Of a DNA stretch of 64,000 nt, positions 1 to 64,000 are shown in pieces. Origin of the DNA: Acidobacteriota bacterium (lineage in GTDB: Bacteria > Acidobacteriota > Terriglobia > Terriglobales > Acidobacteriaceae); contig QIAP01000052.1 of NCBI GenBank assembly GCA_003225075.1, forward strand, positions 1-64,000, given 5' to 3'. The number at the start of each line of letters is the position of its first letter. The first letter of the stretch is position 1. Made by a program: the position numbers and the translations under genes. The notes under the pieces are model-generated. The model was not told the origin of the DNA. It saw only the letters and a program-made list of their open reading frames with translations, and searched no databases.

Positions 1-4
1 GGAC

Positions 5-106
5 GGGCTGTGGAAAAGACGCGAGCTGGAAAAGTCCAAAACCCGACTTTCCCACCTCGCTTGGAAATCCCGCAAAAGGCGCTGGATTCCCACTTTCCCA
101 CAGCCC
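5..106. repeat. Imperfect inverted repeat at left edge
   Basis: GGGCTGTGGAAAAG at 5-18 matches the reverse complement of CTTTCCCACAGCCC at 93-106 at 13 of 14 bases. About 74 bases lie between the arms. The arms could fold into a long hairpin or be mobile-element ends. Nothing in the sequence decides between these. Confidence 0.5.
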
Positions 107-186
107 CGACTGCTGCTGGTCATTTAACTCAAACCGGACAAGTCACGTGCTAAGAAAACCGGACATTTTAACTTGCTAACAACAAG

Positions 187-225
187 GCTCACGTCAGAAG
201 GCTCACGTCAGATGCTCACGTCAGA
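187..225. repeat. Triplicated 12-bp direct repeat
   Basis: The word GCTCACGTCAGA occurs exactly at 187-198, 201-212 and 214-225, with starts 14 and 13 bases apart. It lies about 110 bases before the first gene. It could be a tandem-duplication scar, a transposon remnant or a set of protein-binding sites. Confidence 0.7.
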
Positions 226-337
226 TGCGGTCGTGCCAATGCTTCTGCAGGTGAAGCGTGCGGCGGAGAAAATTCATCTCGACACACCTCGACCTGCCGC
301 CTGAAAGTGCGTGTTAACATCGAAAATTGAGGTGCGC

Positions 338-1129
338 GTGCGCATTCTGTTCATTGGTGACATTTTTGGGCGGCCGGGAAGACATATTGTAAAGGAGCGC
401 CTGCCGGAACTAGTCAAGAAGCATGCCATTGATCTGGTCATCGCCAATGGCGAGAACTCGGCTGCCGGGTTCGGGATTACCCCGCCGCTTGCTGAAGAAC
501 TGTTCGAGCTTGGTATTGAGGTGCTCACTTCAGGCAATCACATTTGGGACAAGCGCGAGATTCTGGATTACTTTCGCATGTCGAACGGCGGTCCGCACAG
601 CCCGGCGCGACGCCTGCTGCGCCCTGCGAACTATCCCGCCGGAATGCCAGGTTGGGGCCTGTATCAAGGTACGAAGGGCAAAGTTCCTTATGCCGTAATC
701 AATCTGCAAGGTCGTGTGTTCATGAGTTCGAACGACGACCCATTCCGCGCCGCTGATCAATTGTTGAAAGACGTGACGGCCAAGATCGTGCTGGTGGATA
801 TTCACGCTGAGGCCACTTCGGAAAAAATTTCTCTAGGCTGGTACCTCGACGGCCGGGTCACCGCGGTTCTCGGCACTCACACTCACATTCCCACCGCGGA
901 TGAGCGCGTCCTGCCGAAGGGAACGGCTTACATCACCGATGTGGGCATGACCGGGCCATACGATAGCGTGATTGGGGTGAAGAAGGAATTAATTATTGAG
1001 AAATTCCTCACCAATATGCCGATGCGCTTCGAACCTGCCACCGGTGACGTACGCTTATGTGCCGTGGTTATCGAGTGTGACGATACAACCGGCCATGCCA
1101 GCTCCATCGAACGGTTAATGCTGGCTTAG
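338..1129 (+). CDS. YmdB-family metallophosphoesterase (TIGR00282 type)
   Basis: The protein is a calcineurin-like phosphoesterase of the YmdB/TIGR00282 family. Members studied elsewhere hydrolyse 2',3'-cyclic nucleotides or cAMP in the cytoplasm. The N-terminus carries the family signature FIGDIFGRPGR. Further metal-ligand blocks are ANGENSAAGFGI, SGNHIWDK, and GTHTHIPTADERVLP with DVGMTGPYDSVIG near the C-terminus. I place the start at GTG 338, which aligns with the family N-terminus and has GAGG at 329-332; GTG codons at 311 and 332 are alternatives. At about 263 residues the length is normal. It is a single gene with no obvious partner. The family is confident; the substrate is not known from sequence. 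Confidence 0.9.
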   Translation: MRILFIGDIFGRPGRHIVKERLPELVKKHAIDLVIANGENSAAGFGITPPLAEELFELGIEVLTSGNHIWDKREILDYFRMSNGGPHSPARRLLRPANYPAGMPGWGLYQGTKGKVPYAVINLQGRVFMSSNDDPFRAADQLLKDVTAKIVLVDIHAEATSEKISLGWYLDGRVTAVLGTHTHIPTADERVLPKGTAYITDVGMTGPYDSVIGVKKELIIEKFLTNMPMRFEPATGDVRLCAVVIECDDTTGHASSIERLMLA

Positions 1130-1269
1130 GTGGCTGGCAAGAATAAATTCCGCAGGCTCCTCCGGAATGTGCAAGCTGTACTAACGAGCATTAGGCATGC
1201 ACCCAAAGGTACTAGTACCGTGCAAAATCCGCGTCTGAGTGCGTTCTTCCCGAGTACAATTTGATATCC

Positions 1270-3117
1270 ATGCGCTGGCTGACCTCAGTATGGCTGATGC
1301 TCTATCTGGCGGTAAGTGCTTTTTCTTCCGACCAGATGCCGAGCACTCCGACGGTACCCTGTCCTGAGAATGCACCGGGCGGGGCCACCTGTGCCGTCTC
1401 CAAGAAAGATCTTAAAGCCGCGAGGACAGCATTTTCGCGGGCGCTGAAGCTCGAGCGCGCCAATCGCCTGGAAGAAGCCTTTGCCGAATTTGAACAGGCT
1501 GCGCGTCTCGCGCCGCGGGATATGCAATTGGTTACAGCGCGTGAAATGGCACGCCAGCAGTTGGTTTACGACTATTTGCAGCGCGGCAATACGAGCATGC
1601 TGAAGGGCCGTCCGGGTGAAGCGTTAGGGGAATTCCGCAGCGCCATTAATCTCGATCCGCAGAACGAATTCGCGCAACAGCGGCTGCGCGATGCGCTGGG
1701 TCCGTCGCCCGCCAGAGCATCGGCGCCGCGAGCGCTGGCGAATGCGAGAGGAATAGAACTCGCTCCCCAGCAACGGCGGGCTGATTTCCATTATCGCGGA
1801 GACGCACGCGGACTCATCAGCGAAATCGGCGCCACATTTGGAATCGCAATTACATTCGACGATTCTATGTTGAGCCGCAGGGTGCGTTTCGATATCGAAA
1901 ACGTAAATTTCTACACCGCCATGCAGACGGCCGCGGCAGTGACCAAGAGTTTCTGGACCGCCATTGACGAGAAACAAATCTTCGTTGCTGCGAACACACC
2001 AGACAATCACCGTTTGTTCGACCACCTGATGTTGCGCACGTTCTATGTCCCGGACGCCTCTACGCCCCAGGAATTGAACGATTTGACCAACGTGCTGCGT
2101 TCGCTATTTGATATCCGCTTCGTCATGCAGCAGCCGCAAAATAACACGATTATGGTGAGGGCGCCACAGAGGACCCTGGATGCAGCTACGCAATTCATGG
2201 AGAGCTTGGACTCAGCCCGGCCGCAGGTGCTGCTGGACGTCCATGCCTATGAAGTCAGCCGCACATTTATGCGCAACATCGGCGTACACATACCTGACCA
2301 GTTCCGTTTATTCAACATTCCCGCCGCCGCGTTGACGGCCTTGGGCGGGCAAAACATACAAGACTTGATCAACCAGTTGATCTCCGGCGGAGGCATTAAC
2401 CAGGCAAATACTACGGCACTTTCGGGACTGCTGGCCCAGCTTCAGAGCCAACAAAATTCGATTTTCAGTCAGCCGCTGGCGACGTTTGGCGGGGGGCTTA
2501 CGTTTTTTGGATTAAGTCTTGATCAGCTCAGCGCGACGTTGTCGGTGAATGAGAATTCAATAAAAACGCTGGAGCATGCCACCCTGCGCGCCTCCGAGGG
2601 CAAGGATGCTACCTTCCATGTGGGCTCGCGATTTCCTATCCTCAATGCAAGCTTCGCGCCGATTTTCAATACTCCCGCGATTGCGCAAAACATCCAAAAC
2701 AATACTTTCCAGGCGGCGTTTCCATCGTTCAACTACGAAGACTTGGGACTGAACATAAAGGCCAAGCCAAATATTCATGGGAACTCCGACGTGAGCCTGC
2801 AATTAGAGCTGGAAATACGTGCGCTGGGAGGCGCCCGCCTCAACGGCGTGCCAGTTATCTCCAACCGCCAATACAAGGGCAGCATTACTCTAAAGAATGG
2901 CGAGCCGGCAGTAGTGGCAGGAACCATCTCACGCACTGAGCAACGTAGCTTGAGCGGCATCCCGGGACTGGGACAGGTTCCCGGACTCAACAAGGTGATG
3001 GCGACCAACACCAGAGAAGAAGACGATGATGAGTTGCTGATCGTAATTACGCCACACGTGATCAGCAGGGGAGAAGCCAATCCTGGATCGGAAATCTGGA
3101 TGTCTGCGGCGCAATGA
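1270..3117 (+). CDS. TPR-containing secretin (GspD/PilQ-like)
   Basis: This is an outer-membrane secretin-type protein of about 615 residues. A signal peptide (MRWLTSVWLMLYLAVSAFSS) is followed by TPR-like helices at about 50-145 (RALKLERANRLEEAFAEFEQAARL). Next come an STN/short secretin N-domain at about 175-255, a further N-domain with the NNTIMVRAP strand, and a C-terminal secretin barrel with the typical GEPAVVAGTISRTEQRSLSGIPGLGQVP block. The start is ATG 1270, since it opens the signal peptide; TTG 1261 is possible. No pilus or type II secretion genes lie nearby, so the machine it serves is unknown. TPR-secretin fusions are common in Acidobacteriota. Confidence 0.85.
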   Translation: MRWLTSVWLMLYLAVSAFSSDQMPSTPTVPCPENAPGGATCAVSKKDLKAARTAFSRALKLERANRLEEAFAEFEQAARLAPRDMQLVTAREMARQQLVYDYLQRGNTSMLKGRPGEALGEFRSAINLDPQNEFAQQRLRDALGPSPARASAPRALANARGIELAPQQRRADFHYRGDARGLISEIGATFGIAITFDDSMLSRRVRFDIENVNFYTAMQTAAAVTKSFWTAIDEKQIFVAANTPDNHRLFDHLMLRTFYVPDASTPQELNDLTNVLRSLFDIRFVMQQPQNNTIMVRAPQRTLDAATQFMESLDSARPQVLLDVHAYEVSRTFMRNIGVHIPDQFRLFNIPAAALTALGGQNIQDLINQLISGGGINQANTTALSGLLAQLQSQQNSIFSQPLATFGGGLTFFGLSLDQLSATLSVNENSIKTLEHATLRASEGKDATFHVGSRFPILNASFAPIFNTPAIAQNIQNNTFQAAFPSFNYEDLGLNIKAKPNIHGNSDVSLQLELEIRALGGARLNGVPVISNRQYKGSITLKNGEPAVVAGTISRTEQRSLSGIPGLGQVPGLNKVMATNTREEDDDELLIVITPHVISRGEANPGSEIWMSAAQ

Positions 3118-3130
3118 ATGATGATTTCGT

Positions 3131-3283
3131 TTAACCGCCGCGTTTGAAGAATTGAACAGCGCGCTCGTGGGCTTCTGCTTTCTTACGCGTGCTGAACGTA
3201 CCGAGATTGCGGCGCTTCCCCGTTTTCGGATCCTTCTTGCGCGAATACAACCGATACTCTCCGGATTTGAGCTTGCGTATCAT
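3131..3283 (-). CDS. Small basic protein, 50 aa
   Basis: An ATG at 3283 opens a 50-codon frame ending in TAA at 3131. The protein starts MIRKLKSGEYRLYSRKKD and ends in KRGG. It is very rich in Lys and Arg and contains the segment KTGKRRNLGTFSTRKKAEAHE. This resembles short proteins often seen in bacterial genomes, with a predicted beta-hairpin then a helix, like the N-terminal arm of a phage-type integrase. No strong Shine-Dalgarno site is visible. It lies between the convergent secretin gene and the DsbA-like gene. Function is unknown; a nucleic-acid-binding role is only a guess from composition. Confidence 0.7.
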   Translation of the reverse strand: MIRKLKSGEYRLYSRKKDPKTGKRRNLGTFSTRKKAEAHERAVQFFKRGG

Positions 3284-3357
3284 TACGCCGCGCCGCAACC
3301 GTGTATCAGATGGCTTGCAATTGTTTTACAGTTGCACGGCTGGCGGGTGATCTTCTG

Positions 3358-4281
3358 CTACTTCCCCTGTTTGGCCTCAAACTCCACGATGCTTTTCAAG
3401 ACCTCGGGTGGAATTCCCAGGTTTCCAATCTTGCGCCCATTGACGAAAAGCGCGGGGGTACCGGTAACGTCCACTGATTTGCCTAGAGCTACCGATTGCT
3501 CCACTCGGGCGGCGGTTTCGGGCTTCGCGGCGCAGGCGGCGATGTCTGTGCCCTTTACTCCTGAATCGTTTGCAATAACCGTCAGCTTTTCGTCCACGTT
3601 TGCTTCAGTGATCTCTGCCTGGGCTGTATAGGTCTTCTGGACAAATTTCCAAAAGGCATCGTTCGATGCCCGCCCCACACAGTCGGCGTAGGCAGCAGCT
3701 TTGGCAGCCCAGTTGTGCGACGGCAGCGGAAAGCTCTGGAAAACAAAACGCGCAGTTGGCGCTTCGGTCAGGAGCTTTTCGATGACCGGTTGCGCGTCTT
3801 TGCAATGGGGGCACTGCAAATCGCTGAACTCAACGATGGTCACCGGCGAGTCGGCCGGACCACGTGCCGGCCCGTTGATGCCCTTTTGTAATTTTTCGCG
3901 GGCTGCGGCGAACGGTTTGGGGCCAAAGGGAATGATTTCGCCGATCACCGCGTGCTGCCCGTCCGGGGTTACGTAGAACTTATTGCTTTGTTGTCCCTGT
4001 GGACCGCTCACGGTGACGGTAACTTCCGTCAGACCCTCCACGGCCGACGGTTTGATTTCTGCCACCTTCCAGGTCAAAGAAGAATCGTAGCCGAACATTT
4101 GGTGCAGAAAACCATTCACGGTCTCTTCCGAGGGAAGTTTGGCGGACGTGGTTCCGGGTTCGGTGTTCGGTGTCACCGGCTTAGCCGATGACTTATGCGA
4201 AGCCGGAGCGGAACTCTGTTGGGCGGCGGCGAATGTCGCGAGCATGAGAAGGGTGACCAGGCAAACAGATAAACGAGCCAT
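3358..4281 (-). CDS. Secreted DsbA-like thiol:disulfide oxidoreductase
   Basis: This is a DsbA-type thioredoxin-fold protein of 307 residues. It has a signal peptide (MARLSVCLVTLLMLATFAAA), a Ser/Pro/Lys-rich linker, a small N-terminal domain at about 50-115, and a thioredoxin domain. The active site is CPHC at residues 157-160 (EFSDLQCPHCKDAQP), and the cis-proline loop is DVTGTPALFVNGRKIG. It probably works in the periplasm, oxidising or isomerising disulfides of exported proteins. The extra N-terminal domain resembles the dimerisation region of DsbC/DsbG or ScsC-like proteins, but this is inference. The ribosome site (AAAGGAAC) sits just before ATG 4281. No DsbB/DsbD partner is seen here. 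Confidence 0.85.
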   Translation of the reverse strand: MARLSVCLVTLLMLATFAAAQQSSAPASHKSSAKPVTPNTEPGTTSAKLPSEETVNGFLHQMFGYDSSLTWKVAEIKPSAVEGLTEVTVTVSGPQGQQSNKFYVTPDGQHAVIGEIIPFGPKPFAAAREKLQKGINGPARGPADSPVTIVEFSDLQCPHCKDAQPVIEKLLTEAPTARFVFQSFPLPSHNWAAKAAAYADCVGRASNDAFWKFVQKTYTAQAEITEANVDEKLTVIANDSGVKGTDIAACAAKPETAARVEQSVALGKSVDVTGTPALFVNGRKIGNLGIPPEVLKSIVEFEAKQGK

Positions 4282-4375
4282 TTGTTCCTTTCAGTTTCCT
4301 TGTTTTTTAACACTCATACATCAAGCAACCCATCAACTTCCCCACTGCAGGGCGGATTGTACGACTTAAAAATCA

Positions 4376-6016
4376 TCACCCTTCGGATTTGGCTGCGATC
4401 GGAAAACGGCGGCCGTAACCGAAGGCCTTGGCGGAAATTTTCAGCCCGGGCGCCGCCTGCTGACGTTTGTATTCACTCCGGTCTACCATCCTTATGACGC
4501 GCCGCACGAGATCCAGATCGAACTTGCGATCGGCGGCAATCTGCTCGGCGGAATGCAAATCTTCAATGTAGTCTTCCAAAATTGCATCGAGTATTTCATA
4601 GGGCGGAAGTGTGTCACTGTCTTTCTGGTCGGGCCGCAATTCGGCTGATGGCGGCTTGTCGATGGTAGCGGGCGGGATTACCTGCCTGCGAGAGTTCAGG
4701 TAGCGACTGAGCCGATAGACCATGGTTTTGGGCACATCGGAAATCACCGCGAGACCGCCTGCCATGTCCCCATAGAGAGTGCAGTAACCCACACCGAGTT
4801 CGCTTTTGTTGCCGGTGGAGAGCACGATTGCGCCTAACTTGTTGGAAAGAGCCATGAGCAGAGTACCGCGGGCACGCGACTGAATGTTCTCTTCGGTTTC
4901 GTCTTCTTTTTTGCCAGCAAAGACTGGCTGCAAGACTTTCCCGTAGCTGCAGAAGATATCGGAAATCGAAAGCAGCTCGAAGCTAATGCCTAGATTGCGG
5001 GCCAGAGCACGCGAGTCATCGATCGACCCCTTGGAAGAGTACGGTCCCGGCATGCCGACCCCAATGACATTTTCCGGACCGACCGCGTCGGCGGCGATGA
5101 CCGCGGTAAGCGCTGAATCAATTCCGCCGCTCAGGCCGACGATCACTTTCTGGAAGCCACATTTGTGAACATAGTCTCGCGTTCCCAGAACCAGGGCACT
5201 GTAAGCACTGGCCTCGTCTCCCGCGATCTGCTCATGGATTCCCCCGGTGAGTTGATCGGGATCAAAGAAAATTAAATCCTCTTCGAATGATTTGCCTTGC
5301 GCAATGACGCTTCCTTCGGGACCGATCACCAGGCTGGAGCCATCGAAAATCAAACTGTCATTGCCGCCCACCTGATTTACCATCACGACTGGTACCTTGT
5401 AATTGCGAGCAATGGTGACCAGCATCTCGCGGCGGAATTCACGTTTGCCCACCCAGAACGGGGAGGCGGAAATGTTCAGCACAAAATTCCCGCCCGCGCC
5501 GACCAGTGCTTCTACAGGATCGAAGCGGTAAAGGCGCTTGTTCCAAAAATGTTTGTCGTTCCACGCGTCCTCACAAATGGTGAGAGCCATCCGTTTGCCG
5601 CAGAAATTGAACAACTCCTGGCTGCTGGCCGGAGCAAAGTTGCGCATTTCATCGAATACGTCGTACGTGGGTAAAAGCATTTTTGATTGGATGAACGCGA
5701 TGGTACCGTCTTTGAGCAGGGCCGCGGAGTTCATCACGGATTTGCCGGACTCGGCGGCCGCGGGGGTGACTAAACCGCAGATCACGGCAATGCCGCGTGT
5801 CTCCCTCGCGATGCGCTCTGCGGTTTCACGATTGCGCAGCACGAATAAGGGCCGCTCCACCAGATCGCGAGGTGGATATCCACAAACCGCGAGTTCGGGA
5901 AACAAAATAAGGCCCGCGCCAGCCGACTGGGCGCGACGGGAACAGTCGATGATCCTGGCAGCGTTGCCAGAGAAATCCCCAACGGTGGGATTAATCTGCC
6001 CGAGCGCAATCTTCAC
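4376..6016 (-). CDS. nadE: Glutamine-dependent NAD+ synthetase
   Basis: This enzyme makes NAD+ from deamido-NAD, ATP and glutamine. Residues 1-250 are a nitrilase-type glutaminase domain; Glu41 (FPELAVCGYPP), Lys112 (QSKMLLPTYD) and Cys148 (LTICEDAWN) form the expected catalytic triad. Residues from about 275 are the ammonia-using synthetase with the P-loop SGGIDS at 296-301. The length of 546 residues is normal for the fused bacterial form, so it should use glutamine directly. It is followed by the DsbA-like gene about 95 bases downstream on the same strand, with no sign of functional linkage. Confidence 0.95.
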   Translation of the reverse strand: MKIALGQINPTVGDFSGNAARIIDCSRRAQSAGAGLILFPELAVCGYPPRDLVERPLFVLRNRETAERIARETRGIAVICGLVTPAAAESGKSVMNSAALLKDGTIAFIQSKMLLPTYDVFDEMRNFAPASSQELFNFCGKRMALTICEDAWNDKHFWNKRLYRFDPVEALVGAGGNFVLNISASPFWVGKREFRREMLVTIARNYKVPVVMVNQVGGNDSLIFDGSSLVIGPEGSVIAQGKSFEEDLIFFDPDQLTGGIHEQIAGDEASAYSALVLGTRDYVHKCGFQKVIVGLSGGIDSALTAVIAADAVGPENVIGVGMPGPYSSKGSIDDSRALARNLGISFELLSISDIFCSYGKVLQPVFAGKKEDETEENIQSRARGTLLMALSNKLGAIVLSTGNKSELGVGYCTLYGDMAGGLAVISDVPKTMVYRLSRYLNSRRQVIPPATIDKPPSAELRPDQKDSDTLPPYEILDAILEDYIEDLHSAEQIAADRKFDLDLVRRVIRMVDRSEYKRQQAAPGLKISAKAFGYGRRFPIAAKSEG

Positions 6017-6116
6017 AATTTAAGTGTAAAGCGGAGGTGCGCAACCGGCCAAGTCAAGGAAGGTACCCGCAACGGAAAGTCACGTCAGTACGTTATCGCT
6101 AAGGAACGATCGAACG

Positions 6117-7142
6117 CTAATTAGGCACCGGATTCTGGTCTTTCCCGGGAGGCGGTGCGGGCGCTATTGGCGGCGGAATTTTGCCGTTCGTAGGGACAGT
6201 AACGGTGTCCGGAGTGTCGGGGAGATCTTCGCCCGGCCGCTTCAAGCTGGGGGCATCGGGAGGCCTTGGCCCGGGCGGTTCCTGCTTAGCGACACTTGGC
6301 TCCGGCTCAAGATCTACTTCCTTTTCGGTGCGCACGAGCTTCTCGCCATTCACTTTCATGGTTTCCACCCGCGCTACGCGATCGCCGATCATGCGAATGA
6401 AATCCACATCATGCGGCGGTTCGCCATAGATCCAGTCTTCGTATTCAGTCTCGCCATTCTTTTCGCGGACTTTCTTGGGGGGCCGTCCCTTGGAGTAGAT
6501 CACCATTTCTCGGTTCATTCCCACCAGTACCTGATGGTTCTTGATGGCGTCTTTCACCTTGGGCGGGACTGTCTCCAGATACGCTTCAACCGCGGATTTG
6601 GCGTCGAAGTCGAATACCGGCCGCAATAGGTCTTTAAGCTGTGGTCCAGTAATGTCGGGAACGTAATGATCGAAATACAAGTCAACGAATGAGCCGCGGG
6701 CATTAGCGCTAGAATCGCTGGGCGCAAGGGGCGCGGTGCCGCCGCCCGCTCCCTGGACCTGAATTCGCTGATACCACTTCTGCTTCCTGACGGGACCGCC
6801 ATTGATCTCGAAATGGATGTAATTGTCTTTGATGGCGATGTCGCTGATGCGCGCCTGATCTCCGGGCTTGGCAGCCGGGCCCCACATGGCGATCAACTGT
6901 TGTAGCTGCTCGCGGCTGGGCGAGAGTACGCCATTCTTCAGCTTGAGGCCGACTTTGCCCATGGGAAATGGCGCCCGAATGTAGACCAACTCCGCATTGA
7001 ACGCGCGGACGATCTGCATGCGAGTCTCCTTGGATATCCGCGGCGGCGGGGTTGACGACGCGCTGGTTTCACCGGCAATGGCGACGACTGCGAGAAGAGG
7101 CAGAAAGAAATATGGGAGGGCCGATATGCGGCGAGCCTTCAT
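6117..7142 (-). CDS. Secreted proline-rich protein, BamE-like segment
   Basis: I do not recognise a named family. The 341-residue protein starts with a signal peptide (MKARRISALPYFFLPLLAVVAIA). The middle has a beta-rich segment around WYQRIQVQG, and residues of about 200-280 read HQVLVGMNREMVIYSKGRPPKKVRE, YEDWIYGEPPHDVDFIRM, DRVARVETM. That pattern (Gly-Met, then a helix, then YE.WIYG, then two strands) recalls the SmpA/BamE fold of outer-membrane assembly lipoproteins, but there is no lipobox. The last 80 residues are acidic and then Pro-rich. It is probably periplasmic. The function is unknown and the BamE resemblance is from reading only. Confidence 0.6.
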   Translation of the reverse strand: MKARRISALPYFFLPLLAVVAIAGETSASSTPPPRISKETRMQIVRAFNAELVYIRAPFPMGKVGLKLKNGVLSPSREQLQQLIAMWGPAAKPGDQARISDIAIKDNYIHFEINGGPVRKQKWYQRIQVQGAGGGTAPLAPSDSSANARGSFVDLYFDHYVPDITGPQLKDLLRPVFDFDAKSAVEAYLETVPPKVKDAIKNHQVLVGMNREMVIYSKGRPPKKVREKNGETEYEDWIYGEPPHDVDFIRMIGDRVARVETMKVNGEKLVRTEKEVDLEPEPSVAKQEPPGPRPPDAPSLKRPGEDLPDTPDTVTVPTNGKIPPPIAPAPPPGKDQNPVPN

Positions 7143-7275
7143 GAACCACCCCAGGGGCCGTTATTCAATCATTATAGACCCGCCATTCGGCAACAGGTAA
7201 TAGGTCGTAGGTCATAGCCCGTAACCACCGAGTTAAGCTTATGATTCTTCGCCGCTAGCGATCGTTGCCCTCGGT

Positions 7276-8304
7276 TCAGGTAGAAATTCTTAGACCATCG
7301 CGAGCCACTTGCAGCGGCAGCACGCGACCGCCGTTATCCCCGATGGCGGTAGCGACTCTGCTGGCAGCGCCTTTTTCCACCAGAAAGATCACGCAACCTC
7401 CGCCACCGGCGCCGCATGCTTTGGCTGCCCGTCCACCGTGTTTACCGGCGACTTTGATCAGCTTGTCGATGAGCGGCGTGCTGATGCCCGGGGCATTCGT
7501 CCGGCGCAACTTCCATTCCTCGCGCAGCAGACGAGCCAGCTCGTCCCAATCGCTGTGGAGGAGAGCTCGATGCATGCCGCCAGCAATTTCGGCAATCCGC
7601 TCGAAGTTGCGAAATACCCGTTTGTCGCCGTTGATGTGAGCCTTGAATACTTCCCAGTTGTTGATGCCCGACTTTCGCGGCGCGCCCGTATATGCCAGGA
7701 CGAAGCGGGATTCGATTTCCTCCGGCGTCACCGGCACGGCTTCCCGATGAATGCCGTCGGCATCGAGATGAAGCGCGCTCACGCCGCCATATAGGGCGGG
7801 ATAGTAGTCCTGGCAACCGGTTGGCACCGCGATGATTTGCGCTTCGACATTTTGGGCGATCACGCGCATTTGTTCGAGCGTCAAGTGACGGTCGGTAAAA
7901 CGGGCTAGCGCAGCGGTGGTTGCAATCATGAGGGCAGACGATCCGGATATTCCGGCGCCCGCTGGCGATTCCGAATCGGTTTCGACTAACAAGCCTTCTT
8001 TCGGAGCAAAGAATTGGACCAGGCGGGCGGCTAAGGCATGCCGGAAACGTCGCGCGCGGCGGAGGGCATCAAAATTCGCAAACTGTTCTTCGCGGCGAGT
8101 GTCGACCGAACGGAAATGGATGCTCTTGCCCTTCAGGGGCGTAATGCGGCAAGTGGTCAAAATGTTGACCGCAAAGTTCAACGTCAGAGCGCCGGGATGA
8201 AACAGGTAAAGCGGCCAGAGGTCAATAGTGCCGCCGGCAAGGTCGGCACGGCAGGGCGCTTGCGCGATGATGGTGGGAGCAGCAGTTGACCCGCCTGAAA
8301 TCAT
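7276..8304 (-). CDS. GHMP-family sugar kinase (HddA-like)
   Basis: This is a small-molecule kinase of the GHMP superfamily. The substrate loop APCRADLAGGTIDLWPLY is near the N-terminus, the ATP loop ESPAGAGISGSSALM is near residue 115, and the C-terminal GHMP motif is AKACGAGGGGCVIFL. At 342 residues it best fits the D-glycero-D-manno-heptose-7-phosphate kinase (HddA) or L-fucose kinase-like branch, which works on sugars for cell-surface polysaccharide or nucleotide-sugar synthesis. No heptose or capsule genes are adjacent, so the substrate remains open. The gene ends 31 bases after a decarboxylase gene on the same strand. Confidence 0.8.
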   Translation of the reverse strand: MISGGSTAAPTIIAQAPCRADLAGGTIDLWPLYLFHPGALTLNFAVNILTTCRITPLKGKSIHFRSVDTRREEQFANFDALRRARRFRHALAARLVQFFAPKEGLLVETDSESPAGAGISGSSALMIATTAALARFTDRHLTLEQMRVIAQNVEAQIIAVPTGCQDYYPALYGGVSALHLDADGIHREAVPVTPEEIESRFVLAYTGAPRKSGINNWEVFKAHINGDKRVFRNFERIAEIAGGMHRALLHSDWDELARLLREEWKLRRTNAPGISTPLIDKLIKVAGKHGGRAAKACGAGGGGCVIFLVEKGAASRVATAIGDNGGRVLPLQVARDGLRIST

Positions 8305-8335
8305 GCAGAGTTTGTATCATGAGGACGGGCTCGCG

Positions 8336-9766
8336 CTAAAGCGGGGTGTCGCCTAAGACTTGCTTCGAGGCGGCGAGCACCTCCGGAACCACGGCGTCTA
8401 CGTCGGCCTCGGTCGTGCGGTGGTTCACGATGCAAGCCCGCAAGCAGAACTTTCCGTGCAGCACAGCATTGGAAAGATATACTCTGCCGCGCTCGACCAC
8501 GCGCCGCAGGATTGCCGCATTCAGTTCATTGAGTTTGTTGTCAGGCTGTTCGCCGGGTCCGCGATGGCGGAAGCACACCGCGCTCAGTTCAACTGGCGCC
8601 ATGGATTCCAGTTCCGGCTGTTTCCGGACAGCCTCCGCGAGTCGCTGGGCGTGACTAAGGTCTCTTTCAATGGCCGCGCGGAAAGCGGCGAAGCCGTGAT
8701 AGCGCAATGACAACCATAGCTTCAGTGCACGAAAGCGTCGTGAAAGTTCAAGTGATTCTTCGAAAAAAACGAAGCCTTCCAGGGGATCGCTGCTAAGCGA
8801 CTTGGCGTAGTCCCCAGTGTGAGCGAATGTTTTGCGGGCCGCACCGGCATCGCGAAATAACAGGCAGCCGCAATCCAAAGGCTGGTAGAGCCATTTGTGC
8901 GGATCAAGCGAGAGTGAGTCAGCGAGTTTTAGACCGGCAAACTTTTCTCGCGACGCCATTGCCGCTAAGGCTCCGTAAGCCCCGTCCACGTGGACCCACG
9001 CACCATGGGCGTGGGCAATTTGAGCGATATCCGCGAGGGGATCGATAGCGCCGGTGTTGACAGTCCCGGCAGACGCAACCACCGCGACCGGAATCTTCCC
9101 AGCCTTTCGGTCGCGCTGAAGGCTGCGTTCCAGCTCCGCAGGAATCATACGGAATGACCGATCAGTTGAAATGAGCCGCAGATTGTCTCTGCCAATTCCG
9201 AGCAGCGCGACCGCCTTTGGGATAGACATATGTATTTCTTCGGAGGCGTAGACCACACCTTGCGGCGTGCTGCGAAGCCCAAACTCGTTGGCGGGCAGCT
9301 TGACTTCGCGCGCCATGGCCAGGCCCATCAGGTTGGCGGCGGATCCTCCGCCAGTCAGGCTGCCGCTGGAGCCGTCGCATCCGATGGCTTGGGCAAGCCA
9401 TTGCACTACCGTTCGCTCGATGGTGACGGCGGCCGGGCCGGAACGCCAGGCGGTGACATTCTGGTTAAGCGCGCTGACCAACAGGTCGGCGATGGCGCTC
9501 ACAGACTCGCCCGAGCCGAGTACGTATCCGAAGAAACGGCCATTCTGATTGCGGGAGTGACTTACAAGATCCCTCAAATTAGCGAAGGCGTCTTCACCAA
9601 GACCGTCCTCGGGCAAGTCCGTGCGGAAAAGCTTTTCAGTCGCCGCGCCATTAGAGCGGGGCGCAATTGGATAGGAGTCAAGCTTCTCGAAATAGTCCGA
9701 GGCAAATTGTGCAACTTGTTGCACTAGACGGCGGTACTGTTGCGGGGAAATTTCGATGGAGTTCAT
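8336..9766 (-). CDS. PLP-dependent decarboxylase (group II, aromatic-amino-acid type)
   Basis: This is a pyridoxal-phosphate enzyme of the glutamate/aromatic-L-amino-acid decarboxylase family, 476 residues. The PLP-lysine motif is SLDPHKWLYQPLDCG, preceded by WVHVDGAYGALAAM with the PLP-nitrogen Asp. GSLTGGGSAANLMGL is the phosphate-binding block near residue 135. The family removes CO2 from aromatic or related amino acids to yield amines. The exact substrate cannot be read from the sequence. It is cytosolic with no signal peptide. The start at ATG 9766 is preceded by a long spacer to the divergent GAF/TonB gene. Confidence 0.85.
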   Translation of the reverse strand: MNSIEISPQQYRRLVQQVAQFASDYFEKLDSYPIAPRSNGAATEKLFRTDLPEDGLGEDAFANLRDLVSHSRNQNGRFFGYVLGSGESVSAIADLLVSALNQNVTAWRSGPAAVTIERTVVQWLAQAIGCDGSSGSLTGGGSAANLMGLAMAREVKLPANEFGLRSTPQGVVYASEEIHMSIPKAVALLGIGRDNLRLISTDRSFRMIPAELERSLQRDRKAGKIPVAVVASAGTVNTGAIDPLADIAQIAHAHGAWVHVDGAYGALAAMASREKFAGLKLADSLSLDPHKWLYQPLDCGCLLFRDAGAARKTFAHTGDYAKSLSSDPLEGFVFFEESLELSRRFRALKLWLSLRYHGFAAFRAAIERDLSHAQRLAEAVRKQPELESMAPVELSAVCFRHRGPGEQPDNKLNELNAAILRRVVERGRVYLSNAVLHGKFCLRACIVNHRTTEADVDAVVPEVLAASKQVLGDTPL

Positions 9767-9967
9767 CGTGAGGCGATTTTACATGCACTCATTAGCAGCA
9801 CGCAGCCTGGGCTGAGGCCAGCGCCGGACGCCCGTTTCAGTGAATATGGCGTTGACAACCCGCCTTATTTGAAGGAAACTCGGCCAATGGCACGTTTTTT
9901 CCAGCCGACGTTTTTCGACTCTGGCCATATCGTGAGTCATTAGAAGTCGCTTTTAGGAGTCGTCAAA

Positions 9968-11509
9968 ATGGCGGATCGGGTTATCCCCCTGTCTTCATCC
10001 CCTTTGCCAGCCGATTTGGACTCATCGGCGCTGTTGCCACGACGGAAACCTGACTTGCCTGAATCAATCCCCTTAAGTCAGAACGGCGAACGCTTGAGCG
10101 CGGGAGACCGCGCCGTTGGCAAACAGGATCCCAAACAAGTCATTAGTGGATTGCGTAGCCTGGTTGCGCACGGCAACCTGGACTTGGACGCACTGTTGCA
10201 GAGGATCGCAGACACCGCAAGAGCCCTGACCGGCGCCACTGGAGCAGCCATCGCAATTCGCCGCGACCGCCTGGTGATTTGTCAGGCGAGAGCTGGTGAG
10301 ACGGCTCCGGATCTCGGCACAAAGCTGGATGTGGATTCTGGAATCTCGGGAGAATGCCTGCGCACCGGGCGCTCTCTGCGCTGCGATGATACGAGCAAGG
10401 ATTTAAGGGTGGATGCCGAAGTTTGCGCGCGGCTCGGTTTACGTTCGCTGGCGGCGGCTCCCATAGGGGAAAAACGCGGCATAGCGGGAATCATTGAAGT
10501 GTTCTCGTCCCGCCCGTATTCGTTTCCCGATCGTCACTTGCAATTGTTGGAACAGTTGGCACAACTGATCGCGGCCGCTCGCGCGCGCGCTAGTGAACCC
10601 GAGAAACCGACTGCAGCCTCTGAATTGCCAACCCCGTCTTCTGTGAGGGCAGCATTAGCCTCTCGTTTTGCCTCGCGGGCTAGCGTGTTGGGAAACTATG
10701 CGCGGGGAGTATTGATCCGCAGCATCAGCACCCGTCGCCGGCAGATTACGGTGGCCGGTATCGCGACTATTTTCTTGCTTTCCGCTTTGGTTTGGGTCTT
10801 TTGGAACGGCCATTCCAGAGTGACGACCCTGGCGACGAGCACCGCAGAAGCCGCCGCCAGGAATTCAGAATCTCTGGCGCCGGATGCGGAGACGGCGCTG
10901 GTCTGGAACGGCAGCGTAGCTAAAAATCAGGTAGGGACGCGTGCCAAACCAAGTGCGGGACTGACGGTTGGATCGGCAGCGAAGAACCGGCGGAAGGACT
11001 TCGCCGAGGACATGGTTGTACGCCCGGAACAGCCGGCTGGTGATTCTGCCGAAGTTTCGTCGAGCACGATAACTTCTGCGGAAACTTCGCAGTCAACTTT
11101 GCCGGGACCGCCAGAGGCCCAGGTCCGTGACAACCCGCCCCTTTTGTCCGGCACTGACAGTTCGCCAGAACGCACGACTACTCTGGCTAGCATGCTTTCC
11201 GCGCCAGCACTCTTGCCGCAACCTATGACGCGAGTGTCACAGGGTCTTTCAGCAGGTGTGGTCGAACATCGGGTGAAACCGACTTATCCGAGTCAAGCCC
11301 TCACCATGAGATTGCAAGGTCCGGTTGTCTTGCGGGCGATGATTGCGGAAGATGGAAGCGTACACGACTTAAAGGTGGTTAGCGGGCAACCAGTCCTCGC
11401 TCGCGCAGCCCTGGATGCGGTTCGGCAGTGGCGATATCGTCCTTACCGTTTGGATGGGACACCGGTTCGCATGCAAACTGAAATTACGGTTGATTTCAAA
11501 TTGCCCTAG
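9968..11509 (+). CDS. GAF-TM-TonB C-terminal fusion protein
   Basis: The 513-residue protein has three parts. Residues of about 55-205 form a GAF sensor domain (LDALLQRIADTARALTGATGAA, then SGISGECLRTGRSL). A single membrane helix lies at about 265-280 (ITVAGIATIFLLSALVWVFW) after an arginine-rich cytosolic stretch. A low-complexity Ala/Ser/Pro linker follows. The C-terminal 90 residues are a TonB energy-transducer domain (VKPTYPSQALTMRLQGPVVL, ending in VRQWRYRPY). The topology predicts a cytosolic GAF and a periplasmic TonB domain. The ribosome site is AGGAG just before ATG 9968. No ExbB/ExbD genes are adjacent. The role is unknown; coupling a cytoplasmic signal to envelope function is inference. 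Confidence 0.85.
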   Translation: MADRVIPLSSSPLPADLDSSALLPRRKPDLPESIPLSQNGERLSAGDRAVGKQDPKQVISGLRSLVAHGNLDLDALLQRIADTARALTGATGAAIAIRRDRLVICQARAGETAPDLGTKLDVDSGISGECLRTGRSLRCDDTSKDLRVDAEVCARLGLRSLAAAPIGEKRGIAGIIEVFSSRPYSFPDRHLQLLEQLAQLIAAARARASEPEKPTAASELPTPSSVRAALASRFASRASVLGNYARGVLIRSISTRRRQITVAGIATIFLLSALVWVFWNGHSRVTTLATSTAEAAARNSESLAPDAETALVWNGSVAKNQVGTRAKPSAGLTVGSAAKNRRKDFAEDMVVRPEQPAGDSAEVSSSTITSAETSQSTLPGPPEAQVRDNPPLLSGTDSSPERTTTLASMLSAPALLPQPMTRVSQGLSAGVVEHRVKPTYPSQALTMRLQGPVVLRAMIAEDGSVHDLKVVSGQPVLARAALDAVRQWRYRPYRLDGTPVRMQTEITVDFKLP

Positions 11510-11528
11510 CCGGGTAGTGAGGAAGTAA

Positions 11529-12122
11529 TCAGACAGCAGTATCAGGAGACTTTGGGGTCGAGTCGTTTGACGAGAGGTTCAGTGCCCGCCTCACGGTGCC
11601 ACGTTCCTTCTGAATCTTGTCCTGCAACAACGTAATCGCGTAGATCAACTGTTCCGGCCGGGGAGGACATCCCGGCACGTAAACATCCACCGGGATGACC
11701 TGGTTGACGCTCTGCACCAACGCATAATTATTGAAAACGCCGCCTGAGGTGGCACACGCGCCCATGGAGATCACCCACTTCGGCTCCGGCATCTGTTCCC
11801 AAAGCTGCCGAATCACCGGAGCCATCTTATTGGAGACGCGGCCGGCAATGATGATGAGGTCCGACTGCCGCGGCGAGGGACGGAACACCTCTGCGCCGAA
11901 ACGCGCAATATCGAAGCGCGAAGCCCCCATGGACATCATCTCGATGGCGCAGCAGGCCAAGCCAAAGGTCAAGGGCCAAATGGAGTTCTTGCGCATCCAG
12001 TTGACGGCGCTGTCCAGAGTGGTAAGCACAACTCCTTCAGGCGCGGGATTGCCAAAAGTAAGTTCCTTGACCTCTCTGCGACCGTGCTCGACCACAACGT
12101 AATTGCCGAAACTACGACTCAT
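11529..12122 (-). CDS. nuoB: NADH-quinone oxidoreductase subunit B (orphan)
   Basis: This is the complex I subunit that carries the terminal iron-sulfur cluster N2, which passes electrons to quinone. The four cluster cysteines are present: Cys57 and Cys58 in [11 protein letters not shown], Cys123 in MGACATSGG, and Cys152 in [10 protein letters not shown]. The 197 residues include a C-terminal extension of about 25 beyond the core. The gene stands alone with no other nuo genes nearby, whereas nuoB normally sits in a nuoA-N operon. It may be part of a dispersed complex I or a second partial set. It converges on the GAF/TonB gene with a 19-base gap. Confidence 0.93.
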
Positions 12123-12217
12123 ATTTATCTATTCTAAACCACAAAGACTCAGCGCCAGAAGCAGGAGCAGGCAAAACGTTATGCCAGCCGATAGCTTTTT
12201 TATCTGAAACCAGAACT

Positions 12218-13249
12218 TCACGGATTCATCACGATTTTGCCGAACATCTGACTTTTCTCCATGTGTTCGTGGACCGCGCGCGCTTCCCTCAGTGAGAAGA
12301 TGCGATCTACGATCGGCTTCAGCGTGCCGCTAAACACGTGCCTTAGCACTTGGTAGAGTTCTCCCATAGTACCCATATACGAGCCCAGCAGGCTCAACTG
12401 ACGGGAATAGACGAAGCGCAGGTCGATGGCAACATTTGGCCCCGTAGTGGCCCCACACGTCACCAGCGTGCCACCCGGTTTCAGTGACTTCACACTCTCG
12501 TCCCAGGTCGCCGGTCCAACGTGCTCGATCACGATATCCACGCCTTCCCTATTCGTGATTTTCTTCACTTCATCGGAAATTTTCTGCTGATAATGGTTGA
12601 TGACATGGTCTGCGCCTAGTTCGCGGGCCTTTTGTTCCTTGTGCTCATTGCCGGCAGTGGCAATTACCCTTGCATTGAAGAGCTTAGCAATCTGGATGGC
12701 GGCGATGCCCACGCCGGAATTCGCACCCAGCACCAGAACGGTATGTCCAGGTCGTACCGCGGCACGGCCGGTCAGCATATGAAAGGCAGTGAGGAAGACC
12801 AGCGGCACGCTGGCAGCTTCGTTGAAGCCAAGAGTGTCGGGAATCGGAATCACGTTCACCGCGGGAACAGCCATCAATTCGCAATTGCCGCCATCGACAC
12901 CGTTGCCCAGCACAGTGAACTCGCGACACTGGTTCTGGCGGCCCGCAGTGCACTGGGGGCAGTGATTACAGAAATGCATGGGCGCAAGCAACACCCGCTC
13001 ATTAGGCTGAAGCCCGGTGACGTACTCGCCGACCTCGACTATTTCTCCGCTGATATCGCTCCCCAGAATGTGCGGCAGCTTTACACCGGGTAACCCCTTG
13101 CGCACCCAGAGGTCGAGGTGGTTCATGGCGCAGGCTCTGACTCTGATCAACACCTGGTCTTTACGTGGCTTTGGGTCGGGGACATCTTCGCAGCGCAGAA
13201 CTTCCGGCCCACCAAATTCGTGAATGCGGACGGCTTTCATGAGCGGCAA
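12218..13249 (-). CDS. Zinc-binding alcohol dehydrogenase/quinone oxidoreductase
   Basis: This medium-chain dehydrogenase/reductase has 343 residues. It has the N-terminal GroES-like domain (GSDISGEIVEVGEYV), the four structural-zinc cysteines in CNHCPQCTAGRQNQC (C-x2-C-x2-C-x7-C), and a Rossmann nucleotide loop (VLVLGANSGVGIAAIQIAK). The catalytic-zinc region reads CAMNHLDLW with GSD rather than GHE, so it departs from classical alcohol dehydrogenases and sits nearer the quinone-reductase branch. The substrate is unknown. Start codons at 13249 and three codons later are both plausible. It lies about 95 bases upstream of nuoB on the same strand. Confidence 0.85.
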   Translation of the reverse strand: MPLMKAVRIHEFGGPEVLRCEDVPDPKPRKDQVLIRVRACAMNHLDLWVRKGLPGVKLPHILGSDISGEIVEVGEYVTGLQPNERVLLAPMHFCNHCPQCTAGRQNQCREFTVLGNGVDGGNCELMAVPAVNVIPIPDTLGFNEAASVPLVFLTAFHMLTGRAAVRPGHTVLVLGANSGVGIAAIQIAKLFNARVIATAGNEHKEQKARELGADHVINHYQQKISDEVKKITNREGVDIVIEHVGPATWDESVKSLKPGGTLVTCGATTGPNVAIDLRFVYSRQLSLLGSYMGTMGELYQVLRHVFSGTLKPIVDRIFSLREARAVHEHMEKSQMFGKIVMNP

Positions 13250-13310
13250 CTCTCCGATTGAATCGTGCGAATAGTCCGAAACTCATTAAACTAGCACAGC
13301 GTCAACAGAA

Positions 13311-13347
13311 AAGGCCGAACCAGGTTCGGCAAACCCGGCTCGGCCTT
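13311..13347 (-). terminator. Rho-independent terminator
   Basis: On the minus strand AAGGCCGA (13347-13340) can pair with TCGGCCTT (13318-13311), with further short complementarity in the loop. It is followed by a T-rich tract, TTTTCTGTT. It lies 24 bases after the stop of the minus-strand DUF4242-like gene and before the dehydrogenase gene, so it probably ends the former transcript. Confidence 0.65.
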
Positions 13348-13371
13348 CGATGCACGAGATATTTTCGGTTC

Positions 13372-13638
13372 TTACTTGGGCGTCAGATCCATCGCCTCTA
13401 CAATGCGCTTGAACGGTATCTTGGCGGTTTCGTTGAGTTCTTTGACGACCTCCGGATTCGACGCTTCAAAGAAGCACATGCAGTGAGCTTCTTCGGGGAC
13501 AAACGCGCTACGGATGTAACGCACTTTCTTTCCCTGAGCGGTCATTTTCTGGCTGAGCTCGATTGCGGCCTTTTGAGCCGCGGCAAGCTGCTCCATTTTG
13601 ATTCCGGGCAGGTCGCGATCAACCATGTAAACGGGCAC
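13372..13638 (-). CDS. DUF4242 family small protein
   Basis: The 88-residue protein matches the DUF4242 pattern: a small alpha-beta ferredoxin-like fold starting PVYMVDRDLPG and continuing VRYIRSAFVPEEAHCMCFFEA, then VKELNETAKIPF. No enzymatic role is established for this family. The cysteine pair CMC and the histidine in EEAHCMC are visible, but whether metal is bound is unknown. A clear ribosome site (AGGAGG) precedes the ATG. A hairpin terminator follows at 13311-13347, so it is probably transcribed alone. Confidence 0.8.
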   Translation of the reverse strand: MPVYMVDRDLPGIKMEQLAAAQKAAIELSQKMTAQGKKVRYIRSAFVPEEAHCMCFFEASNPEVVKELNETAKIPFKRIVEAMDLTPK

Positions 13639-13754
13639 TGCACACCTCCTGGTCCTTGTTGGCCCTAAAAAAGCCTAGTCCTGCGAGGAATGGATTGCAA
13701 TAGAGGCACGATAGGTTTGACTTGCGTTCCGCAAACCCCAATAATCAGGCTGTG

Positions 13755-14639
13755 ATGGACATCTACGAGGAAATCGTCAAATTGCGGCACGAGGGCCGCC
13801 GTGGCGCGGTTGCCACTATCGTGAACGTGCGCGGGTCGATTCCGTCTTTTGAGACTGCCAAAATGCTGGTGCGCGATGACGGGTCCATTGTGGGGACGAT
13901 CGGAGGCGGCTGTGTCGAGGCCGAAGTGTGGCAAGCGGCGCGCGAGGTGATGGAGTCGGAGAAACCGCGCACCGTTACTTTCAATCTAAATCAGAATCCC
14001 AAGTACGATACCGGGCTGGTGTGCGGTGGCACGCTCGACATTTTTATTGAGCCGGTTCTTCCTCCAGCGTTGCTTTATATATTCGGCGCAGGTCACGTAT
14101 CAGTAAACCTTTATCAAGTCGCGAAACACGCTGGCTTTGATGTGACTGTAGTGGACGATCGCGACGCGTACGCCAATCGCGAGCGCTTCCCTGAGGCGCG
14201 CGATGTAATCGCCGAAGATTTCGATGTGGCGACGAGCCGCCTGGCGCCCAACGAATCCTCCTATATCGTGATTGTTACTCGCGGACATCGTGACGATATG
14301 CGTGTGTTGCGTTGGGCGGTGCAAACTCAGGCCCGCTACATCGGCATGATTGGGTCCAAACGAAAGACCATCGCCATTTTTAAAGAATTGCAAAACGAAG
14401 GCCTCCCGGCGCAGTTGTTCGAGCGGGTGCATGCACCCGTCGGTCTGGACATCGGGGGCGTCACTCCGGAAGAAATCGCGGTCGCCATCACCGCCGAACT
14501 GATCGCCATCCGACGCCACGCGGAGCGCGCTCTGCCGCATATGAGCTGGTTCCATTCGCACAAGCTGCAAGCGGCTACGGCTGACACCGAAGACGTGACT
14601 CTCCAAACTTTGGACGATGATGCTGAAGAGGAGCTTTAA
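13755..14639 (+). CDS. XdhC/CoxI family protein
   Basis: XdhC-family proteins bind molybdenum cofactor and help insert its sulfurated form into xanthine dehydrogenase-type enzymes. The N-terminal XdhC domain reads VRGSIPSFETAKMLVRDDG, VGTIGGGCVEAEV. The C-terminal Rossmann domain (about 105-270) has YIFGAGHVSVNLYQVAK and VTRGHRDDMRVLRWAV, and YIGMIGSKRKT. I use ATG 13755, which directly precedes the conserved MDIYEEIVKL; an upstream start at 13722 is possible. A MobA-like transferase and a HAD phosphatase follow on the same strand. No molybdenum hydroxylase subunit lies in the window. Confidence 0.88.
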   Translation: MDIYEEIVKLRHEGRRGAVATIVNVRGSIPSFETAKMLVRDDGSIVGTIGGGCVEAEVWQAAREVMESEKPRTVTFNLNQNPKYDTGLVCGGTLDIFIEPVLPPALLYIFGAGHVSVNLYQVAKHAGFDVTVVDDRDAYANRERFPEARDVIAEDFDVATSRLAPNESSYIVIVTRGHRDDMRVLRWAVQTQARYIGMIGSKRKTIAIFKELQNEGLPAQLFERVHAPVGLDIGGVTPEEIAVAITAELIAIRRHAERALPHMSWFHSHKLQAATADTEDVTLQTLDDDAEEEL

Positions 14640-14748
14640 TCACAGGGTTGTAATTATCTCTCGCAAAAATACGTTCTATTCGTTTGACAGCCCTCGATCC
14701 TGACAATCCTCAATCGCAAATCGACAATCTTTCTGTTATGTTCCCCCA

Positions 14749-15399
14749 GTGAGCCGGACGCCAAGTTTGTGCGGAATTATCCTGTCGGCGGGGGAGTCGA
14801 CCCGTATGGGAACAGACAAGGCGCTGCTTCCCTGGCCTCCGGATAATTCCGGGCAGCCATCATTTGGACAAACGTTTCTTTCCGCCACCGTCCGCGTGCT
14901 GTCAATGTATACGCAGATGGTTATCGTCGTAGTGGGAAAGAATGAAGGCGCGGTCGCGCCAGTGGTGTATGCGTCAGGCGGGTCTTTGGTGCAGAATCCC
15001 GATCCCGGTCGCGGCCAGTTCAGTTCTCTGCAGGTCGGCTTGCGAGAAGTGTTGAAGCGTGGCCGCGACGGAGCAATGGTCACTCTGGTAGACAGGCCTC
15101 CCGCGAAACCAGCTACTCTGCAACACCTCTGCGATGCCTTCGGAGTCGCCGCTGAAGCCGGAAAATGGGCGGTGGTCCCTGAATATGGCGGGAAGCACGG
15201 GCATCCTATCCTGGTGGGACGCGAGATGATCGAAGAATTTCTGCGGGCGCCGGCGGCAGCGACGGCACGCGAGATTGAGCACAAGAATCAGAAACACATC
15301 GAATACGTGCCCGTAGACGACCCATTCGTTGTGATGAATGTGGATACCCCACAGGATTACGCTAACCTATCCGCCGGGGTGCTCCCGTCAGCTAAGTGA
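14749..15399 (+). CDS. MobA-like NTP transferase (MocA/CoxC type)
   Basis: This is a nucleotidyltransferase of the MobA superfamily, 216 residues. The N-terminal pyrophosphorylase signature reads GIILSAGESTRMGTDKALLPW and a metal-site segment reads VTLVDRPPAKPATLQ. A substrate loop follows at PEYGGKHGHPILVG. Such enzymes transfer CMP or GMP to molybdopterin. Next to XdhC the MocA (molybdenum cofactor cytidylyltransferase) role is the best guess. The motif LVDRPP replaces the usual DQP, a small departure. The start is GTG 14749. The next gene overlaps it by four bases (GTGA). Confidence 0.8.
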   Translation: MSRTPSLCGIILSAGESTRMGTDKALLPWPPDNSGQPSFGQTFLSATVRVLSMYTQMVIVVVGKNEGAVAPVVYASGGSLVQNPDPGRGQFSSLQVGLREVLKRGRDGAMVTLVDRPPAKPATLQHLCDAFGVAAEAGKWAVVPEYGGKHGHPILVGREMIEEFLRAPAAATAREIEHKNQKHIEYVPVDDPFVVMNVDTPQDYANLSAGVLPSAK

Positions 15400-16139
15400 T
15401 CTCTTCAGAAATGAACTCAACAAGAATCGCAGAACCGTTCAGCGCCAAAGCTCGAGAATTCGTTCACGCGGTGCTTTCACTTAAGCCCCAAGTCGCTACG
15501 TTTGACTGCGACGGCACCCTATGGGCCGGCGATGCCGGCGAAGGCTTTTTTGACTGGGAACTGGGCCAGGGTTTTCTATCTGCGGAGATCCTGCAATGGG
15601 CGCGCCCGCGCTACACCGAGTACAAGGCCGGTAAAGTAAGCGAAGAAGACATGTGCGGCGAGATGGTCACCATGCATCGTGGCTTGGGCGAGGAAGAAGT
15701 GCAGAGGGCCGCGCAGCGCTATTTCGACGAGCATATTTTGTCTCAGATCTTTCCCGAGATGCGGGACCTGGTGCGCAGATTACAAGAGCAAGGATCCGAC
15801 GTTTGGGCGGTTTCTTCTACTAGCGAATGGGTGATCCGGGCGGCTATGCGACATTTCGGAATTGCCAACGAAAAGATTCTCGCCGCAGCCGTCGAAATCA
15901 CGGGTGGAAGGATCACCGACCGACTGATTCGTATTCCCAGCGGTGAAGGCAAGCCGCGGGCGATCGGTATCGCGGTCGGTCGCAATCCCGACGCGGCTTT
16001 TGGCAATTCCCGCTGGGATACTGAAATGCTGAGGATCGCGCGCCACCCATTCGCGGTGAATCCGAATGCGGACCTGGAAAGAATCGCGCGGGAGCAAGCC
16101 TGGACGATCTTCTTTCCCGATTCAGTGCGGCATCTTTAA
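15396..16139 (+). CDS. HAD-family phosphatase (SerB-like)
   Basis: This haloacid-dehalogenase-fold phosphohydrolase has about 247 residues. Motif I is FDCDGTLWAGD, motif II is VSSTSEWVIRAA, and motif III/IV is FGNSRWDTEML, where the Asp/Asn pair usual in GDS.xD is altered to GNSRWD. The cap domain is helical (residues about 45-125). It resembles phosphoserine phosphatase-like enzymes; the real substrate is unknown. GTG 15396 overlaps the MobA-like stop codon and suggests translational coupling; ATG 15411 is an alternative. A hairpin with a T-run follows the stop codon. Confidence 0.82.
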   Translation: MISSEMNSTRIAEPFSAKAREFVHAVLSLKPQVATFDCDGTLWAGDAGEGFFDWELGQGFLSAEILQWARPRYTEYKAGKVSEEDMCGEMVTMHRGLGEEEVQRAAQRYFDEHILSQIFPEMRDLVRRLQEQGSDVWAVSSTSEWVIRAAMRHFGIANEKILAAAVEITGGRITDRLIRIPSGEGKPRAIGIAVGRNPDAAFGNSRWDTEMLRIARHPFAVNPNADLERIAREQAWTIFFPDSVRHL

Positions 16140-16142
16140 CAG

Positions 16143-16187
16143 TTGTGCCCTCCCGGTTCGAACCACGCGGCACAAGGCAACTTTTTT
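16143..16187 (+). terminator. Possible terminator after HAD gene
   Basis: TTGTGCC (16143-16149) pairs with GGCACAA (16169-16175). The loop contains a second palindrome, GGTTCGAACC, and a six-T run is at 16182-16187. The T-run lies six bases beyond the stem, so the structure is not ideal. It sits between convergent genes. Confidence 0.4.
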
Positions 16188-16539
16188 ATAGCTTCTTCAG
16201 CACAGCCTTCAGCGCATCCATCGCCAGATGGCTGGCGTGCGCAGACGCTTCCGGCAGGCCGCCTATCTTGTCAATCAACTCTTGCCGCCGAATTTGCTTC
16301 GCTTCTTGAATCGTTCTTCCCTGCACCAACTCTGTTATTTGTGAGCTGCAGGCCATAGCTGGAACGCATCCCTTGGCCAGAAAGCGAATTTCGCTGATGC
16401 GGTTAGCGGTGACTTTAAGCGTCAGCTTCAGGATGTCACCGCAGGCGGGATTTTCGATCTGAACTGATGCGTCGGGATCCGCGATCTCGCCTGCGTTGCG
16501 CGGATGCTCGAAGTGGTCGAGGAGCTGGGGCGAATACAT
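16186..16539 (-). CDS. IscU/NifU-like Fe-S scaffold, third Cys missing
   Basis: This is an iron-sulfur cluster assembly scaffold of the IscU/NifU N-terminal family, about 117 residues. MYSPQLLDHFEHPRN is the family opening and fixes the start at ATG 16539. ENPACGDILKL holds the first conserved Cys and LAKGCVPAMACSSQITELV the second. The third canonical Cys, in the usual HCS segment before the last helix, is replaced: it reads SAHASHLAMDALKAV. The protein may act as a carrier or an IscU-like regulator; no IscS, SufS or other partner lies nearby. It is divergent from the cobalamin-binding gene. Confidence 0.82.
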   Translation of the reverse strand: MYSPQLLDHFEHPRNAGEIADPDASVQIENPACGDILKLTLKVTANRISEIRFLAKGCVPAMACSSQITELVQGRTIQEAKQIRRQELIDKIGGLPEASAHASHLAMDALKAVLKKL

Positions 16540-16623
16540 GGGAAAAGATTGTAACGTGGGCAGAGTCATCGCGGAGCGCCGAGAACCTAATGAGAACTCA
16601 AATCCTTGTACCATTAGAACTCA

Positions 16624-17469
16624 ATGTCTCTCGACAATACCCCTCAACGGGTGGTTTCGTTGCAACCCAGCGCGACAGTAATTCTTTCGGCCATTGGAAA
16701 ACTCGACCGCCTTGTTGCCTGCACCAAATACTGTGTGGACGTTTGTCCAGAGGTAGCGACTGGCGATCGCAGTATCATTGCCGATTCCTGGACAGCAAAA
16801 GCAGACGAAATTCTCGCGGCTGCACCTGATCTGGTGATCGCCGCTGTTCCCTACCAGGAGAAAGCCGTCATTGAGATTCTAAAGTCCGGAACGCGCTTTC
16901 TAGGACTTGCCCCAAAGGCGCTGGCCGACATCTACACCGATGTCGCAACCATCGCTGGAGTGCTGGGCGCAGCGGAGCGCGGTGAAAAGGTTATTGCCGA
17001 GATGCAGCGTGAAATTGAAGTTATTTGCGCGCAGATAAAAGATCAAACTGTAAACAAGCCGCGAGTATTCTGCGAAGAATGGGGCAAGCCGCTGATCTCA
17101 TCCCAGAAGTGGGTAGCCGAGTTAGTGGAAGCGGCTGGCGGAGAGTTTATCGGCGAACCGGGGAAACAATGCAGCCCGCAGGCAGTGCTTAGTCAGAATC
17201 CGGACGTCTTTATTGCCGCCTGGTGCGGCGCCGGCGATCGGGTGCCGCTGGAAAAGATCATTCATGACCGCGGCTGGACGGACACAAGCGCGGCCCGTCA
17301 CGACCGTGTCTACTGTATTCGCGATGAATTACTGAACACTCCTGCACCTACTCTCGTGCACGGCTTGCGTGCTCTCGCGGCGGCCATTCATCCTGGGCGA
17401 TTTCCACAACCCGCGGGTCTAAGATGTATTGCTGATGTTCGTGCGCGGGCGCGTGAGCAACATCAGTAA
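16624..17469 (+). CDS. Cobalamin-binding protein, BtuF-like, no signal peptide
   Basis: This 281-residue periplasmic-binding-protein fold (class III, BtuF/FecB-like) starts RVVSLQPSATVILSAIGKLD and continues VACTKYCVDVCPEV, ISSQKWVAELVEAAGGEF, and PDVFIAAWCGAG. Family members bind vitamin B12 or corrinoids, usually for ABC importers. This copy begins directly with the domain, without signal peptide or lipobox, so it may be cytosolic. It carries cysteines close together (CTKYCVDVC). It is first in a plus-strand set with an 18-base gap to the GAF/fRMsr gene, so co-transcription is likely. Confidence 0.78.
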   Translation: MSLDNTPQRVVSLQPSATVILSAIGKLDRLVACTKYCVDVCPEVATGDRSIIADSWTAKADEILAAAPDLVIAAVPYQEKAVIEILKSGTRFLGLAPKALADIYTDVATIAGVLGAAERGEKVIAEMQREIEVICAQIKDQTVNKPRVFCEEWGKPLISSQKWVAELVEAAGGEFIGEPGKQCSPQAVLSQNPDVFIAAWCGAGDRVPLEKIIHDRGWTDTSAARHDRVYCIRDELLNTPAPTLVHGLRALAAAIHPGRFPQPAGLRCIADVRARAREQHQ

Positions 17470-17487
17470 TGAGTTAACATCGTCCTT

Positions 17488-17991
17488 ATGCCGGCCGCCT
17501 CAAACAAGCAGGAAAGACTAGAGGAAGTGAAAAAAGAAGTCGATGAACTCGCCTGGTCGGCGGGCTCTGCTGCTGAACTGATGCGCAACATTGTCAAACT
17601 CCTACATGACCAAATGCTCAAGTACAACTGGGTTGGGTTCTATATGTTGGCGAAGTCTCCCGCGGAGCGGTCGCCCATGCTGGTGCTGGGCGCGTTCCAG
17701 GGCGCGATGACGCCCCACTCGCGCATTCCGCTCCACCAGGGTATTTGCGGAGCGGCAGCGTCGACAGGCAAAACGGTGGTTGTGGACGACGTGAACGAAG
17801 ATCCACGATATCTGGCCTGTTCCATTGAAACCAAGTCGGAGATCGTCGTACCTGTTTTCGCCCATGATGAAGTGGTGGGCGAACTTGATATCGACAGCCA
17901 CTTCCCTGCCGCCTTCGACCACGAAGATCGGCAACTTGTTGAGCATTGCGCCGGGCTGGTCGGTAAGTTTCTGGAAAAGATCCCTGGATGA
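17488..17991 (+). CDS. GAF-domain protein, free methionine-R-sulfoxide reductase-like
   Basis: The 167-residue single GAF domain resembles free Met-(R)-sulfoxide reductase (fRMsr/YebR), which reduces oxidised free methionine using thioredoxin. The active-site region reads HQGICGAAASTGKTVVVDDV, then PRYLACSIETKSEIVVPVF, placing cysteines at the expected resolving and catalytic positions. WVGFYMLAK near the N-terminus also fits. An upstream helix precedes the domain. The stop codon overlaps the next gene (ATGA) and that gene encodes a thioredoxin-like protein, which supports the redox role. Confidence 0.75.
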   Translation: MPAASNKQERLEEVKKEVDELAWSAGSAAELMRNIVKLLHDQMLKYNWVGFYMLAKSPAERSPMLVLGAFQGAMTPHSRIPLHQGICGAAASTGKTVVVDDVNEDPRYLACSIETKSEIVVPVFAHDEVVGELDIDSHFPAAFDHEDRQLVEHCAGLVGKFLEKIPG

Positions 17992-19025
17992 GAGTCGAGA
18001 AAGGCAAGGTACGAGCTCCTGAGATCGGTCGAGTGTGGCTTAATTCTTTGCCACTCAGCTTCCGGCAGTTGCGCGGACGCGCGGTGCTGGTGGATTTCTG
18101 GGACTACACCTGTATGAACTGCATTCGAACGTTGCCATACGTGCAGGCCTGGCACGAGCGGTATGGCAATAAGGGACTCACGGTGATCGGTGTACATACG
18201 CCTGAATTCACCTTCGCGCAGTACGAATCGAATGTGGAACGCGGAGTGCGAGAGTTCGGGCTGACCTATCCGGTTGTGATCGACAGCAACTACGAATTAT
18301 GGAAAGCCTTCGCTAACCGCTGCTGGCCCACCAAGTACCTGCTCGATAAAGATGGTTACCTGCGCTATGCACATTTCGGCGAGGGTGCGTATGGAGAATG
18401 CGAAGAAGCCATCCATGAACTATTGCGGGAGATAAGTCCGGGCGTCTCTCTGCCTCCGGTAATGGGACCGGTGCGGGAGGAAGATCGTTCGGACGCGGTG
18501 TGCTATCCCGCGACCCCCGAGCTGTACCTCGGCCACCGACGTGGACGGCTGGGTAATGGCGGCGGTTTCAAAGAAGACCAAGTGTCCGAGTATTCGTTCT
18601 CCGGTGAGCCAGAGCAGAACTGTTTCTATGCTCGCGGAGAATGGGCGTCCACCGCCGAGTATCTGGAGGCCGCCGGCGATGGTGAACACAGCATTGTGTT
18701 GAAGTATTCCGGAGCCGCGGTCAACCTGGTCATGGCTTCACCGCGGGGACCGTCCTGCAGCGTCGTAGTACTTCAGGATGGCAAACCACTGAGCCGAGAG
18801 AATTCCACCGTTGATACTCGGTTCCGAACTGTCAACGGCGAGGAACAGAGTTACGTATTCGTACAGCAGGCCAAGATGCACTTCCTCGTCGATAACCACG
18901 AGTTCGGCGAGCACGAACTGGAACTGCGCTGCCGCGGCGGCCTGGCGGCGTTTGCCTTCACCTTTACCTCTTGTGTGGATCCGAGCCGCAAAGCAGTTTC
19001 CGCCCAAGCAGTCTCTCAAGAATGA
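17988..19025 (+). CDS. Thioredoxin-like protein with DipZ-type C-terminal domain
   Basis: The 345-residue soluble protein has an N-terminal redoxin domain with active site CMNC (WDYTCMNCIRTLPYVQAW) and the strand-loop VIGVHTPEFTFAQYE. A Trp-Pro (CWPTKYLLDKDG) marks the cis-proline site. Residues of about 160-335 form a beta-rich domain like the C-terminal part of DipZ/CcdA-thioredoxin fusions (YLGHRRGRLGNGGG and EYSFSGEPEQNCF), but the membrane CcdA-like half is absent. It has no signal peptide, so it is probably cytosolic. It overlaps both neighbours by four bases. Confidence 0.8.
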   Translation: MRVEKGKVRAPEIGRVWLNSLPLSFRQLRGRAVLVDFWDYTCMNCIRTLPYVQAWHERYGNKGLTVIGVHTPEFTFAQYESNVERGVREFGLTYPVVIDSNYELWKAFANRCWPTKYLLDKDGYLRYAHFGEGAYGECEEAIHELLREISPGVSLPPVMGPVREEDRSDAVCYPATPELYLGHRRGRLGNGGGFKEDQVSEYSFSGEPEQNCFYARGEWASTAEYLEAAGDGEHSIVLKYSGAAVNLVMASPRGPSCSVVVLQDGKPLSRENSTVDTRFRTVNGEEQSYVFVQQAKMHFLVDNHEFGEHELELRCRGGLAAFAFTFTSCVDPSRKAVSAQAVSQE

Positions 19026-19414
19026 AACGTGTAGTGGCAGCATTGATCGTGAAGGACGGGGCAATCCTGGTATGCCAGCGGACCCGGCACCAGCCCATGC
19101 CGTTGAAATGGGAGTTTCCCGGCGGCAAGATTGAAGATGGCGAGCAACCGCGAGATGCGCTACGCCGGGAGCTGGATGAAGAACTGGGAATCGACGCCAA
19201 GGTAGGCGATGAGGTAGCTAGAATCCAGCATGATTACAAGAACGGCGGTTCTGTCGAGTTACGCTTCTTCCTGGTGCAGGAGTTCAGAGGACAGTTGGAA
19301 AACCGAATTTTTCGCGATGTGCGCTGGGCGAAACGCACGGAGCTTCCGGGATATGACTTCCTGGAAGCGGATCGAGAGTTAGTGCAGGACCTGGCGGCGG
19401 GAAAAATCGTCTAG
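19022..19414 (+). CDS. NUDIX hydrolase, MutT-like (8-oxo-dGTP diphosphatase)
   Basis: This 130-residue NUDIX protein has a complete box, GGKIEDGEQPRDALRRELDE followed by ELGI, matching G-x5-E-x7-REU-x-EE-x-GU. The opening VAALIVKDGAILVCQRT and closing YDFLEADRELVQDL match MutT. MutT hydrolyses 8-oxo-dGTP so that oxidised guanine is not put into DNA. The start is ATG 19022, which overlaps the thioredoxin gene stop by four bases. It is the last gene of the operon and converges on the Nramp gene with a ten-base gap. Confidence 0.88.
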   Translation: MKRVVAALIVKDGAILVCQRTRHQPMPLKWEFPGGKIEDGEQPRDALRRELDEELGIDAKVGDEVARIQHDYKNGGSVELRFFLVQEFRGQLENRIFRDVRWAKRTELPGYDFLEADRELVQDLAAGKIV

Positions 19415-19423
19415 ACTACCGAT

Positions 19424-20674
19424 TTATCCTGAACGCAACGTCCACAGGTAGGCAACGCTTAGTACTACCATAATCACGGTGGTAACCCAGGCGATGATAT
19501 TGTATGCGCGCGAATTAATATATTCCGCCATCAGCTCTTTCTTGTTAACCAGCAATAGCATGAAGATGAGCACCGGCGGAATCGCAATCCCGTTCAATAC
19601 TTGCGAGAGAATGGCTATCTTCACCAGTGGCAGGTTAGGGATCAAAATCACGCCTGCGCCGGCAACTATCAATAGGGTATACAGCCAGTAAAAGACAGGG
19701 GCTTCGCGGAATTCCTTGCCTACTCCAGATTCAAAACCCAGACCCTCGCACACCGTGTAGGCGGTTGACAGTGGCAAGATCGACGCGGCAAATAGGGACG
19801 CATTGAAAAGACCCATCGCGAACAGAATGTAGGCGTAGTCGCCAGCCAGAGGATGCAATGCCTCGGCCGCATCTTTGGCGGTCGCTATGTTGTGGTATCC
19901 GTGTACGTAAAGGGTAGCTGCGCACGCCACAATAATGAACCATGCCACCACGTCCGTGAAGATGCATCCCGTGATCACGTCCAGCCGAGAGGCTTTGTAT
20001 TGCCGTCGGGTCACACCCTTTTCGACGATCGAAGATTGCAGATAAAACTGCATCCAGGGCGCGATTGTCGTACCTACTACACCGATCACCATGTACAAAT
20101 AACTCTTTTGTAGAAACATTGCTTTGTCTGGTGGTTTCACTGTTGCGACCAAGGCGTCAACCCAGCCAGGCTTGGCGAACACTCCGGCAAAAATATAGGT
20201 GACATAAAAGAAGGACGCGACCAGAAAGACTTTCTCCACGGACTTGTACTGGCCCTTCACGACAATCAGCCAGACGATAACCGCGCAAACCGGAACCGTT
20301 ATGTACTTGGAAAGTCCGAACAGTTCGAGACTTCCGGCAATGCCGGCGAACTCCCCAACCACGTTGCCGAAATTGAGAGCCAGAATTCCCAGCATCATGA
20401 AGAAGGTGATGCGGAAACCAAATTCTTCTCGAATTAAATCGCTGAGGCCCTTGCCGGTTACCGCTCCCATTCGCGCGGCAATCTCCTGGATCACGATCAG
20501 AGCGAGCGTGACCGGGATCAAGGTCCAGAGCAGCATGTTGCCGAACTGAGCCCCAGCCTGAGAGTAGGTAAGAATGCCGTTGGCGTCGTTGTCGACGTTC
20601 GCGGTGATAAATCCCGGACCGACTACGGCAAAGAACAGAAGGATCCGGATTTTCCAGCGCCTCAGGAATCTCAT
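19424..20674 (-). CDS. Nramp-type divalent metal transporter, atypical metal site
   Basis: This 416-residue multi-pass membrane protein (about 11 helices) is of the Nramp/SLC11 superfamily. Helix 1 reads GPGFITANVDNDANGILTYS instead of the canonical DPGN. Helix 6 reads VGTTIAPWMQFYLQSS where classical Nramps have the MPHN block, so the metal-coordinating methionine looks replaced by alanine. Loss of that Met is a feature reported for Mg2+-type Nramp relatives. The upstream gene on the same strand encodes an MgtE-N/CBS protein. Transition-metal, Mg2+ or another ion remain possible; Mg2+ is my inference. Confidence 0.85.
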   Translation of the reverse strand: MRFLRRWKIRILLFFAVVGPGFITANVDNDANGILTYSQAGAQFGNMLLWTLIPVTLALIVIQEIAARMGAVTGKGLSDLIREEFGFRITFFMMLGILALNFGNVVGEFAGIAGSLELFGLSKYITVPVCAVIVWLIVVKGQYKSVEKVFLVASFFYVTYIFAGVFAKPGWVDALVATVKPPDKAMFLQKSYLYMVIGVVGTTIAPWMQFYLQSSIVEKGVTRRQYKASRLDVITGCIFTDVVAWFIIVACAATLYVHGYHNIATAKDAAEALHPLAGDYAYILFAMGLFNASLFAASILPLSTAYTVCEGLGFESGVGKEFREAPVFYWLYTLLIVAGAGVILIPNLPLVKIAILSQVLNGIAIPPVLIFMLLLVNKKELMAEYINSRAYNIIAWVTTVIMVVLSVAYLWTLRSG

Positions 20675-20838
20675 TGGGTTGCTTCACAGACATAGATCGA
20701 ACGAATGACCGAACAGAATAAACGTAGATGCGGATTCTGGGTAGACGAAATATAGAATGAGTGCTTGTTCGAGGAGAACTAGGAGAACTCCGGTTCTAGT
20801 GCGGTAGAGCTAATGCCGTGCCACCCCGAAAAAAACGG

Positions 20839-22083
20839 CTACAGCTTGGCCCGCAACAGGCTGATCACATCATCCGAAGTGATCACGCCGGTAAGCGTTC
20901 CATCATCATTCACGACTGGCAGGGTCATCAGGTTGTATTTGTCAAACAGTTCTGCGATTTCCTTATCGCTCGCGCGGGCATGCGTGAAGATCAGGGGCTG
21001 CTGAGTCAAAGAGGAAAGCGGCGTGGTCGGTTCGGCTAAGACCAGCTTGGATAAGGGCACCGCACCCACCAGTTTTCCTTTTGGGTCCAGCAGGTAGACG
21101 GTGCTGACTGTCTCCACTCCACCCTCAAAGTGGCGCAGGGTTTCTATGGCATCGTGTACGGTCGCGTCAGCAGGCACCGCCAGGTATTCGGTAGTCATGC
21201 GGCCGGCGGCAGTGTTTTCCTTGAACTCGAGCAGATCCACTACTTCCTGGCGCTCTTGCGGTTCCATTTGCACCAGAATCTCTTCTGTTCTCTCGTCGGG
21301 CAGATCAGCGAGCAGGTCAGCGGCGGCGTCCGGTTGCATCTCCTCGACAATCTCGGCGGCACGCTCCGAGTCCAATGACTCCACCACTGACTTCTGAACC
21401 TTAGGCTGGAGTTCCTCCAGTGCCCCGGCCGCCACTCCTTCGTCGAGAGTCTCGAATACAGCTTCCCGTTCATCGGGAGCGAGGTTCTCGACGATGTCGG
21501 CGATGTCGGCGGGATGGAGCTTGGCCAGACGGGCATTCGAGATTTTCAGCTTCACGCGGCGGGCGGGATCGGTTTCGATGATGTCCACGAATTCCCAAGG
21601 GATTGTCTTGGGTGGAATCTTGCGCAATAAAGCCTTTAAGGCTGCGGATGGCACAATCCCTTTCAACAGGCGGCGTACTGCTCCGCGCGCGCCAATATCG
21701 ACCGACCCGATCTTCAGCACCGGGCGGTTCGCCACTGATTCCTGGTGCAGATCAACATCGTTCACCCGGACAACCTTTCGGCCGTAGACATCAATCACTT
21801 GCTGGTCAAGAAGGTCGCGCTCGAGTAGTAACAAGCCCTCTGCGCCGTTGGTGGCGGGCGGCCACTCTGAAACCGAATTGACCGCTTTAATGCCTCCATT
21901 AATCGATGCCACGGAAGTCAACGGCAGCATGCGATTGCCATCTTTGGTTTTGACGATCAGCATGGCCACTCGGGTGTGATCTTCCCCAGGCGCCAGGGCG
22001 ACTTCACGCACACGTCCGCGTGACTTGCCGGAAGCATCAAAGACCGGCGCACCCAATAATTCCGTAAGCGCTACGGTGGACAT
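20839..22083 (-). CDS. Soluble PRC/MgtE-N/CBS domain protein
   Basis: This 414-residue soluble protein starts with PRC-barrel-like beta segments (LGAPVFDASGKSRGRVREVAL). Next is an MgtE intracellular N-domain of helical repeats (LAKLHPADIADIVENLAPDE). It ends with two CBS motifs (TTEYLAVPADATVHDAIETL and PVVNDDGTLTGVITSDDVIS). In MgtE channels these domains sense Mg2+ and gate the pore. Here the membrane domain is missing, since the protein stops right after the CBS pair. ATG 22083 opens the PRC domain; a TTG six codons upstream is less likely. The Nramp-like gene follows 164 bases downstream. Confidence 0.85.
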   Translation of the reverse strand: MSTVALTELLGAPVFDASGKSRGRVREVALAPGEDHTRVAMLIVKTKDGNRMLPLTSVASINGGIKAVNSVSEWPPATNGAEGLLLLERDLLDQQVIDVYGRKVVRVNDVDLHQESVANRPVLKIGSVDIGARGAVRRLLKGIVPSAALKALLRKIPPKTIPWEFVDIIETDPARRVKLKISNARLAKLHPADIADIVENLAPDEREAVFETLDEGVAAGALEELQPKVQKSVVESLDSERAAEIVEEMQPDAAADLLADLPDERTEEILVQMEPQERQEVVDLLEFKENTAAGRMTTEYLAVPADATVHDAIETLRHFEGGVETVSTVYLLDPKGKLVGAVPLSKLVLAEPTTPLSSLTQQPLIFTHARASDKEIAELFDKYNLMTLPVVNDDGTLTGVITSDDVISLLRAKL

Positions 22084-22200
22084 CCCTGTGAGAATACTCA
22101 ACTGTCAGGGCGGAATCCACACGCCTCGGAGTTTTTTCGAGCAGGTGTCTAAAATCATAGGGACAGCTCCGGACATTTGGAGACCCTCGCTGAGGTCGCG

Positions 22201-22229
22201 TTGACAATTGCTGATTGGAAGGGCAAACT
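22201..22229 (+). promoter_or_regulatory. Possible sigma-70-type promoter for rsbW-like gene
   Basis: A perfect TTGACA lies at 22201-22206, with CAAACT 17 bases downstream at 22224-22229, matching the -10 consensus at only three of six positions. It lies 54 bases before the proposed start of the RsbW-like gene. It is a weak candidate. Confidence 0.3.
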
Positions 22230-22282
22230 ACCGGATTCGCCATGAGCCGCTATCCAGGTCATGCCGCCCGTCAATCGGTATT

Positions 22283-22774
22283 ATGCAGGGGGAGCCGGAT
22301 CCCAAGGCTCCAGAACAGATCGCATATATGAGCGGAAGACGGGTCTCCTATACGCTGGACTCAACCTTGGAGACCGTAAACAGCGCCGAGGAAACTGCCA
22401 GCCGAATCGCTGCCGAGGCTGGTTTTGGAGACGAAGACATCACCAGAATTGCTATGGCTGTGCGTGAGGCGGCGGTAAATGCTGTTCTGCATGGCAATGC
22501 CTACGATCCCGGCAAGAAGGTGACGTTAGCGTTTGAACGCACCGCCGTCGACCTGGTGATTACTATTCGCGACCAGGGTGGAGGGCTCGACATGAGCAAG
22601 ATTCCCGATCCGCTGGCGCCGGAAAACCTGCTGAAAACATCCGGCCGGGGCATTTTTATTATTCGCTCGTTCATGGATGAAGTAGAAATTCATCCCTCTC
22701 AGGCGGGCACCGAAATCAAACTGACCAAGCACGTCCACGGCTCAAACCTGGACGGTAAGGAGGCTTCCCAGTGA
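22283..22774 (+). CDS. RsbW-like anti-sigma factor/serine kinase (HATPase_c_2)
   Basis: This is a GHKL-type ATP-binding protein of the RsbW/SpoIIAB family, about 163 residues. The N-box is [17 protein letters not shown], the G1-like box [14 protein letters not shown], and the G2 box [15 protein letters not shown]. Such proteins bind sigma factors and phosphorylate a STAS antagonist in partner-switching stress circuits. The start is uncertain: ATG 22283 or 22328, neither with a good ribosome site. The next gene encodes the STAS partner and overlaps by four bases. No sigma factor or phosphatase gene lies next to them. Confidence 0.82.
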
Positions 22775-23115
22775 CAATGAAGACAAGCACTCGGCAGGTA
22801 AATGGCGTAACGGTTGTCGATCTCAGCGGTCGAATCACCTTGGGTGAAGGCAGCGTGGTGCTGCGCGACACCGTTCGCGACCTGCTGTCGAAAGGCAATA
22901 AAAAGATCCTACTCAACCTGGGAGAGGTCAACTATATCGACAGCTCCGGCATTGGTGAACTGGTCAGCGCTTTTACTACGGTTCGCAACCAGGGTGGTGA
23001 CCTTAAACTGCTCAACTTGACCAAGAAAGTTCACGATCTTCTTCAAATTACTAAGCTCTACACCGTCTTCGACGTGAAGGATGACGAGGCGAAGGCGGTG
23101 AAGTCCTTCAGTTAA
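22771..23115 (+). CDS. STAS anti-anti-sigma factor (SpoIIAA/RsbV-like)
   Basis: The 114-residue STAS domain protein has the phosphorylation-site region [16 protein letters not shown], in which the Ser of DSSG is the expected target of the upstream kinase. GTG 22771 overlaps the previous stop (GTGA) and has AAGGAGG at 22757-22763 at ideal spacing, so I prefer it to ATG 22777. The pair is a standard partner-switching module: dephosphorylated STAS binds RsbW and frees the sigma factor. The regulated sigma factor is not in the window. Confidence 0.88.
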
Positions 23116-23152
23116 TTTCCGTTTGTGCCAACGGTTAGAGTCGCGACACTTG

Positions 23153-23179
23153 AGGGTCGGCCGCTCGCATCCCGACCCT
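23153..23179 (+). terminator. Possible transcript-end hairpin after STAS gene
   Basis: AGGGTCGG (23153-23160) pairs perfectly with CCGACCCT (23172-23179) around an 11-base loop, 38 bases after the STAS stop codon. No T-run follows, so it may be a stabilising hairpin or a Rho-dependent end rather than an intrinsic terminator. Confidence 0.35.
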
Positions 23180-23389
23180 TCCGCCGGTCAGAAACTTTAC
23201 CGGTGCCGGCGCTGGCACTCATCTTAGTAAACTCCGCCAGGTAGCAATTTCAGCGAATGCCCGCGGCACTAGTGAACTCTTGATCTAAATTTCCGTTACG
23301 GGAAGTCGTAACGATAAATTCGCGTTGCCCCGCCTGTAATCCTTCAACCCCGCCGTAGAATAACAATCAGGAAAAGTGTCAACGCCCAA

Positions 23390-23770
23390 ATGAGCAAGGC
23401 GAAGCTAGCACGCCTGCCGATCGCCGCAACCGTCTTGCTTTCTAGTTTCGGTATCGCCCAATGTATTCCATTCGCGGAAGCTAATGAGCAAATCGGCGCA
23501 ACCCGCTGCATCACCGGCAAAGTTTTGAAGGTTGAAGAAGGACAGGCGGGTGTGACCTATCTCAATTTCTGCGAAGATTGCCGCAGTTGTCCTTTCACCG
23601 TGGTGGTGTTTTCCTCGCATCTGAAACATGTCGGAGACGTGCGGGAGTTGAAGGACAAACTCATCGAAGTACACGGAGACGTCAAGCAGTATGACGGGCA
23701 TGCTGAAATCATTTTGAGTCGGCCGCAGCAACTACGCGGCGAGGCGTCGAGAATTCCGCCCTTTGCCTAA
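23390..23770 (+). CDS. Secreted OB-fold-like protein
   Basis: The 126-residue protein begins with a signal peptide (RLPIAATVLLSSFGIAQC). The mature part reads ATRCITGKVLKVEEGQAGVT and FCEDCRSCPFTVVVFSSHL, then LIEVHGDVKQYDGHAEIILS. This is a five-strand pattern like the tRNA-anti/OB fold found in many small periplasmic proteins. The cysteines C-x2-C-x2-C (CEDCRSC) could hold a metal or disulfide. Function is unknown. It is isolated, with a 270-base spacer upstream. Confidence 0.65.
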   Translation: MSKAKLARLPIAATVLLSSFGIAQCIPFAEANEQIGATRCITGKVLKVEEGQAGVTYLNFCEDCRSCPFTVVVFSSHLKHVGDVRELKDKLIEVHGDVKQYDGHAEIILSRPQQLRGEASRIPPFA

Positions 23771-23920
23771 AGGCTACGATGTCGAGAAACGAGGCCGTTA
23801 CAGCGCAGGTCAGTTCAAACACGCGAAGGCCCCGAGAAAGAAACACTCCAGGCGCCAGCCGGTAGCCGCGATGGCCAACATAGGTGAGACCGAGCCTGAG
23901 TAGTTTTTTGCCGCACCCGG

Positions 23921-25096
23921 TCACACCATTCCCTTCCTCAATTCTTCCAGCGGATATTTCGTGCCCCGCCAATCAATGCCGTCATTCCGGAGGGTCAAAT
24001 ACATGGAGCGCAGCATCGTATAAACAAACAGCGTGGTGCTGAGGGGATGCAGAAAGAAATAGTAGGCGGGCACCGCTGACCGGGACGCCATACCAACGTA
24101 GATGAGGAACATGGAGCTCAGTGCTACCGCGTATGGGAGCCGCTGCCATCCGGGCACCACCACCACGCCGACGAAAGGCGTCAAGTTAAGAAATGCCAGT
24201 CCTACGCAAGAGGCCAGGGTGCGCGGCCACTGAAATGAAAGCACGGCAAAGAAATTCTTGGTGAGGTTGCGGACCACACCCATTGCGCCCTTGGCCCAGC
24301 GAATTGAGATCAAATCCGCACCGAAAACGTTACGTTGGGCGTAACCTGCGTTCTTAACCACCTTGCCCAATTTCATGTCATCGAGCACTTCCATTCGCAA
24401 CGCCTTATAAGTTCCAATGGCTTCGTAGACCGAACGGCGGATGCAGTTAAATGCTCCCACACCCATGTGGTCCTTCGTATCCGGATCGGCCACTCGCCAA
24501 GGGCGATGCCCGAAGACGAACAACGACTGGAAGAACGCGATCATCATCTTCTCACCGGCATCCTTCATAATCATGCGGGGGAACATCACTACGTGGTCAG
24601 CCTTTTCACATTCGGCGTAGGCTAGCGCGCGACGCACCGCGTCGGCTTTGAATAGGACGTCGGCGTCGGTGAAGAGGAGCCAGTCGCCCGTGGCCTGCTG
24701 TGCGGCCATCCACATGGCGTGGGCCTTGCCAAGCCACCCGGGCGGAAGTCTTTCAATGTGGATAATTTTAAGAAGGCCTTGAGCCTTCGAAGTGCCAGCG
24801 ATACGATCCATAATTTCGCCGGTGGTGTCGGTTGAACGGTCATTCACGGCAATGACTTCATAATTGTCATAGTCGAGAGCGAGCAGCTGATCCAGGGTTT
24901 GGGCGATACTCTCTTCTTCGTTGCAGGCGGGTACGATAATGCTCACTCGAGGAGTGCCGCTCTCCGTCACCGGTCTGCGATCCCATTCCGGACGAGAGAC
25001 ATCGCCGATTTTCGGCATGCCAATGGCGGCTTCCACAATACGAGAAAACCACGCCGCCGCCAGGATACCGCCCGCAATCCAATGAAAATAACTCAT
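23921..25096 (-). CDS. Membrane glycosyltransferase, family 2
   Basis: The 391-residue GT2 protein has an N-terminal membrane helix. A GT-A domain follows with VSIIVPACNEEESIAQTLDQ, the metal-binding DAD of LLFTDADVLFKADAV, and a catalytic-loop segment (MEVLDDMKLGKVVKNAGY, SIRWAKGAMG). Three or four further membrane helices come at about 285-370. It should transfer a sugar from an activated donor to a lipid or growing chain at the inner membrane. It resembles hopene-associated or ceramide-type glycosyltransferases in layout, but I cannot assign a lipid. It overlaps the MFS gene by four bases. Confidence 0.8.
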   Translation of the reverse strand: MSYFHWIAGGILAAAWFSRIVEAAIGMPKIGDVSRPEWDRRPVTESGTPRVSIIVPACNEEESIAQTLDQLLALDYDNYEVIAVNDRSTDTTGEIMDRIAGTSKAQGLLKIIHIERLPPGWLGKAHAMWMAAQQATGDWLLFTDADVLFKADAVRRALAYAECEKADHVVMFPRMIMKDAGEKMMIAFFQSLFVFGHRPWRVADPDTKDHMGVGAFNCIRRSVYEAIGTYKALRMEVLDDMKLGKVVKNAGYAQRNVFGADLISIRWAKGAMGVVRNLTKNFFAVLSFQWPRTLASCVGLAFLNLTPFVGVVVVPGWQRLPYAVALSSMFLIYVGMASRSAVPAYYFFLHPLSTTLFVYTMLRSMYLTLRNDGIDWRGTKYPLEELRKGMV

Positions 25097-26331
25097 CCCG
25101 CTCCTGATGCAGTGGAAGGTTCGCCGATGCGCAGTGGCGGAGCAAATCGCATACCGTAAAACAGTATGGCAGAGGAAAGCGCGATGGCGACGACCGCACT
25201 GATGAATCCGCTCTGTAAAGAGGAGCGGTCAGATATTTTCCCTATCACCCAAGGGGACAGTGCGTCGCCGAGAAAGTGGATGACGAACAGATTTACAGCA
25301 ATCGCGGTGGCCCGGATGTGGGCTCCGACGGAGTTAATAATTGCCGCGTTCAGCGGTGCTGTATTGAGCAGGACCAAAAACGCCGCAACCAGGAGGGCGG
25401 GCAACATCGCGGACCCGCTGGTAAAAAGTGCCATCATCATCGCGGGAACTCCCATCGCCAGGCTGACGGCCGAGACCAGGTAATATGCGCTCTTCTTACG
25501 CTTAAGCAGGCGATCGCCAAGCCAGCCGCCGGCTAGCGAGGCGATAATCCCGTCAAAGGCGATGATTGCGCCAAAGATTTTATTAGCGGAATCCAGCGAA
25601 TATCCGCGAACTCGGGAAAGGAAAGTCGGCATCCAGACCTGAAGTCCACCCAAGGAGAAGGTCATGGCGGCCATGCCTAGAGTGGCCGTCCAGAACGCCG
25701 GGTTTCGCGCCAGCCCAAGAACCGTTGCCCGTTCCGGCGTGTCGCGGAGTGAATCGAACTGCCCACGTTTGGGTTCGGGGATAAACATCATAATAAAAGC
25801 CAGCAAAAATCCTGGAGCTCCGGCAATGTAAAACGGAGCTCGCCATCCAAAGCGTGTCCCAAAATATCCGCCGATTAGATATCCGAGAGCCGTCCCGACT
25901 GGTATTGCAAGATAAAACACGCCCAGCACCCGTCCACGTCTCTGTTCCGGAAAGAGATCCACGACAAAAGTTGGAGAGACTGTCACGAAGCTGGCTTCCC
26001 CGACCCCCACCAGCGTGTGTCGAATCAAGAGCGCAAGATAACTGTGGGTGACGGCGGTAAGCAGGGTCACGCCACTCCAGGCGAAGGCGCCTAGCACGAT
26101 CACCATTCGGCGCGAATAGCGGTCGGCGAGAGGTCCCATGAGCGGGGCCGCTACGGTATAGAAGACGAAGAAAAGTGTGGTTACGCGTCCGATCTGAGCA
26201 TCGTTCAGATGAAATTCTGACTGCACGAGAGGCTGTACTGCAAAGAGCACGGAACGATCGATATAGTTGAGCAGATTCAGCGCCGTGAGAACCAGCAGCG
26301 CGGTTCGCGGATACAGGCGTGGATGGGTCAC
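25093..26331 (-). CDS. MFS transporter, spinster-like
   Basis: The major facilitator has 412 residues and 12 predicted helices. It starts ALLVLTALNLLNYIDRSVLF, a signature of the spinster (Spns) branch, and has the loop 2-3 motif GPLADRYSRRMVIVLGA. Helix 4-5 reads GVGEASFVTVSPTFVVDLFP, also spinster-like. Eukaryotic members move lysolipids or sphingosine phosphate; bacterial substrates are mostly unknown. It sits between queF (16-base gap) and a glycosyltransferase with a four-base overlap, so the three genes are probably one operon. Confidence 0.85.
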   Translation of the reverse strand: MTHPRLYPRTALLVLTALNLLNYIDRSVLFAVQPLVQSEFHLNDAQIGRVTTLFFVFYTVAAPLMGPLADRYSRRMVIVLGAFAWSGVTLLTAVTHSYLALLIRHTLVGVGEASFVTVSPTFVVDLFPEQRRGRVLGVFYLAIPVGTALGYLIGGYFGTRFGWRAPFYIAGAPGFLLAFIMMFIPEPKRGQFDSLRDTPERATVLGLARNPAFWTATLGMAAMTFSLGGLQVWMPTFLSRVRGYSLDSANKIFGAIIAFDGIIASLAGGWLGDRLLKRKKSAYYLVSAVSLAMGVPAMMMALFTSGSAMLPALLVAAFLVLLNTAPLNAAIINSVGAHIRATAIAVNLFVIHFLGDALSPWVIGKISDRSSLQSGFISAVVAIALSSAILFYGMRFAPPLRIGEPSTASGAG

Positions 26332-26347
26332 CGGTCGAGCGAATATA

Positions 26348-26764
26348 TCATCTCCGGGTTTTAGACCCCTTCAGCCTCGGCCAGTGCGCCACTACGACCG
26401 TCGAGATTCCGCCTCGCGGACGGAACACGCCCTTCACCTCCGCCCACACCGGTTTCGCCCAGCGGACCACATCCTCGAGCACGCGATTGACAATATTCTC
26501 CTGAAAGATGCCAAGGTCTCGGTAACTCTGCAAATATTCTTTCAGCGATTTCAGTTCAAGGCAGTGCTGGTCCGGCACGTAGCGAATAGTGATATCTCCG
26601 AAATCTGGCAGTCCGGTTTTCGGGCATACGGAAGTGAATTCAGGGTCTTCAATCAGGATTTCGTAACCTGGAAACTGGTTGGGCCAGGTTTCAATCTCGG
26701 GAAACTTCGCATCGAGGCCAGATTTGGCATGTTCTGGAGTGTATCGGCGCTGCGGCTTAGCCAT
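26348..26764 (-). CDS. queF: NADPH-dependent 7-cyano-7-deazaguanine reductase (unimodular QueF)
   Basis: QueF reduces the nitrile preQ0 to the amine preQ1, a late step of queuosine tRNA modification. The unimodular form of about 138 residues is seen. The catalytic Cys is in FTSVCPKTGLPDFGDI, the QueF NADPH motif ELKSLKEYLQS is complete, and the late Glu/His block is FQENIVNRVLEDVV. The start is ATG 26764 (MAKPQRRYTPEHA); the frame extends eleven codons further up. No other queuosine genes or obvious preQ1 riboswitch lie here. It leads the operon with the MFS and GT2 genes. Confidence 0.92.
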   Translation of the reverse strand: MAKPQRRYTPEHAKSGLDAKFPEIETWPNQFPGYEILIEDPEFTSVCPKTGLPDFGDITIRYVPDQHCLELKSLKEYLQSYRDLGIFQENIVNRVLEDVVRWAKPVWAEVKGVFRPRGGISTVVVAHWPRLKGSKTRR

Positions 26765-26920
26765 GGCCGTATTGTAACCAGCAGAGGCGGTAAACATCCA
26801 AAGCCTCAGGATTTCTCATTCTTATGGATACCGTCGAGCATCTAATTGCCAAAAGGTAAATGCTTTTGATGCCCCGCTTACGGGCGTGGGTGATAAATTA
26901 TTGCTTACAACTGTGACTCA

Positions 26921-28174
26921 ATGACATTGAATCAGAAGAGCCCAAGTATCTTTAGCGGAAGCCGTTGGCTGGTAACAGCCCTGGGCATCGTTGTAGCCGT
27001 GGTGCTTTTGGGATCTTTTGTCTCGCGCCGCGATGATTCTGTGCCGGTGCGCGCCGCGGTTGTGCAACGTGGCACGATCCGCAGTGTAGTTTCCACGAAT
27101 GGGAAAGTGGAGCCCCTGCGCAGCTTGGAAGCCCATGCCCCGCTGGCCACCACGGTCAAGCGAGTGCTTGTAAGCGAAGGGGACCATGTAAAAAAAGGCC
27201 AACTCCTGCTGCAATTGGATGACGGAGATGTCCGCACCCAGTCGGCGCGTGCTACGGCGCAACTCAAGTCTGCCCAATCAAGCGTCAACGCTATCCAACA
27301 CGGAGGCAGCCAGGAAGAGGTTCTGACGGTCGAAACCCAGCTTGTGAAAGCACGTAATGACCGTGATTCCGCAGCCCGCAACCTCGACGCCCTGCGACAT
27401 CTTCAACAGAAAGGCGCAGCTTCCGGAGGGGAGGTTAAGGATGCTGAGGCCAAATTGCAGAGCGCCGAAGCCGACCTGCAACTGCTTCAGCAAAAACAGA
27501 AGGACCGTTACTCGAAACCTGAAATCGCCAAGGTGGACGCAGAACGTTCCGAGGCGGAGGCGGCGTACAACGCCGCGCAGGATGTCCTTCAAAAATCAAA
27601 TGTCCGCGCTCCCTTCGATGGGATTGTGTACTCTTTGCCGGTGCGGCAGGGTGTTTACGTGCAGCCCGGCGACCTGCTGCTGCAAGAGGCAGACCTGTCG
27701 AAGGTCCTGGTTCGCGCGTACGTAGACGAGCCTGATCTGGGCCGGCTTGCGCCGGGACAGAAAATCGAAGTCACTTGGGATGCGGTTCCCGGGCGTGTGT
27801 GGTATGGCAGCGTGAGTGGCGTCCCGTCCACGGTGAAGCTGCATGGGACGCGAAATGTGGGTGAAACCACATGCATTGTCGACAACAAGGACCTGAAGCT
27901 GCTACCGAATGTGAATGTCGGTGTCACCATTGTGACCCGGGAAGACCATATGGTGTTGACGGCGCCGCGCGAGACGGTTCGCCTCGATGACAGCAAACCG
28001 TATGTTTTTCAGATAATTAACAACGAAGTGCATCGGCGGGACGTAGAGACTTCTGTTTCAAATCTGACGGATGTAGAAATTACCAAAGGAATTCCTGAGA
28101 ATGCTGTCGTAGCGGTTGGTTCGATCAATGCCAAGCCGTTGCACGATGGGCTTTCTGTGAGAGTGGTGCATTAA
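26921..28174 (+). CDS. HlyD/RND-type membrane fusion protein
   Basis: The 417-residue periplasmic adaptor has one N-terminal membrane helix (WLVTALGIVVAVVLLGSFV). Paired lipoyl half-motifs follow (SLEAHAPLATTVKRVLVSEG and later VRAPFDGIVYSLPVRQG), flanking an alpha-hairpin coiled coil at about 110-205. Beta-barrel and membrane-proximal domains follow. Such proteins bridge an inner-membrane exporter and an outer-membrane TolC channel. A TPR gene lies three bases downstream and a TolC-family gene converges on that. No ABC or RND pump is next to it, so the partner must lie elsewhere. Confidence 0.88.
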   Translation: MTLNQKSPSIFSGSRWLVTALGIVVAVVLLGSFVSRRDDSVPVRAAVVQRGTIRSVVSTNGKVEPLRSLEAHAPLATTVKRVLVSEGDHVKKGQLLLQLDDGDVRTQSARATAQLKSAQSSVNAIQHGGSQEEVLTVETQLVKARNDRDSAARNLDALRHLQQKGAASGGEVKDAEAKLQSAEADLQLLQQKQKDRYSKPEIAKVDAERSEAEAAYNAAQDVLQKSNVRAPFDGIVYSLPVRQGVYVQPGDLLLQEADLSKVLVRAYVDEPDLGRLAPGQKIEVTWDAVPGRVWYGSVSGVPSTVKLHGTRNVGETTCIVDNKDLKLLPNVNVGVTIVTREDHMVLTAPRETVRLDDSKPYVFQIINNEVHRRDVETSVSNLTDVEITKGIPENAVVAVGSINAKPLHDGLSVRVVH

Positions 28175-28177
28175 TTC

Positions 28178-29146
28178 ATGACTTCATTATTATTGCGAAT
28201 AATCCTTAGCGTGTTCTTATTGGGGCTGTTGGTATTGTCGGCTGGTGCTGCCGATTCTGCCCGGGACTTGCTGGCTGCGGGGCGCGTAGATGATGCGATT
28301 ACCGCGTTACAGGGCCAGATCAGTGCTCGCCCGGAGAACGCTGAGTCTTATAACCTGCTGTGCCGAGCCTATTTTTCAGTCGGGGATTGGGACCATGCCA
28401 TCTCCTACTGCGACAAAGCAGTGCGTCTCGAGCCCAATAACAGCCGCTACCATTTGTGGTTGGGACGCGCCTTCGGCGAGAAAGCCAGCCACTCGAGCTT
28501 TTGGACCGCTGCCGGCCTGGCAAAAAAACTTCGTGTCGAACTGGAGCGTGCGGTAGCTTTGGATCCTCGCAATATCGATGCTCGGACCGATCTTGCGGAG
28601 TTTTACCTGGAAGCACCGGGTATCGTCGGCGGCGGCCAGGATAAAGCCCGCGCCGCAGCCGCAACTTTGGCCACAATGAATCCTGCCAAAGCTCACTGGG
28701 TGAATGCGCGGATCGCTGAAAAAAACAAGGACGCGGCGAGGGCAGAAAAAGAGTATCAACTAGAGTTGGAGGCGAGCCATGGCAGCGCGGATGCATGGCT
28801 GGATATCGCTCTCTTTTACCGCCGGAGTGGCCGGTTGGACAAGGTGGAAGAAGCTATTAATCATGCCGGGCGAGCAGAAGTAGGAAGCCCTGACGTGCTC
28901 GTGGATGCCTCTGAAACTCTGATCCGGGCAGGCCGAAACTTTCCCTTCGCAATTCAATTACTGCGGCGCTATCTATCATCCTCCATGGTGGAAGAGGCAC
29001 CAGCGTTTAAGGCTCATTACCTGCTCGGAACCGTCCTGGAAAAGCAGGGCGATAAGCAATCGGCAGCTCAGGAATACAAAGCCTCGTTGGCTCTCGCCAG
29101 AAACTTCGGACGAGCTCAGGAAGCGCTGAACCGTCTCGGCCAGTAA
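28178..29146 (+). CDS. Exported TPR protein
   Basis: The 322-residue protein has a signal peptide or anchor (LLLRIILSVFLLGLLVLSAG) and then tetratricopeptide repeats. The best are ARDLLAAGRVDDAITALQGQ, PENAESYNLLCRAYFSVGDW and PNNSRYHLWLGRAFGEKASH. More repeats run to the end (YLLGTVLEKQGDKQSAAQEY). TPRs mediate protein-protein contacts, so it is probably a periplasmic scaffold. It starts three bases after the adaptor gene, suggesting one transcript. Its stop codon abuts the stop codon of the converging TolC gene without a spacer. Confidence 0.82.
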   Translation: MTSLLLRIILSVFLLGLLVLSAGAADSARDLLAAGRVDDAITALQGQISARPENAESYNLLCRAYFSVGDWDHAISYCDKAVRLEPNNSRYHLWLGRAFGEKASHSSFWTAAGLAKKLRVELERAVALDPRNIDARTDLAEFYLEAPGIVGGGQDKARAAAATLATMNPAKAHWVNARIAEKNKDAARAEKEYQLELEASHGSADAWLDIALFYRRSGRLDKVEEAINHAGRAEVGSPDVLVDASETLIRAGRNFPFAIQLLRRYLSSSMVEEAPAFKAHYLLGTVLEKQGDKQSAAQEYKASLALARNFGRAQEALNRLGQ

Positions 29147-30466
29147 TCATTTAGCCGAAGTTGTCCACTTCTCCAATTCGCCGGTGGCCCGGAGAAGTTC
29201 CACTTCCGCTCGTTGCGCCTGAAACTCCGCGTTTATGCGTTCCAGCGTCCGTTCAGCGGCGTCTACGGCAGCATTCTGTAATTCCCTTTGTGTGGCTGTT
29301 TCAGCTTGCATTCGGGTATGAGCGGCTTGCAGTTCACTTTGCGCCAACTCCGACCGGAGTTGCGCGACATCACGAGCAGCGGAGAGCGCTTGCACGTTAT
29401 GCTTTAGCTTTAAGGTATCGAGAGCAGCCTTGTTCTTGACCTGTTCAGCCTCCTTGCGAGCGCGCAGCGCTTCAGCATCGGCCGCTGCGGCGTGAGCTCG
29501 TTGCGACATGTTTAAGAACGGCAGCCGCACTACCAGGCCAAACGTCGCATTATGCGGCTGGAAAGAGCCGGGAACGAAAAATTTCTCGAAGTTGGTGAGC
29601 GATGTATTTATCAATCCATATTGTGCTGCAAAATCCGCCGTGGGATACCATGTAGCCTTGTGCTCGCCTCGGGCACGAATTTGCTTAGCCGCCGCGGACT
29701 CCTCCGCAGCTTCCACCGCTGAACTGGATTTCACAGCTTGCTCAAACGCGGCATCCTCAGGTTCGTTTTCGATTAACCTTGGAATCGAATCGTTCACCGT
29801 CTTGATTGATTTCGCCGCCAGACCAGTAAGTTGCGATAGACGCGTGCGCAAAATATCGACCGCCCCCTCCGCCTCGGCGATATGTACTCGGGTTTGCGCG
29901 TCGGTAAGTCTGGCCTTGGTCTGTTCGATCGGACTGTCAACCCCGGCTTTGATTCGTTCACCAACCGCGCTTTCAATGTCCGCCACCACCCTCATTTCGC
30001 TTCGCAAAATGGGTACCCGCTCTTCCCATCGATTCAGCTCGATGTAGGTAAGCGCCGTATCCAGGATGACTTGCGCTCTTTGTTCACGGCTTTGGGCTTT
30101 GCTGGCACGCCACTCCGCCTTAGCGGCTTTAACGAATTCTTTTTGTGCGGCATTGAAAACCAGAGATTGCGCGTTCACATTGAAAAGAGTCGGCGCAGAG
30201 CCTTCAAGGCTGAGCGGGAATCCATAGGCGTAACCCACGTTGGAGCCGACCGAGAGTTGAGGCACATAGCTGTTGCGAGCTTCGAGATAGGTTTGATAGG
30301 CGCGGATTTCGTCAGCTCCACTCAGCGCCATCTCGCTGCTATGGGCCACCGCTAATTCGAGTGCACGTCGAAAGCTGAGGGACTCCTGTGCAACGGCGGT
30401 TCCCGCCATCGGTAAATAAAGGAACAGAACGCTAAGGGACTGGAGGACCAAGAGAATTGCTTTCAT
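29147..30466 (-). CDS. TolC-family outer membrane efflux protein
   Basis: The 439-residue protein has a signal peptide (MKAILLVLQSLSVLFLYLPM, then an Ala-rich cleavage site AVAQ) and two outer-membrane-efflux repeats with long coiled coils (ADAEALRARKEAEQVKNKAA). It should form a trimeric outer-membrane channel with a periplasmic tunnel. I place the start at ATG 30466 because it opens the signal peptide and has GGAAAAGG just upstream; the frame stays open 53 codons further. The membrane-fusion protein encoded nearby on the other strand is its natural partner. Confidence 0.87.
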   Translation of the reverse strand: MKAILLVLQSLSVLFLYLPMAGTAVAQESLSFRRALELAVAHSSEMALSGADEIRAYQTYLEARNSYVPQLSVGSNVGYAYGFPLSLEGSAPTLFNVNAQSLVFNAAQKEFVKAAKAEWRASKAQSREQRAQVILDTALTYIELNRWEERVPILRSEMRVVADIESAVGERIKAGVDSPIEQTKARLTDAQTRVHIAEAEGAVDILRTRLSQLTGLAAKSIKTVNDSIPRLIENEPEDAAFEQAVKSSSAVEAAEESAAAKQIRARGEHKATWYPTADFAAQYGLINTSLTNFEKFFVPGSFQPHNATFGLVVRLPFLNMSQRAHAAAADAEALRARKEAEQVKNKAALDTLKLKHNVQALSAARDVAQLRSELAQSELQAAHTRMQAETATQRELQNAAVDAAERTLERINAEFQAQRAEVELLRATGELEKWTTSAK

Positions 30467-30868
30467 CGACCTTTTCCTTCCCGAGCTGTTGTCATTGAAA
30501 CGAGCCCTCTGAGTATAGAGAACCGGGCACGATCTCACATGCCTGGGCGGCCGGTCTCGTCCCTCGTAAAAGCGAATAGCGAGTGGGACCTCGTCCTTGT
30601 TGGCAGCGATTGGAAACTTTGACAATCCGGTGAGTACCCTGCCTAGGCCCTCTTTTTGCCTTCCAGTGCACCAAAACGCACATTGGACGTAAACGGATTG
30701 TCTCCATTTACGCCCTGCAGTACATTGAGAAACTTGTATTTAGCCGAAACTTTGTCTGCCTTAAGGCGCTGAGATCGAGGGTGAGACGTATTAGGCCGCG
30801 TACCTGAGAATGCACTGGGGTTTCACACCGGTGGAGGGCGAGATGTTAGTATAAGTTATTCAACCCAT
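30467..30868. other. Intergenic region between divergent tolC-like and hpnJ
   Basis: About 400 bases separate the starts of two divergent genes. I see no protein with support here. An imperfect 13-base stem (30685-30697 with 30703-30715) is present and described separately. Promoters for both genes should lie here, but none matches consensus well. Confidence 0.5.
30685..30715. repeat. Imperfect inverted repeat upstream of hpnJ
   Basis: GGACGTAAACGGA at 30685-30697 matches the reverse complement of TCCATTTACGCCC at 30703-30715 at 11 of 13 positions, with a five-base loop TTGTC. The core word CGTAAA..TTTACG is symmetric. It may be an operator for a dimeric regulator or an RNA hairpin. No regulator gene is adjacent. 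Confidence 0.5.
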
Positions 30869-32347
30869 ATGCCTTTAAAAACACTTTTCCTGAATCCGCC
30901 CTCGTTCGAAAATTTTGACGGTGGTGCTGGCTCGCGGTGGCCCGCTACCCGCGAAATCGAATCCTACTGGTACCCCGTCTGGTTGGCCTACCCGGCTGGA
31001 ATGTTAGAGGGAGCACGCCTTTTGGATGCTCCGCCGCACTACGTATCCGCTGAACAGACCATTAACATCGCAAAGGAGTATGAGTTTCTGGTCCTGTTTA
31101 CCAGTACTCCTGGCTTTCCCGGTGATATAGGGCTGGCACAAGCGATCAAAGCCGCAAATCCTGGGATCAAGATTGCATTCGTAGGGCCGCACGTCAGCGT
31201 GCTTCCAGAAAAGTCGCTGAAAGCATGTCCGGCCATTGATTTTGTTTGCCGTAAAGAATTTGATCTCTCAGTCGTGGAATTCGCCCAAGGTAAGCCGCTG
31301 GAACAGATTACGGGCATTTCTTATCTCAACAACGGTTCCGTGGTGCACAACCCCGATCGAGCGGAGATCCAGCACTTGGACACCCTGCCGCACGTTACTG
31401 ACGTCTATAAGCGGGATCTCGATGTCCGTCGCTACAACGTTCCCTTCTTGCTTAATCCTTTTGTCTCGCTTTACACAACCCGGGGCTGTCCGGCGCAGTG
31501 CACGTTCTGCTTGTGGCCGCAGACACTAAGCGGACATCCATGGCGAAAACGCTCTTCTGACGATGTCGCCCGGGAAATGGCCAAGGCCAAGGACTACTGG
31601 CCGTTCGTGAAGGAATTTTTCTTCGATGACGATACTTTCAATATACAGAAGGCTCGTACCATCGAGCTCTGTTCCAAGCTGAAGCCGCTTAACTTAACCT
31701 GGTCCTGCACCTCGCGGGTGACTACCGATTACGAGACGCTGAAGGCCATGAAAGAGGCGGGATGCCGGTTGCTCATCGTAGGCTATGAATCTGGAGACCA
31801 GCAGATCCTGAAGAACATTAAGAAGGGCGCGACGATCGAACGCGCGCGGCAGTTCACCAAGGACTGTCACAAGCTGGGACTGGTGATTCACGGCGACTTC
31901 ATTATGGGACTTCCCGGTGAGACTCACGAGACGATCAACACTACTATTGCATTCGCTAAAGAGCTGGACGTCGAGACGATTCAAGTTTCGGTGGCCCACG
32001 CTTATCCCGGTACTGAACTTTACGACTACGCTGTAAAGAACGGGTTCTTTGTGGCCGACAGCAAGATGGTGGACGACGGTGGTCACCAGCTCGCTCATAT
32101 TCAGTATCCAGGGCTCCCGGCCGATGAAATCCTTGATGCGGTTCACCGCTTTTATGACGAGTATTACTTCCGTCCCAAGGCCATTTTCCGGATCCTGCGG
32201 AAGGCAGCCTTTGACAGTGGCGACCGCAAGCGACTGTACAAGGAAGCCAAGTCTTTCCTGAAAGTGCGCGCCATGCGCCACAAGTGGGTCAAGGATAAAC
32301 GATTGAAGGACGATGCCGCGGCTGCGGCCGAACCCGTCAGCGCTTAG
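30869..32347 (+). CDS. hpnJ: Hopanoid-associated radical SAM protein HpnJ
   Basis: HpnJ is a B12-binding-domain radical SAM enzyme needed to build the cyclitol-ether head group of composite hopanoids. The protein is 492 residues and starts FLNPPSFENFDGGAG, the HpnJ family opening. The N-terminal B12-like domain spans about 50-150. The radical SAM cluster cysteines are 207, 211 and 214 in RGCPAQCTFCLWPQ. Conserved GIMGYESGDQ-type (VGYESGDQQILKN) and MGLPGETHET segments follow. HpnI and HpnK, its usual functional partners, are not in the window. Two small membrane-protein genes follow on the same strand. Confidence 0.9.
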   Translation: MPLKTLFLNPPSFENFDGGAGSRWPATREIESYWYPVWLAYPAGMLEGARLLDAPPHYVSAEQTINIAKEYEFLVLFTSTPGFPGDIGLAQAIKAANPGIKIAFVGPHVSVLPEKSLKACPAIDFVCRKEFDLSVVEFAQGKPLEQITGISYLNNGSVVHNPDRAEIQHLDTLPHVTDVYKRDLDVRRYNVPFLLNPFVSLYTTRGCPAQCTFCLWPQTLSGHPWRKRSSDDVAREMAKAKDYWPFVKEFFFDDDTFNIQKARTIELCSKLKPLNLTWSCTSRVTTDYETLKAMKEAGCRLLIVGYESGDQQILKNIKKGATIERARQFTKDCHKLGLVIHGDFIMGLPGETHETINTTIAFAKELDVETIQVSVAHAYPGTELYDYAVKNGFFVADSKMVDDGGHQLAHIQYPGLPADEILDAVHRFYDEYYFRPKAIFRILRKAAFDSGDRKRLYKEAKSFLKVRAMRHKWVKDKRLKDDAAAAAEPVSA

Positions 32348-32388
32348 AATCGTTAAGCTGGCATCACAGGAATTCTCCGCAGAATCTT

Positions 32389-32844
32389 TTGGAAAGACGA
32401 TTGACCTTCCGCAAGTATCTGGTGCTGGTGGGGGTGACCATTTTCGCGGCGGCAGGCGATTCCCTGCTCTCCCGCGGCATGAAGGAAGTCGGTAACGTTT
32501 CGCTCAGCCACCTTTCGGATGTGATTCTGGCGATCCTCAATCCCTGGGTCGCAGCCGGAATCGTGCTCCTCCTGGGGTTCTTCGCGGCGTACATGACAGC
32601 GCTCTCCTGGGCCGACTTGACTTATGTGCTGCCCGCAACCTCGCTCGGATATGTGCTGCTCGCTTTAGCCGCCAGATTTCTATTACATGAACACGTGAGT
32701 CCCACGCGCTGGTTGGGCATTGTGCTCATTTCCAGTGGGGTCGGATTTGTTGCAGGCGGTCCTCCCCGTACCCACGTCACCCCTCACACGGATGCCCAGA
32801 ACTCTGCCAGGAATGCGCTAGTGATAAAGAGCAGGAACTCATGA
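32389..32844 (+). CDS. Small EamA/SMR-like membrane protein 1
   Basis: The 151-residue protein has four predicted membrane helices, at about 8-25, 45-68, 72-92 and 100-120 (WLGIVLISSGVGFVAGGP). It looks like one half of an EamA/DMT carrier or an SMR subunit. A polar tail of about 25 residues follows. The start codon is TTG 32389; a TTG four codons later is also possible. It sits 41 bases after hpnJ and overlaps the next, similar gene by four bases, so the two probably form a heterodimer. Confidence 0.72.
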   Translation: MERRLTFRKYLVLVGVTIFAAAGDSLLSRGMKEVGNVSLSHLSDVILAILNPWVAAGIVLLLGFFAAYMTALSWADLTYVLPATSLGYVLLALAARFLLHEHVSPTRWLGIVLISSGVGFVAGGPPRTHVTPHTDAQNSARNALVIKSRNS

Positions 32845-33221
32845 AATCGATTTACACATGGGCTGCCATCCTCGTCATTGTTCTGACCTCGACGACCGGG
32901 GACATACTGCTGGCCCGCGCCATGAAACGCGTAGGAGATGTCGGGCAACTCCGGCGGCGCCAGGGACTCATGGCAGTGCTGGGGCGCGTGCTGCGCAATC
33001 CTCATTTCCTGCTCGGCCTGGTAGCTATGGCGTGCGGATTCTACAGTTTGCTGTTTGCGCTTTCGTGGGGAGATGTGAGCCTGGTGGCCCCGGCAGCGGC
33101 TTCGCTTACATTCATAGCGAACGCCATTGCGGCAAGAATTTTCCTGCATGAAAGAGTGGACCGCCGGCGATGGATTGCTGCTCTGCTGGTCGCTGGCGGA
33201 GTGGTGCTGCTGGCAACCTAG
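32841..33221 (+). CDS. Small EamA/SMR-like membrane protein 2
   Basis: The 126-residue protein has four predicted helices (AAILVIVLTSTTGDILLARA, FLLGLVAMACGFYSLLFALS, and two more). It shares the pattern GDxLLxRxMKxVG and SWxDxxxVxPA with the upstream gene, so the two are paralogues. ATG 32841 overlaps the previous stop. Paired four-helix proteins of this type include the ArnE/ArnF lipid flippase and paired SMR pumps. Next to hpnJ, a lipid-flipping role is a plausible inference, not shown. Confidence 0.75.
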   Translation: MKSIYTWAAILVIVLTSTTGDILLARAMKRVGDVGQLRRRQGLMAVLGRVLRNPHFLLGLVAMACGFYSLLFALSWGDVSLVAPAAASLTFIANAIAARIFLHERVDRRRWIAALLVAGGVVLLAT

Positions 33222-33236
33222 AGTCCAGCAGAGATA

Positions 33237-34634
33237 TTATTCGAACAGCCGCATAAATCCCGATGCAGGCAAATCCGGCACCATGAATTTTGTATCTTGC
33301 AAGCCGGATGCACGGGCAACCCCTTCCGCAGCCATGTATCCGCTTCGCACCGCGCCCTCCATGGTGGCGGGCCACCCCGTTGCCACCCAATCTCCTGCGA
33401 GAAACACTCGCGGCCAGACTGTCTCCGGTCTGGGACGGTAGAGATCCACTCCGGGGCCGGGCGAAAACGTGGCATGGACCTCTTTGATCACCGTTGATTT
33501 CACCAGCTTGGCGGTACGCGCTTCCGGAAAGAATTCTCCTAGCTCGCTTAGCGCGAGTTCCACAATCTCGGTTTTGGATCTCTCAACCAGATTCTTCGAA
33601 GAACTGACAACAAGTTCGATATAACTGCCGCCGCCGTTGCGTCCCAAAAGCTTCGATTTATGGAACATCCACTGAATGGTGCGGTCAAGCAACACAGCAT
33701 GGTTCAGTTCCGTAATCGGGCGGTCGAACCAGAGGTGAATGCCGGTGATCGGAGAAGTCTGGAAATGATTCAACTCTTGCCTTAGTTTCTCCGCACCGGA
33801 ATGTTGAGGCAGCAGGCGAGACAAAGCATCGAAGGGAACGGCCAACACTGCAAAATCGAAACTCGTTTCCTTCCCTCCGATGGAAACCTTTATCAGAGAC
33901 GGTTCCGGAGAAAACGACTCCACTCCGGATCTAAATTCCACTTTGCCATCACGCGCCTTGATGTATTCACCCCCGCCCTCGTAGAGCTCAGTCAGGGGCA
34001 CCATGGGAAGACCAATGCGTCCGGCAGACACGGACTTAAGAAATGATTCGCGGACTACCTGGGCTGCGTAGTGGATTGAAATTCGATTTAGATCCTCGTT
34101 GAGGGCGCTAACTAAGAGCCCTTTCCAGAAACGCTCAATCGCGGCCTGGGTTTGTCCATGGCGGCGGAGCCAGGTCAGGAATGCCTCGCCGGTGTCACTG
34201 GGCAGCTTGGGGGTGAGCACTAGCATGGCGCGCGCGATAGACAGCTTGTCCGACATATCCAGACAGGAGGCCCGGAGAAAAGCCGGCGCGGTGTGGAAAG
34301 GCGCAGGCAGGAATGATGGTTTTATAGCCGAGGCACGTCCCCCCGGCTCCAAAAATGTATATTGATCGAACCAGCGGATCTTGCTTTCTACCCCAATCCG
34401 CCGATAGAACTCGATCAGGTTGGTACAGCAACCCAGCAACAAATGTTGGCAGTTATCCACCACCTCGCCGGTGCCGGGATGTTGGTAGGAAGATGCGCGG
34501 CCCCCCAGATAGGAACGCCGCTCAAAAAGCGAGACCCGGAATCCAGTATTAGAGAGAGCACAACTGGCAGCCAATCCTGCCAGCCCCCCTCCAACAACTG
34601 CCACCGTGGGAGGTTCTGTTCGGGTCTGGTTCAT
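33237..34634 (-). CDS. hpnE: Hydroxysqualene dehydroxylase / FAD desaturase HpnE
   Basis: HpnE is a flavoprotein that converts hydroxysqualene to squalene, the last step of the three-enzyme HpnC/D/E route. It has 465 residues. The N-terminal FAD loop reads VVGGGLAGLAASCALSNTGF with the RRSYLGGRASS block. The C-terminal FAD contact is VFLAGDWVATGWPATMEGAV. Its ATG shares one base with the stop codon of hpnD. It ends the minus-strand hopanoid operon and converges on the SMR-like pair. Confidence 0.93.
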   Translation of the reverse strand: MNQTRTEPPTVAVVGGGLAGLAASCALSNTGFRVSLFERRSYLGGRASSYQHPGTGEVVDNCQHLLLGCCTNLIEFYRRIGVESKIRWFDQYTFLEPGGRASAIKPSFLPAPFHTAPAFLRASCLDMSDKLSIARAMLVLTPKLPSDTGEAFLTWLRRHGQTQAAIERFWKGLLVSALNEDLNRISIHYAAQVVRESFLKSVSAGRIGLPMVPLTELYEGGGEYIKARDGKVEFRSGVESFSPEPSLIKVSIGGKETSFDFAVLAVPFDALSRLLPQHSGAEKLRQELNHFQTSPITGIHLWFDRPITELNHAVLLDRTIQWMFHKSKLLGRNGGGSYIELVVSSSKNLVERSKTEIVELALSELGEFFPEARTAKLVKSTVIKEVHATFSPGPGVDLYRPRPETVWPRVFLAGDWVATGWPATMEGAVRSGYMAAEGVARASGLQDTKFMVPDLPASGFMRLFE

Positions 34635-35578
34635 CAGGCCAGACGTTTCAGGAAACCCTTTGCCAGAATGATCAGCTTCTCGCGGACCGTCAAATTAATC
34701 TTACCGTGGAATACGTCATAGCCTTGCTGCGCAATTTTGTCCAGTAGTTTGCGATATATATTGATTAAGACCCACAGAGCGGGCTGGCTGTCTTCGTCTA
34801 CCAGAGGAATCAGTTCGTCACCAGCGCGGTAATAGTTTCTCGCTCTTTCCGCCTCCATGGCAAGCAACGGGAGGAACCGCGCGGCATCATTCGTAGTGGC
34901 AACCTCAGAAGCGGAGATGCCGAACGCAGCCAAGTCTTTCTCCGGAAGGTAGACCCTGCCCATTTCGGCGTCTTCTTTAACGTCGCGAATGATGTTCGTA
35001 AGTTGGAAAGCCAGACCGCAACGCTCGGCCAGTGGCTCGGCCGCAGGGTCGTGATACCCGAACACGCGGATGCACACCAGCCCAACTATCGAGGCAACAC
35101 GATAGCAGTATTCGTACAGATCCTCAAAAGTGCGATATTGCACCGCGAGTGCATGCGGCGCCGGCGCGTCCGCCCACGGTTCGCCATCCTGCACGTCCAT
35201 CATTGTGCCGAAGGCAAGCTGATCGAGCAATTCTGGCGGAATGTGATACTTCCGTTGCGCGTCGGTCAGCGCCAGCAGGACGGCATCGTCCGTGGATTCG
35301 CCCGCCTGCGCGCGGTGCAGGCGGGCGAGACGCTCCGCCAGCTTATTCCTGCGCTCCTGAAGTGGGACAGCGGGGTCGTCCGCAATATCATCACAGCCAC
35401 GCATGAAAGCGTAAACCGCATACAAGGCTTCGCGTTTGGCGCGGGGTAGAACAAGGAAAGCATAATAGAAATTCTTCGCTGCGGAGCGCGTGATGCTACG
35501 GCACACCGAGTAGGCCACCGCGAGCTGAGACGACGTGGCAGAAAACTGCAAGGGCGCTTGTTGTACCCCCGCACTCAT
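34634..35578 (-). CDS. hpnD: Presqualene diphosphate synthase HpnD
   Basis: HpnD joins two farnesyl diphosphates to presqualene diphosphate. The 314-residue all-helical trans-isoprenyl transferase has the first Asp-rich site in FMRGCDDIADDP and the second in LTNIIRDVKEDAEMGRVYLP. The region YCYRVASIVGLVCIRVFGY is typical. It overlaps hpnC by four bases upstream and shares one base with hpnE downstream, so the three are translationally coupled. It is a cytosolic or membrane-surface enzyme. Confidence 0.94.
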   Translation of the reverse strand: MSAGVQQAPLQFSATSSQLAVAYSVCRSITRSAAKNFYYAFLVLPRAKREALYAVYAFMRGCDDIADDPAVPLQERRNKLAERLARLHRAQAGESTDDAVLLALTDAQRKYHIPPELLDQLAFGTMMDVQDGEPWADAPAPHALAVQYRTFEDLYEYCYRVASIVGLVCIRVFGYHDPAAEPLAERCGLAFQLTNIIRDVKEDAEMGRVYLPEKDLAAFGISASEVATTNDAARFLPLLAMEAERARNYYRAGDELIPLVDEDSQPALWVLINIYRKLLDKIAQQGYDVFHGKINLTVREKLIILAKGFLKRLA

Positions 35579-36522
35579 AAAAATTTGACCAGCGCAGCAC
35601 GGGCCACCAGCGCCAGCTTCCGCCGCCTGGAGATAGCCGGACGCAGGCCCAGCACTGAAAATGCCTGGCGCTCAATGGCATTCAGCACTTCCTGGCCCCC
35701 TCGGCTGAAAAGCTCGATGTCAGTTGCCAGATCGTGATCGACTTTTCCTACCAAGGGAAGTCCACGTCGGAACCAATCTCGCGCCCGGTCCACTTCGAAT
35801 CGCATCATTTCGCGAAACGCTGGTGTATTCTGCTGCCTCGCGATATCTTCTTCGCTCACTCCATATTGCCGCAGATCCCCGAGAGGCAGGTAGATACGGC
35901 CTTTGGCGTAATCCAGGGTGACATCCTGCCAGAAGTTCGCCAACTGCAACGCCGTGCAGCTGTAATCCGAAAGCTGCTGACGCTCCGCATCACGGTATCC
36001 ACAAAGATAGAGCACGAGGTGTCCAACCGGATTTGCCGAATAGCGGCAATAACCCAGCAAGTCATCGAAACTCTCATACCGTGTGACCTTCTGATCCTGA
36101 CGAAAGGCTGTAAGCAAATCAGAGAATTCGTGCTTGGGGATCTCGAACTCGCGGATTGTGTCTGCCAATGCTACGAATACTGGATGCCTGGGATGGCCCG
36201 CGTAACCAGCGTCCAGCTCGGCTTCCCACTCATCGAGCAAGCGCAACGAAGTTTCGGCATCGCCGGTCTCGTCGCCAAGGTCGTCCGAGATACGGCAATA
36301 GGCATAGACATTGAAGAAATGCTGTCGTAATCGCTGCGGTAGGAACCAGGTCGCCACTGAAAAGTTCTCATAATGTGTGCGGGCAAGACGCCTGCAATAC
36401 TGACGCGCCTCCTCGTCTGAGGGGGCTCGGTCAGGAACCGCGTATTCAGAGGGAAAATTGCTCCAGCCGGCCGCCGAAGTATGAACAGGCGCAGTATGAG
36501 AGCGGCTAGCCATGGATGACAT
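35575..36522 (-). CDS. hpnC: Hydroxysqualene synthase HpnC
   Basis: HpnC converts presqualene diphosphate to hydroxysqualene. The protein is about 315 residues, of the same fold as HpnD, with Asp-rich sites VYAYCRISDDLGDETGD and LANFWQDVTLDYAKGRIYLP. A short Ser/Ala-rich N-terminus precedes the domain. I place the start at ATG 36522, with GGGGAGA about 12 bases upstream; the frame is open 20 codons further. It follows the first dehydrogenase gene after 87 bases. Confidence 0.92.
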   Translation of the reverse strand: MSSMASRSHTAPVHTSAAGWSNFPSEYAVPDRAPSDEEARQYCRRLARTHYENFSVATWFLPQRLRQHFFNVYAYCRISDDLGDETGDAETSLRLLDEWEAELDAGYAGHPRHPVFVALADTIREFEIPKHEFSDLLTAFRQDQKVTRYESFDDLLGYCRYSANPVGHLVLYLCGYRDAERQQLSDYSCTALQLANFWQDVTLDYAKGRIYLPLGDLRQYGVSEEDIARQQNTPAFREMMRFEVDRARDWFRRGLPLVGKVDHDLATDIELFSRGGQEVLNAIERQAFSVLGLRPAISRRRKLALVARAALVKFL

Positions 36523-36609
36523 AGTTAGTTCTGTCTCCCCGTGATTCGGACCCCGGCCGCGACCATCCCTCAAAAATCCCATTCCCCCAGGATTTCGGAG
36601 TCCCGAAGT

Positions 36610-37647
36610 TCAATGGCCGGGAATGATAGCGGTCTTGATGTCGCCGTTGCGATTCAGCATGTGTCGGAGAACCTGCTGCAATCGCGAGAGCGGCGCTTCG
36701 CCGGTAATGTAATCGTTGGAACGAATTTTCTTTTCCGAAATGAGCCTGAACGCCCGTCGAACGGTATCCGGGGTGTGATGGAACGTTGCCTTCAAAGTAA
36801 TCTCTGAATAATGCAGTCGATTGGTATCAAGCTGCACCTTTGTCCCGCTGGCACACCCGCCAAAAAAATTCACGGTGCCACCCTTACGCACCATCTCCGT
36901 AGCCCATTCCCAGGCTTCTGGACGGCCTACAGCCTCGATGACAACATCCCCGCCTCGCCGCTCAGCGGTGACCGCGCGGACTGCTTCTATCGGGTCTTTG
37001 ACCTTGGTGATTTGCACCACCTCTTGCGCGCCCATGTGCTTGACCGCAGTGGCTTGAGAATCACGCTTCACTACTGCCACCACATTGCACCCAATCGCCT
37101 TGGCTACCTGAACGAACATCAAGCCGATGGGCCCACCGCCAATCACAACCACGGTATCGCCGATTTCTACGCCGGTTTCGTGCAATCCCCGCAGCACGCA
37201 AGCCAGAGGCTCCACCATAGCGGCTTCTTCGTAACTTACATCTGGCGGAACGGCCAGCATATTGGCCTCAACGATTCGCTTAGGAATGCGAATGTACTCG
37301 GCATACGCTCCGTTATTAAAGAGCAGATCTTCGCAAAGATTTTCCTGGTGTTTAGAGCAGTAGAAACACATCTGGCAGGGAGCGGAATTTAATGCCACAA
37401 CCCGCACGCCCTTCCTGAAGGCACGCACATTGGCGCCGACTTCTTCGACGACGCCAGCGAGTTCATGTCCGAACAGTGCCGGGGGAACAATCATGCGGGC
37501 ATGGTAGCCACGCTGGTAGACCTTAAGATCGGTGCCGCAAGTCAGTGCCACCTGCACCTTGACAAGCACTTCGCCATCCCCCACCCGGGGAATCGGCACT
37601 CTTTCAATTTTTATGTCCTCTTTTCCATAAAGGACGGCAGCGGTCAT
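36610..37647 (-). CDS. Zinc-dependent dehydrogenase 1 in hopanoid operon
   Basis: This medium-chain zinc dehydrogenase (sorbitol/threonine dehydrogenase-like) has about 345 residues. The catalytic zinc site is ALTCGTDLKVY with FGHELAGVVEEVG; the structural zinc cysteines are in CQMCFYCSKHQENLC; the Rossmann loop is VVVIGGGPIGLMFVQVAK. ATG 37647 begins the domain (MTAAVLYGKEDI). It sits eight bases after a paralogue and 87 bases before hpnC. Position suggests it acts on a hopanoid side chain, for example ribosylhopane, but no substrate is known. Confidence 0.85.
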   Translation of the reverse strand: MTAAVLYGKEDIKIERVPIPRVGDGEVLVKVQVALTCGTDLKVYQRGYHARMIVPPALFGHELAGVVEEVGANVRAFRKGVRVVALNSAPCQMCFYCSKHQENLCEDLLFNNGAYAEYIRIPKRIVEANMLAVPPDVSYEEAAMVEPLACVLRGLHETGVEIGDTVVVIGGGPIGLMFVQVAKAIGCNVVAVVKRDSQATAVKHMGAQEVVQITKVKDPIEAVRAVTAERRGGDVVIEAVGRPEAWEWATEMVRKGGTVNFFGGCASGTKVQLDTNRLHYSEITLKATFHHTPDTVRRAFRLISEKKIRSNDYITGEAPLSRLQQVLRHMLNRNGDIKTAIIPGH

Positions 37648-37655
37648 CTTTCCGT

Positions 37656-38780
37656 TCACGCTGAACTTCCTTCCCATACGCTGCCCGGTTGGATCACTAT
37701 TTTCATCGACTCGGGTTTAGGATGGGCAGCCAGATTAAGGGCTTCCAGGCTGTTAGCGAGAGGAAAGCGGTGGCTGATCAGGCGCTCCAGATCCATATCA
37801 TGGTTCATGACAAATCGCACGGATTCCTCCTGCAACTCGACGGAAGCACTGTACGATCCCAAAAGTGTCTTTTCGTCGACGCAAACGGCGGCGGGATCAA
37901 AAGTGGCCTCTCCACTTACTGTCTGAGCAAATAACAATACCCGCCCGCCTGGACGCGTCGCATCCATGGCAGACCGGATAAGGCCATTCCCGCCTACCGC
38001 CAAAATCACGGCGTCCGCCCCACGACCTTCCGTGAGTTCGCGCGTCCGCTTGACTGCATCGGACCGCGAAGCATCAATCTGAAGTTCTAACCCGAAGCTT
38101 TTACTTATTGTAAGCCTCTCAGGGTACAAATCGGAAGTAATCACCGTAGCCCCTCTCCGTTGGGCCAATACACTCAGCACGATGCCAATGGGGCCTTGAC
38201 CGATTACTAGAATCGTTTCACTATGCTCAGGATGCAGTGTCGCAATTCCCTTCATGCAGGTATTCACTGGTTCCACGAAGCAAGCCTGCTCAAACGAGAT
38301 CTGATCCGGGATGCGGACGGTACCTCGCTTCACGATCCAGTCCATCACGCGGACGTATTCGGCGAATCCTCCACCGCTCGGCTCAAATCCCGCAGTGCAA
38401 CCCACCTTCTTGTACGTGGGGCATTGGGCGAAAGTTTTGTGCCGGCAGTAATAGCACTCACCGCAGGGTATGTGATGAAAGACGACTACTCGGTCTCGCG
38501 CTGCGAACTCATTAACACCCTCACCCACTGCAGCGACGATCCCTGAAATTTCGTGTCCAAAGATACGTGGGGCGGAGTGCGAGCCTGTTGCAATTTTCTT
38601 TAAGTCAGTGCCGCAAATGCCACAGGTGTGGACTTTTACCAGGAGTTCACCTGCGCCGATTTTAGGAACCGGCACGATTTCGAGGCGTACATCGTTGACC
38701 CCACGGTAGACAGCGGCCTGCATGGTCGTGGGAATCGATTGCTTCCGATCTTCCACCGCGATTTGCCTGGTCATCCCCAT
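37656..38780 (-). CDS. Zinc-dependent dehydrogenase 2 in hopanoid operon
   Basis: This is a 374-residue paralogue of the next gene in the operon. Catalytic zinc site: CGICGTDLKK with FGHEISGIVAAVG; structural zinc cysteines: CGECYYCRHKTFAQC; Rossmann loop: ILVIGQGPIGIVLSVLAQ. It is complete, so the duplication is not a decayed copy. It starts two bases after hpnG, which makes coupling to the adenine-removing step of hopanoid side-chain synthesis likely. An internal ATG at 38723 would also give an intact domain. Confidence 0.85.
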   Translation of the reverse strand: MGMTRQIAVEDRKQSIPTTMQAAVYRGVNDVRLEIVPVPKIGAGELLVKVHTCGICGTDLKKIATGSHSAPRIFGHEISGIVAAVGEGVNEFAARDRVVVFHHIPCGECYYCRHKTFAQCPTYKKVGCTAGFEPSGGGFAEYVRVMDWIVKRGTVRIPDQISFEQACFVEPVNTCMKGIATLHPEHSETILVIGQGPIGIVLSVLAQRRGATVITSDLYPERLTISKSFGLELQIDASRSDAVKRTRELTEGRGADAVILAVGGNGLIRSAMDATRPGGRVLLFAQTVSGEATFDPAAVCVDEKTLLGSYSASVELQEESVRFVMNHDMDLERLISHRFPLANSLEALNLAAHPKPESMKIVIQPGSVWEGSSA

Positions 38781-38782
38781 AA

Positions 38783-39514
38783 CTATGTTTTTAAGTTTGC
38801 GGCGGCTCGTGGATCAGAGCTTACGGCCTGAGCGTGCGCTTCAGTGGTTACCGCCGACAAGGCTTCACAGAGCTTTCCAGCTGCCAGAACGCTATCGCGG
38901 GCCAACTGCCCCACGCTAGCCCAGAGCCGGGGTCGAAACGCCACATACACAACAAATTTAAGCGCATGAAAACGACCATCGTCGCCTATGAACCGCCCAA
39001 TGGGTGGCATGCGTGAATCATTCGCATCGGAGATTACCTTGCAGGCCAGGAACTTTATTCCGTGCGCCTCTGCGGCGCGAGCCACGGTTGCAGCTTCCAT
39101 GTCCACGGCGTGCGCTCCGTACGCCTTTGCCAGCTTAGCCTTTTGCTCTACGTCCGCGACGCTTTCGAAACTAACCAATACGCCATGCCCGGCACCTGAG
39201 TCAGTGCGGCTGCCATCGCCCGCGTCGATGACATGCCGGGGGGTCAGCGTATGACCGACTTGCAGCGACCCATCGAGCCCGCCTGCAAATCCAGCAGAAA
39301 TCAACAGAGACGGCTGATACAAGCTGATGATAGCCTCGGCGGCACGGCGGGCTGCTTCTGACCCCATTCCTCCGCAGACCAGCACCATGGGTCCGCTCTC
39401 AAAGAACTTGAACCAGCGCCCTTCGTGTTCCCTGTGGCTTACAGGCCAGCCTTTTACCAGCGGCCAGACTTCGCGCTCCAGGGCAGCGACAATGGCGACT
39501 TTAGGTGTTGGCAT
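38783..39514 (-). CDS. hpnG: Adenosylhopane nucleosidase HpnG
   Basis: HpnG removes adenine from adenosylhopane to give a ribosylhopane. The protein of about 243 residues belongs to the MTA/SAH nucleosidase/phosphorylase fold. VAIVAALEREVWPLVKGW is the start, LISAGFAGGLDGSLQVGHTL the substrate loop, and VDMEAATVARAAEAHG the ribose-binding Glu block with a following Asp (ISDANDS). ATG 39514 lies inside the end of hpnA (14-base overlap). Confidence 0.9.
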   Translation of the reverse strand: MPTPKVAIVAALEREVWPLVKGWPVSHREHEGRWFKFFESGPMVLVCGGMGSEAARRAAEAIISLYQPSLLISAGFAGGLDGSLQVGHTLTPRHVIDAGDGSRTDSGAGHGVLVSFESVADVEQKAKLAKAYGAHAVDMEAATVARAAEAHGIKFLACKVISDANDSRMPPIGRFIGDDGRFHALKFVVYVAFRPRLWASVGQLARDSVLAAGKLCEALSAVTTEAHAQAVSSDPRAAANLKT

Positions 39515-40508
39515 AGCCGTTTGCCCGAAACCATTCCACGGCGCGGCCCAGGGCATCCTTCACTGGAACCACCTTCCAGCCCAGTTCCCGCACCGCTTTG
39601 CCCGAAGTCACAAACATTTTCTTGCGGCTCATTTGTACGGCTTCAATAGTCGCGCGTGGTTCGCGCCGCAAAATCCGTCCAGTGACCATCTCGTCGACGA
39701 CGCCAGCCAGCAGGGCCACTGCATAAGGCACTCTGACCTTGGGTGATGGCAATCCTGTTATTGCAGACAGCTTGTCGAGAATCTGCTTCAACGTGAGATT
39801 TTCGCCGCCCAAAATGTAGCGCTCGCCGCTTCTTCCCTTCTCCAGCGCTGCCACATGGCCTCGGGCACACTCTCTAACATCCACCAGGTTCAGACCGGTG
39901 TCCACGTAGGCCGGAAACTTCTTCTTAAGGAAGTCCACAATGATGCGGCCTGTCGGAGTCGGCTTAATGTCCTGTTCACCGACGGGCGTCGTGGGATTCA
40001 CCACGACCACATCCATTCGTTCTCCGCCAATGTCTTTCCTTCCAGCATCCAGCGCAACCTGCTCCGCCATAAATTTTGAGCGCTTGTAATGGCCGATCAT
40101 ATTCTCGAGCGCGACCGGCGAGTCCTCGTTCGCAGGATGCCCGTTGGAAGTAAACCCCATCGTGGCCACGCTCGAGGTATAGACAACCCGCCGAACCCGG
40201 TTCTTGCGGGCGGCTTCCAGAATCGCCCGTGTCCCCTCCACATTTGAGCGATACATTTGATCTGGATCGCGAATCCACAGCCGGTAATCGGCCGCAACGT
40301 GGAAGACTACGTCGCATCCGGAGATCGCTGTTTCCAGAGTATTCGGATCTCGCAGATCCCCTGTCACCCGCTCCGCGTTCAAGTTCTGGATATTTTTCGG
40401 GTCGCTGCTGGAACGAACTAGCAGCCGCAAATCAGCTCCCTGCTCGGCTAAAATGCGTGCCACATGGCTGCCGACGAATCCGGTTGCGCCTGTGACGAAA
40501 GCTTTCAT
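39501..40508 (-). CDS. hpnA: Hopanoid-associated sugar epimerase HpnA
   Basis: HpnA is an NAD-dependent epimerase/dehydratase-like SDR protein carried in many hopanoid clusters; its exact reaction is unsettled. About 335 residues, with the Rossmann loop FVTGATGFVGSHVARILAEQ, the YKRSKFMAE (YxxxK) catalytic block, and SSVATMGF. ATG 40508 opens the domain (MKAFVTGAT). It is 121 bases downstream of the small unnamed gene and overlaps hpnG by 14 bases. Confidence 0.92.
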   Translation of the reverse strand: MKAFVTGATGFVGSHVARILAEQGADLRLLVRSSSDPKNIQNLNAERVTGDLRDPNTLETAISGCDVVFHVAADYRLWIRDPDQMYRSNVEGTRAILEAARKNRVRRVVYTSSVATMGFTSNGHPANEDSPVALENMIGHYKRSKFMAEQVALDAGRKDIGGERMDVVVVNPTTPVGEQDIKPTPTGRIIVDFLKKKFPAYVDTGLNLVDVRECARGHVAALEKGRSGERYILGGENLTLKQILDKLSAITGLPSPKVRVPYAVALLAGVVDEMVTGRILRREPRATIEAVQMSRKKMFVTSGKAVRELGWKVVPVKDALGRAVEWFRANGYANT

Positions 40509-40629
40509 GGGCCAACGCTCGGCACTTGACAATCAGTAGTCAGCCAGATTGTTTCGGGATAAGTCCGCGCGGGACGCCAGGCTGGGCAAGCGCCAAATGC
40601 TAAGCGCTGAATGCTATTCACCTTGCCAG

Positions 40630-41079
40630 CTACTCAAGCTTTTCCGGCTGCAGTGAAATCTCGCTTTCGCCCGCAGCCTTCTTCTCCCAGTAATGGCGGA
40701 CCCAAGTCTCCCAGTTCCTACCAGCGGCCATATCACGGCCGGTGAAAGCCAAGGCTGCAATATCTGAATAGCAGATGGATATCTTTGCTGCGCCATCCTT
40801 AGGCAACACCCGTACAGAACTCTGCTCGAGAGTGGCCCCATTGCGGCGATCGAAAATATACCCTTCGATCTTGGCGCCGTCTTTCCTCGTGATCATTACG
40901 TCGCCGCGGTAATCGAAGGCCAGCTCCAGGGCCGCGCGCAGTTCCTCAGGAGCAGCCAGCTCCGGGACCCATCCTTCCAGTTTTTCCCGCGTGCTGCCCG
41001 GTACGACTTCAAGGATGTTTGGATCGGCCAGGGTGCGCTCCGACCCAGATGGGGTTCGACCTGCTTCTCTGCCGCTCAA
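40630..41079 (-). CDS. Unnamed small protein between hpnH and hpnA
   Basis: I do not recognise a named family. The 149-residue protein has a helical front (REKLEGWVPELAAPEELRAA) followed by a small all-beta part: YRGDVMITRKDGAKIEGYIF, TLEQSSVRVLP, ISICYSDIAALAFTGRD. This strand order looks like an Sm/SH3-like barrel. The end is charged (KKAAGESEISLQPEKLE). Start codon TTG 41079 overlaps the hpnH stop (TTGA), so its level is tied to hpnH. A similar barrel appears in the partial gene at 63785. It may be a hopanoid accessory or regulatory factor; this is inference. Confidence 0.75.
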   Translation of the reverse strand: MSGREAGRTPSGSERTLADPNILEVVPGSTREKLEGWVPELAAPEELRAALELAFDYRGDVMITRKDGAKIEGYIFDRRNGATLEQSSVRVLPKDGAAKISICYSDIAALAFTGRDMAAGRNWETWVRHYWEKKAAGESEISLQPEKLE

Positions 41080-42197
41080 ACGTGTGTTTCCTCCGCAGCA
41101 TGGTTATTGATCTGAACCAGAGGATTGAAGGCATGCACCGGATGGACCGGTTCGTCGAGCAATTCGAGAGCTGATGGGTCCTTATAGCTGCTAAAAAGTG
41201 TAGCGCGCGCGGTTTGCCACAAGCCCCGCAGCGAGCCGAAGGTATCGTTGACTGCGGACGCCTCGTAGCCGCTGTGAACCATGCAATTCGCACACTTGGG
41301 ATTTCCTGATTCCGTGCCGTATCGTTCCCATTCCGTGGTTGCCAGCAGTTCGGCAAAAGTATCGGCGTAACCGTCCTGAAGCAGGTAGCAGGGCTTTTGC
41401 CAGCCGAAAATGTTGAATGTGGGCATACCCCAGGGGGTACACGTATAATCTTGCTTGCCCATCAGAAATTCGAGAAATAGGGGCGACATATTGAACCGCC
41501 AGTTCGCTTTGCGGTTGGACAAAATGGAACGAAATAGTCGCCGGGTGCGGGCACGTCCCAAAAAGTGGCTCTGATCGGGTGCTTTTTCGTAGGAATAACC
41601 TGGAGAAAGCATCATGCCTTCGACCCCAAGTTCCATCATTTCGTCAAAGAAGGAGCGCACGCTTTTGGGATCGGCGCCGTCGAACAACGTTGTGTTCGTG
41701 GTGACCCGGAAGCCACGATTGAGCGCCTCTCTAATACCCTCAAGTGCCTTGTCGTATCCGCCTTCCAGGCACACGGAAAAATCGTGGTGCTCCCGCTGAC
41801 CATCCATGTGGACGGAGAAGGTCAAGTATTTGCTGGGTGTAAAGGAATCGATCTTCTGCTTCAGCAGCAGCGCATTGGTGCACAGGTAAATGTATTTCTT
41901 GCGCGCTACCAGCCCCTCGACAATCTCGCCGATCTGAGGGTGCAGCAACGGCTCTCCGCCGGGGATAGCCACGGTGGGCGCGCCACATTCTTCGACCGCG
42001 CGAAAGCATTCCTCGGGCGTAAGTTGCGCCTTCAGTATGTGGCTGGGATACTGAATCTTTCCGCAACCCGCGCATGCCAGGTTGCAGCGGAACAGCGGCT
42101 CCAGCATGAGCACCAGTGGATATTGCTTGCGTCCCCTAAGCTTCTGCTTGAGGACGTAGGTTGCCACCGTCCACATCTGCGAAATTGGTACAGCCAT
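41076..42197 (-). CDS. hpnH: Adenosylhopene-forming radical SAM enzyme HpnH
   Basis: HpnH couples the 5'-deoxyadenosyl group to diploptene, the first step of the C35 side chain. It has 373 residues. The radical SAM cysteines are 38, 42 and 45 in FRCNLACAGCGKIQYP. SPASM-like C-terminal cysteines are in GTESGNPKCANCMVHSGYEA and NIFGWQKPCYLL. HpnH motifs IPGGEPLLHPQI and LTFSVHMDGQREHHD are complete. It starts 59 bases after shc. Confidence 0.95.
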   Translation of the reverse strand: MAVPISQMWTVATYVLKQKLRGRKQYPLVLMLEPLFRCNLACAGCGKIQYPSHILKAQLTPEECFRAVEECGAPTVAIPGGEPLLHPQIGEIVEGLVARKKYIYLCTNALLLKQKIDSFTPSKYLTFSVHMDGQREHHDFSVCLEGGYDKALEGIREALNRGFRVTTNTTLFDGADPKSVRSFFDEMMELGVEGMMLSPGYSYEKAPDQSHFLGRARTRRLFRSILSNRKANWRFNMSPLFLEFLMGKQDYTCTPWGMPTFNIFGWQKPCYLLQDGYADTFAELLATTEWERYGTESGNPKCANCMVHSGYEASAVNDTFGSLRGLWQTARATLFSSYKDPSALELLDEPVHPVHAFNPLVQINNHAAEETHV

Positions 42198-42256
42198 TCT
42201 TTTCTCCGCCTGATGCCAAGCGTTAATTGCTAAATACCTTCACTAACAATCGAAAT

Positions 42257-44257
42257 TCAATCGCCTGCGCCCGCCGTCTGCGCGCCGGTTCCTTGCGGGA
42301 CACCGGCCACAACCTTCGCGTAAGTAGTCAGCGCGAGCAGGGGAAAGTACTCCCGGTACATGTGGTACTTGAGGTAAAACACCCGCGGGAAACCGGTGCC
42401 GGTAAAAAATGGCTCGTCCCAGGAACCGTCTTTTTTCTGAGTGCGAAGCAGGTAGGCAACGCCTCTGGCTACGGAATCGCTGCGTGTGTCATTGGCCGCC
42501 AATAAACCCAGCACTGCCCACGCTGTCTGCGAGGCGGTACTCGGTCCAATTCCCTTTGTATCGGCGTCGTCATATGAAGTACAAGTCTCGCCCCAACCGC
42601 CATCGGGATTCTGCACCATGCGCAGCCATTCGGCGCCCTGTTGAACGTAAGGCTCGTGGTAGTCCACGCCCATCGCTTCCAGCCCGCGCAGCACCAGCGC
42701 TGTGCCGTAAATGTAGTTCACGCCCCAGCGCCCGAACCAGGACCCATCCGCTTCCTGCTCTTTTCGAATAAATCGAATCGCCTTCTTGACCACGGGATGA
42801 TTCCTGTCATATCCGTAAGCAGCCAGCATCTCGAGGATACGCCCGGTAATGTCCACCGTCGCTGGATCCAGCATAGCGTTGTGATCGGCAAAGGGAACGT
42901 GCTGGAAGACCATGCGGTCGTTGTTCTTGTCGAATGAAGCCCAGCCGCCGTTTTTGCATTGCATCGAGAAAATCCAATCAATCGCACGCTGGATGGACTC
43001 GCGCAAATAGCGTCCGTTGGGATGCTCTACATGAGTCAGCGCCAGACAAACCATGGCGCTATCGTCAACGTCCGGGTAAAACTCGTTATTAAACTCGAAG
43101 TACCAGCCGCCGGGCTGTCCCTGCGGATTTTTCACTTTCCAATCCCCGACCGTCCGCACCTGCCTCTGCAAAATCCAATCGGCGCACCTGACCATGCGGG
43201 GATCATTGCGCGGCACTCCGCTCTCACCGAGCGCAAACATTGCGTATGCCGTGTCCCACACGGGCGACATGCAAGGTTGCATGCGGAAAGTGTGTTCTTC
43301 CTCGATGCCGAGTTTTTCGAATTCGTCGAGCGCTCGGATCACCTGGGGATCGTCCACCGAATACCCGAGACAGCGAAGTGCGATGATGGCGTTCAGCATG
43401 GAGGGGTAGATTGCGCCCAGGCCATCGCTCATTTCGAAGTGCGCCAGCATCCACTTCTCCGCCTGCTTGAGCGCGATGAACCGCAACGGACGAATGTGCA
43501 CCCGCTCGAACCAGTGCGTCATGCGATCCAATAACAGGAAAAAATTCCGCCATGACACCAGCTTGGTATCCCAAGTCAGGTGCATGCGGGATTTATCGCG
43601 GCCGCCCACAAAAAGTTCTTCCACACCTATTTCGCCGGGAATTTTCTTGAACGGCTTTTTCGCGTAGCAAATCGAGAGCGGTACCAGAATCGCGCGCGAC
43701 CACGAGGAAATCTCGTAGATGTTGAACCAGAACCACTTGGGAAACAACACGATTTCGGGAGGAATCGCGGGAACAGCGTCGTAGTCGTACTGCCCGAAGA
43801 AGCACAAATAGATTTTGGTAAAGGTGTTGACCTTGGTGACGCCGCCCATCTCAAGGATCTTCTTGCGGGCACGCGAGAGAGCGGGATGATCCGCCGTGTA
43901 TCCCGCCAGCTTCAAGCCGAAGTAAGCTTTCACCGAAGCGCTGATATTCGAAGGGCCGGCAGCGTAGATGCTCCACCCTCCATCGTCGTTCTGATGCTGC
44001 AAAATGTAATTAGCCGCCTTCGCAAAACGCTTCTGATCGCCAGTACCGAGAAGAGTGTGCAGCAGAATGTAATCAGACTCAAGGGTGGTGTCAGCTTCCA
44101 GCTCGCCGCACCAGTAGCCGCCTTCGTGCTGCTGCGAAAACAATCTCTTACGAGCAGCGTCGATACTTGCCGCCACGCGGCTCGAAAGATCATCTATCTT
44201 TCCGAAATGCAGCTGCGGCTCAGAGGCTATCGGAGATGAGGGGGAGTAATTGTCCAT
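42257..44257 (-). CDS. shc: Squalene-hopene cyclase
   Basis: Shc cyclises squalene to hopene and hopanol at the membrane. The 666-residue double alpha-barrel has the catalytic DxDD as DVDD at about residues 394-397 (EFYPDVDDSAMVCL). Several QW repeats are visible (LQHQNDDGGW, CKNGGWASFD, EQEADGSWFGRW, QNPDGGWGE, TQKKDGSWDE). The length is normal. It starts nine bases after the ispH stop, so the two are likely cotranscribed. It should use squalene from HpnC/D/E. Confidence 0.97.
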   Translation of the reverse strand: MDNYSPSSPIASEPQLHFGKIDDLSSRVAASIDAARKRLFSQQHEGGYWCGELEADTTLESDYILLHTLLGTGDQKRFAKAANYILQHQNDDGGWSIYAAGPSNISASVKAYFGLKLAGYTADHPALSRARKKILEMGGVTKVNTFTKIYLCFFGQYDYDAVPAIPPEIVLFPKWFWFNIYEISSWSRAILVPLSICYAKKPFKKIPGEIGVEELFVGGRDKSRMHLTWDTKLVSWRNFFLLLDRMTHWFERVHIRPLRFIALKQAEKWMLAHFEMSDGLGAIYPSMLNAIIALRCLGYSVDDPQVIRALDEFEKLGIEEEHTFRMQPCMSPVWDTAYAMFALGESGVPRNDPRMVRCADWILQRQVRTVGDWKVKNPQGQPGGWYFEFNNEFYPDVDDSAMVCLALTHVEHPNGRYLRESIQRAIDWIFSMQCKNGGWASFDKNNDRMVFQHVPFADHNAMLDPATVDITGRILEMLAAYGYDRNHPVVKKAIRFIRKEQEADGSWFGRWGVNYIYGTALVLRGLEAMGVDYHEPYVQQGAEWLRMVQNPDGGWGETCTSYDDADTKGIGPSTASQTAWAVLGLLAANDTRSDSVARGVAYLLRTQKKDGSWDEPFFTGTGFPRVFYLKYHMYREYFPLLALTTYAKVVAGVPQGTGAQTAGAGD

Positions 44258-44266
44258 ATGGTGGTT

Positions 44267-45244
44267 CTACTTCGCACTGGCGCTCGCGGGAGCGCTTGCA
44301 ATGGCCTCCACTATTTCAGGCGGTAAACCAAAACGTACGTTTTCCGGCATGACTTCAAGCTCATTTACATTGTCGAAGCCCTGAGTAGTCAGGAATCGGA
44401 CTACTTCCTCCACCAGACATTCCGGCGCGGAAGCCCCCGCAGTAAGAGCGATGGTTTTAACGGCTTCCAGCCACGCGGGCTTTATGTCTTTGTAATTATC
44501 GATAAGATGCGCGTTGGTGCCCAGGTTACGCGCGACCTCAACCAGGCGGTTGGAATTGGAGCTGTTATCAGAACCAACCACCAAAACCAAGTCTGCTTCC
44601 GAGGCCACCTCTTTGACCGCGACTTGTCGATTCTCGGTGGCATAGCAGATGTCTTGCGCCGCCGGACCCTTGATATTGGGAAAGCGCTTCTTCAGAGCCG
44701 CGATAATGTCGGTAGTTTCATCGAGACTGAGGGTCGTCTGAGTCAGATACGCGACTCGATTGGGATCGGGTACGGTTAATGATTCGACTTGCTGCGGCGA
44801 TCCCACCACCTGGGTTACCAGCGGCGCCTCGCCCAATGTTCCGATTACTTCATCGTGATCGCGATGACCAATGAGGATAAGCGAATACCCTTCCTTGGCG
44901 AACTTTACGGCTTCCACATGTACTTTGGTGACCAGCGGACAGGTAGCGTCGATGACTCGCAGTTTGCGCAGATGGCTATTCTCCCGCACTTCGGGAGAAA
45001 CTCCATGGGCGCTGTAAATGACCCGCTCGCCCGCGGGGACTTCCTCCACGCTATCTACGAAGATCGCTCCCTTGGCCTGGAGTTCCTCAACCACAAAGCG
45101 GTTGTGGACGATCTCCTTGCGCACATAAATTGGTGGTCCGAAGGCTTCCAAGGCGATGCGGACGATGTCGATAGCCCGCACCACGCCCGCGCAGAACCCT
45201 CTCGGTTTTAACAAAAGTAAGGTCTTGCCATTACCGTTCGACAC
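44267..45244 (-). CDS. ispH: 4-hydroxy-3-methylbut-2-enyl diphosphate reductase
   Basis: IspH is the last enzyme of the MEP isoprenoid pathway, giving IPP and DMAPP. It has 325 residues; cluster cysteines are in KPRGFCAGVVRAID, VIDATCPLVTKVHVE, and TAGASAPECLVEEVV. HGVSPEVRE and ATENRQVAVKEV (family motif TxxRQ) are present. The start is GTG 45244 with AGGAG five bases upstream. It is the first gene of the hopanoid operon, which is a sensible place for precursor supply. Confidence 0.96.
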   Translation of the reverse strand: MSNGNGKTLLLLKPRGFCAGVVRAIDIVRIALEAFGPPIYVRKEIVHNRFVVEELQAKGAIFVDSVEEVPAGERVIYSAHGVSPEVRENSHLRKLRVIDATCPLVTKVHVEAVKFAKEGYSLILIGHRDHDEVIGTLGEAPLVTQVVGSPQQVESLTVPDPNRVAYLTQTTLSLDETTDIIAALKKRFPNIKGPAAQDICYATENRQVAVKEVASEADLVLVVGSDNSSNSNRLVEVARNLGTNAHLIDNYKDIKPAWLEAVKTIALTAGASAPECLVEEVVRFLTTQGFDNVNELEVMPENVRFGLPPEIVEAIASAPASASAK

Positions 45245-45385
45245 GATTACTCCTGCCCTCAGTTAGGGTACACGTTTAGTTGCGTAAGGATAATTCTAAA
45301 CTACCGGAAAGTACCCTTTTGGTCAATGTAAGCCATAGAAACAGCTAGGATTAGAAGCGGCCGGGGAATATTGGGCGGTGAATGG

Positions 45386-47089
45386 TCAGGCATTCGCCTT
45401 CAGCATCTGCTCGGCGTGTTTGCGTGAGGTATCAGTAAGCTTGGCGCCACTTATCATGCGAGCCACTTCCTCGGTGCGCTCGCTTCCGACAATACGGCGG
45501 ACTGTGGTGCGACTGCGACCCGCAGCTTCCCGCTTTTCGATCAGGTAATGGTGATCGGCAAAGGTTGCAATCTGTGGCAGGTGAGTAACACACAGCACTT
45601 GGCTGGTACGTGAAAGATTTTTCAGCTTCCTGCCGACCGCCTCCGCAGCTCGACCGCCGATACCGCTATCTATCTCGTCGAAGATTAGAGTGCGCGGAGA
45701 GCCCATGCTGCGCTTCTTAGCGGCTAGTGGCGAACCTCCGGCTTCTACACTTGCCTTCAAAGCCAGCATCACTCGGGATAGTTCGCCGCCGGAAGCGATG
45801 TTTTCCAGACGGTGCAGCGGTTCGCCGGGGTTCGTCGCAATCATGTAAGCGACCTGATCGAAACCGCTGGGAGACCAGTTCCCTTCTTCTTCGGAAGCTA
45901 CGCTCTCGATGCGGAAAGTGGACTTCATGGCCAAATCGTTGATCTCAGCTTCCACCAGCCTTTCGAGTCGGCGAGCCGCCTCGGCGCGCTTCTTGGAGAC
46001 GATCCAGGACGCTTGGATGTAATGTTCTTTGGCGTTTGTAAGTTCGGCTCGATGCTGACGTAGTACTTCGTCCTTGTTCTCCATCTCGTTGAGCTTGCGG
46101 CTCACTTCTGCACCGAAATTAATAACATGGTGGAGCGTCGACCCATACTTGCGCTTCAGACGATCGATGAGCGCCAGGCGATCTTCCACCTCTGCCAGAT
46201 GCTCTGGCGACGCGTGAATGCCTCCGGCGTAGTCGCGCAGCGTGCCACCGACATCTTCGACGCTGATGCGAGCGGTCTCCAAAGCTTCCATCGCTTCCCG
46301 AAAACGAGGTTCGTATCGGGCCAGCTCCTCGATGTGCCTCTGCGCCGCCCGTAGCGACGACGAGGTTGAAGTATTACCTTCATAAAGCAGGTCGAAAGCA
46401 TTCATCGCCGCGGCATAGATTTTCTCTGCGTTGGCGAGAACTCTCTTTTCCGTTTCTAAACGCTCATCTTCTCCACCTTCAAGCTTTGCGTCCTCGATTT
46501 CATTTTTCTGGAAGCTCCAGAGATCGAGCAGACGGAGGCGATCGGTTTCGTCTCGCTCCAATTCCGCGATGCGATTGCCAATGGTCTTCCATTGGGCGAA
46601 CGCTTCCGCGGTCGATTCAGTTTGAGTTCCTGCAAAAGCATCGAGCAGGGCGAGACGGGTAGGCCCATCAAACGCAAGAATGGATTCGTTCTGTGCGTGG
46701 ATGGTGGCGAGATGCGGCGCGAGCTGCCGCAGAACAGCGACCGTAGCCGGTTGATTATTGACGAAAACCCGGCCCTTGCCACCCGAGGCGATTTCCCGGC
46801 GAAGAATAATTGTTTCTTCTTCCGGATCAATCCCGTTGGTCGCAAGGATCCCTTTGACGACCTTACCTGCCCGGGAATCAAGTTCAAACACGGAGGCAAC
46901 AATCGCGCGATCAGCACCGCTTCGGATTACATCACTCGATGCTTTATCGCCAAGCAACAAAGCCAGAGCGTCGATGAGGATCGACTTGCCTGCGCCGGTT
47001 TCACCTGTCAATAGATTTAGGCCCGACGCGAACTCCACCGCCACGTTATCTATGACCGCATAGTTCTCGAGCCGCAGTTCGACGAGCAC
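45386..47089 (-). CDS. recN: DNA repair protein RecN
   Basis: RecN is an SMC-like ATPase that helps repair double-strand breaks. The 567-residue protein has Walker A GETGAGKSILIDAL near residue 35, a coiled-coil arm at about 155-385, a signature IASGGELSRVMLAL, and Walker B TLIFDEIDSGIGGRAAEAVG, followed by QVLCVTHLPQIATFAD. The start is GTG 47089, directly before the conserved VELRLENYAVID. Divergent from tolQ. Confidence 0.96.
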   Translation of the reverse strand: MLVELRLENYAVIDNVAVEFASGLNLLTGETGAGKSILIDALALLLGDKASSDVIRSGADRAIVASVFELDSRAGKVVKGILATNGIDPEEETIILRREIASGGKGRVFVNNQPATVAVLRQLAPHLATIHAQNESILAFDGPTRLALLDAFAGTQTESTAEAFAQWKTIGNRIAELERDETDRLRLLDLWSFQKNEIEDAKLEGGEDERLETEKRVLANAEKIYAAAMNAFDLLYEGNTSTSSSLRAAQRHIEELARYEPRFREAMEALETARISVEDVGGTLRDYAGGIHASPEHLAEVEDRLALIDRLKRKYGSTLHHVINFGAEVSRKLNEMENKDEVLRQHRAELTNAKEHYIQASWIVSKKRAEAARRLERLVEAEINDLAMKSTFRIESVASEEEGNWSPSGFDQVAYMIATNPGEPLHRLENIASGGELSRVMLALKASVEAGGSPLAAKKRSMGSPRTLIFDEIDSGIGGRAAEAVGRKLKNLSRTSQVLCVTHLPQIATFADHHYLIEKREAAGRSRTTVRRIVGSERTEEVARMISGAKLTDTSRKHAEQMLKANA

Positions 47090-47304
47090 CAGAATTCCTG
47101 GAATACGAAAGTTGAGCGAAGCATAGCATGAAATTCAACTTGAGCAATTCTGCAACGGAATTTGACAAGACCCCACGTATCACGTCACAAACCATACTTA
47201 GCAGTCGATGTGAAAAATATTTTGGGTTAATAGATCGGATTCACACCTGAAATCTCGCCGCAACCTTGGTCTATAATCAGCGCAGGCATTCTCCAAAAAT
47301 CAAA

Positions 47305-48027
47305 ATGCATTATTCTCCTGCGCTGGCAGCACTCATCGGCGGTGAAATCGTTGACCTGGTTAATGAAACGGGCCTCGTCGCCAAGGCAGTTCTTCTCATT
47401 CTCCTCGCTTTCAGCCTGATTTCCTGGGCCATCATCCTGGCTAAATGGGGGATGCTGCGCCGGGCGCGGGTTCAGAGCGGTCGGTTCGTGCGTGCCTTTC
47501 GCAAGGCGCAGCGACTGCAGGATGTGGCGGCCGTAGCTGAACAATTCCGACCTAGCCCCCTGGTGGGCGTCTTTGAAGGTGGCTTTGAGGAGTACAAGCG
47601 GCAGGTCGGTCCCAGCGGGATCGTGAAGAATCCTGCCTCGCTTCAGCGGGCTATGCAAATTGCCGCCTCCGAAGAGCTGACACGCTTTGAACGAAATATG
47701 CCCTGGCTCGCGATCACCGGCGCGGTCACTCCGTTTGTGGGATTGTTCGGGACCGTCTGGGGTATCATCGATGCGTTCCACGGGCTCGGTACCGCCGGCG
47801 CAGCCACGCTGCGAGCAGTTGCGCCCGGAATCTCAGAGGCTCTGATTACGACCGCTGCTGGTCTCGCCGCCGCTATCCCGGCCGTCATCGCTTACAACCT
47901 GATTGGCGGCTCCATCCGCGAATTCGCCGCGCGGGGCGACGATTTTGCCATGGAAATGCTCAACGCCATCGACCGCCAGCAACCGGTCGGCCGCATGGCA
48001 ATGGAAGCCTCGGAGGTCCGGCGGTAA
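47305..48027 (+). CDS. tolQ: TolQ/ExbB/MotA-type proton channel
   Basis: TolQ is the inner-membrane proton-motive-force channel of the Tol-Pal system. About 240 residues and three helices: [20 protein letters not shown] near the N-terminus, then [20 protein letters not shown], and [20 protein letters not shown]. The last two carry the family blocks GLFGTVWGI and [13 protein letters not shown]. The start is ATG 47305, preceded by a weak ribosome site. It begins the plus-strand tol-pal operon and overlaps tolR by one base. Confidence 0.92.
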
Positions 48028-48455
48028 TGGCTTTCACCGCTGCCAACGGGCGCACTCAAACTTCGCTCTCCGATATCAACATCACGCCGCTCGTAGATGT
48101 GGTGCTGGTGCTGTTGATCATTTTCATGGTCACCGCGCCCGTGCTCCAGTCGGGGATTGATGTCAATGTTCCCAATACGCGCACCGTGAAGTAAATCACG
48201 GAGGAGCGGCTGGTGATCACTATCGATAAAAGCCAGCGTGTGTTTCTGGGCAATGATCCCATCAACATCAATGAAATTGGGTCGAAGCTGCGGCAAAAGA
48301 TTCGTGATCCGCAACATCAGTCCATTTTCGTGCGCTCGGATGAAGATGTTCCCTTCGGCGCCTTCGCGACCGTGATGGACGCGGTGAAGCAGGCGGGCAT
48401 CCGCAACGTGAGTATCGTGACGCAACCTCTGCAACGCAATGGCAGCCAACGCTGA
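48027..48455 (+). pseudogene. tolR: tolR/exbD interrupted by in-frame TAA
   Basis: The frame starts at ATG 48027 with [20 protein letters not shown], the TolR/ExbD membrane helix with its essential Asp. After 55 codons it meets TAA at 48192-48194. Reading in the same frame continues as ITEERLVITIDKSQRVFLGN and runs to TGA at 48453-48455, with the normal TolR end (ATVMDAVKQAGIRNVSIVTQ). Family members usually have Glu at this site, and GAA to TAA is a single-base change. The stop lies in the six-base loop of a perfect CCGTGA/TCACGG hairpin. It may be a real nonsense mutation, readthrough, or a consensus error. Confidence 0.9.
48213..48455 (+). CDS. Possible reinitiated C-terminal TolR fragment
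   Basis: A GTG at 48213 in the original frame could restart translation after the TAA, with GAGGAG at 48201-48206 and a good spacing of six bases. The product would be 80 residues of the periplasmic TolR domain, without the membrane helix or signal, so it would stay in the cytosol and probably not replace TolR. Confidence 0.35.
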   Translation: MITIDKSQRVFLGNDPININEIGSKLRQKIRDPQHQSIFVRSDEDVPFGAFATVMDAVKQAGIRNVSIVTQPLQRNGSQR

Positions 48456-49236
48456 CATCTTTTTCGAGAGCGGAAATTTAGGCCGACCGCTGGCCTGGTC
48501 GCTGGTATTGCACTTGGCATTTGCGCTATTCATCATCGTGTACGCGGTTTTCATCCCCGAAAAGCGCGGCGAAGGATGGGGCGCCGGGGGAGGCGGAGAA
48601 GCCATGGGCGCCACGCTGGTGAGCAATGTTCCCCTGCCGGCAAGTCCGGTGAAAACGGAAAATGTGCTGGCCAACGATTCCCGGGGACTAACGAAATCCA
48701 TGCCGCTGCCGGAAGTAAAGCCTCCGGAACCGGAAGCCATCCCAATCCCAGACAAGGAATCTAGGAAGAAGCCGAAACCTGCTCCCAATGTCAGCCGGAA
48801 AAAACCTGAGCCTGAACAGCCGGTAGAAGAGGCCAGCAACGTAGTTCCTTTTGGTCAGGGAGGTCCGGTCAGCGGGCCCTATGGCACTTTCAATGCGGGA
48901 GGCGCCAAAGGCGGATTCGGGTTTACAGGGGGCGGCGGTGATTTCGGAAATCGTTACGCTTGGTACGTACGGGTCGTGCAGCAGAAAGTTTCAGAGAACT
49001 GGCTCAAGTACGAAGTGGATCCGCGAGTCACCAGCGGACAACGTGTGTACTTGACCTTTGATATTACGCGCTCCGGACAACCGTCAAACGTACAGGTCGA
49101 GCAATCGAGCGGAGTTCCCTCGCTGGATCAGTCGGCGACCCGCGCCATCCAGCGTATTGATACTTTCGGGCCGCTGCCGCCTGATTATTCGGGCAGCAAG
49201 GTTTCGGTGGAGTTCTGGTTTGATTACAAAAGGTAA
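48439..49236 (+). CDS. TonB/TolA-like energy transducer
   Basis: The 265-residue inner-membrane protein has one N-terminal helix (LAWSLVLHLAFALFIIVYAV), a Gly/Pro/Lys-rich periplasmic linker (residues about 40-145), and a C-terminal TonB-type domain (YAWYVRVVQQKVSENWLKYE and SGQPSNVQVEQSSGVPSLDQ). It occupies the TolA position between tolR and tolB, so it most likely plays the TolA role. It overlaps the end of tolR by 17 bases. TonB versus TolA naming cannot be settled from sequence. Confidence 0.85.
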   Translation: MAANADIFFESGNLGRPLAWSLVLHLAFALFIIVYAVFIPEKRGEGWGAGGGGEAMGATLVSNVPLPASPVKTENVLANDSRGLTKSMPLPEVKPPEPEAIPIPDKESRKKPKPAPNVSRKKPEPEQPVEEASNVVPFGQGGPVSGPYGTFNAGGAKGGFGFTGGGGDFGNRYAWYVRVVQQKVSENWLKYEVDPRVTSGQRVYLTFDITRSGQPSNVQVEQSSGVPSLDQSATRAIQRIDTFGPLPPDYSGSKVSVEFWFDYKR

Positions 49237-49324
49237 AACCTCAGGCGTCGAACAGATGTTTTCCACTCATGGTTGCGCAATGGCTGATTCGAAGCCGAAT
49301 CGAGAAAGATAACGGGCAGAAGGT

Positions 49325-50755
49325 ATGAACAGGAGTAATTTGAAAGCGGTCATACATCCTAATACGAAACGTCTATTCATGGCCCAGGTTACGAATCAAA
49401 TGCGTGGCAATACTCATTTCTCCGGCAGTGATCGTGTCATCGCGTCCCTTCTAGTGCTGTTCCTGTTCGTGCTGCCCTGCTTCGCACAACAGGATTGGAT
49501 CCGTACTGGCACTGGTTTAGGCGTGGAAAAGATTCGTCTGGCTGTTCCCGACTTCAAGTCCTCCAATCAGGATCCTAAAAACGCTGACCTTCTTAAAGCG
49601 TTTAACGACACTCTGTGGAACGATCTCGATAATGCCGGCATCTTCGATCTGGTCTCCAAGAGCTTTAACCCGCTGGAGGTGCCAGGTCAGCCCACCGAGG
49701 TCAAGTTCGAGGTGTGGAGCGCGCCTCCGCCGAACGCTTCCATGTTGGCCTTCGGCAACCTTGGAGTCAGCGACAATACCATAATGGTACAAGGCTGGCT
49801 CTATGACGTGAAGAACGTCACCTCGCCCCAAGTACTCGGTAAGCAGTACACAGATGCGGCGACCACGGATGCGGCGCGTTTGATTGCCCACAAGTTTGCC
49901 GATGAGATCATCTTCCGACTGGGTGGAGGCGTCCAGGGTATCGCGGAAAGCTCGATTTACTTTGTGAGCGACCGCAGCGGTCACAAAGAAATCTGGGCCA
50001 TGGATTATGACGGATCGAATCAGCACGCCATCACCCATCTAGCGTCGATTTCTCTCTCGCCGCGAATCTCGCCGGATGGTTCCCGCTTAGCCTTCAGTTC
50101 GCTGACCAAGACCAGTTGGGAAATCATGATGTACTCGCTCGAACTTGGCCGCGCGGTGACATTTCCTCGCTTTGGCGGGACAAATTTATCACCGGCATGG
50201 GCGCCCGATGGCACCAGGCTGGCCTTTTCCTCTTCTCGCACCGGTACTTCAGAGATCTATCTGGTTGACGCTTCCGGGGGTAGTCTAAAACGTCTGACCA
50301 CTGCGAAAGGTCCCGACGTCTCTCCGACCTGGAACCGTAAGACCGGTGCGCAGTTAGCGTTTGTTAGCGGGCGAACCGGTCTGCCGCAGATCTACACCAT
50401 GGAAGCGGACGGTACCAACGTTCAGCGGATGACCGACCAAGGTTACGCGGTGTCACCGTCGTGGGCGCCCAACGGGCAATTCCTGACATTCTCGTGGATG
50501 CGTAAATACGGGCCAGGCGCTCCTGGATCGAACGATATTTATTTGATGGATATCGCCAGCAAGCAGTGGGTTCAGTTGACTCATGACGGCGGGCGAAATG
50601 ACTACCCCTCATGGTCGCCGGATGGAAGACACATCGTCTTCCAATCGAGCCGTTCCGGCAGCGAGCAAATCTGGACCATGCTCGCCGACGGCACGAAAGT
50701 ACAGCAATTAACTTTTACCGGGCACAATACTCAGCCCAATTGGAGCTGGAAATAA
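49325..50755 (+). CDS. tolB: Tol-Pal system protein TolB
   Basis: TolB is a periplasmic beta-propeller that binds Pal. The 476-residue protein has a long N-region and signal (VIASLLVLFLFVLPCFAQQ), a small N-terminal domain (IRLAVPDFKSSNQDPKNADL, then TDAARLIAHKFADEIIFRL), and propeller blades of PD40 repeats (SPRISPDGSRLAFSSLTKTS, SPAWAPDGTRLAFSSSRTGT, YPSWSPDGRHIVFQSSRSGS). The start is ATG 49325, with ATG 49379 and 49400 also possible; the shortest would give a more ordinary signal peptide. Confidence 0.93.
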   Translation: MNRSNLKAVIHPNTKRLFMAQVTNQMRGNTHFSGSDRVIASLLVLFLFVLPCFAQQDWIRTGTGLGVEKIRLAVPDFKSSNQDPKNADLLKAFNDTLWNDLDNAGIFDLVSKSFNPLEVPGQPTEVKFEVWSAPPPNASMLAFGNLGVSDNTIMVQGWLYDVKNVTSPQVLGKQYTDAATTDAARLIAHKFADEIIFRLGGGVQGIAESSIYFVSDRSGHKEIWAMDYDGSNQHAITHLASISLSPRISPDGSRLAFSSLTKTSWEIMMYSLELGRAVTFPRFGGTNLSPAWAPDGTRLAFSSSRTGTSEIYLVDASGGSLKRLTTAKGPDVSPTWNRKTGAQLAFVSGRTGLPQIYTMEADGTNVQRMTDQGYAVSPSWAPNGQFLTFSWMRKYGPGAPGSNDIYLMDIASKQWVQLTHDGGRNDYPSWSPDGRHIVFQSSRSGSEQIWTMLADGTKVQQLTFTGHNTQPNWSWK

Positions 50756-50781
50756 TCTTCGCATTCCGCACGGAGGAGAGA

Positions 50782-51516
50782 GTGAAACTGCAGAAAATGA
50801 AATGGATCACGCTCGTGTTTGCGCTGGGTGCCATCCTCATGCTGGGCGCCTGCAAAAAGAAAGTGGCCCCGCCGCCGCCACCGGCCCCGCCACCACCGCC
50901 GGCGCCGACGGCGTCGCTCTCGGCTAACCCGAATAGCGTGCAGAAAGGTCAGCCGACCACTTTGAGCTGGCAGACCACGAACGCTACCGACGTCAGCATC
51001 GATGGAATTGGTGCGGTTCAGCCCAGCGGTTCACAGCAAGTGACGCCGGCAGATTCGACCACCTATCATCTGACTGCTAAGGGCGCCGGTGGAACTCAGG
51101 AGGCGACGGCACGCGTGACGGTGGGCCCGCCGCCCCCAGCGCAGACTACTGGCCCTTCGGCGACGGAAGAGGAGTTGTTCTCGCAGTCTGTCAAGGACCT
51201 CTACTTCGACTATGACAAAGCCGATATTCGTGCCGATCAGCAATCGGCGCTGCAAGGGGATGCTCAGTTCCTCGGCCAGCACTCGAGTATCCGGGCTACG
51301 GTTGAAGGACATTGCGACGAACGCGGATCCACCGAGTACAACCTGGCACTGGGCACCAGCCGTGCCGAAGCAGTGAAGAGTGCTTTGACGCAAGCCGGCA
51401 TTGCCGCCGACCGTGTTAAAACGATCAGCTATGGTAAAGAAAAACCGTTCTGCAACGAGCACACGGAAGAGTGCTGGCAGCAGAACCGCCGTGCCCATTT
51501 CGTCTATCAGAAATAG
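50782..51516 (+). CDS. pal: Peptidoglycan-associated lipoprotein Pal, with Ig-like insert
   Basis: Pal anchors the outer membrane to peptidoglycan. The 244-residue precursor has a lipobox (LMLGAC) after a short signal, a Pro-rich tether, an extra beta-sandwich-like domain of about 75 residues (SLSANPNSVQKGQPTTLSWQ through VTV), and a C-terminal OmpA domain with YFDYDKADIRADQQSAL, VEGHCDERGSTEYNLALG, and RRAHFVYQK. GTG 50782 has GGAGG at 50772-50776 at good spacing; ATG 50797 is 20 bases away from it and so less likely. Sits just after tolB. Confidence 0.92.
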   Translation: MKLQKMKWITLVFALGAILMLGACKKKVAPPPPPAPPPPPAPTASLSANPNSVQKGQPTTLSWQTTNATDVSIDGIGAVQPSGSQQVTPADSTTYHLTAKGAGGTQEATARVTVGPPPPAQTTGPSATEEELFSQSVKDLYFDYDKADIRADQQSALQGDAQFLGQHSSIRATVEGHCDERGSTEYNLALGTSRAEAVKSALTQAGIAADRVKTISYGKEKPFCNEHTEECWQQNRRAHFVYQK

Positions 51517-51525
51517 TTTCGCGTC

Positions 51526-51552
51526 AGGGCGGCGGTCCGCGATCGTCGCCCT
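51526..51552 (+). terminator. Weak hairpin after pal
   Basis: AGGGCGGCG (51526-51534) pairs with CGTCGCCCT (51544-51552) at eight of nine positions. No strong T-run follows. It could stabilise the pal transcript end or attenuate transcription into ybgF, which starts about 190 bases later. Confidence 0.3.
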
Positions 51553-51744
51553 GCAATTTAGCGTGTATTGGCAACTCTGTAATGTCGTAATTTTGAGCTC
51601 GGCCCTCATCACGGACTGGGAATTCAAAATCTGGCCGGACATCCTTGTCCTAGGGCGCTATCCAACGCAGTAAAAAATCTAAGTCTTTGCCATTCGCTCA
51701 ACCCTGGACAGTGGAGAGCGTTTTGGCATCCAATGGAATGGACT

Positions 51745-52626
51745 ATGAAAACTCAACGATTTGTCCCCAGTTATCTCTTACTTGCATATTTGTTGCTTCT
51801 CGGCTTAGGCCCCACGTCGGCGTGGGCCGCGAACAAGGACATGGTCCAACTGCAAACCCAGGTCCAGCAACTACAGGAACAGATGTCGCGCATGCAGCAG
51901 ACGTTCGATGAGCGCATGGGCGTGATGAAAAATCTGGTAGAACAGAGTACCGATGCCGTCAACAAAATCTCCGCCGCAATCACCACTCTTCAGACCAGCC
52001 TGGAGAAGCAGCAGGCGGACTCGGGCGGACATGTGGACCAGATCTCAGGCCAGATACAGGCACTCAACGACACTATGGACGAACTGAAGGGGCGTCTTGC
52101 CAAGGTAAGCAAACAACTGGAAGACATGCAGGCCTCCCAGCAGAATCTGTCGTCGCAGCCTTCAGCACCGGGCGGACAGCCGGGACAGCCGCCCGCCCCG
52201 CAAGCGCCGCCTCCAGACGTGCTCTATAACAACGCTCTGCGCGATTACAACGGTGCCAAAAACGATATCGCAGCTCAGGAGTTTTCGGATTACATCAAGT
52301 TCTATCCCAACACCGATCTCACGGGAAACTCATATTTCTATCTGGCTGAAATTCAGTTCCGGCAGGGTAACTATCAGGAGGCGGTGCAGAGCTACGATCA
52401 AGTTCTGCAAAACTTCCCCAGCGGTAACAAGGCCGCGGCCGCCCAGTTGAAAAAAGGTTTCGCCCTCATCGAACTCGGCCAGAAGAGCGCCGGAATCCTG
52501 GAGTTACGGCATGTGATTCAGCGGTATCCCCGCAGCAATGAGGCGTTGCAGGCGCGAGAAAGATTGCAGAAGTTGGGAGTCAGTGTGACCACAGCGGCGA
52601 AGCCGTCGGCAGGGCGCCCGCAGTAA
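51745..52626 (+). CDS. ybgF: Tol-Pal accessory protein YbgF/CpoB
   Basis: CpoB/YbgF is a periplasmic TPR protein that links Tol-Pal to cell-wall synthesis. About 293 residues: signal peptide (SYLLLAYLLLLGLGPTSAWA), a trimerising coiled coil (MVQLQTQVQQLQEQMSRMQQ onward to about residue 130), a Pro/Gln-rich hinge, then TPRs (DVLYNNALRDYNGAKNDIAA, SYFYLAEIQFRQGNYQEAVQ, YPRSNEALQARERLQKLGVS). The start is ATG 51745; an ATG four codons earlier is possible. Last gene of the operon. Confidence 0.9.
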   Translation: MKTQRFVPSYLLLAYLLLLGLGPTSAWAANKDMVQLQTQVQQLQEQMSRMQQTFDERMGVMKNLVEQSTDAVNKISAAITTLQTSLEKQQADSGGHVDQISGQIQALNDTMDELKGRLAKVSKQLEDMQASQQNLSSQPSAPGGQPGQPPAPQAPPPDVLYNNALRDYNGAKNDIAAQEFSDYIKFYPNTDLTGNSYFYLAEIQFRQGNYQEAVQSYDQVLQNFPSGNKAAAAQLKKGFALIELGQKSAGILELRHVIQRYPRSNEALQARERLQKLGVSVTTAAKPSAGRPQ

Positions 52627-52704
52627 CAGATCGTCTTAACGCACAATTCCCCAGTTACGTACTGACTGCCAAGCATCCCGACGCCTTGGGCCTGAAGACA
52701 TACT

Positions 52705-52727
52705 AAGAAAGTAAGAAAGAAAGAAGG
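52705..52727 (+). repeat. AAGA-type purine microrepeat
   Basis: The run AAGAAAGTAAGAAAGAAAGA and three more bases is a simple purine repeat between ybgF and the next small gene. It may be slippage-prone, but it is not next to a start codon or promoter that I can see. Confidence 0.4.
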
Positions 52728-52831
52728 TGGCTGACCGGCGGGGAGAGGAAACAAGCCAGTCAACCACCGCAGAAAATGGCCGGGTCAGACTCACAATTGA
52801 ATCCGGACCGCAGCCAATCGTTTTCTTAACG

Positions 52832-53038
52832 CTACGCCCCCGTATGCCTGCGATGATGGCGACGGTGCCGCGCCACACGGTGAGGCACATGATGCGGCTT
52901 CGCCCGGCCCTCCGTAGGCCGTGCGGTTGCTTGCGGAGCGCTGGACGCCGCTGTGCCCGGAACTTCAGTCGTCGCCTGCCCCCATGAACCGATCGCGAAC
53001 AAAGATGTTGCGGCCATTGCCAGTAGTAGCTTACCCAT
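52832..53038 (-). CDS. Small exported His/Arg-rich protein, 68 aa
   Basis: ATG 53038 has AGGAGG seven bases upstream. The product has a signal peptide (MGKLLLAMAATSLFAIGSWG), a short Ala/Pro/Thr linker, and a strongly basic tail with many His and Arg (HHVPHRVARHRRHHRRHTGA). No family is recognised. The tail could bind metal or an anionic surface; this is guesswork from composition. It is divergent from the acidic small-protein gene. Confidence 0.65.
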   Translation of the reverse strand: MGKLLLAMAATSLFAIGSWGQATTEVPGTAASSAPQATARPTEGRAKPHHVPHRVARHRRHHRRHTGA

Positions 53039-53175
53039 CTGCACGCCTCCTGAACTTTCCTACCGATTCTCGCTCACAATTTAAACCCTTTGCCCCAAAA
53101 AAAGTTTCGAGTTAGGCTAACGAAGTAGGCAAGTATGATTCCCACGTCTTCACTTCGCAATCAGGAGCATGATTA

Positions 53176-53403
53176 ATGAGTTCTCCTAAAAACAGTCCCT
53201 CGAAAGATCAGGACCGCGGCAAAGGCGCCGTGGACCAGGACAACCCGGCAGAGCCAGGCAATACTTCGCTGAACGGCCAGTTGGGGCATCGCGATCAGGA
53301 TCCGCTGATCAAAGGTGCCGATACTGATTTCCCCGAACCGGGTGAGAATCCCGAACACACCGGCGAACCGGAAAAGCGCAAGAAGGGGGATGAAGTAGCG
53401 TGA
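53176..53403 (+). CDS. Small hydrophilic acidic protein, 75 aa
   Basis: ATG 53176 has AGGAG about nine bases upstream and the gene ends just before a good terminator. The 75 residues hold no cysteine or tryptophan and are rich in Asp, Glu, Gly, Pro, Lys and Asn (MSSPKNSPSKDQDRGKGAVD, ending KRKKGDEVA). It is probably disordered and cytosolic. Such hydrophilin-like proteins can be stress-linked, but I do not recognise a family. Confidence 0.7.
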   Translation: MSSPKNSPSKDQDRGKGAVDQDNPAEPGNTSLNGQLGHRDQDPLIKGADTDFPEPGENPEHTGEPEKRKKGDEVA

Positions 53404-53428
53404 GCCGCGGACGATTAATGTAAATGAG

Positions 53429-53456
53429 AAGCCCTCCTGCGGGAGGGCTTAATTTT
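53429..53456 (+). terminator. Rho-independent terminator
   Basis: AAGCCCTCC (53429-53437) pairs perfectly with GGAGGGCTT (53442-53450) around TGCG, followed by AATTTT. It ends the small acidic-protein gene and lies just before the converging korB gene. Confidence 0.85.
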
Positions 53457-53482
53457 GCGAACTGCTCTCGGTAACAAGCGTA

Positions 53483-54529
53483 CTAGCGCAATTCTTCCAT
53501 CACCTGTTCGAGCACTTCGCGTCCAGGACGAACCACCGATTCCGGCAAAGTCGTAAGCGGATTATCAGTCATATTCAGCATTTCGATAAAGTTCGGGGCC
53601 TGCGTGTTCACGTAAAAAACTCCCGTTAGTACCTCGCCCTTGGCATGGCCTTCTGCCAGTCGCTTCACGGCAAGGATCTTGTCGGTCGCATCGTAGTCTT
53701 CCTCGAGCTTGCGCAGTCGCAGCCGGGAACCGTCATGCATGGTGACCTCTACCGTGGTGCCGGGATCGTATTCCACGTTGATTTCTTCGAACACCGGCAC
53801 GAAATTGATGTCCTGCAGCGGCTCCTCATGATCTTTCATGTACTTGTACGATTTGGTGGAGCCCTCGTGATCATTAAAAGTCACGCAGGGTGAAACTATG
53901 TCGAGCATTACGGTGCCGTTGTGAGCGACGGCCGCCTTCAACATGCTGTGAAGTTGCCGCTTGTCGCCGGAAAACGAACGTCCCACAAACGTCGCACCCA
54001 ATTGAATGGCGAGGACACAGGTGTCAATCGGAGGCAGATCGTTGATCACGCCTGTCTTCAGCTTCGAGCCGAGGTCGGCCGTCGCCGAGAATTGGCCTTT
54101 GGTGAGACCGTAAACGCCATTGTCTTCGATGATGTAAATGATCGGGAGATTCCGCCGCATCAGGTGCACGAATTGCCCAATGCCGATCGATGCCGTGTCG
54201 CCATCGCCGCTGACGCCCAAGGCGATCAGATTGCGATTGGCCAGCATGGCGCCGGTCGCAACCGAGGGCATGCGTCCGTGCACAGCGTTAAAGCTGTGCG
54301 AACGGCTCATGAAATATGCTGGTGCCTTGGAGGAGCAGCCGATGCCGCTGGGCTTTATGACGCGCTCCGGTGACACTCCCATTTCGTACATGGCATCGAT
54401 GATGCGTTCGGAGATCGCATTATGGCCGCAACCCGCGCACAGCGTCGTCTTGCCACCTTTGTATTCCGCGATGGACAGCCCGATTCGGTTAGTCTTCGGG
54501 ACGGGCGTACTGGTCGGAGTTGTGGCCAT
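53483..54529 (-). CDS. korB: 2-oxoacid:ferredoxin oxidoreductase, beta subunit
   Basis: This is the thiamine-diphosphate subunit of a 2-oxoglutarate- or other 2-oxoacid:ferredoxin oxidoreductase. It has 348 residues, CAGCGHNAISERIIDAMYEM near the N-terminus (cluster cysteines C-x2-C, with a third in SGIGCSSKAPAY), and the TPP motif SGDGDTASIGIGQFVHLMRR to EDNGVYGLTKGQ. It starts one base after korA and forms a heterodimer with it. The substrate is inferred from family, not shown. Confidence 0.92.
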   Translation of the reverse strand: MATTPTSTPVPKTNRIGLSIAEYKGGKTTLCAGCGHNAISERIIDAMYEMGVSPERVIKPSGIGCSSKAPAYFMSRSHSFNAVHGRMPSVATGAMLANRNLIALGVSGDGDTASIGIGQFVHLMRRNLPIIYIIEDNGVYGLTKGQFSATADLGSKLKTGVINDLPPIDTCVLAIQLGATFVGRSFSGDKRQLHSMLKAAVAHNGTVMLDIVSPCVTFNDHEGSTKSYKYMKDHEEPLQDINFVPVFEEINVEYDPGTTVEVTMHDGSRLRLRKLEEDYDATDKILAVKRLAEGHAKGEVLTGVFYVNTQAPNFIEMLNMTDNPLTTLPESVVRPGREVLEQVMEELR

Positions 54530-54530
54530 A

Positions 54531-56369
54531 CTACTTGCCCTCCATCATGATGATCTCATCGGTCACCGACCGCGCATCGAGTGGCAGCCCATGAATATGA
54601 GAAATACTATGCAGACGCGTGACCAGTTCAGGTCGCACATCGAGCTTTAACAAAGTGAGCATCTGCGCATCCCGGTTCTGCTCGACGAGGTAAACGCGCT
54701 CGTGTTGCTCCACAAACCCGTGCACCTCGCGTGGGAACGGATAGGCACGCAAACGCAGATAATCAGTCTCGACTTTATATTCTTTGCGCAACTGGTCGCG
54801 GCTTTCGAGAATTGCCCAGTGCGATGTCCCATAGGCGATGATGCCGATCTTTGACTTCCCGTTCGAAATGAGTACTGGACGCGGCACGAAAGAACGCGCC
54901 GTCTCAAATTTCCGATTAAGCCGCTCCATATTCTTTTCGAAATCGTCGGGCCGCTCGCTGTACTGTGATCTCTCGTTGTGTCCGCTCCCCCGCGCGAAGT
55001 AAGCCGCGGCGGGATGATCGGTTCCCGGCAGCGTGCGGTATCCGATGCCATCACCGTCCACGTCTTTGTAGCGCGCAAACCCTCCCAGGCGCTCAAGATC
55101 TTCCTTGCTGAGCACCTTGCCGCGCTTGATCGGCTTTTCGGGATAAGGAAACGGATCTGCCATCCAGTTATTCATCCCGAGATCGAGATCTGACATCACG
55201 AAAACTGGAGTTTGAAAGTGCTCCGCCAGTTCAAAGGCGTCCTGCGCCATGGTGAAGCACTCTTCCGCCGAGCATGGGATCAAGAGAATATTCTTGGTAT
55301 CTCCGTGGCTAAGGAATGCGATCGATAGAATGTCGCCTTGCGAGGTTCGCGTCGGCAGGCCGGTTGAAGGTCCTACTCGCTGGATATCCCAAATCACCGC
55401 TGGTACCTCAACGTAGTAAGCCAAACCGGCAAATTCAGCCATCAGCGAAATTCCCGGCCCCGCCGTGGCCGTCATGGCACGAGCTCCCGCCCAGCCCGCA
55501 CCGATCACCATACCAATGGCGGCTAATTCATCTTCTGCTTGCACTATGGCGAAAGTCGCTTTGCCGTCAGGACCTATACGGAACCTCTTCATGTATTCGA
55601 TCATCGTCTCCACCAGCGACGAGGAAGGCGTGATCGGATACCAGGTCACCACCGTACAACCGGCAAACATGCAGCCCAGGGCGGCGGCCGAGTTGCCGTC
55701 AATGATGATCTTCCCTGTCGTTTTATCCATGCGCTGGATGTGGTAGGGATCGCGCTTGAGAAGATTCGCAGCCGCATAATCGTAGCCCGCCTGCACCGCA
55801 GCCAGATTCAAGTTCGCGGCCTTAACTTTCTTGGCGAACTGCTTTCGGATCGCCTTCTCCACCTCAGCCATATCTATGTCGAGCAACTTGGCGACGACGC
55901 CCACATAGATCATGTTTTTTACCAGCTTGCGCAGCTTGGCCTCAGGACAGACGGGGGCCACCAGTTTGTCGTAGGGAACCGAATAAAACACCAGATCATT
56001 ACGAAGCGTGCGCAGGTTCAGCGGTTCGTCGTAAAGCGCGACTGCGCCCGCCGCCAGCGACATGACGTCTTCCCGCGCCGTCTCCGGATTCATAGCCACC
56101 AGGAAATCGATTTCCTTCTTGCGGGCGATGTAACCGTCTTTATTAGCCCGGATCGTGTACCAGGTCGGCAGCCCGGCAATGTTTGAGGGGAAAAGATTCT
56201 TACCGGAAACTGGCACACCCATCTGGAAAATACTGCGCAGCAGCACTGTGTTGGAACTTTGTGATCCCGAACCGTTCACCGTCCCGACCTGAATGCTCAT
56301 GTCGTTGACGACGCGTTTCCGCTCCAGACTCCCAGAGTCTTCATGGAGCGCTACATCCGTCGTGGCCAT
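54531..56369 (-). CDS. korA: 2-oxoacid:ferredoxin oxidoreductase, alpha subunit (gamma-alpha fusion)
   Basis: This 612-residue protein joins an N-terminal gamma-type domain (about 40-215, SIFQMGVPVSGKNLFPSNIA) to the pyrimidine-binding alpha domain (ALGCMFAGCTVVTWYPITPS, then TATAGPGISLMAEFAGLAYY). The gamma-alpha fusion is usual for two-subunit KorAB enzymes. The complex splits CoA-dependent 2-oxoacids and reduces ferredoxin in the cytoplasm. GGAAGGA precedes ATG 56369. korB follows after one base. Confidence 0.92.
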   Translation of the reverse strand: MATTDVALHEDSGSLERKRVVNDMSIQVGTVNGSGSQSSNTVLLRSIFQMGVPVSGKNLFPSNIAGLPTWYTIRANKDGYIARKKEIDFLVAMNPETAREDVMSLAAGAVALYDEPLNLRTLRNDLVFYSVPYDKLVAPVCPEAKLRKLVKNMIYVGVVAKLLDIDMAEVEKAIRKQFAKKVKAANLNLAAVQAGYDYAAANLLKRDPYHIQRMDKTTGKIIIDGNSAAALGCMFAGCTVVTWYPITPSSSLVETMIEYMKRFRIGPDGKATFAIVQAEDELAAIGMVIGAGWAGARAMTATAGPGISLMAEFAGLAYYVEVPAVIWDIQRVGPSTGLPTRTSQGDILSIAFLSHGDTKNILLIPCSAEECFTMAQDAFELAEHFQTPVFVMSDLDLGMNNWMADPFPYPEKPIKRGKVLSKEDLERLGGFARYKDVDGDGIGYRTLPGTDHPAAAYFARGSGHNERSQYSERPDDFEKNMERLNRKFETARSFVPRPVLISNGKSKIGIIAYGTSHWAILESRDQLRKEYKVETDYLRLRAYPFPREVHGFVEQHERVYLVEQNRDAQMLTLLKLDVRPELVTRLHSISHIHGLPLDARSVTDEIIMMEGK

Positions 56370-56547
56370 TACAATTCCTTCCCTTTAAGAGAGCAGTAAC
56401 GCCTGCCCAGATTTCTCATGATGTGGCGGAGTGAAACTATTTATTATACGGCACACAGCGGTAATAAGGAGAGCGCCCAAAGGCCTATCCCACGCCGGAT
56501 GTACCTAGTTTAGAACGTTTCAACCGCAGGAAGATACCCGGTAGAGA

Positions 56548-57630
56548 TCAGACTTCCGCGTGGAAGAACTGGGCCATGTTGCGGAATTTATTATATCGTG
56601 ACGCGAGCAATTCACGGGTCGGTACGCCCTTAAGTTCGCCATAATGGCGTTGCAGGGCGGCATCGAGTAGCGCCGCTGAAGCTTCGTGGTCGTTGTGAGC
56701 TCCCCCCTCCGGTTCCTCCACCACTCCATCGATGCAGCCGAGCTCACCCAGATCGCTGGCGGTAATCTTAAGGGCCTGCGCGGCAAGATCTTTCTTGGTT
56801 GCATCTCTCCACATAATCGAAGCGCAACCTTCTGGCGAGATTACCGAATAAATTGCGTTCTCCATCATCAATACACGATCCGCGACGGCAATCGCCAGGG
56901 CTCCGCCGCTGCCGCCCTCGCCAGTGATGACCGTGATAATCGGAATCTCCAGACGAACCATTTCGCGCAGGTTGCGGGCGATGGCCTCTGCCTGGCCGCG
57001 CTCTTCCGCCCCCAGACCGGGATATGCGCCCGGAGTATCCACAAAGGTAAACAACGGACGCTGAAACTTGGCCGCGATTTCCATGGCGCGCAGCGCTTTC
57101 CGGTAACCCTCGGGATTAGGCATGCCGAAATTGCGATAAACCTTCTGCTTGGTGTCCCGGGCCTTCTGATGTCCTACGATCATCACATCTTCGCCATGAA
57201 AACGAGCCATGCCGCAAATAATGGCCGGATCATCGCCAAAGCCGCGATCGCCGTGAATTTCACTCCAGTCGGTGAAAATGCGCTCCACGTAATCTAACGT
57301 GTAAGGACGTTGCGGATGGCGGGCCAGTTCGGTTTTTTCCCAGGCATTCAGGTGGGCCGAGACTTCCCGCCGCAAGGCATTCACCCGCTCATGCAATTGA
57401 TGAATTTCCTGGCGGGTCTCCTCATCCTGCCCGGCTGCCGATTCGAGGTGGGTAATCTGCTTTTCGATCTTCTGTAATTCCTGCCGCGCTCTCAATCCGG
57501 ATTCCATTTTGCTGGCGTCACCATTCTTTGCCGACCAATGCGCCTCTACCATCGACAGGAGGAAGTCGGCCCCGATCACCGTTTCTCTGCCATTGGCCGC
57601 TGCCATCGCAGCCGCCGCTCGGGCGCTCAT
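56548..57630 (-). CDS. accA: Acetyl-CoA carboxylase carboxyltransferase subunit alpha
   Basis: AccA forms the carboxyltransferase with AccD, transferring carboxyl to acetyl-CoA for fatty-acid synthesis. About 360 residues. Core motifs: DDPAIICGMARFHGEDVMIV, FTFVDTPGAYPGLGAEERGQ, VITGEGGSGGALAIAVADRV, and ISPEGCASIMWRDATK. An N-terminal coiled coil (QELQKIEKQITHLES) is usual. I choose ATG 57630 since AAGGAG lies at 57638-57643; it adds about 40 residues before the ordinary family start (near ATG 57507). Confidence 0.93.
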   Translation of the reverse strand: MSARAAAAMAAANGRETVIGADFLLSMVEAHWSAKNGDASKMESGLRARQELQKIEKQITHLESAAGQDEETRQEIHQLHERVNALRREVSAHLNAWEKTELARHPQRPYTLDYVERIFTDWSEIHGDRGFGDDPAIICGMARFHGEDVMIVGHQKARDTKQKVYRNFGMPNPEGYRKALRAMEIAAKFQRPLFTFVDTPGAYPGLGAEERGQAEAIARNLREMVRLEIPIITVITGEGGSGGALAIAVADRVLMMENAIYSVISPEGCASIMWRDATKKDLAAQALKITASDLGELGCIDGVVEEPEGGAHNDHEASAALLDAALQRHYGELKGVPTRELLASRYNKFRNMAQFFHAEV

Positions 57631-57666
57631 ACGCCTTCTCCTTGAAACTTTCATTGGAGGCAGATT

Positions 57667-58068
57667 TCAATTGATGATGCGCACGCTGCCCCTGCCGCAG
57701 AGTTCTTCCACGCGCGCAATAAAGTTACGATCTGGTTGGACATTATAGCCTTCTGCTTCCATCACTACCATGAAATCACCCTGGCGCTCCACGTCGAACA
57801 ACACCTTGGCTTCGCCTTTGCGGTCGGCGAATAGACTATGCAAGGCGTCCACGGTAGACTCCGACGCGCTCTCCAACGGTACCCGAATTCGCAAGGATCG
57901 TGGCAGAGGAGCTCTGGCCTCTTCCAGCGCAGTAATTTCACTGACCGTGAGCTTGGGGTTAGCGCCCTCTTCAATCCGTATGCCGCCACGGATCAGCACC
58001 GGCACCTCGAGTTTCAGCTTTTCCAAGAACGCGAAGATTGCTGATAATTCCCCCGGCACAAATCTCAT
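57667..58068 (-). pseudogene. dnaE: Out-of-frame 3' part of dnaE
   Basis: In a different frame from dnaE, and overlapping its end, this 133-codon frame reads FLEKLKLEVPVLIRGGIRIE, then PKLTVSEITALEEARAPLPR, SLRIRVPL and a long tail to RIIN. That matches the C-terminal part of DnaE after the OB fold. The dnaE frame itself ends with junk (GAGADPWRHTD) after the ISNLRVL strand. So this piece is the real 3' end, joined in the wrong frame after a small internal deletion. Confidence 0.85.
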
Positions 58069-61048
58069 CTTTTCCTGTGGAAGACTTCATGGACGCAATA
58101 TCCTCGGTAGAGAGCGCGTTGAAGTCCCTCAATTTATCCAGATACTTTTCTAGTGGGTGGCCGGTAATAAAGAAGCCGAGGATTTCCTTCTCCGCCGCAA
58201 GGCGCGTGTGTTCATCCCAGTCCGGCACGCTCGGAAGCTGCTCATTTCGGTTATGCGCTTCGTCCTCTTGGAACACTCCAAACAACCCGTGCTGACCGGA
58301 TTCGGTATCTCGCTGTGTTTTCTGGGCGCGCTCGATTGCCCGGTCGATCACTGCCATCAATTGCGACCGCCGGCCGAGAGGATCCATAGCCCCGCTCTTG
58401 ATGAGTGACTCCAGCACGCGCTTGTTGAGCAGGCGCAGATCAACTTTTTCGCAGAATTCAAAAATTGAGCGGTAACTTCCCTGTTCCTTGCGGCCGGCGA
58501 TAATCGATTCGATGGCGTTACGCCCCACATTTTTCACCGCGGCTAATCCGAAACGGATGGCATTGCCGTGAGGTGTAAAGTTGGCATCGCTCACATTGAT
58601 GTCCGGAGGCTCCACCGCGATTCCCATCTCGCGGCACTCGTTGATGTATTTCACTACATCGTCGGTATTGCCGGTGACTGAAGTCAGGAGCGCAGCCATG
58701 AATTCGAAGGGATAACGCGTCTTCAAATACGCAGTGTGGTAGGCCAACAGCGCATAAGCAGCGGAATGTGATTTATTAAATCCGTAGCCGGCGAACTGCG
58801 CCATCAGATCGAAAATCCTTTCGATTTTCTTGGGCGGAAATCCGCGCTGCACCGCGCCACTGACAAAGCGTTCCCGTTGCGCCGCCATTTCCGATGCAAT
58901 CTTCTTGCCCATGGCGCGGCGAAGCAGATCAGCTTCTCCCAGCGAATAGCCCGCCAGCCGATTGGCAATCTGCATGACTTGCTCCTGGTAGACGATGACG
59001 CCCAGGGTTTCCTGCAGCATCTCCTTCAATTCAGGAAGCTCGTATTCGATCTTCTTACGCCCATGCTTGCGGTCGATGAAATCGTCGATCATTCCGCCTT
59101 GAATTGGCCCCGGACGATAGAGTGCGTTCAACGCGGTGAGGTCTTCAATGGAATTCGGCTGGTAGCGGCGCAGCACATCGCGCATTCCGTGCGATTCAAA
59201 CTGGAAAACCCCGGACGTCAGTCCCCTATAGAACACCATTTCATAGGTCTCTTTGTCCTCCAGCGGAATACTTTCCAGCGCGATGCTTTCACCCCGCGTC
59301 TGCGCGATCAGTTTTAGGGTGTCGTCCAAAATTGTGAGCGTAGTCAACCCGAGGAAGTCCATCTTCAGCAGGCCCAGCTTTTCAATAGCGAGCATGTCAA
59401 AGGCGGTTACGATTTCAGCATTCTTGGTTTTGTGCAGTGGAACCAGATCGGTAAGCGGGCGCGGCGATATAACCACCCCTGCCGCGTGTACTCCGGCATT
59501 CCGCACCAGTCCCTCCAGCTTTTTCGCGGTGTCGATGAGCTGTCGGATCTGGCCGTCTTTCTCGTACGCCTCCTGCAGCTGCGCCGAATCATGGACCGCC
59601 TGCTCGATCTTGATGTTAAGTTGGTTGGGCACCATCTTGGCGATGCGGTCCACGTCGCTGTACGGGATATCCATGGCGCGGCCTACATCTTTAATCGCCG
59701 CCTTGGCCGCCATGGTGCCGAAGGTGATAATTTGCGCGACATTTTCCCGCCCATACGTCCGGGTCACATAGTCGATGACCTCGCCGCGGCGATTCATACA
59801 GAAGTCAATGTCAATGTCAGGCATGGAAACGCGTTCGGGATTAAGGAACCGCTCAAACAGTAGCTCGTGCTGCAAGGGATCAAGGTCGGTGATCCCCATT
59901 GAATACGAGACCAGAGAGCCTGCCGCCGATCCCCTACCCGGTCCCACTGGAATTTCTTTCTCTTTGGCATAGCGAATGAAGTCCCAGACAATCAGGAAAT
60001 ATCCTGAAAACTGCATTTGCTGGATAATGCCCAGCTCGCGCGCTAGACGTTGCTCGTACTCCGCAATGCTGTGCTTCAGGCGTCCTGCTCGTTCAAGCCC
60101 ACGGACTGACTCCATCCGCCTCGCGAAACCTTCGCGGGTGACATGTTCAAAATAGCTGTCCAACGTGAATCCATGCGGCACGTCGAAATGCGGGAATGGA
60201 TTGCTCACTTTCTCCAGACGCATGTTGCAGCGTTCAGCAATTGCCAGTGTCCGTGACAGCACGTCGGGTGAGTCTTTGAAGACGCGGGCCATCTCCTCAT
60301 GACTTTTCACGAAGAATTGTGTGCCCTCGAACTTCATCCGATTGGTGTCCTGGATGGACTTCCCAGTCTGTATGCATAGCATTACGTCCTGAGCATGAGC
60401 ATCGTCTTCGCACAGATAATGGCTGTCATTAGTAGCTACCAGCGGCAGCCCAAGATCCTTTTCCAGACGGAACAGATCGGAGTGGATCCGGTGCTCCATC
60501 TCCAGCCCCTGATCCTGTATTTCGAGATAAAAGTTTCCCCTGCCAAACATGTCCCCGAATCCAGCCGCCGCTTCGCGCGCCGCCTCGTACTTCCCTTCCA
60601 TGAGACGTTCAGCCACTTCGCCTTTCAAGCAGCCTGAAAGACCGATCAGCCCTCGCGAATGTTCTGCCAGAAATTTCTTGCTCACCCGCGGCTTGTAGTA
60701 GAAGCCGTGCAGCGATGCCTCGGATGTAATCTTGACCAGATTGCGATAGCCCTCCTCGTTTTCCGCCAGCACCAGAAGATGGTTATAGGTGTCGTTGTCA
60801 GGAGGCGTGCGCTCAATGTTGTGATCGTCTTTCTTGCAGATGTAAAGCTCGCAGCCGACGATTGGTTTGATCCCAGCTTTGTGGGCGGCATTTACGAAAC
60901 TGACCGCGCCAAAAATATTGCCGTGGTCCGTCATGGCTACCGCCGGCATGCCCAGTTCTTTGACGCGATCGACAAGCTTCTCTACGTCACAGGCCCCGTC
61001 AAGCATCGAATAATCGGTGTGAAGATGGAGGTGGACAAATTGGGACAT
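57971..61048 (-). CDS. dnaE: DNA polymerase III subunit alpha, frame-disrupted
   Basis: DnaE is the replicative DNA polymerase. The 1025-residue frame has a PHP domain (HLHLHTDYSMLDGACDVEKL, MTDHGNIFG), a palm with the catalytic aspartates in PDIDIDFCMNRR, and GVIVYQEQVMQIANRLAGYS. It runs into a helix-hairpin-helix and the beginning of the OB fold (ICAGGIISNLRVL). Normal DnaE is about 1160 residues. Here the frame breaks after RVL, and the remaining 3' part sits in another frame (57667-58068), with roughly 30-35 residues of OB fold missing. The polymerase and PHP parts are intact. Start ATG 61048. Confidence 0.9.
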   Translation of the reverse strand: MSQFVHLHLHTDYSMLDGACDVEKLVDRVKELGMPAVAMTDHGNIFGAVSFVNAAHKAGIKPIVGCELYICKKDDHNIERTPPDNDTYNHLLVLAENEEGYRNLVKITSEASLHGFYYKPRVSKKFLAEHSRGLIGLSGCLKGEVAERLMEGKYEAAREAAAGFGDMFGRGNFYLEIQDQGLEMEHRIHSDLFRLEKDLGLPLVATNDSHYLCEDDAHAQDVMLCIQTGKSIQDTNRMKFEGTQFFVKSHEEMARVFKDSPDVLSRTLAIAERCNMRLEKVSNPFPHFDVPHGFTLDSYFEHVTREGFARRMESVRGLERAGRLKHSIAEYEQRLARELGIIQQMQFSGYFLIVWDFIRYAKEKEIPVGPGRGSAAGSLVSYSMGITDLDPLQHELLFERFLNPERVSMPDIDIDFCMNRRGEVIDYVTRTYGRENVAQIITFGTMAAKAAIKDVGRAMDIPYSDVDRIAKMVPNQLNIKIEQAVHDSAQLQEAYEKDGQIRQLIDTAKKLEGLVRNAGVHAAGVVISPRPLTDLVPLHKTKNAEIVTAFDMLAIEKLGLLKMDFLGLTTLTILDDTLKLIAQTRGESIALESIPLEDKETYEMVFYRGLTSGVFQFESHGMRDVLRRYQPNSIEDLTALNALYRPGPIQGGMIDDFIDRKHGRKKIEYELPELKEMLQETLGVIVYQEQVMQIANRLAGYSLGEADLLRRAMGKKIASEMAAQRERFVSGAVQRGFPPKKIERIFDLMAQFAGYGFNKSHSAAYALLAYHTAYLKTRYPFEFMAALLTSVTGNTDDVVKYINECREMGIAVEPPDINVSDANFTPHGNAIRFGLAAVKNVGRNAIESIIAGRKEQGSYRSIFEFCEKVDLRLLNKRVLESLIKSGAMDPLGRRSQLMAVIDRAIERAQKTQRDTESGQHGLFGVFQEDEAHNRNEQLPSVPDWDEHTRLAAEKEILGFFITGHPLEKYLDKLRDFNALSTEDIASMKSSTGKDEICAGGIISNLRVLGKAETRGAGADPWRHTD

Positions 61049-61200
61049 GATTGGGTCGATTCTTTTTACGCTGACCTCATTTTATCGGCTGCCGGGCTGT
61101 GCGTAACGCCGCCAATTGGTGCATATCTCTTCTGGCCACGGCTGCACCGAGCTAAAAGAGGTAAGACTAACTTTCTGGAACTTGTTTTAGTTATGCGTCG

Positions 61201-61854
61201 CTAATGCGCTGGCAAGCGGAATTCCACTCCGCGTTCATCATTCAATTTGCTGGTGGCTGGAACATCGAGTTCGGCTAATGGTATTTTTCTCGCCCGCCTC
61301 TCGCTGAAGATCCACAGCGTCGGCCCGACGATGGCGTAGTTCTTCACTTCCGCAATGTGTTTGTCGCGGAATACCAGTACCGTGGGACGAAGCGGCTCCG
61401 TATTCTGGGCTTGCAATTGCGGTGGGGGAGACGGGCTCTGGCGGTTCGCTTGCTCGTCCCGCAAGCGCTCAACTTCCTCAGTGAGCCGATCTACTTCGCG
61501 CACGAGTTCGCGTTGTTGATCGTAAGCCGCGGCCGAATCATTAGCTGTATAAGACTGACTGATAACTGGATACGGGTAACCGCCATAAACTACTGGCACA
61601 AAGAAGGGCTGCGTAAAGAAAAAGGAAGACCGGAAAAAGCGGCGCTGAAAAAAGAATGGGTTCGAAGTGAAAAAAACATTGAACCTTGGATTGTGGCCGA
61701 ACGCAAGCCCCCCGCCGACAAACACCGGCCTGCGGGCAGCAAAGCCGGATCTAACTGGGGGACCCATAACCCGCGGACCGGAGCGCATCTGCGCCCACAC
61801 GGGCGGCACGTTTAACGCCAGGACGAACGTCGCGATAAATGCTAAGCGACGCAT
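61201..61854 (-). CDS. Exported protein with C-terminal beta domain
   Basis: The 217-residue protein starts with a signal peptide (MRRLAFIATFVLALNVPPVW) at ATG 61854. A Phe/Arg/Pro-rich stretch follows (FFTSNPFFFQRRFFRSSFFF), then a short coiled coil (LVREVDRLTEEVERLRDEQA). The last 60 residues form a conserved beta unit: TVLVFRDKHIAEVKNYAIVG, TLWIFSERRARKIPLAELDV, VEFRLPAH. I see this C-terminal pattern as family-like but know no function. It is 152 bases upstream of dnaE on the same strand. Confidence 0.65.
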   Translation of the reverse strand: MRRLAFIATFVLALNVPPVWAQMRSGPRVMGPPVRSGFAARRPVFVGGGLAFGHNPRFNVFFTSNPFFFQRRFFRSSFFFTQPFFVPVVYGGYPYPVISQSYTANDSAAAYDQQRELVREVDRLTEEVERLRDEQANRQSPSPPPQLQAQNTEPLRPTVLVFRDKHIAEVKNYAIVGPTLWIFSERRARKIPLAELDVPATSKLNDERGVEFRLPAH

Positions 61855-61949
61855 GTAAACATTATAGCTCCGGAGCGCGGGAGCGTAACCACGAATCATT
61901 TCTAAGATTTTCTGGAAGTTTGAGACTCGCCTGGAACTCCTGGCCGCGC

Positions 61950-63494
61950 CTATTTCCGCTTCTTCTTCTTGTTCGCCTTGCCTGTGTGCTTTTTTGGCTT
62001 GTTGGCCTTACTTGCCAGCTTCTTGCGATCTTTGCCCGGTTTTGCGGATTCCAGTTTCGGAGCTGCCTTCTGCGCTGGTGGCGGTGGAACAGTGGCTGCG
62101 CTCTTCCCTTTCTTCTTGCCGCCCGTCGCAGCCGCAACCACGGTCGGGTTCGCCGTGCCCGCCGCGGCAGCCTTGGCAGCCCGTCCGCGCTTGGGTGGAG
62201 GTGGAGGGGGCGGCGGGGGTGGCGGCGCGAATGGTTTCAGGAATTTCAAGGTTTCGGTTCGCGAACGCAATTTGCCGTCCAGCAGCAGCATGAACACATC
62301 GCTCGCGATCTTCGGGTATTCAGGCAGTTGCGGCGTGATGTGCAACTCGGTCATTTCTGGCAGTGGAATCTTCTGCTGCACTTGCCGCCACTTAGTGAAA
62401 AAGTTCTTTATCTTTTGTACGACTGCCTGTTGTCGTGCGGTCACTGAGAGGAATAACACCATCTCGGGTCGCGCTTCCGATAATAGTTTCCAAGTGCGCG
62501 ACGGAGTCGCCGCTTCCTTCCCGCTCAACCTCTTGGCCAGTTGCTTGGCATCTTCCTCAAGCTGCCGCCATCCCTCAACCAGATCTTTGCGCGGAATCCG
62601 CTTGCGCATGTCGGTGATATCTTTGTCGGCCAGGCGTGCCGTGAGAAAGTGCATGACGGCCGGCGAGGGATCGGGTGTGTAGCCGAGTTCGTTCATTTGC
62701 TGGCGCATTTTCATCAACTGGCTCAACCCCGCGCTGTCCACCTTGGCGGTTGTCCAGTGCGGGTTCAGCACCTTCAACCAGCCTTCCTTCTCCAGCACGC
62801 GGACAATGTGGAGCGGGTCCTCTTCGTACGCGAGCTGCTCGATCTCCGACCCGATTCCCTTGTCCGTGATGTACTCGATGTATTTGTTTTCCTTAGCAGA
62901 CTCGAAGCGTTGCTGAGTCCGTTCCTCAAGCGGCCAATGGAAACGCGCCGCAAAACGGCTGGCGCGAATCAGGCGAGACGGATCCTCCACGAAGGCGTAG
63001 TTGTGCAGCACGCGGAGCAACTTGGCCTCAATATCGGCCGCACCATTGAAGGGGTCCATTAATAGACCCCGCGAGCCGGGGTTTAGCGATAACGCCATGG
63101 CGTTGATGGTGAAGTCGCGACGCCGCAAGTCTTCAATAATTGTGGCCGGAGAGATGGCAGGCGGCTTACCTGCTTTCTCATATCGCTCGGTACGAGCCAT
63201 GCTGATTTCCGCGCGCACGTTTCCCGGCAAAACCAGGTGAAGCGCCTTGACATCATCGTCGGCGTACCCAACCCTGGCACCGGCGCGCTCCAGTTCTTTT
63301 TGCAAGCGCAGCGGATTACCCTGCACGGTGAAATCAAGATCGCGGATCTGAAACCCACTGATGATGTCGCGGATGGCGCCGCCGGTGAGGTAAACGTTCA
63401 TCCCGGCAGCCCGGGCAACCTCTTGAACCAGGGTGACGCCCTTTTGCTGGTCCGGCGTCAGCCGGATTTCCATGGTGTAGATGTAATCGGCCAT
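61950..63494 (-). CDS. CCA-adding/poly(A) polymerase-type nucleotidyltransferase with basic tail
   Basis: This class II tRNA nucleotidyltransferase-like enzyme adds CCA, A or similar to RNA 3' ends. The head domain reads VYLTGGAIRDIISGFQIRDL followed by DFTVQG (the GG-x2-RD and DxD motifs), then RRDFTINAMALSLNPGSRGL and EDPSRLIRASRFAARFHWPL. The last 95 residues are unusual: eleven prolines in a row, then Lys/Ala-rich low complexity ending KANKKKKRK. Total 514 residues against about 400-450 for the core. Class (CCA or poly(A)) cannot be told. Confidence 0.85.
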   Translation of the reverse strand: MADYIYTMEIRLTPDQQKGVTLVQEVARAAGMNVYLTGGAIRDIISGFQIRDLDFTVQGNPLRLQKELERAGARVGYADDDVKALHLVLPGNVRAEISMARTERYEKAGKPPAISPATIIEDLRRRDFTINAMALSLNPGSRGLLMDPFNGAADIEAKLLRVLHNYAFVEDPSRLIRASRFAARFHWPLEERTQQRFESAKENKYIEYITDKGIGSEIEQLAYEEDPLHIVRVLEKEGWLKVLNPHWTTAKVDSAGLSQLMKMRQQMNELGYTPDPSPAVMHFLTARLADKDITDMRKRIPRKDLVEGWRQLEEDAKQLAKRLSGKEAATPSRTWKLLSEARPEMVLFLSVTARQQAVVQKIKNFFTKWRQVQQKIPLPEMTELHITPQLPEYPKIASDVFMLLLDGKLRSRTETLKFLKPFAPPPPPPPPPPPKRGRAAKAAAAGTANPTVVAAATGGKKKGKSAATVPPPPAQKAAPKLESAKPGKDRKKLASKANKPKKHTGKANKKKKRK

Positions 63495-63784
63495 GCGTTT
63501 CTAAAAGTGACGCCCCTTGGCCCGCGGAACCGCACCTATCCACAGGATTTCCACAGGCTTCTGCCGAGGAAAATCCGCGGCTGCAGCCACCCCGATGTAA
63601 GTGACTCTATACAGTGGGCTTAGACTTCCTGCGATGGGTTGCGGCAAGCTACAGAAAATAACACAACGTTTACATTTTGGCTACAGGGAACGCGCAGGCC
63701 ACCTGCTTTGCCCTGAAAAGTGCGAGAATCCGGACATGCGACCATGCCAACTGTTGGTCCCGCTTTGGCTTTGAAAACGAATCC
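63495..63784. other. Intergenic region, no gene seen
   Basis: This 290-base spacer separates divergent genes. It contains TATCCACA (63537-63544) and TTTCCACA nearby, similar to DnaA boxes with one or two mismatches, but no clustered set. I see no clear promoter, tRNA or small protein. Confidence 0.4.
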
Positions 63785-64000
63785 ATGCCCTCAACTCACA
63801 AGAAAGTGATTGTCCGCAAGATGGACCGGGATTCTGTGTCCGGGTACGTAGCTCCCTCTAACTATGTACATGAAGGTAAGCTTGAACTACTGAACACAGC
63901 TGGCAACGTGGTCGCGATCGACCTCAAGGACATCAAGGGCGTTTACTTCGTGCGCGAATTCAGCGACTCCGAATCGCTCACTCGAAAAACTTTCACCAGC
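63785..64000 (+). CDS. Partial gene, Sm-like barrel protein
   Basis: The frame opens at ATG 63785 and runs off the window after 72 codons. The visible part starts MPSTHKKVIVRKMDRDSVSG and continues with strands LELLNTAGNVVAIDLKDIKG and VYFVREFSD. This small all-beta pattern, with a final strand VYFVRxF, resembles the barrel in the small hopanoid-operon protein at 40630. It may bind RNA or a ligand. The family is not named. Confidence 0.65.
   Translation, partial: MPSTHKKVIVRKMDRDSVSGYVAPSNYVHEGKLELLNTAGNVVAIDLKDIKGVYFVREFSDSESLTRKTFTS

Follow-up and report, generated by a model that had tools for sequence, protein, structure and literature searches.

Two neighbouring zinc-dependent dehydrogenases in the hopanoid gene cluster of Acidobacteriota: candidate enzymes for a side-chain step after HpnG

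Introduction

Which enzyme converts ribosylhopane into bacteriohopanetetrol (BHT)? Geohopanes, in wide use as molecular fossils, descend from BHT and its derivatives, and in 2025 the enzyme for the conversion of ribosylhopane had still not been established (PMC12583986). An earlier sequence-only reading of the DNA analysed here had said as much, and had proposed that two zinc-dependent dehydrogenases encoded between hpnG and hpnC (DH1 and DH2 in this work) make BHT or otherwise alter the hopanoid side chain. The window, i.e. the whole stretch that was analysed, comprises 64,000 nucleotides (positions 1 to 64,000 of contig QIAP01000052.1, Acidobacteriota bacterium).

Genes at these positions were described in acidobacteria by Sinninghe Damsté et al. 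in 2017, in the clusters hpnA-hpnG-ug1 and ug2-hpnC-hpnD-hpnE (PMC5462960). No function was given for either gene and no family was named for ug1; ug2, whose product was described as a Zn-binding alcohol dehydrogenase (ca. 350 amino acids), occurred in every acidobacterium of SD1 and SD3 but not in Chloracidobacterium thermophilum, a BHP producer, and HpnA was the favoured candidate for the BHT step (PMC5462960). DH1 (after hpnA-hpnG) and DH2 (before hpnC-hpnD-hpnE) share the positions of ug1 and ug2, respectively, and by position are their equivalents. The placement of the pair has thus been known since 2017; added here are the cofactor split, the dependence of DH1 on DH2, the arrangement seen in one lineage (f69) and the occurrence of the pair in other phyla.

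Results and Discussion

Gene layout of the hopanoid cluster

The genes of the cluster lay on the minus strand in the order ispH, shc, hpnH, a gene for a 149-amino-acid protein, hpnA, hpnG, DH1, DH2, hpnC, hpnD and hpnE. The upstream end was formed by ispH (lytB; 44267..45244, PF02401), followed by shc, encoding squalene-hopene cyclase (42257..44257, 790 bits to TIGR01507), and hpnH, encoding the radical SAM adenosylhopane synthase (41076..42197), which was recognised by its family architecture (Radical_SAM plus DUF3463) and its synteny after shc. HpnA, a hopanoid-associated sugar epimerase-like SDR (39501..40532, 500 bits to TIGR03466), and HpnC, encoded next after DH2 (35575..36582, 342.8 bits to TIGR03464), scored above their cut-offs, HpnD (34634..35578) slightly below (251 bits vs. 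278.6, TIGR03465), and HpnE (33237..34634) reached 477.7 bits to TIGR03467. The hpnG-like phosphorylase (38783..39556, PNP_UDP_1) was far below the curated cut-off of TIGR03468 (97.7 vs. 187.1 bits), so that it is named from profile similarity and from its fixed place after hpnA, a position in which an hpnG-like gene recurred in dozens of clusters. The 149-amino-acid protein (40630-41079) was without Pfam or NCBIfam match; many f1 genomes have kept its gene in the same place after hpnH, and it is probably ug3 of PMC5462960.

Between hpnG and hpnC there were, as the sequence-only reading had it, two complete open reading frames, DH1 (37656..38780, minus strand, 374 amino acids) and DH2 (36610..37677, minus strand, 355 amino acids from the first ATG). 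Both matched ADH_N and ADH_zinc_N above the Pfam gathering cut-off. The spacing of 2 and 8 bases from the upstream neighbours was also as described there: 2 bases separated hpnG from DH1, and DH2, which from its first ATG overlaps DH1 by 22 bases, begins 8 bases past DH1 when counted from the second ATG (M11, 37647), the probable start, in agreement with the starts of its orthologues. The motifs noticed earlier (CGTD, GHE and the structural four-Cys zinc site) were present in both proteins, together with a Glu-Pro third ligand. Membership of the MDR family was indicated by the conservation of the catalytic zinc ligands (Cys, His-Glu and Glu) and of the four-Cys site; two of the sampled DH2 sequences, among them L215 (f68), had Asp in place of the catalytic Cys.

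Enzyme family, fold and predicted cofactors

AlphaFold models of DH1 (pLDDT 90.8) and DH2 (pLDDT 92.9) had the MDR fold, that of polyol/threonine dehydrogenases in the case of DH1, and matched PDB entries with TM values of 0.8-0.9; the nearest folds included sorbitol, xylitol, galactitol-1-P and L-arabinitol dehydrogenases. The MDR polyol/threonine dehydrogenases (sorbitol, xylitol, galactitol-1-phosphate, L-arabinitol-4 and threonine-3) have the fold, the Cys/His/Glu zinc ligands, the four-Cys lobe and the GxGxxG motif in common with DH1 and DH2, but their solved members were 20-30% identical to them, and the hopanoid cluster context sets DH1 and DH2 apart. Both proteins fell under every NCBIfam equivalog cut-off (the top score was 166 bits vs. 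458, for tdh); characterised equivalogs (threonine-3, idonate-5, galactitol-1-P and scyllo-inosose dehydrogenase) were rejected, none reaching its curated cut-off, and the structure search was discarded as a source for the substrate because its matches were general MDR enzymes only.

The Rossmann motif was of the NAD type in DH1 (GQGPIG...TSDLYPER in the window) and of the NADP type in DH2 (GGGPIG...VVKRDSQ). An acidic residue (Asp, once Glu) ended the second Rossmann strand in all 108 DH1 sequences (108/108); the residue at the same position was non-acidic in 130 of 131 DH2 sequences, with KR or RR next in 117. As an acidic residue at this position usually denotes NAD in the MDR superfamily, and a non-acidic one NADP, the sequences predict NAD as the cofactor of DH1 and NADP as that of DH2. 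The NADP(H)-dependent ketose reductase of whitefly (1e3j; 28% identity, TM 0.90) was one of the best structural matches to DH2 and likewise lacks the acidic cofactor residue; its substrates are small sugars with no relation to lipids, unlike the role proposed for DH2.

DH1 and DH2 were ~32% identical to each other. In the tree, the DH1 orthologues formed one group (support 97) and the DH2 orthologues another (92), with weak deepest branches, and a recent tandem duplication was not supported, the two lying in separate groups. The word 'twin' in the sequence-only reading therefore does not imply a recent origin from each other. Similar-looking MDR pairs (about 30-47% identical) occurred in other contexts (f31, f44, f46 and f59; the one in f46 adjoined a gene that by eye was chorismate mutase-like), and were rejected as orthologues, since the tree put them outside both groups. 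These looser pairs, and the abundance of MDR enzymes (16 matches in this genome), speak for DH1 and DH2 being general polyol or alcohol dehydrogenases that travel with the operon and do not act on hopanoids; such a reading has little probability, given that the true orthologues form two groups that exclude the looser pairs and that are found mostly in HpnH-positive genomes, in several phyla.

Conservation in Acidobacteriota

The survey covered 149 genomes of the phylum, 200 Terriglobia genomes and 80 GTDB contigs. DH1 orthologues (48-77% identity) were found in 20 of the 149 phylum genomes, the window's own included, each together with a DH2 orthologue, and the next-best DH1 matches were at most 40% identical. 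HpnH was present in 35 of these genomes; in one (G113) both dehydrogenases and HpnA were present and HpnH was not found. Among the 200 Terriglobia, 156 had HpnH, 132 had DH1 (131 of them HpnH-positive) and 140 had DH2 (138 HpnH-positive), and DH1 never occurred without DH2. Co-occurrence with HpnH gave Fisher p values of 9e-25 for DH1 and 2e-26 for DH2, uncorrected for the shared ancestry of these related genomes. The HpnH-negative exceptions in Terriglobia were assemblies of 81-85% completeness (G190 and G206); further HpnH-negative genomes with DH orthologues (G132, G334, G337 and G339) count against the hopanoid link.

The order ispH-shc-hpnH-hpnA-hpnG-DH1-DH2-hpnC-hpnD(-hpnE) was found in the families f1, f49, f65, f66, f67, f68 and f73, and in many GTDB contigs, so that the survey of placement suggested by the sequence-only reading revealed the same order across families. 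Upstream of DH1, the closest hpn gene was hpnG (83 genomes) or hpnA (5 genomes), and upstream of DH2 it was DH1 in 101 genomes; the contigs were partly collected with a DH2 query, and these counts therefore describe arrangement, not frequency. Recurrence in dozens of genomes nevertheless makes the placement more than chance. A fusion of hpnC and hpnD, reported for one lineage in PMC5462960, was seen here in f68.

Beyond the cluster, hpnJ was encoded on the plus strand of the window, and it adjoined the cluster in many f1 genomes. This, together with a sub-threshold similarity of DH1 and DH2 to the scyllo-inosose dehydrogenase IolM (144-155 bits vs. a cut-off of 450), would suit enzymes acting with HpnJ on composite hopanoids, on a head-group sugar or cyclitol, instead of forming BHT. 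We hold this to be quite improbable: hpnJ was absent from the stretch read in many clusters with the DH pair (f67, f68 and f73), and the DH genes adjoin hpnG, not hpnJ.

Split clusters, losses and lineages without the dehydrogenases

Where the cluster was split (f1 genomes), DH1 remained with hpnG and DH2 with hpnC, and in G130 DH1 accompanied hpnG although hpnA was elsewhere. The f69 lineage (five genomes plus contigs L278 and L289) had the order hpnG-DH2-hpnC-hpnD-hpnE, with DH1 missing. Both dehydrogenases were absent from hpnG-containing clusters of f70 (G195 and G215) and f66/g153 (G326, on a contig extending 4.6 kb past hpnG), and from deep lineages with hpnG (f2, f24, f25, f40, f46, f47 and f55). 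No substitute reductase was evident after hpnG in these DH-free clusters; in several deep lineages, hpnG was followed by genes that, from a reading of their sequences, were squalene/phytoene synthase-like or IPP isomerase-like. The sequence-only reading had named hopanoid clusters without one or the other dehydrogenase as evidence against its proposal, and such clusters were thus encountered in part of the phylum. The DHs are not required everywhere HpnG occurs, and the presence wherever HpnH and HpnG are found that would mark the BHT-forming enzyme was not observed in the phylum, though a non-universal enzyme is possible. Taken with the BHPs that Chloracidobacterium makes without ug2, these lineages mean that the pair cannot be a universal BHT synthase.

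In-cluster hpnG, DH1 and DH2 were also absent from five hpnH-positive genomes of 94-100% completeness (G007, G159, G166, G220 and G242). In G159, G166, G220 and G242 (f66; contigs L191, L192, L193 and L194) hpnH and hpnA were adjacent, and shc, hpnG and the DH genes were not beside them. As hpnA is left beside hpnH and shc was not seen adjoining in the adjacent region, the entire pathway may be decaying there; that HpnA is retained there while in-cluster HpnG is missing argues against a role of HpnA confined to steps after HpnG. The genome of G007 was without hpnA, hpnG, hpnC, DH1 and DH2. In its contig L146, an insertion-sequence-like ORF (9000-10100), reading by eye like an IS630 transposase, followed ispH-shc-hpnH and the 149-amino-acid gene in place of the expected hpnA-hpnG-DH1-DH2-hpnC.

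Absences in G286, G302 and G201 were left out of the losses, the contig stopping at hpnG, and neither G285 (contig end) nor G329 was assigned as a loss; in the latter, DH1 was split over two overlapping frames (L201, 10747-11804), reflecting a frameshift or an assembly error.

Occurrence in other phyla

The DH1-DH2 pair was found on Omnitrophota and Chthonomonas-type Armatimonadota contigs, with hpnH, hpnA and hpnG elsewhere in the same genomes; the two genes thus stay adjacent outside the hopanoid cluster. A second Armatimonadota contig had the order DH1-DH2-hpnC-hpnD-hpnE, and HpnH was not found in its genome, which argues against a hopanoid side-chain role. DH2 alone occurred in two further genomes, one from Verrucomicrobiales with HpnH and one from Latescibacterota in which no HpnH match was found. 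All these non-Acidobacteriota genomes are MAGs, so that presence and absence are both risky. One MAG labelled Acidimicrobiia (L250/L317) contained a full Bryobacterales-type hopanoid cluster and may be mislabelled or a mixed bin.

The second Armatimonadota contig, like the split clusters, would favour DH1, adjoining hpnG, as the ribosylhopane reductase, and a role for DH2 tied to hpnC-hpnD-hpnE. This assignment seems improbable: the f69 lineage has hpnG and DH2 without DH1, and the HpnC-HpnD-HpnE route to squalene has been rebuilt in E. coli with no such dehydrogenase present (described in PMC5462960).

An alternative functional context for the pair was sought among the unlinked copies and rejected, as these adjoined unrelated genes with no recurring partner; by eye, the neighbours were proline dehydrogenase-like and QueF-like genes in G066/L223, and amino-acid genes in L262.

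Proposed function of DH1 and DH2

The fixed gene order across families, the co-occurrence with HpnH and the unlinked co-occurrence in two other phyla make a dedicated role of the pair in the hopanoid pathway probable. Of the earlier proposal, which is supported in part, this is the well-supported portion. DH1 and DH2 are good candidates for the enzyme converting ribosylhopane into BHT, and we give BHT formation by the pair a little less than an even chance. Substrate, reaction direction and division of labour we infer as follows. DH1 and DH2 would be dedicated C35 hopanoid side-chain enzymes downstream of HpnG, which frees ribosylhopane, a compound able to open into an aldehyde. DH2, with zinc and an NADP-type site, would most likely convert this aldehyde into BHT using NADPH, and DH1 (NAD-type) would most likely either oxidise or reduce this polyol side chain in a further step that can be dispensed with, or aid the step of DH2. 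The BHT step being a reduction, the NADP-type DH2, which is retained when one of the two is kept, is the better single candidate; the invariant NAD-type site of DH1 suggests a second step, not redundancy. The exact split, with DH2 as NADPH reductase and DH1 as the second step, is put forward tentatively and is rather doubtful in its detail; against it, one reduction needs no two enzymes.

The strict NAD/NADP split in two neighbours that are nearly always together, even outside the cluster, and the dependence of DH1 on DH2 would also suit a relay, in which one partner uses NAD+ to oxidise a hydroxyl of the side chain and the other reduces the ketone from the other face with NADPH. The outcome would be a stereocentre set or inverted (e.g. 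a BHT stereoisomer) or a carbonyl moved, not BHT formation. We consider such a relay unlikely, since f69 keeps DH2 without DH1 and cofactor type by itself does not set the direction; stereochemical data on acidobacterial BHT were not found.

As for reduction of ribosylhopane by DH2, the same reaction was reportedly observed by Bodlenner et al. in 2015 as an activity in a cell-free extract of Methylobacterium organophilum. When alphaproteobacterial hpn clusters were surveyed in 2025, no additional candidate genes were found near them (PMC12583986), which counts against the proposed role of the pair, and the activity in M. organophilum may therefore be unrelated to DH2. A broader and more speculative reading, to which we assign a low probability, is that Acidobacteriota, together with some other phyla, carry out the missing BHT step with a two-enzyme NAD/NADPH system, unlike that of Proteobacteria, which also steers the stereochemistry of the side chain; different enzyme families would then yield the same geolipid. 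The BHT step becomes directly testable through a pair of candidate genes, each with its own predicted cofactor, and through lineages that naturally lack either DH1 or both genes; if the assignment is true, genomes could predict which bacteria produce BHT.

Genes neighbouring hpnJ and hpnG

HpnI and hpnK were not identified beside hpnJ in the window. An HpnK above cut-off was encoded between hpnJ and a pair of EamA genes in G051 (L158:11886-12773), and an HpnI-like gene followed hpnG in G066 (L154:5025-6038; partial ORF, 300 vs. 310 bits). Two small EamA/ArnE-like membrane proteins (sub-threshold to ArnE) were encoded beside hpnJ in the window (32389-33221, plus strand); they were also seen on L129, L135 and L158, and many f1 genomes have them in this position. 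Together they could make up an SMR-type flippase of two parts that acts on a hopanoid conjugate.
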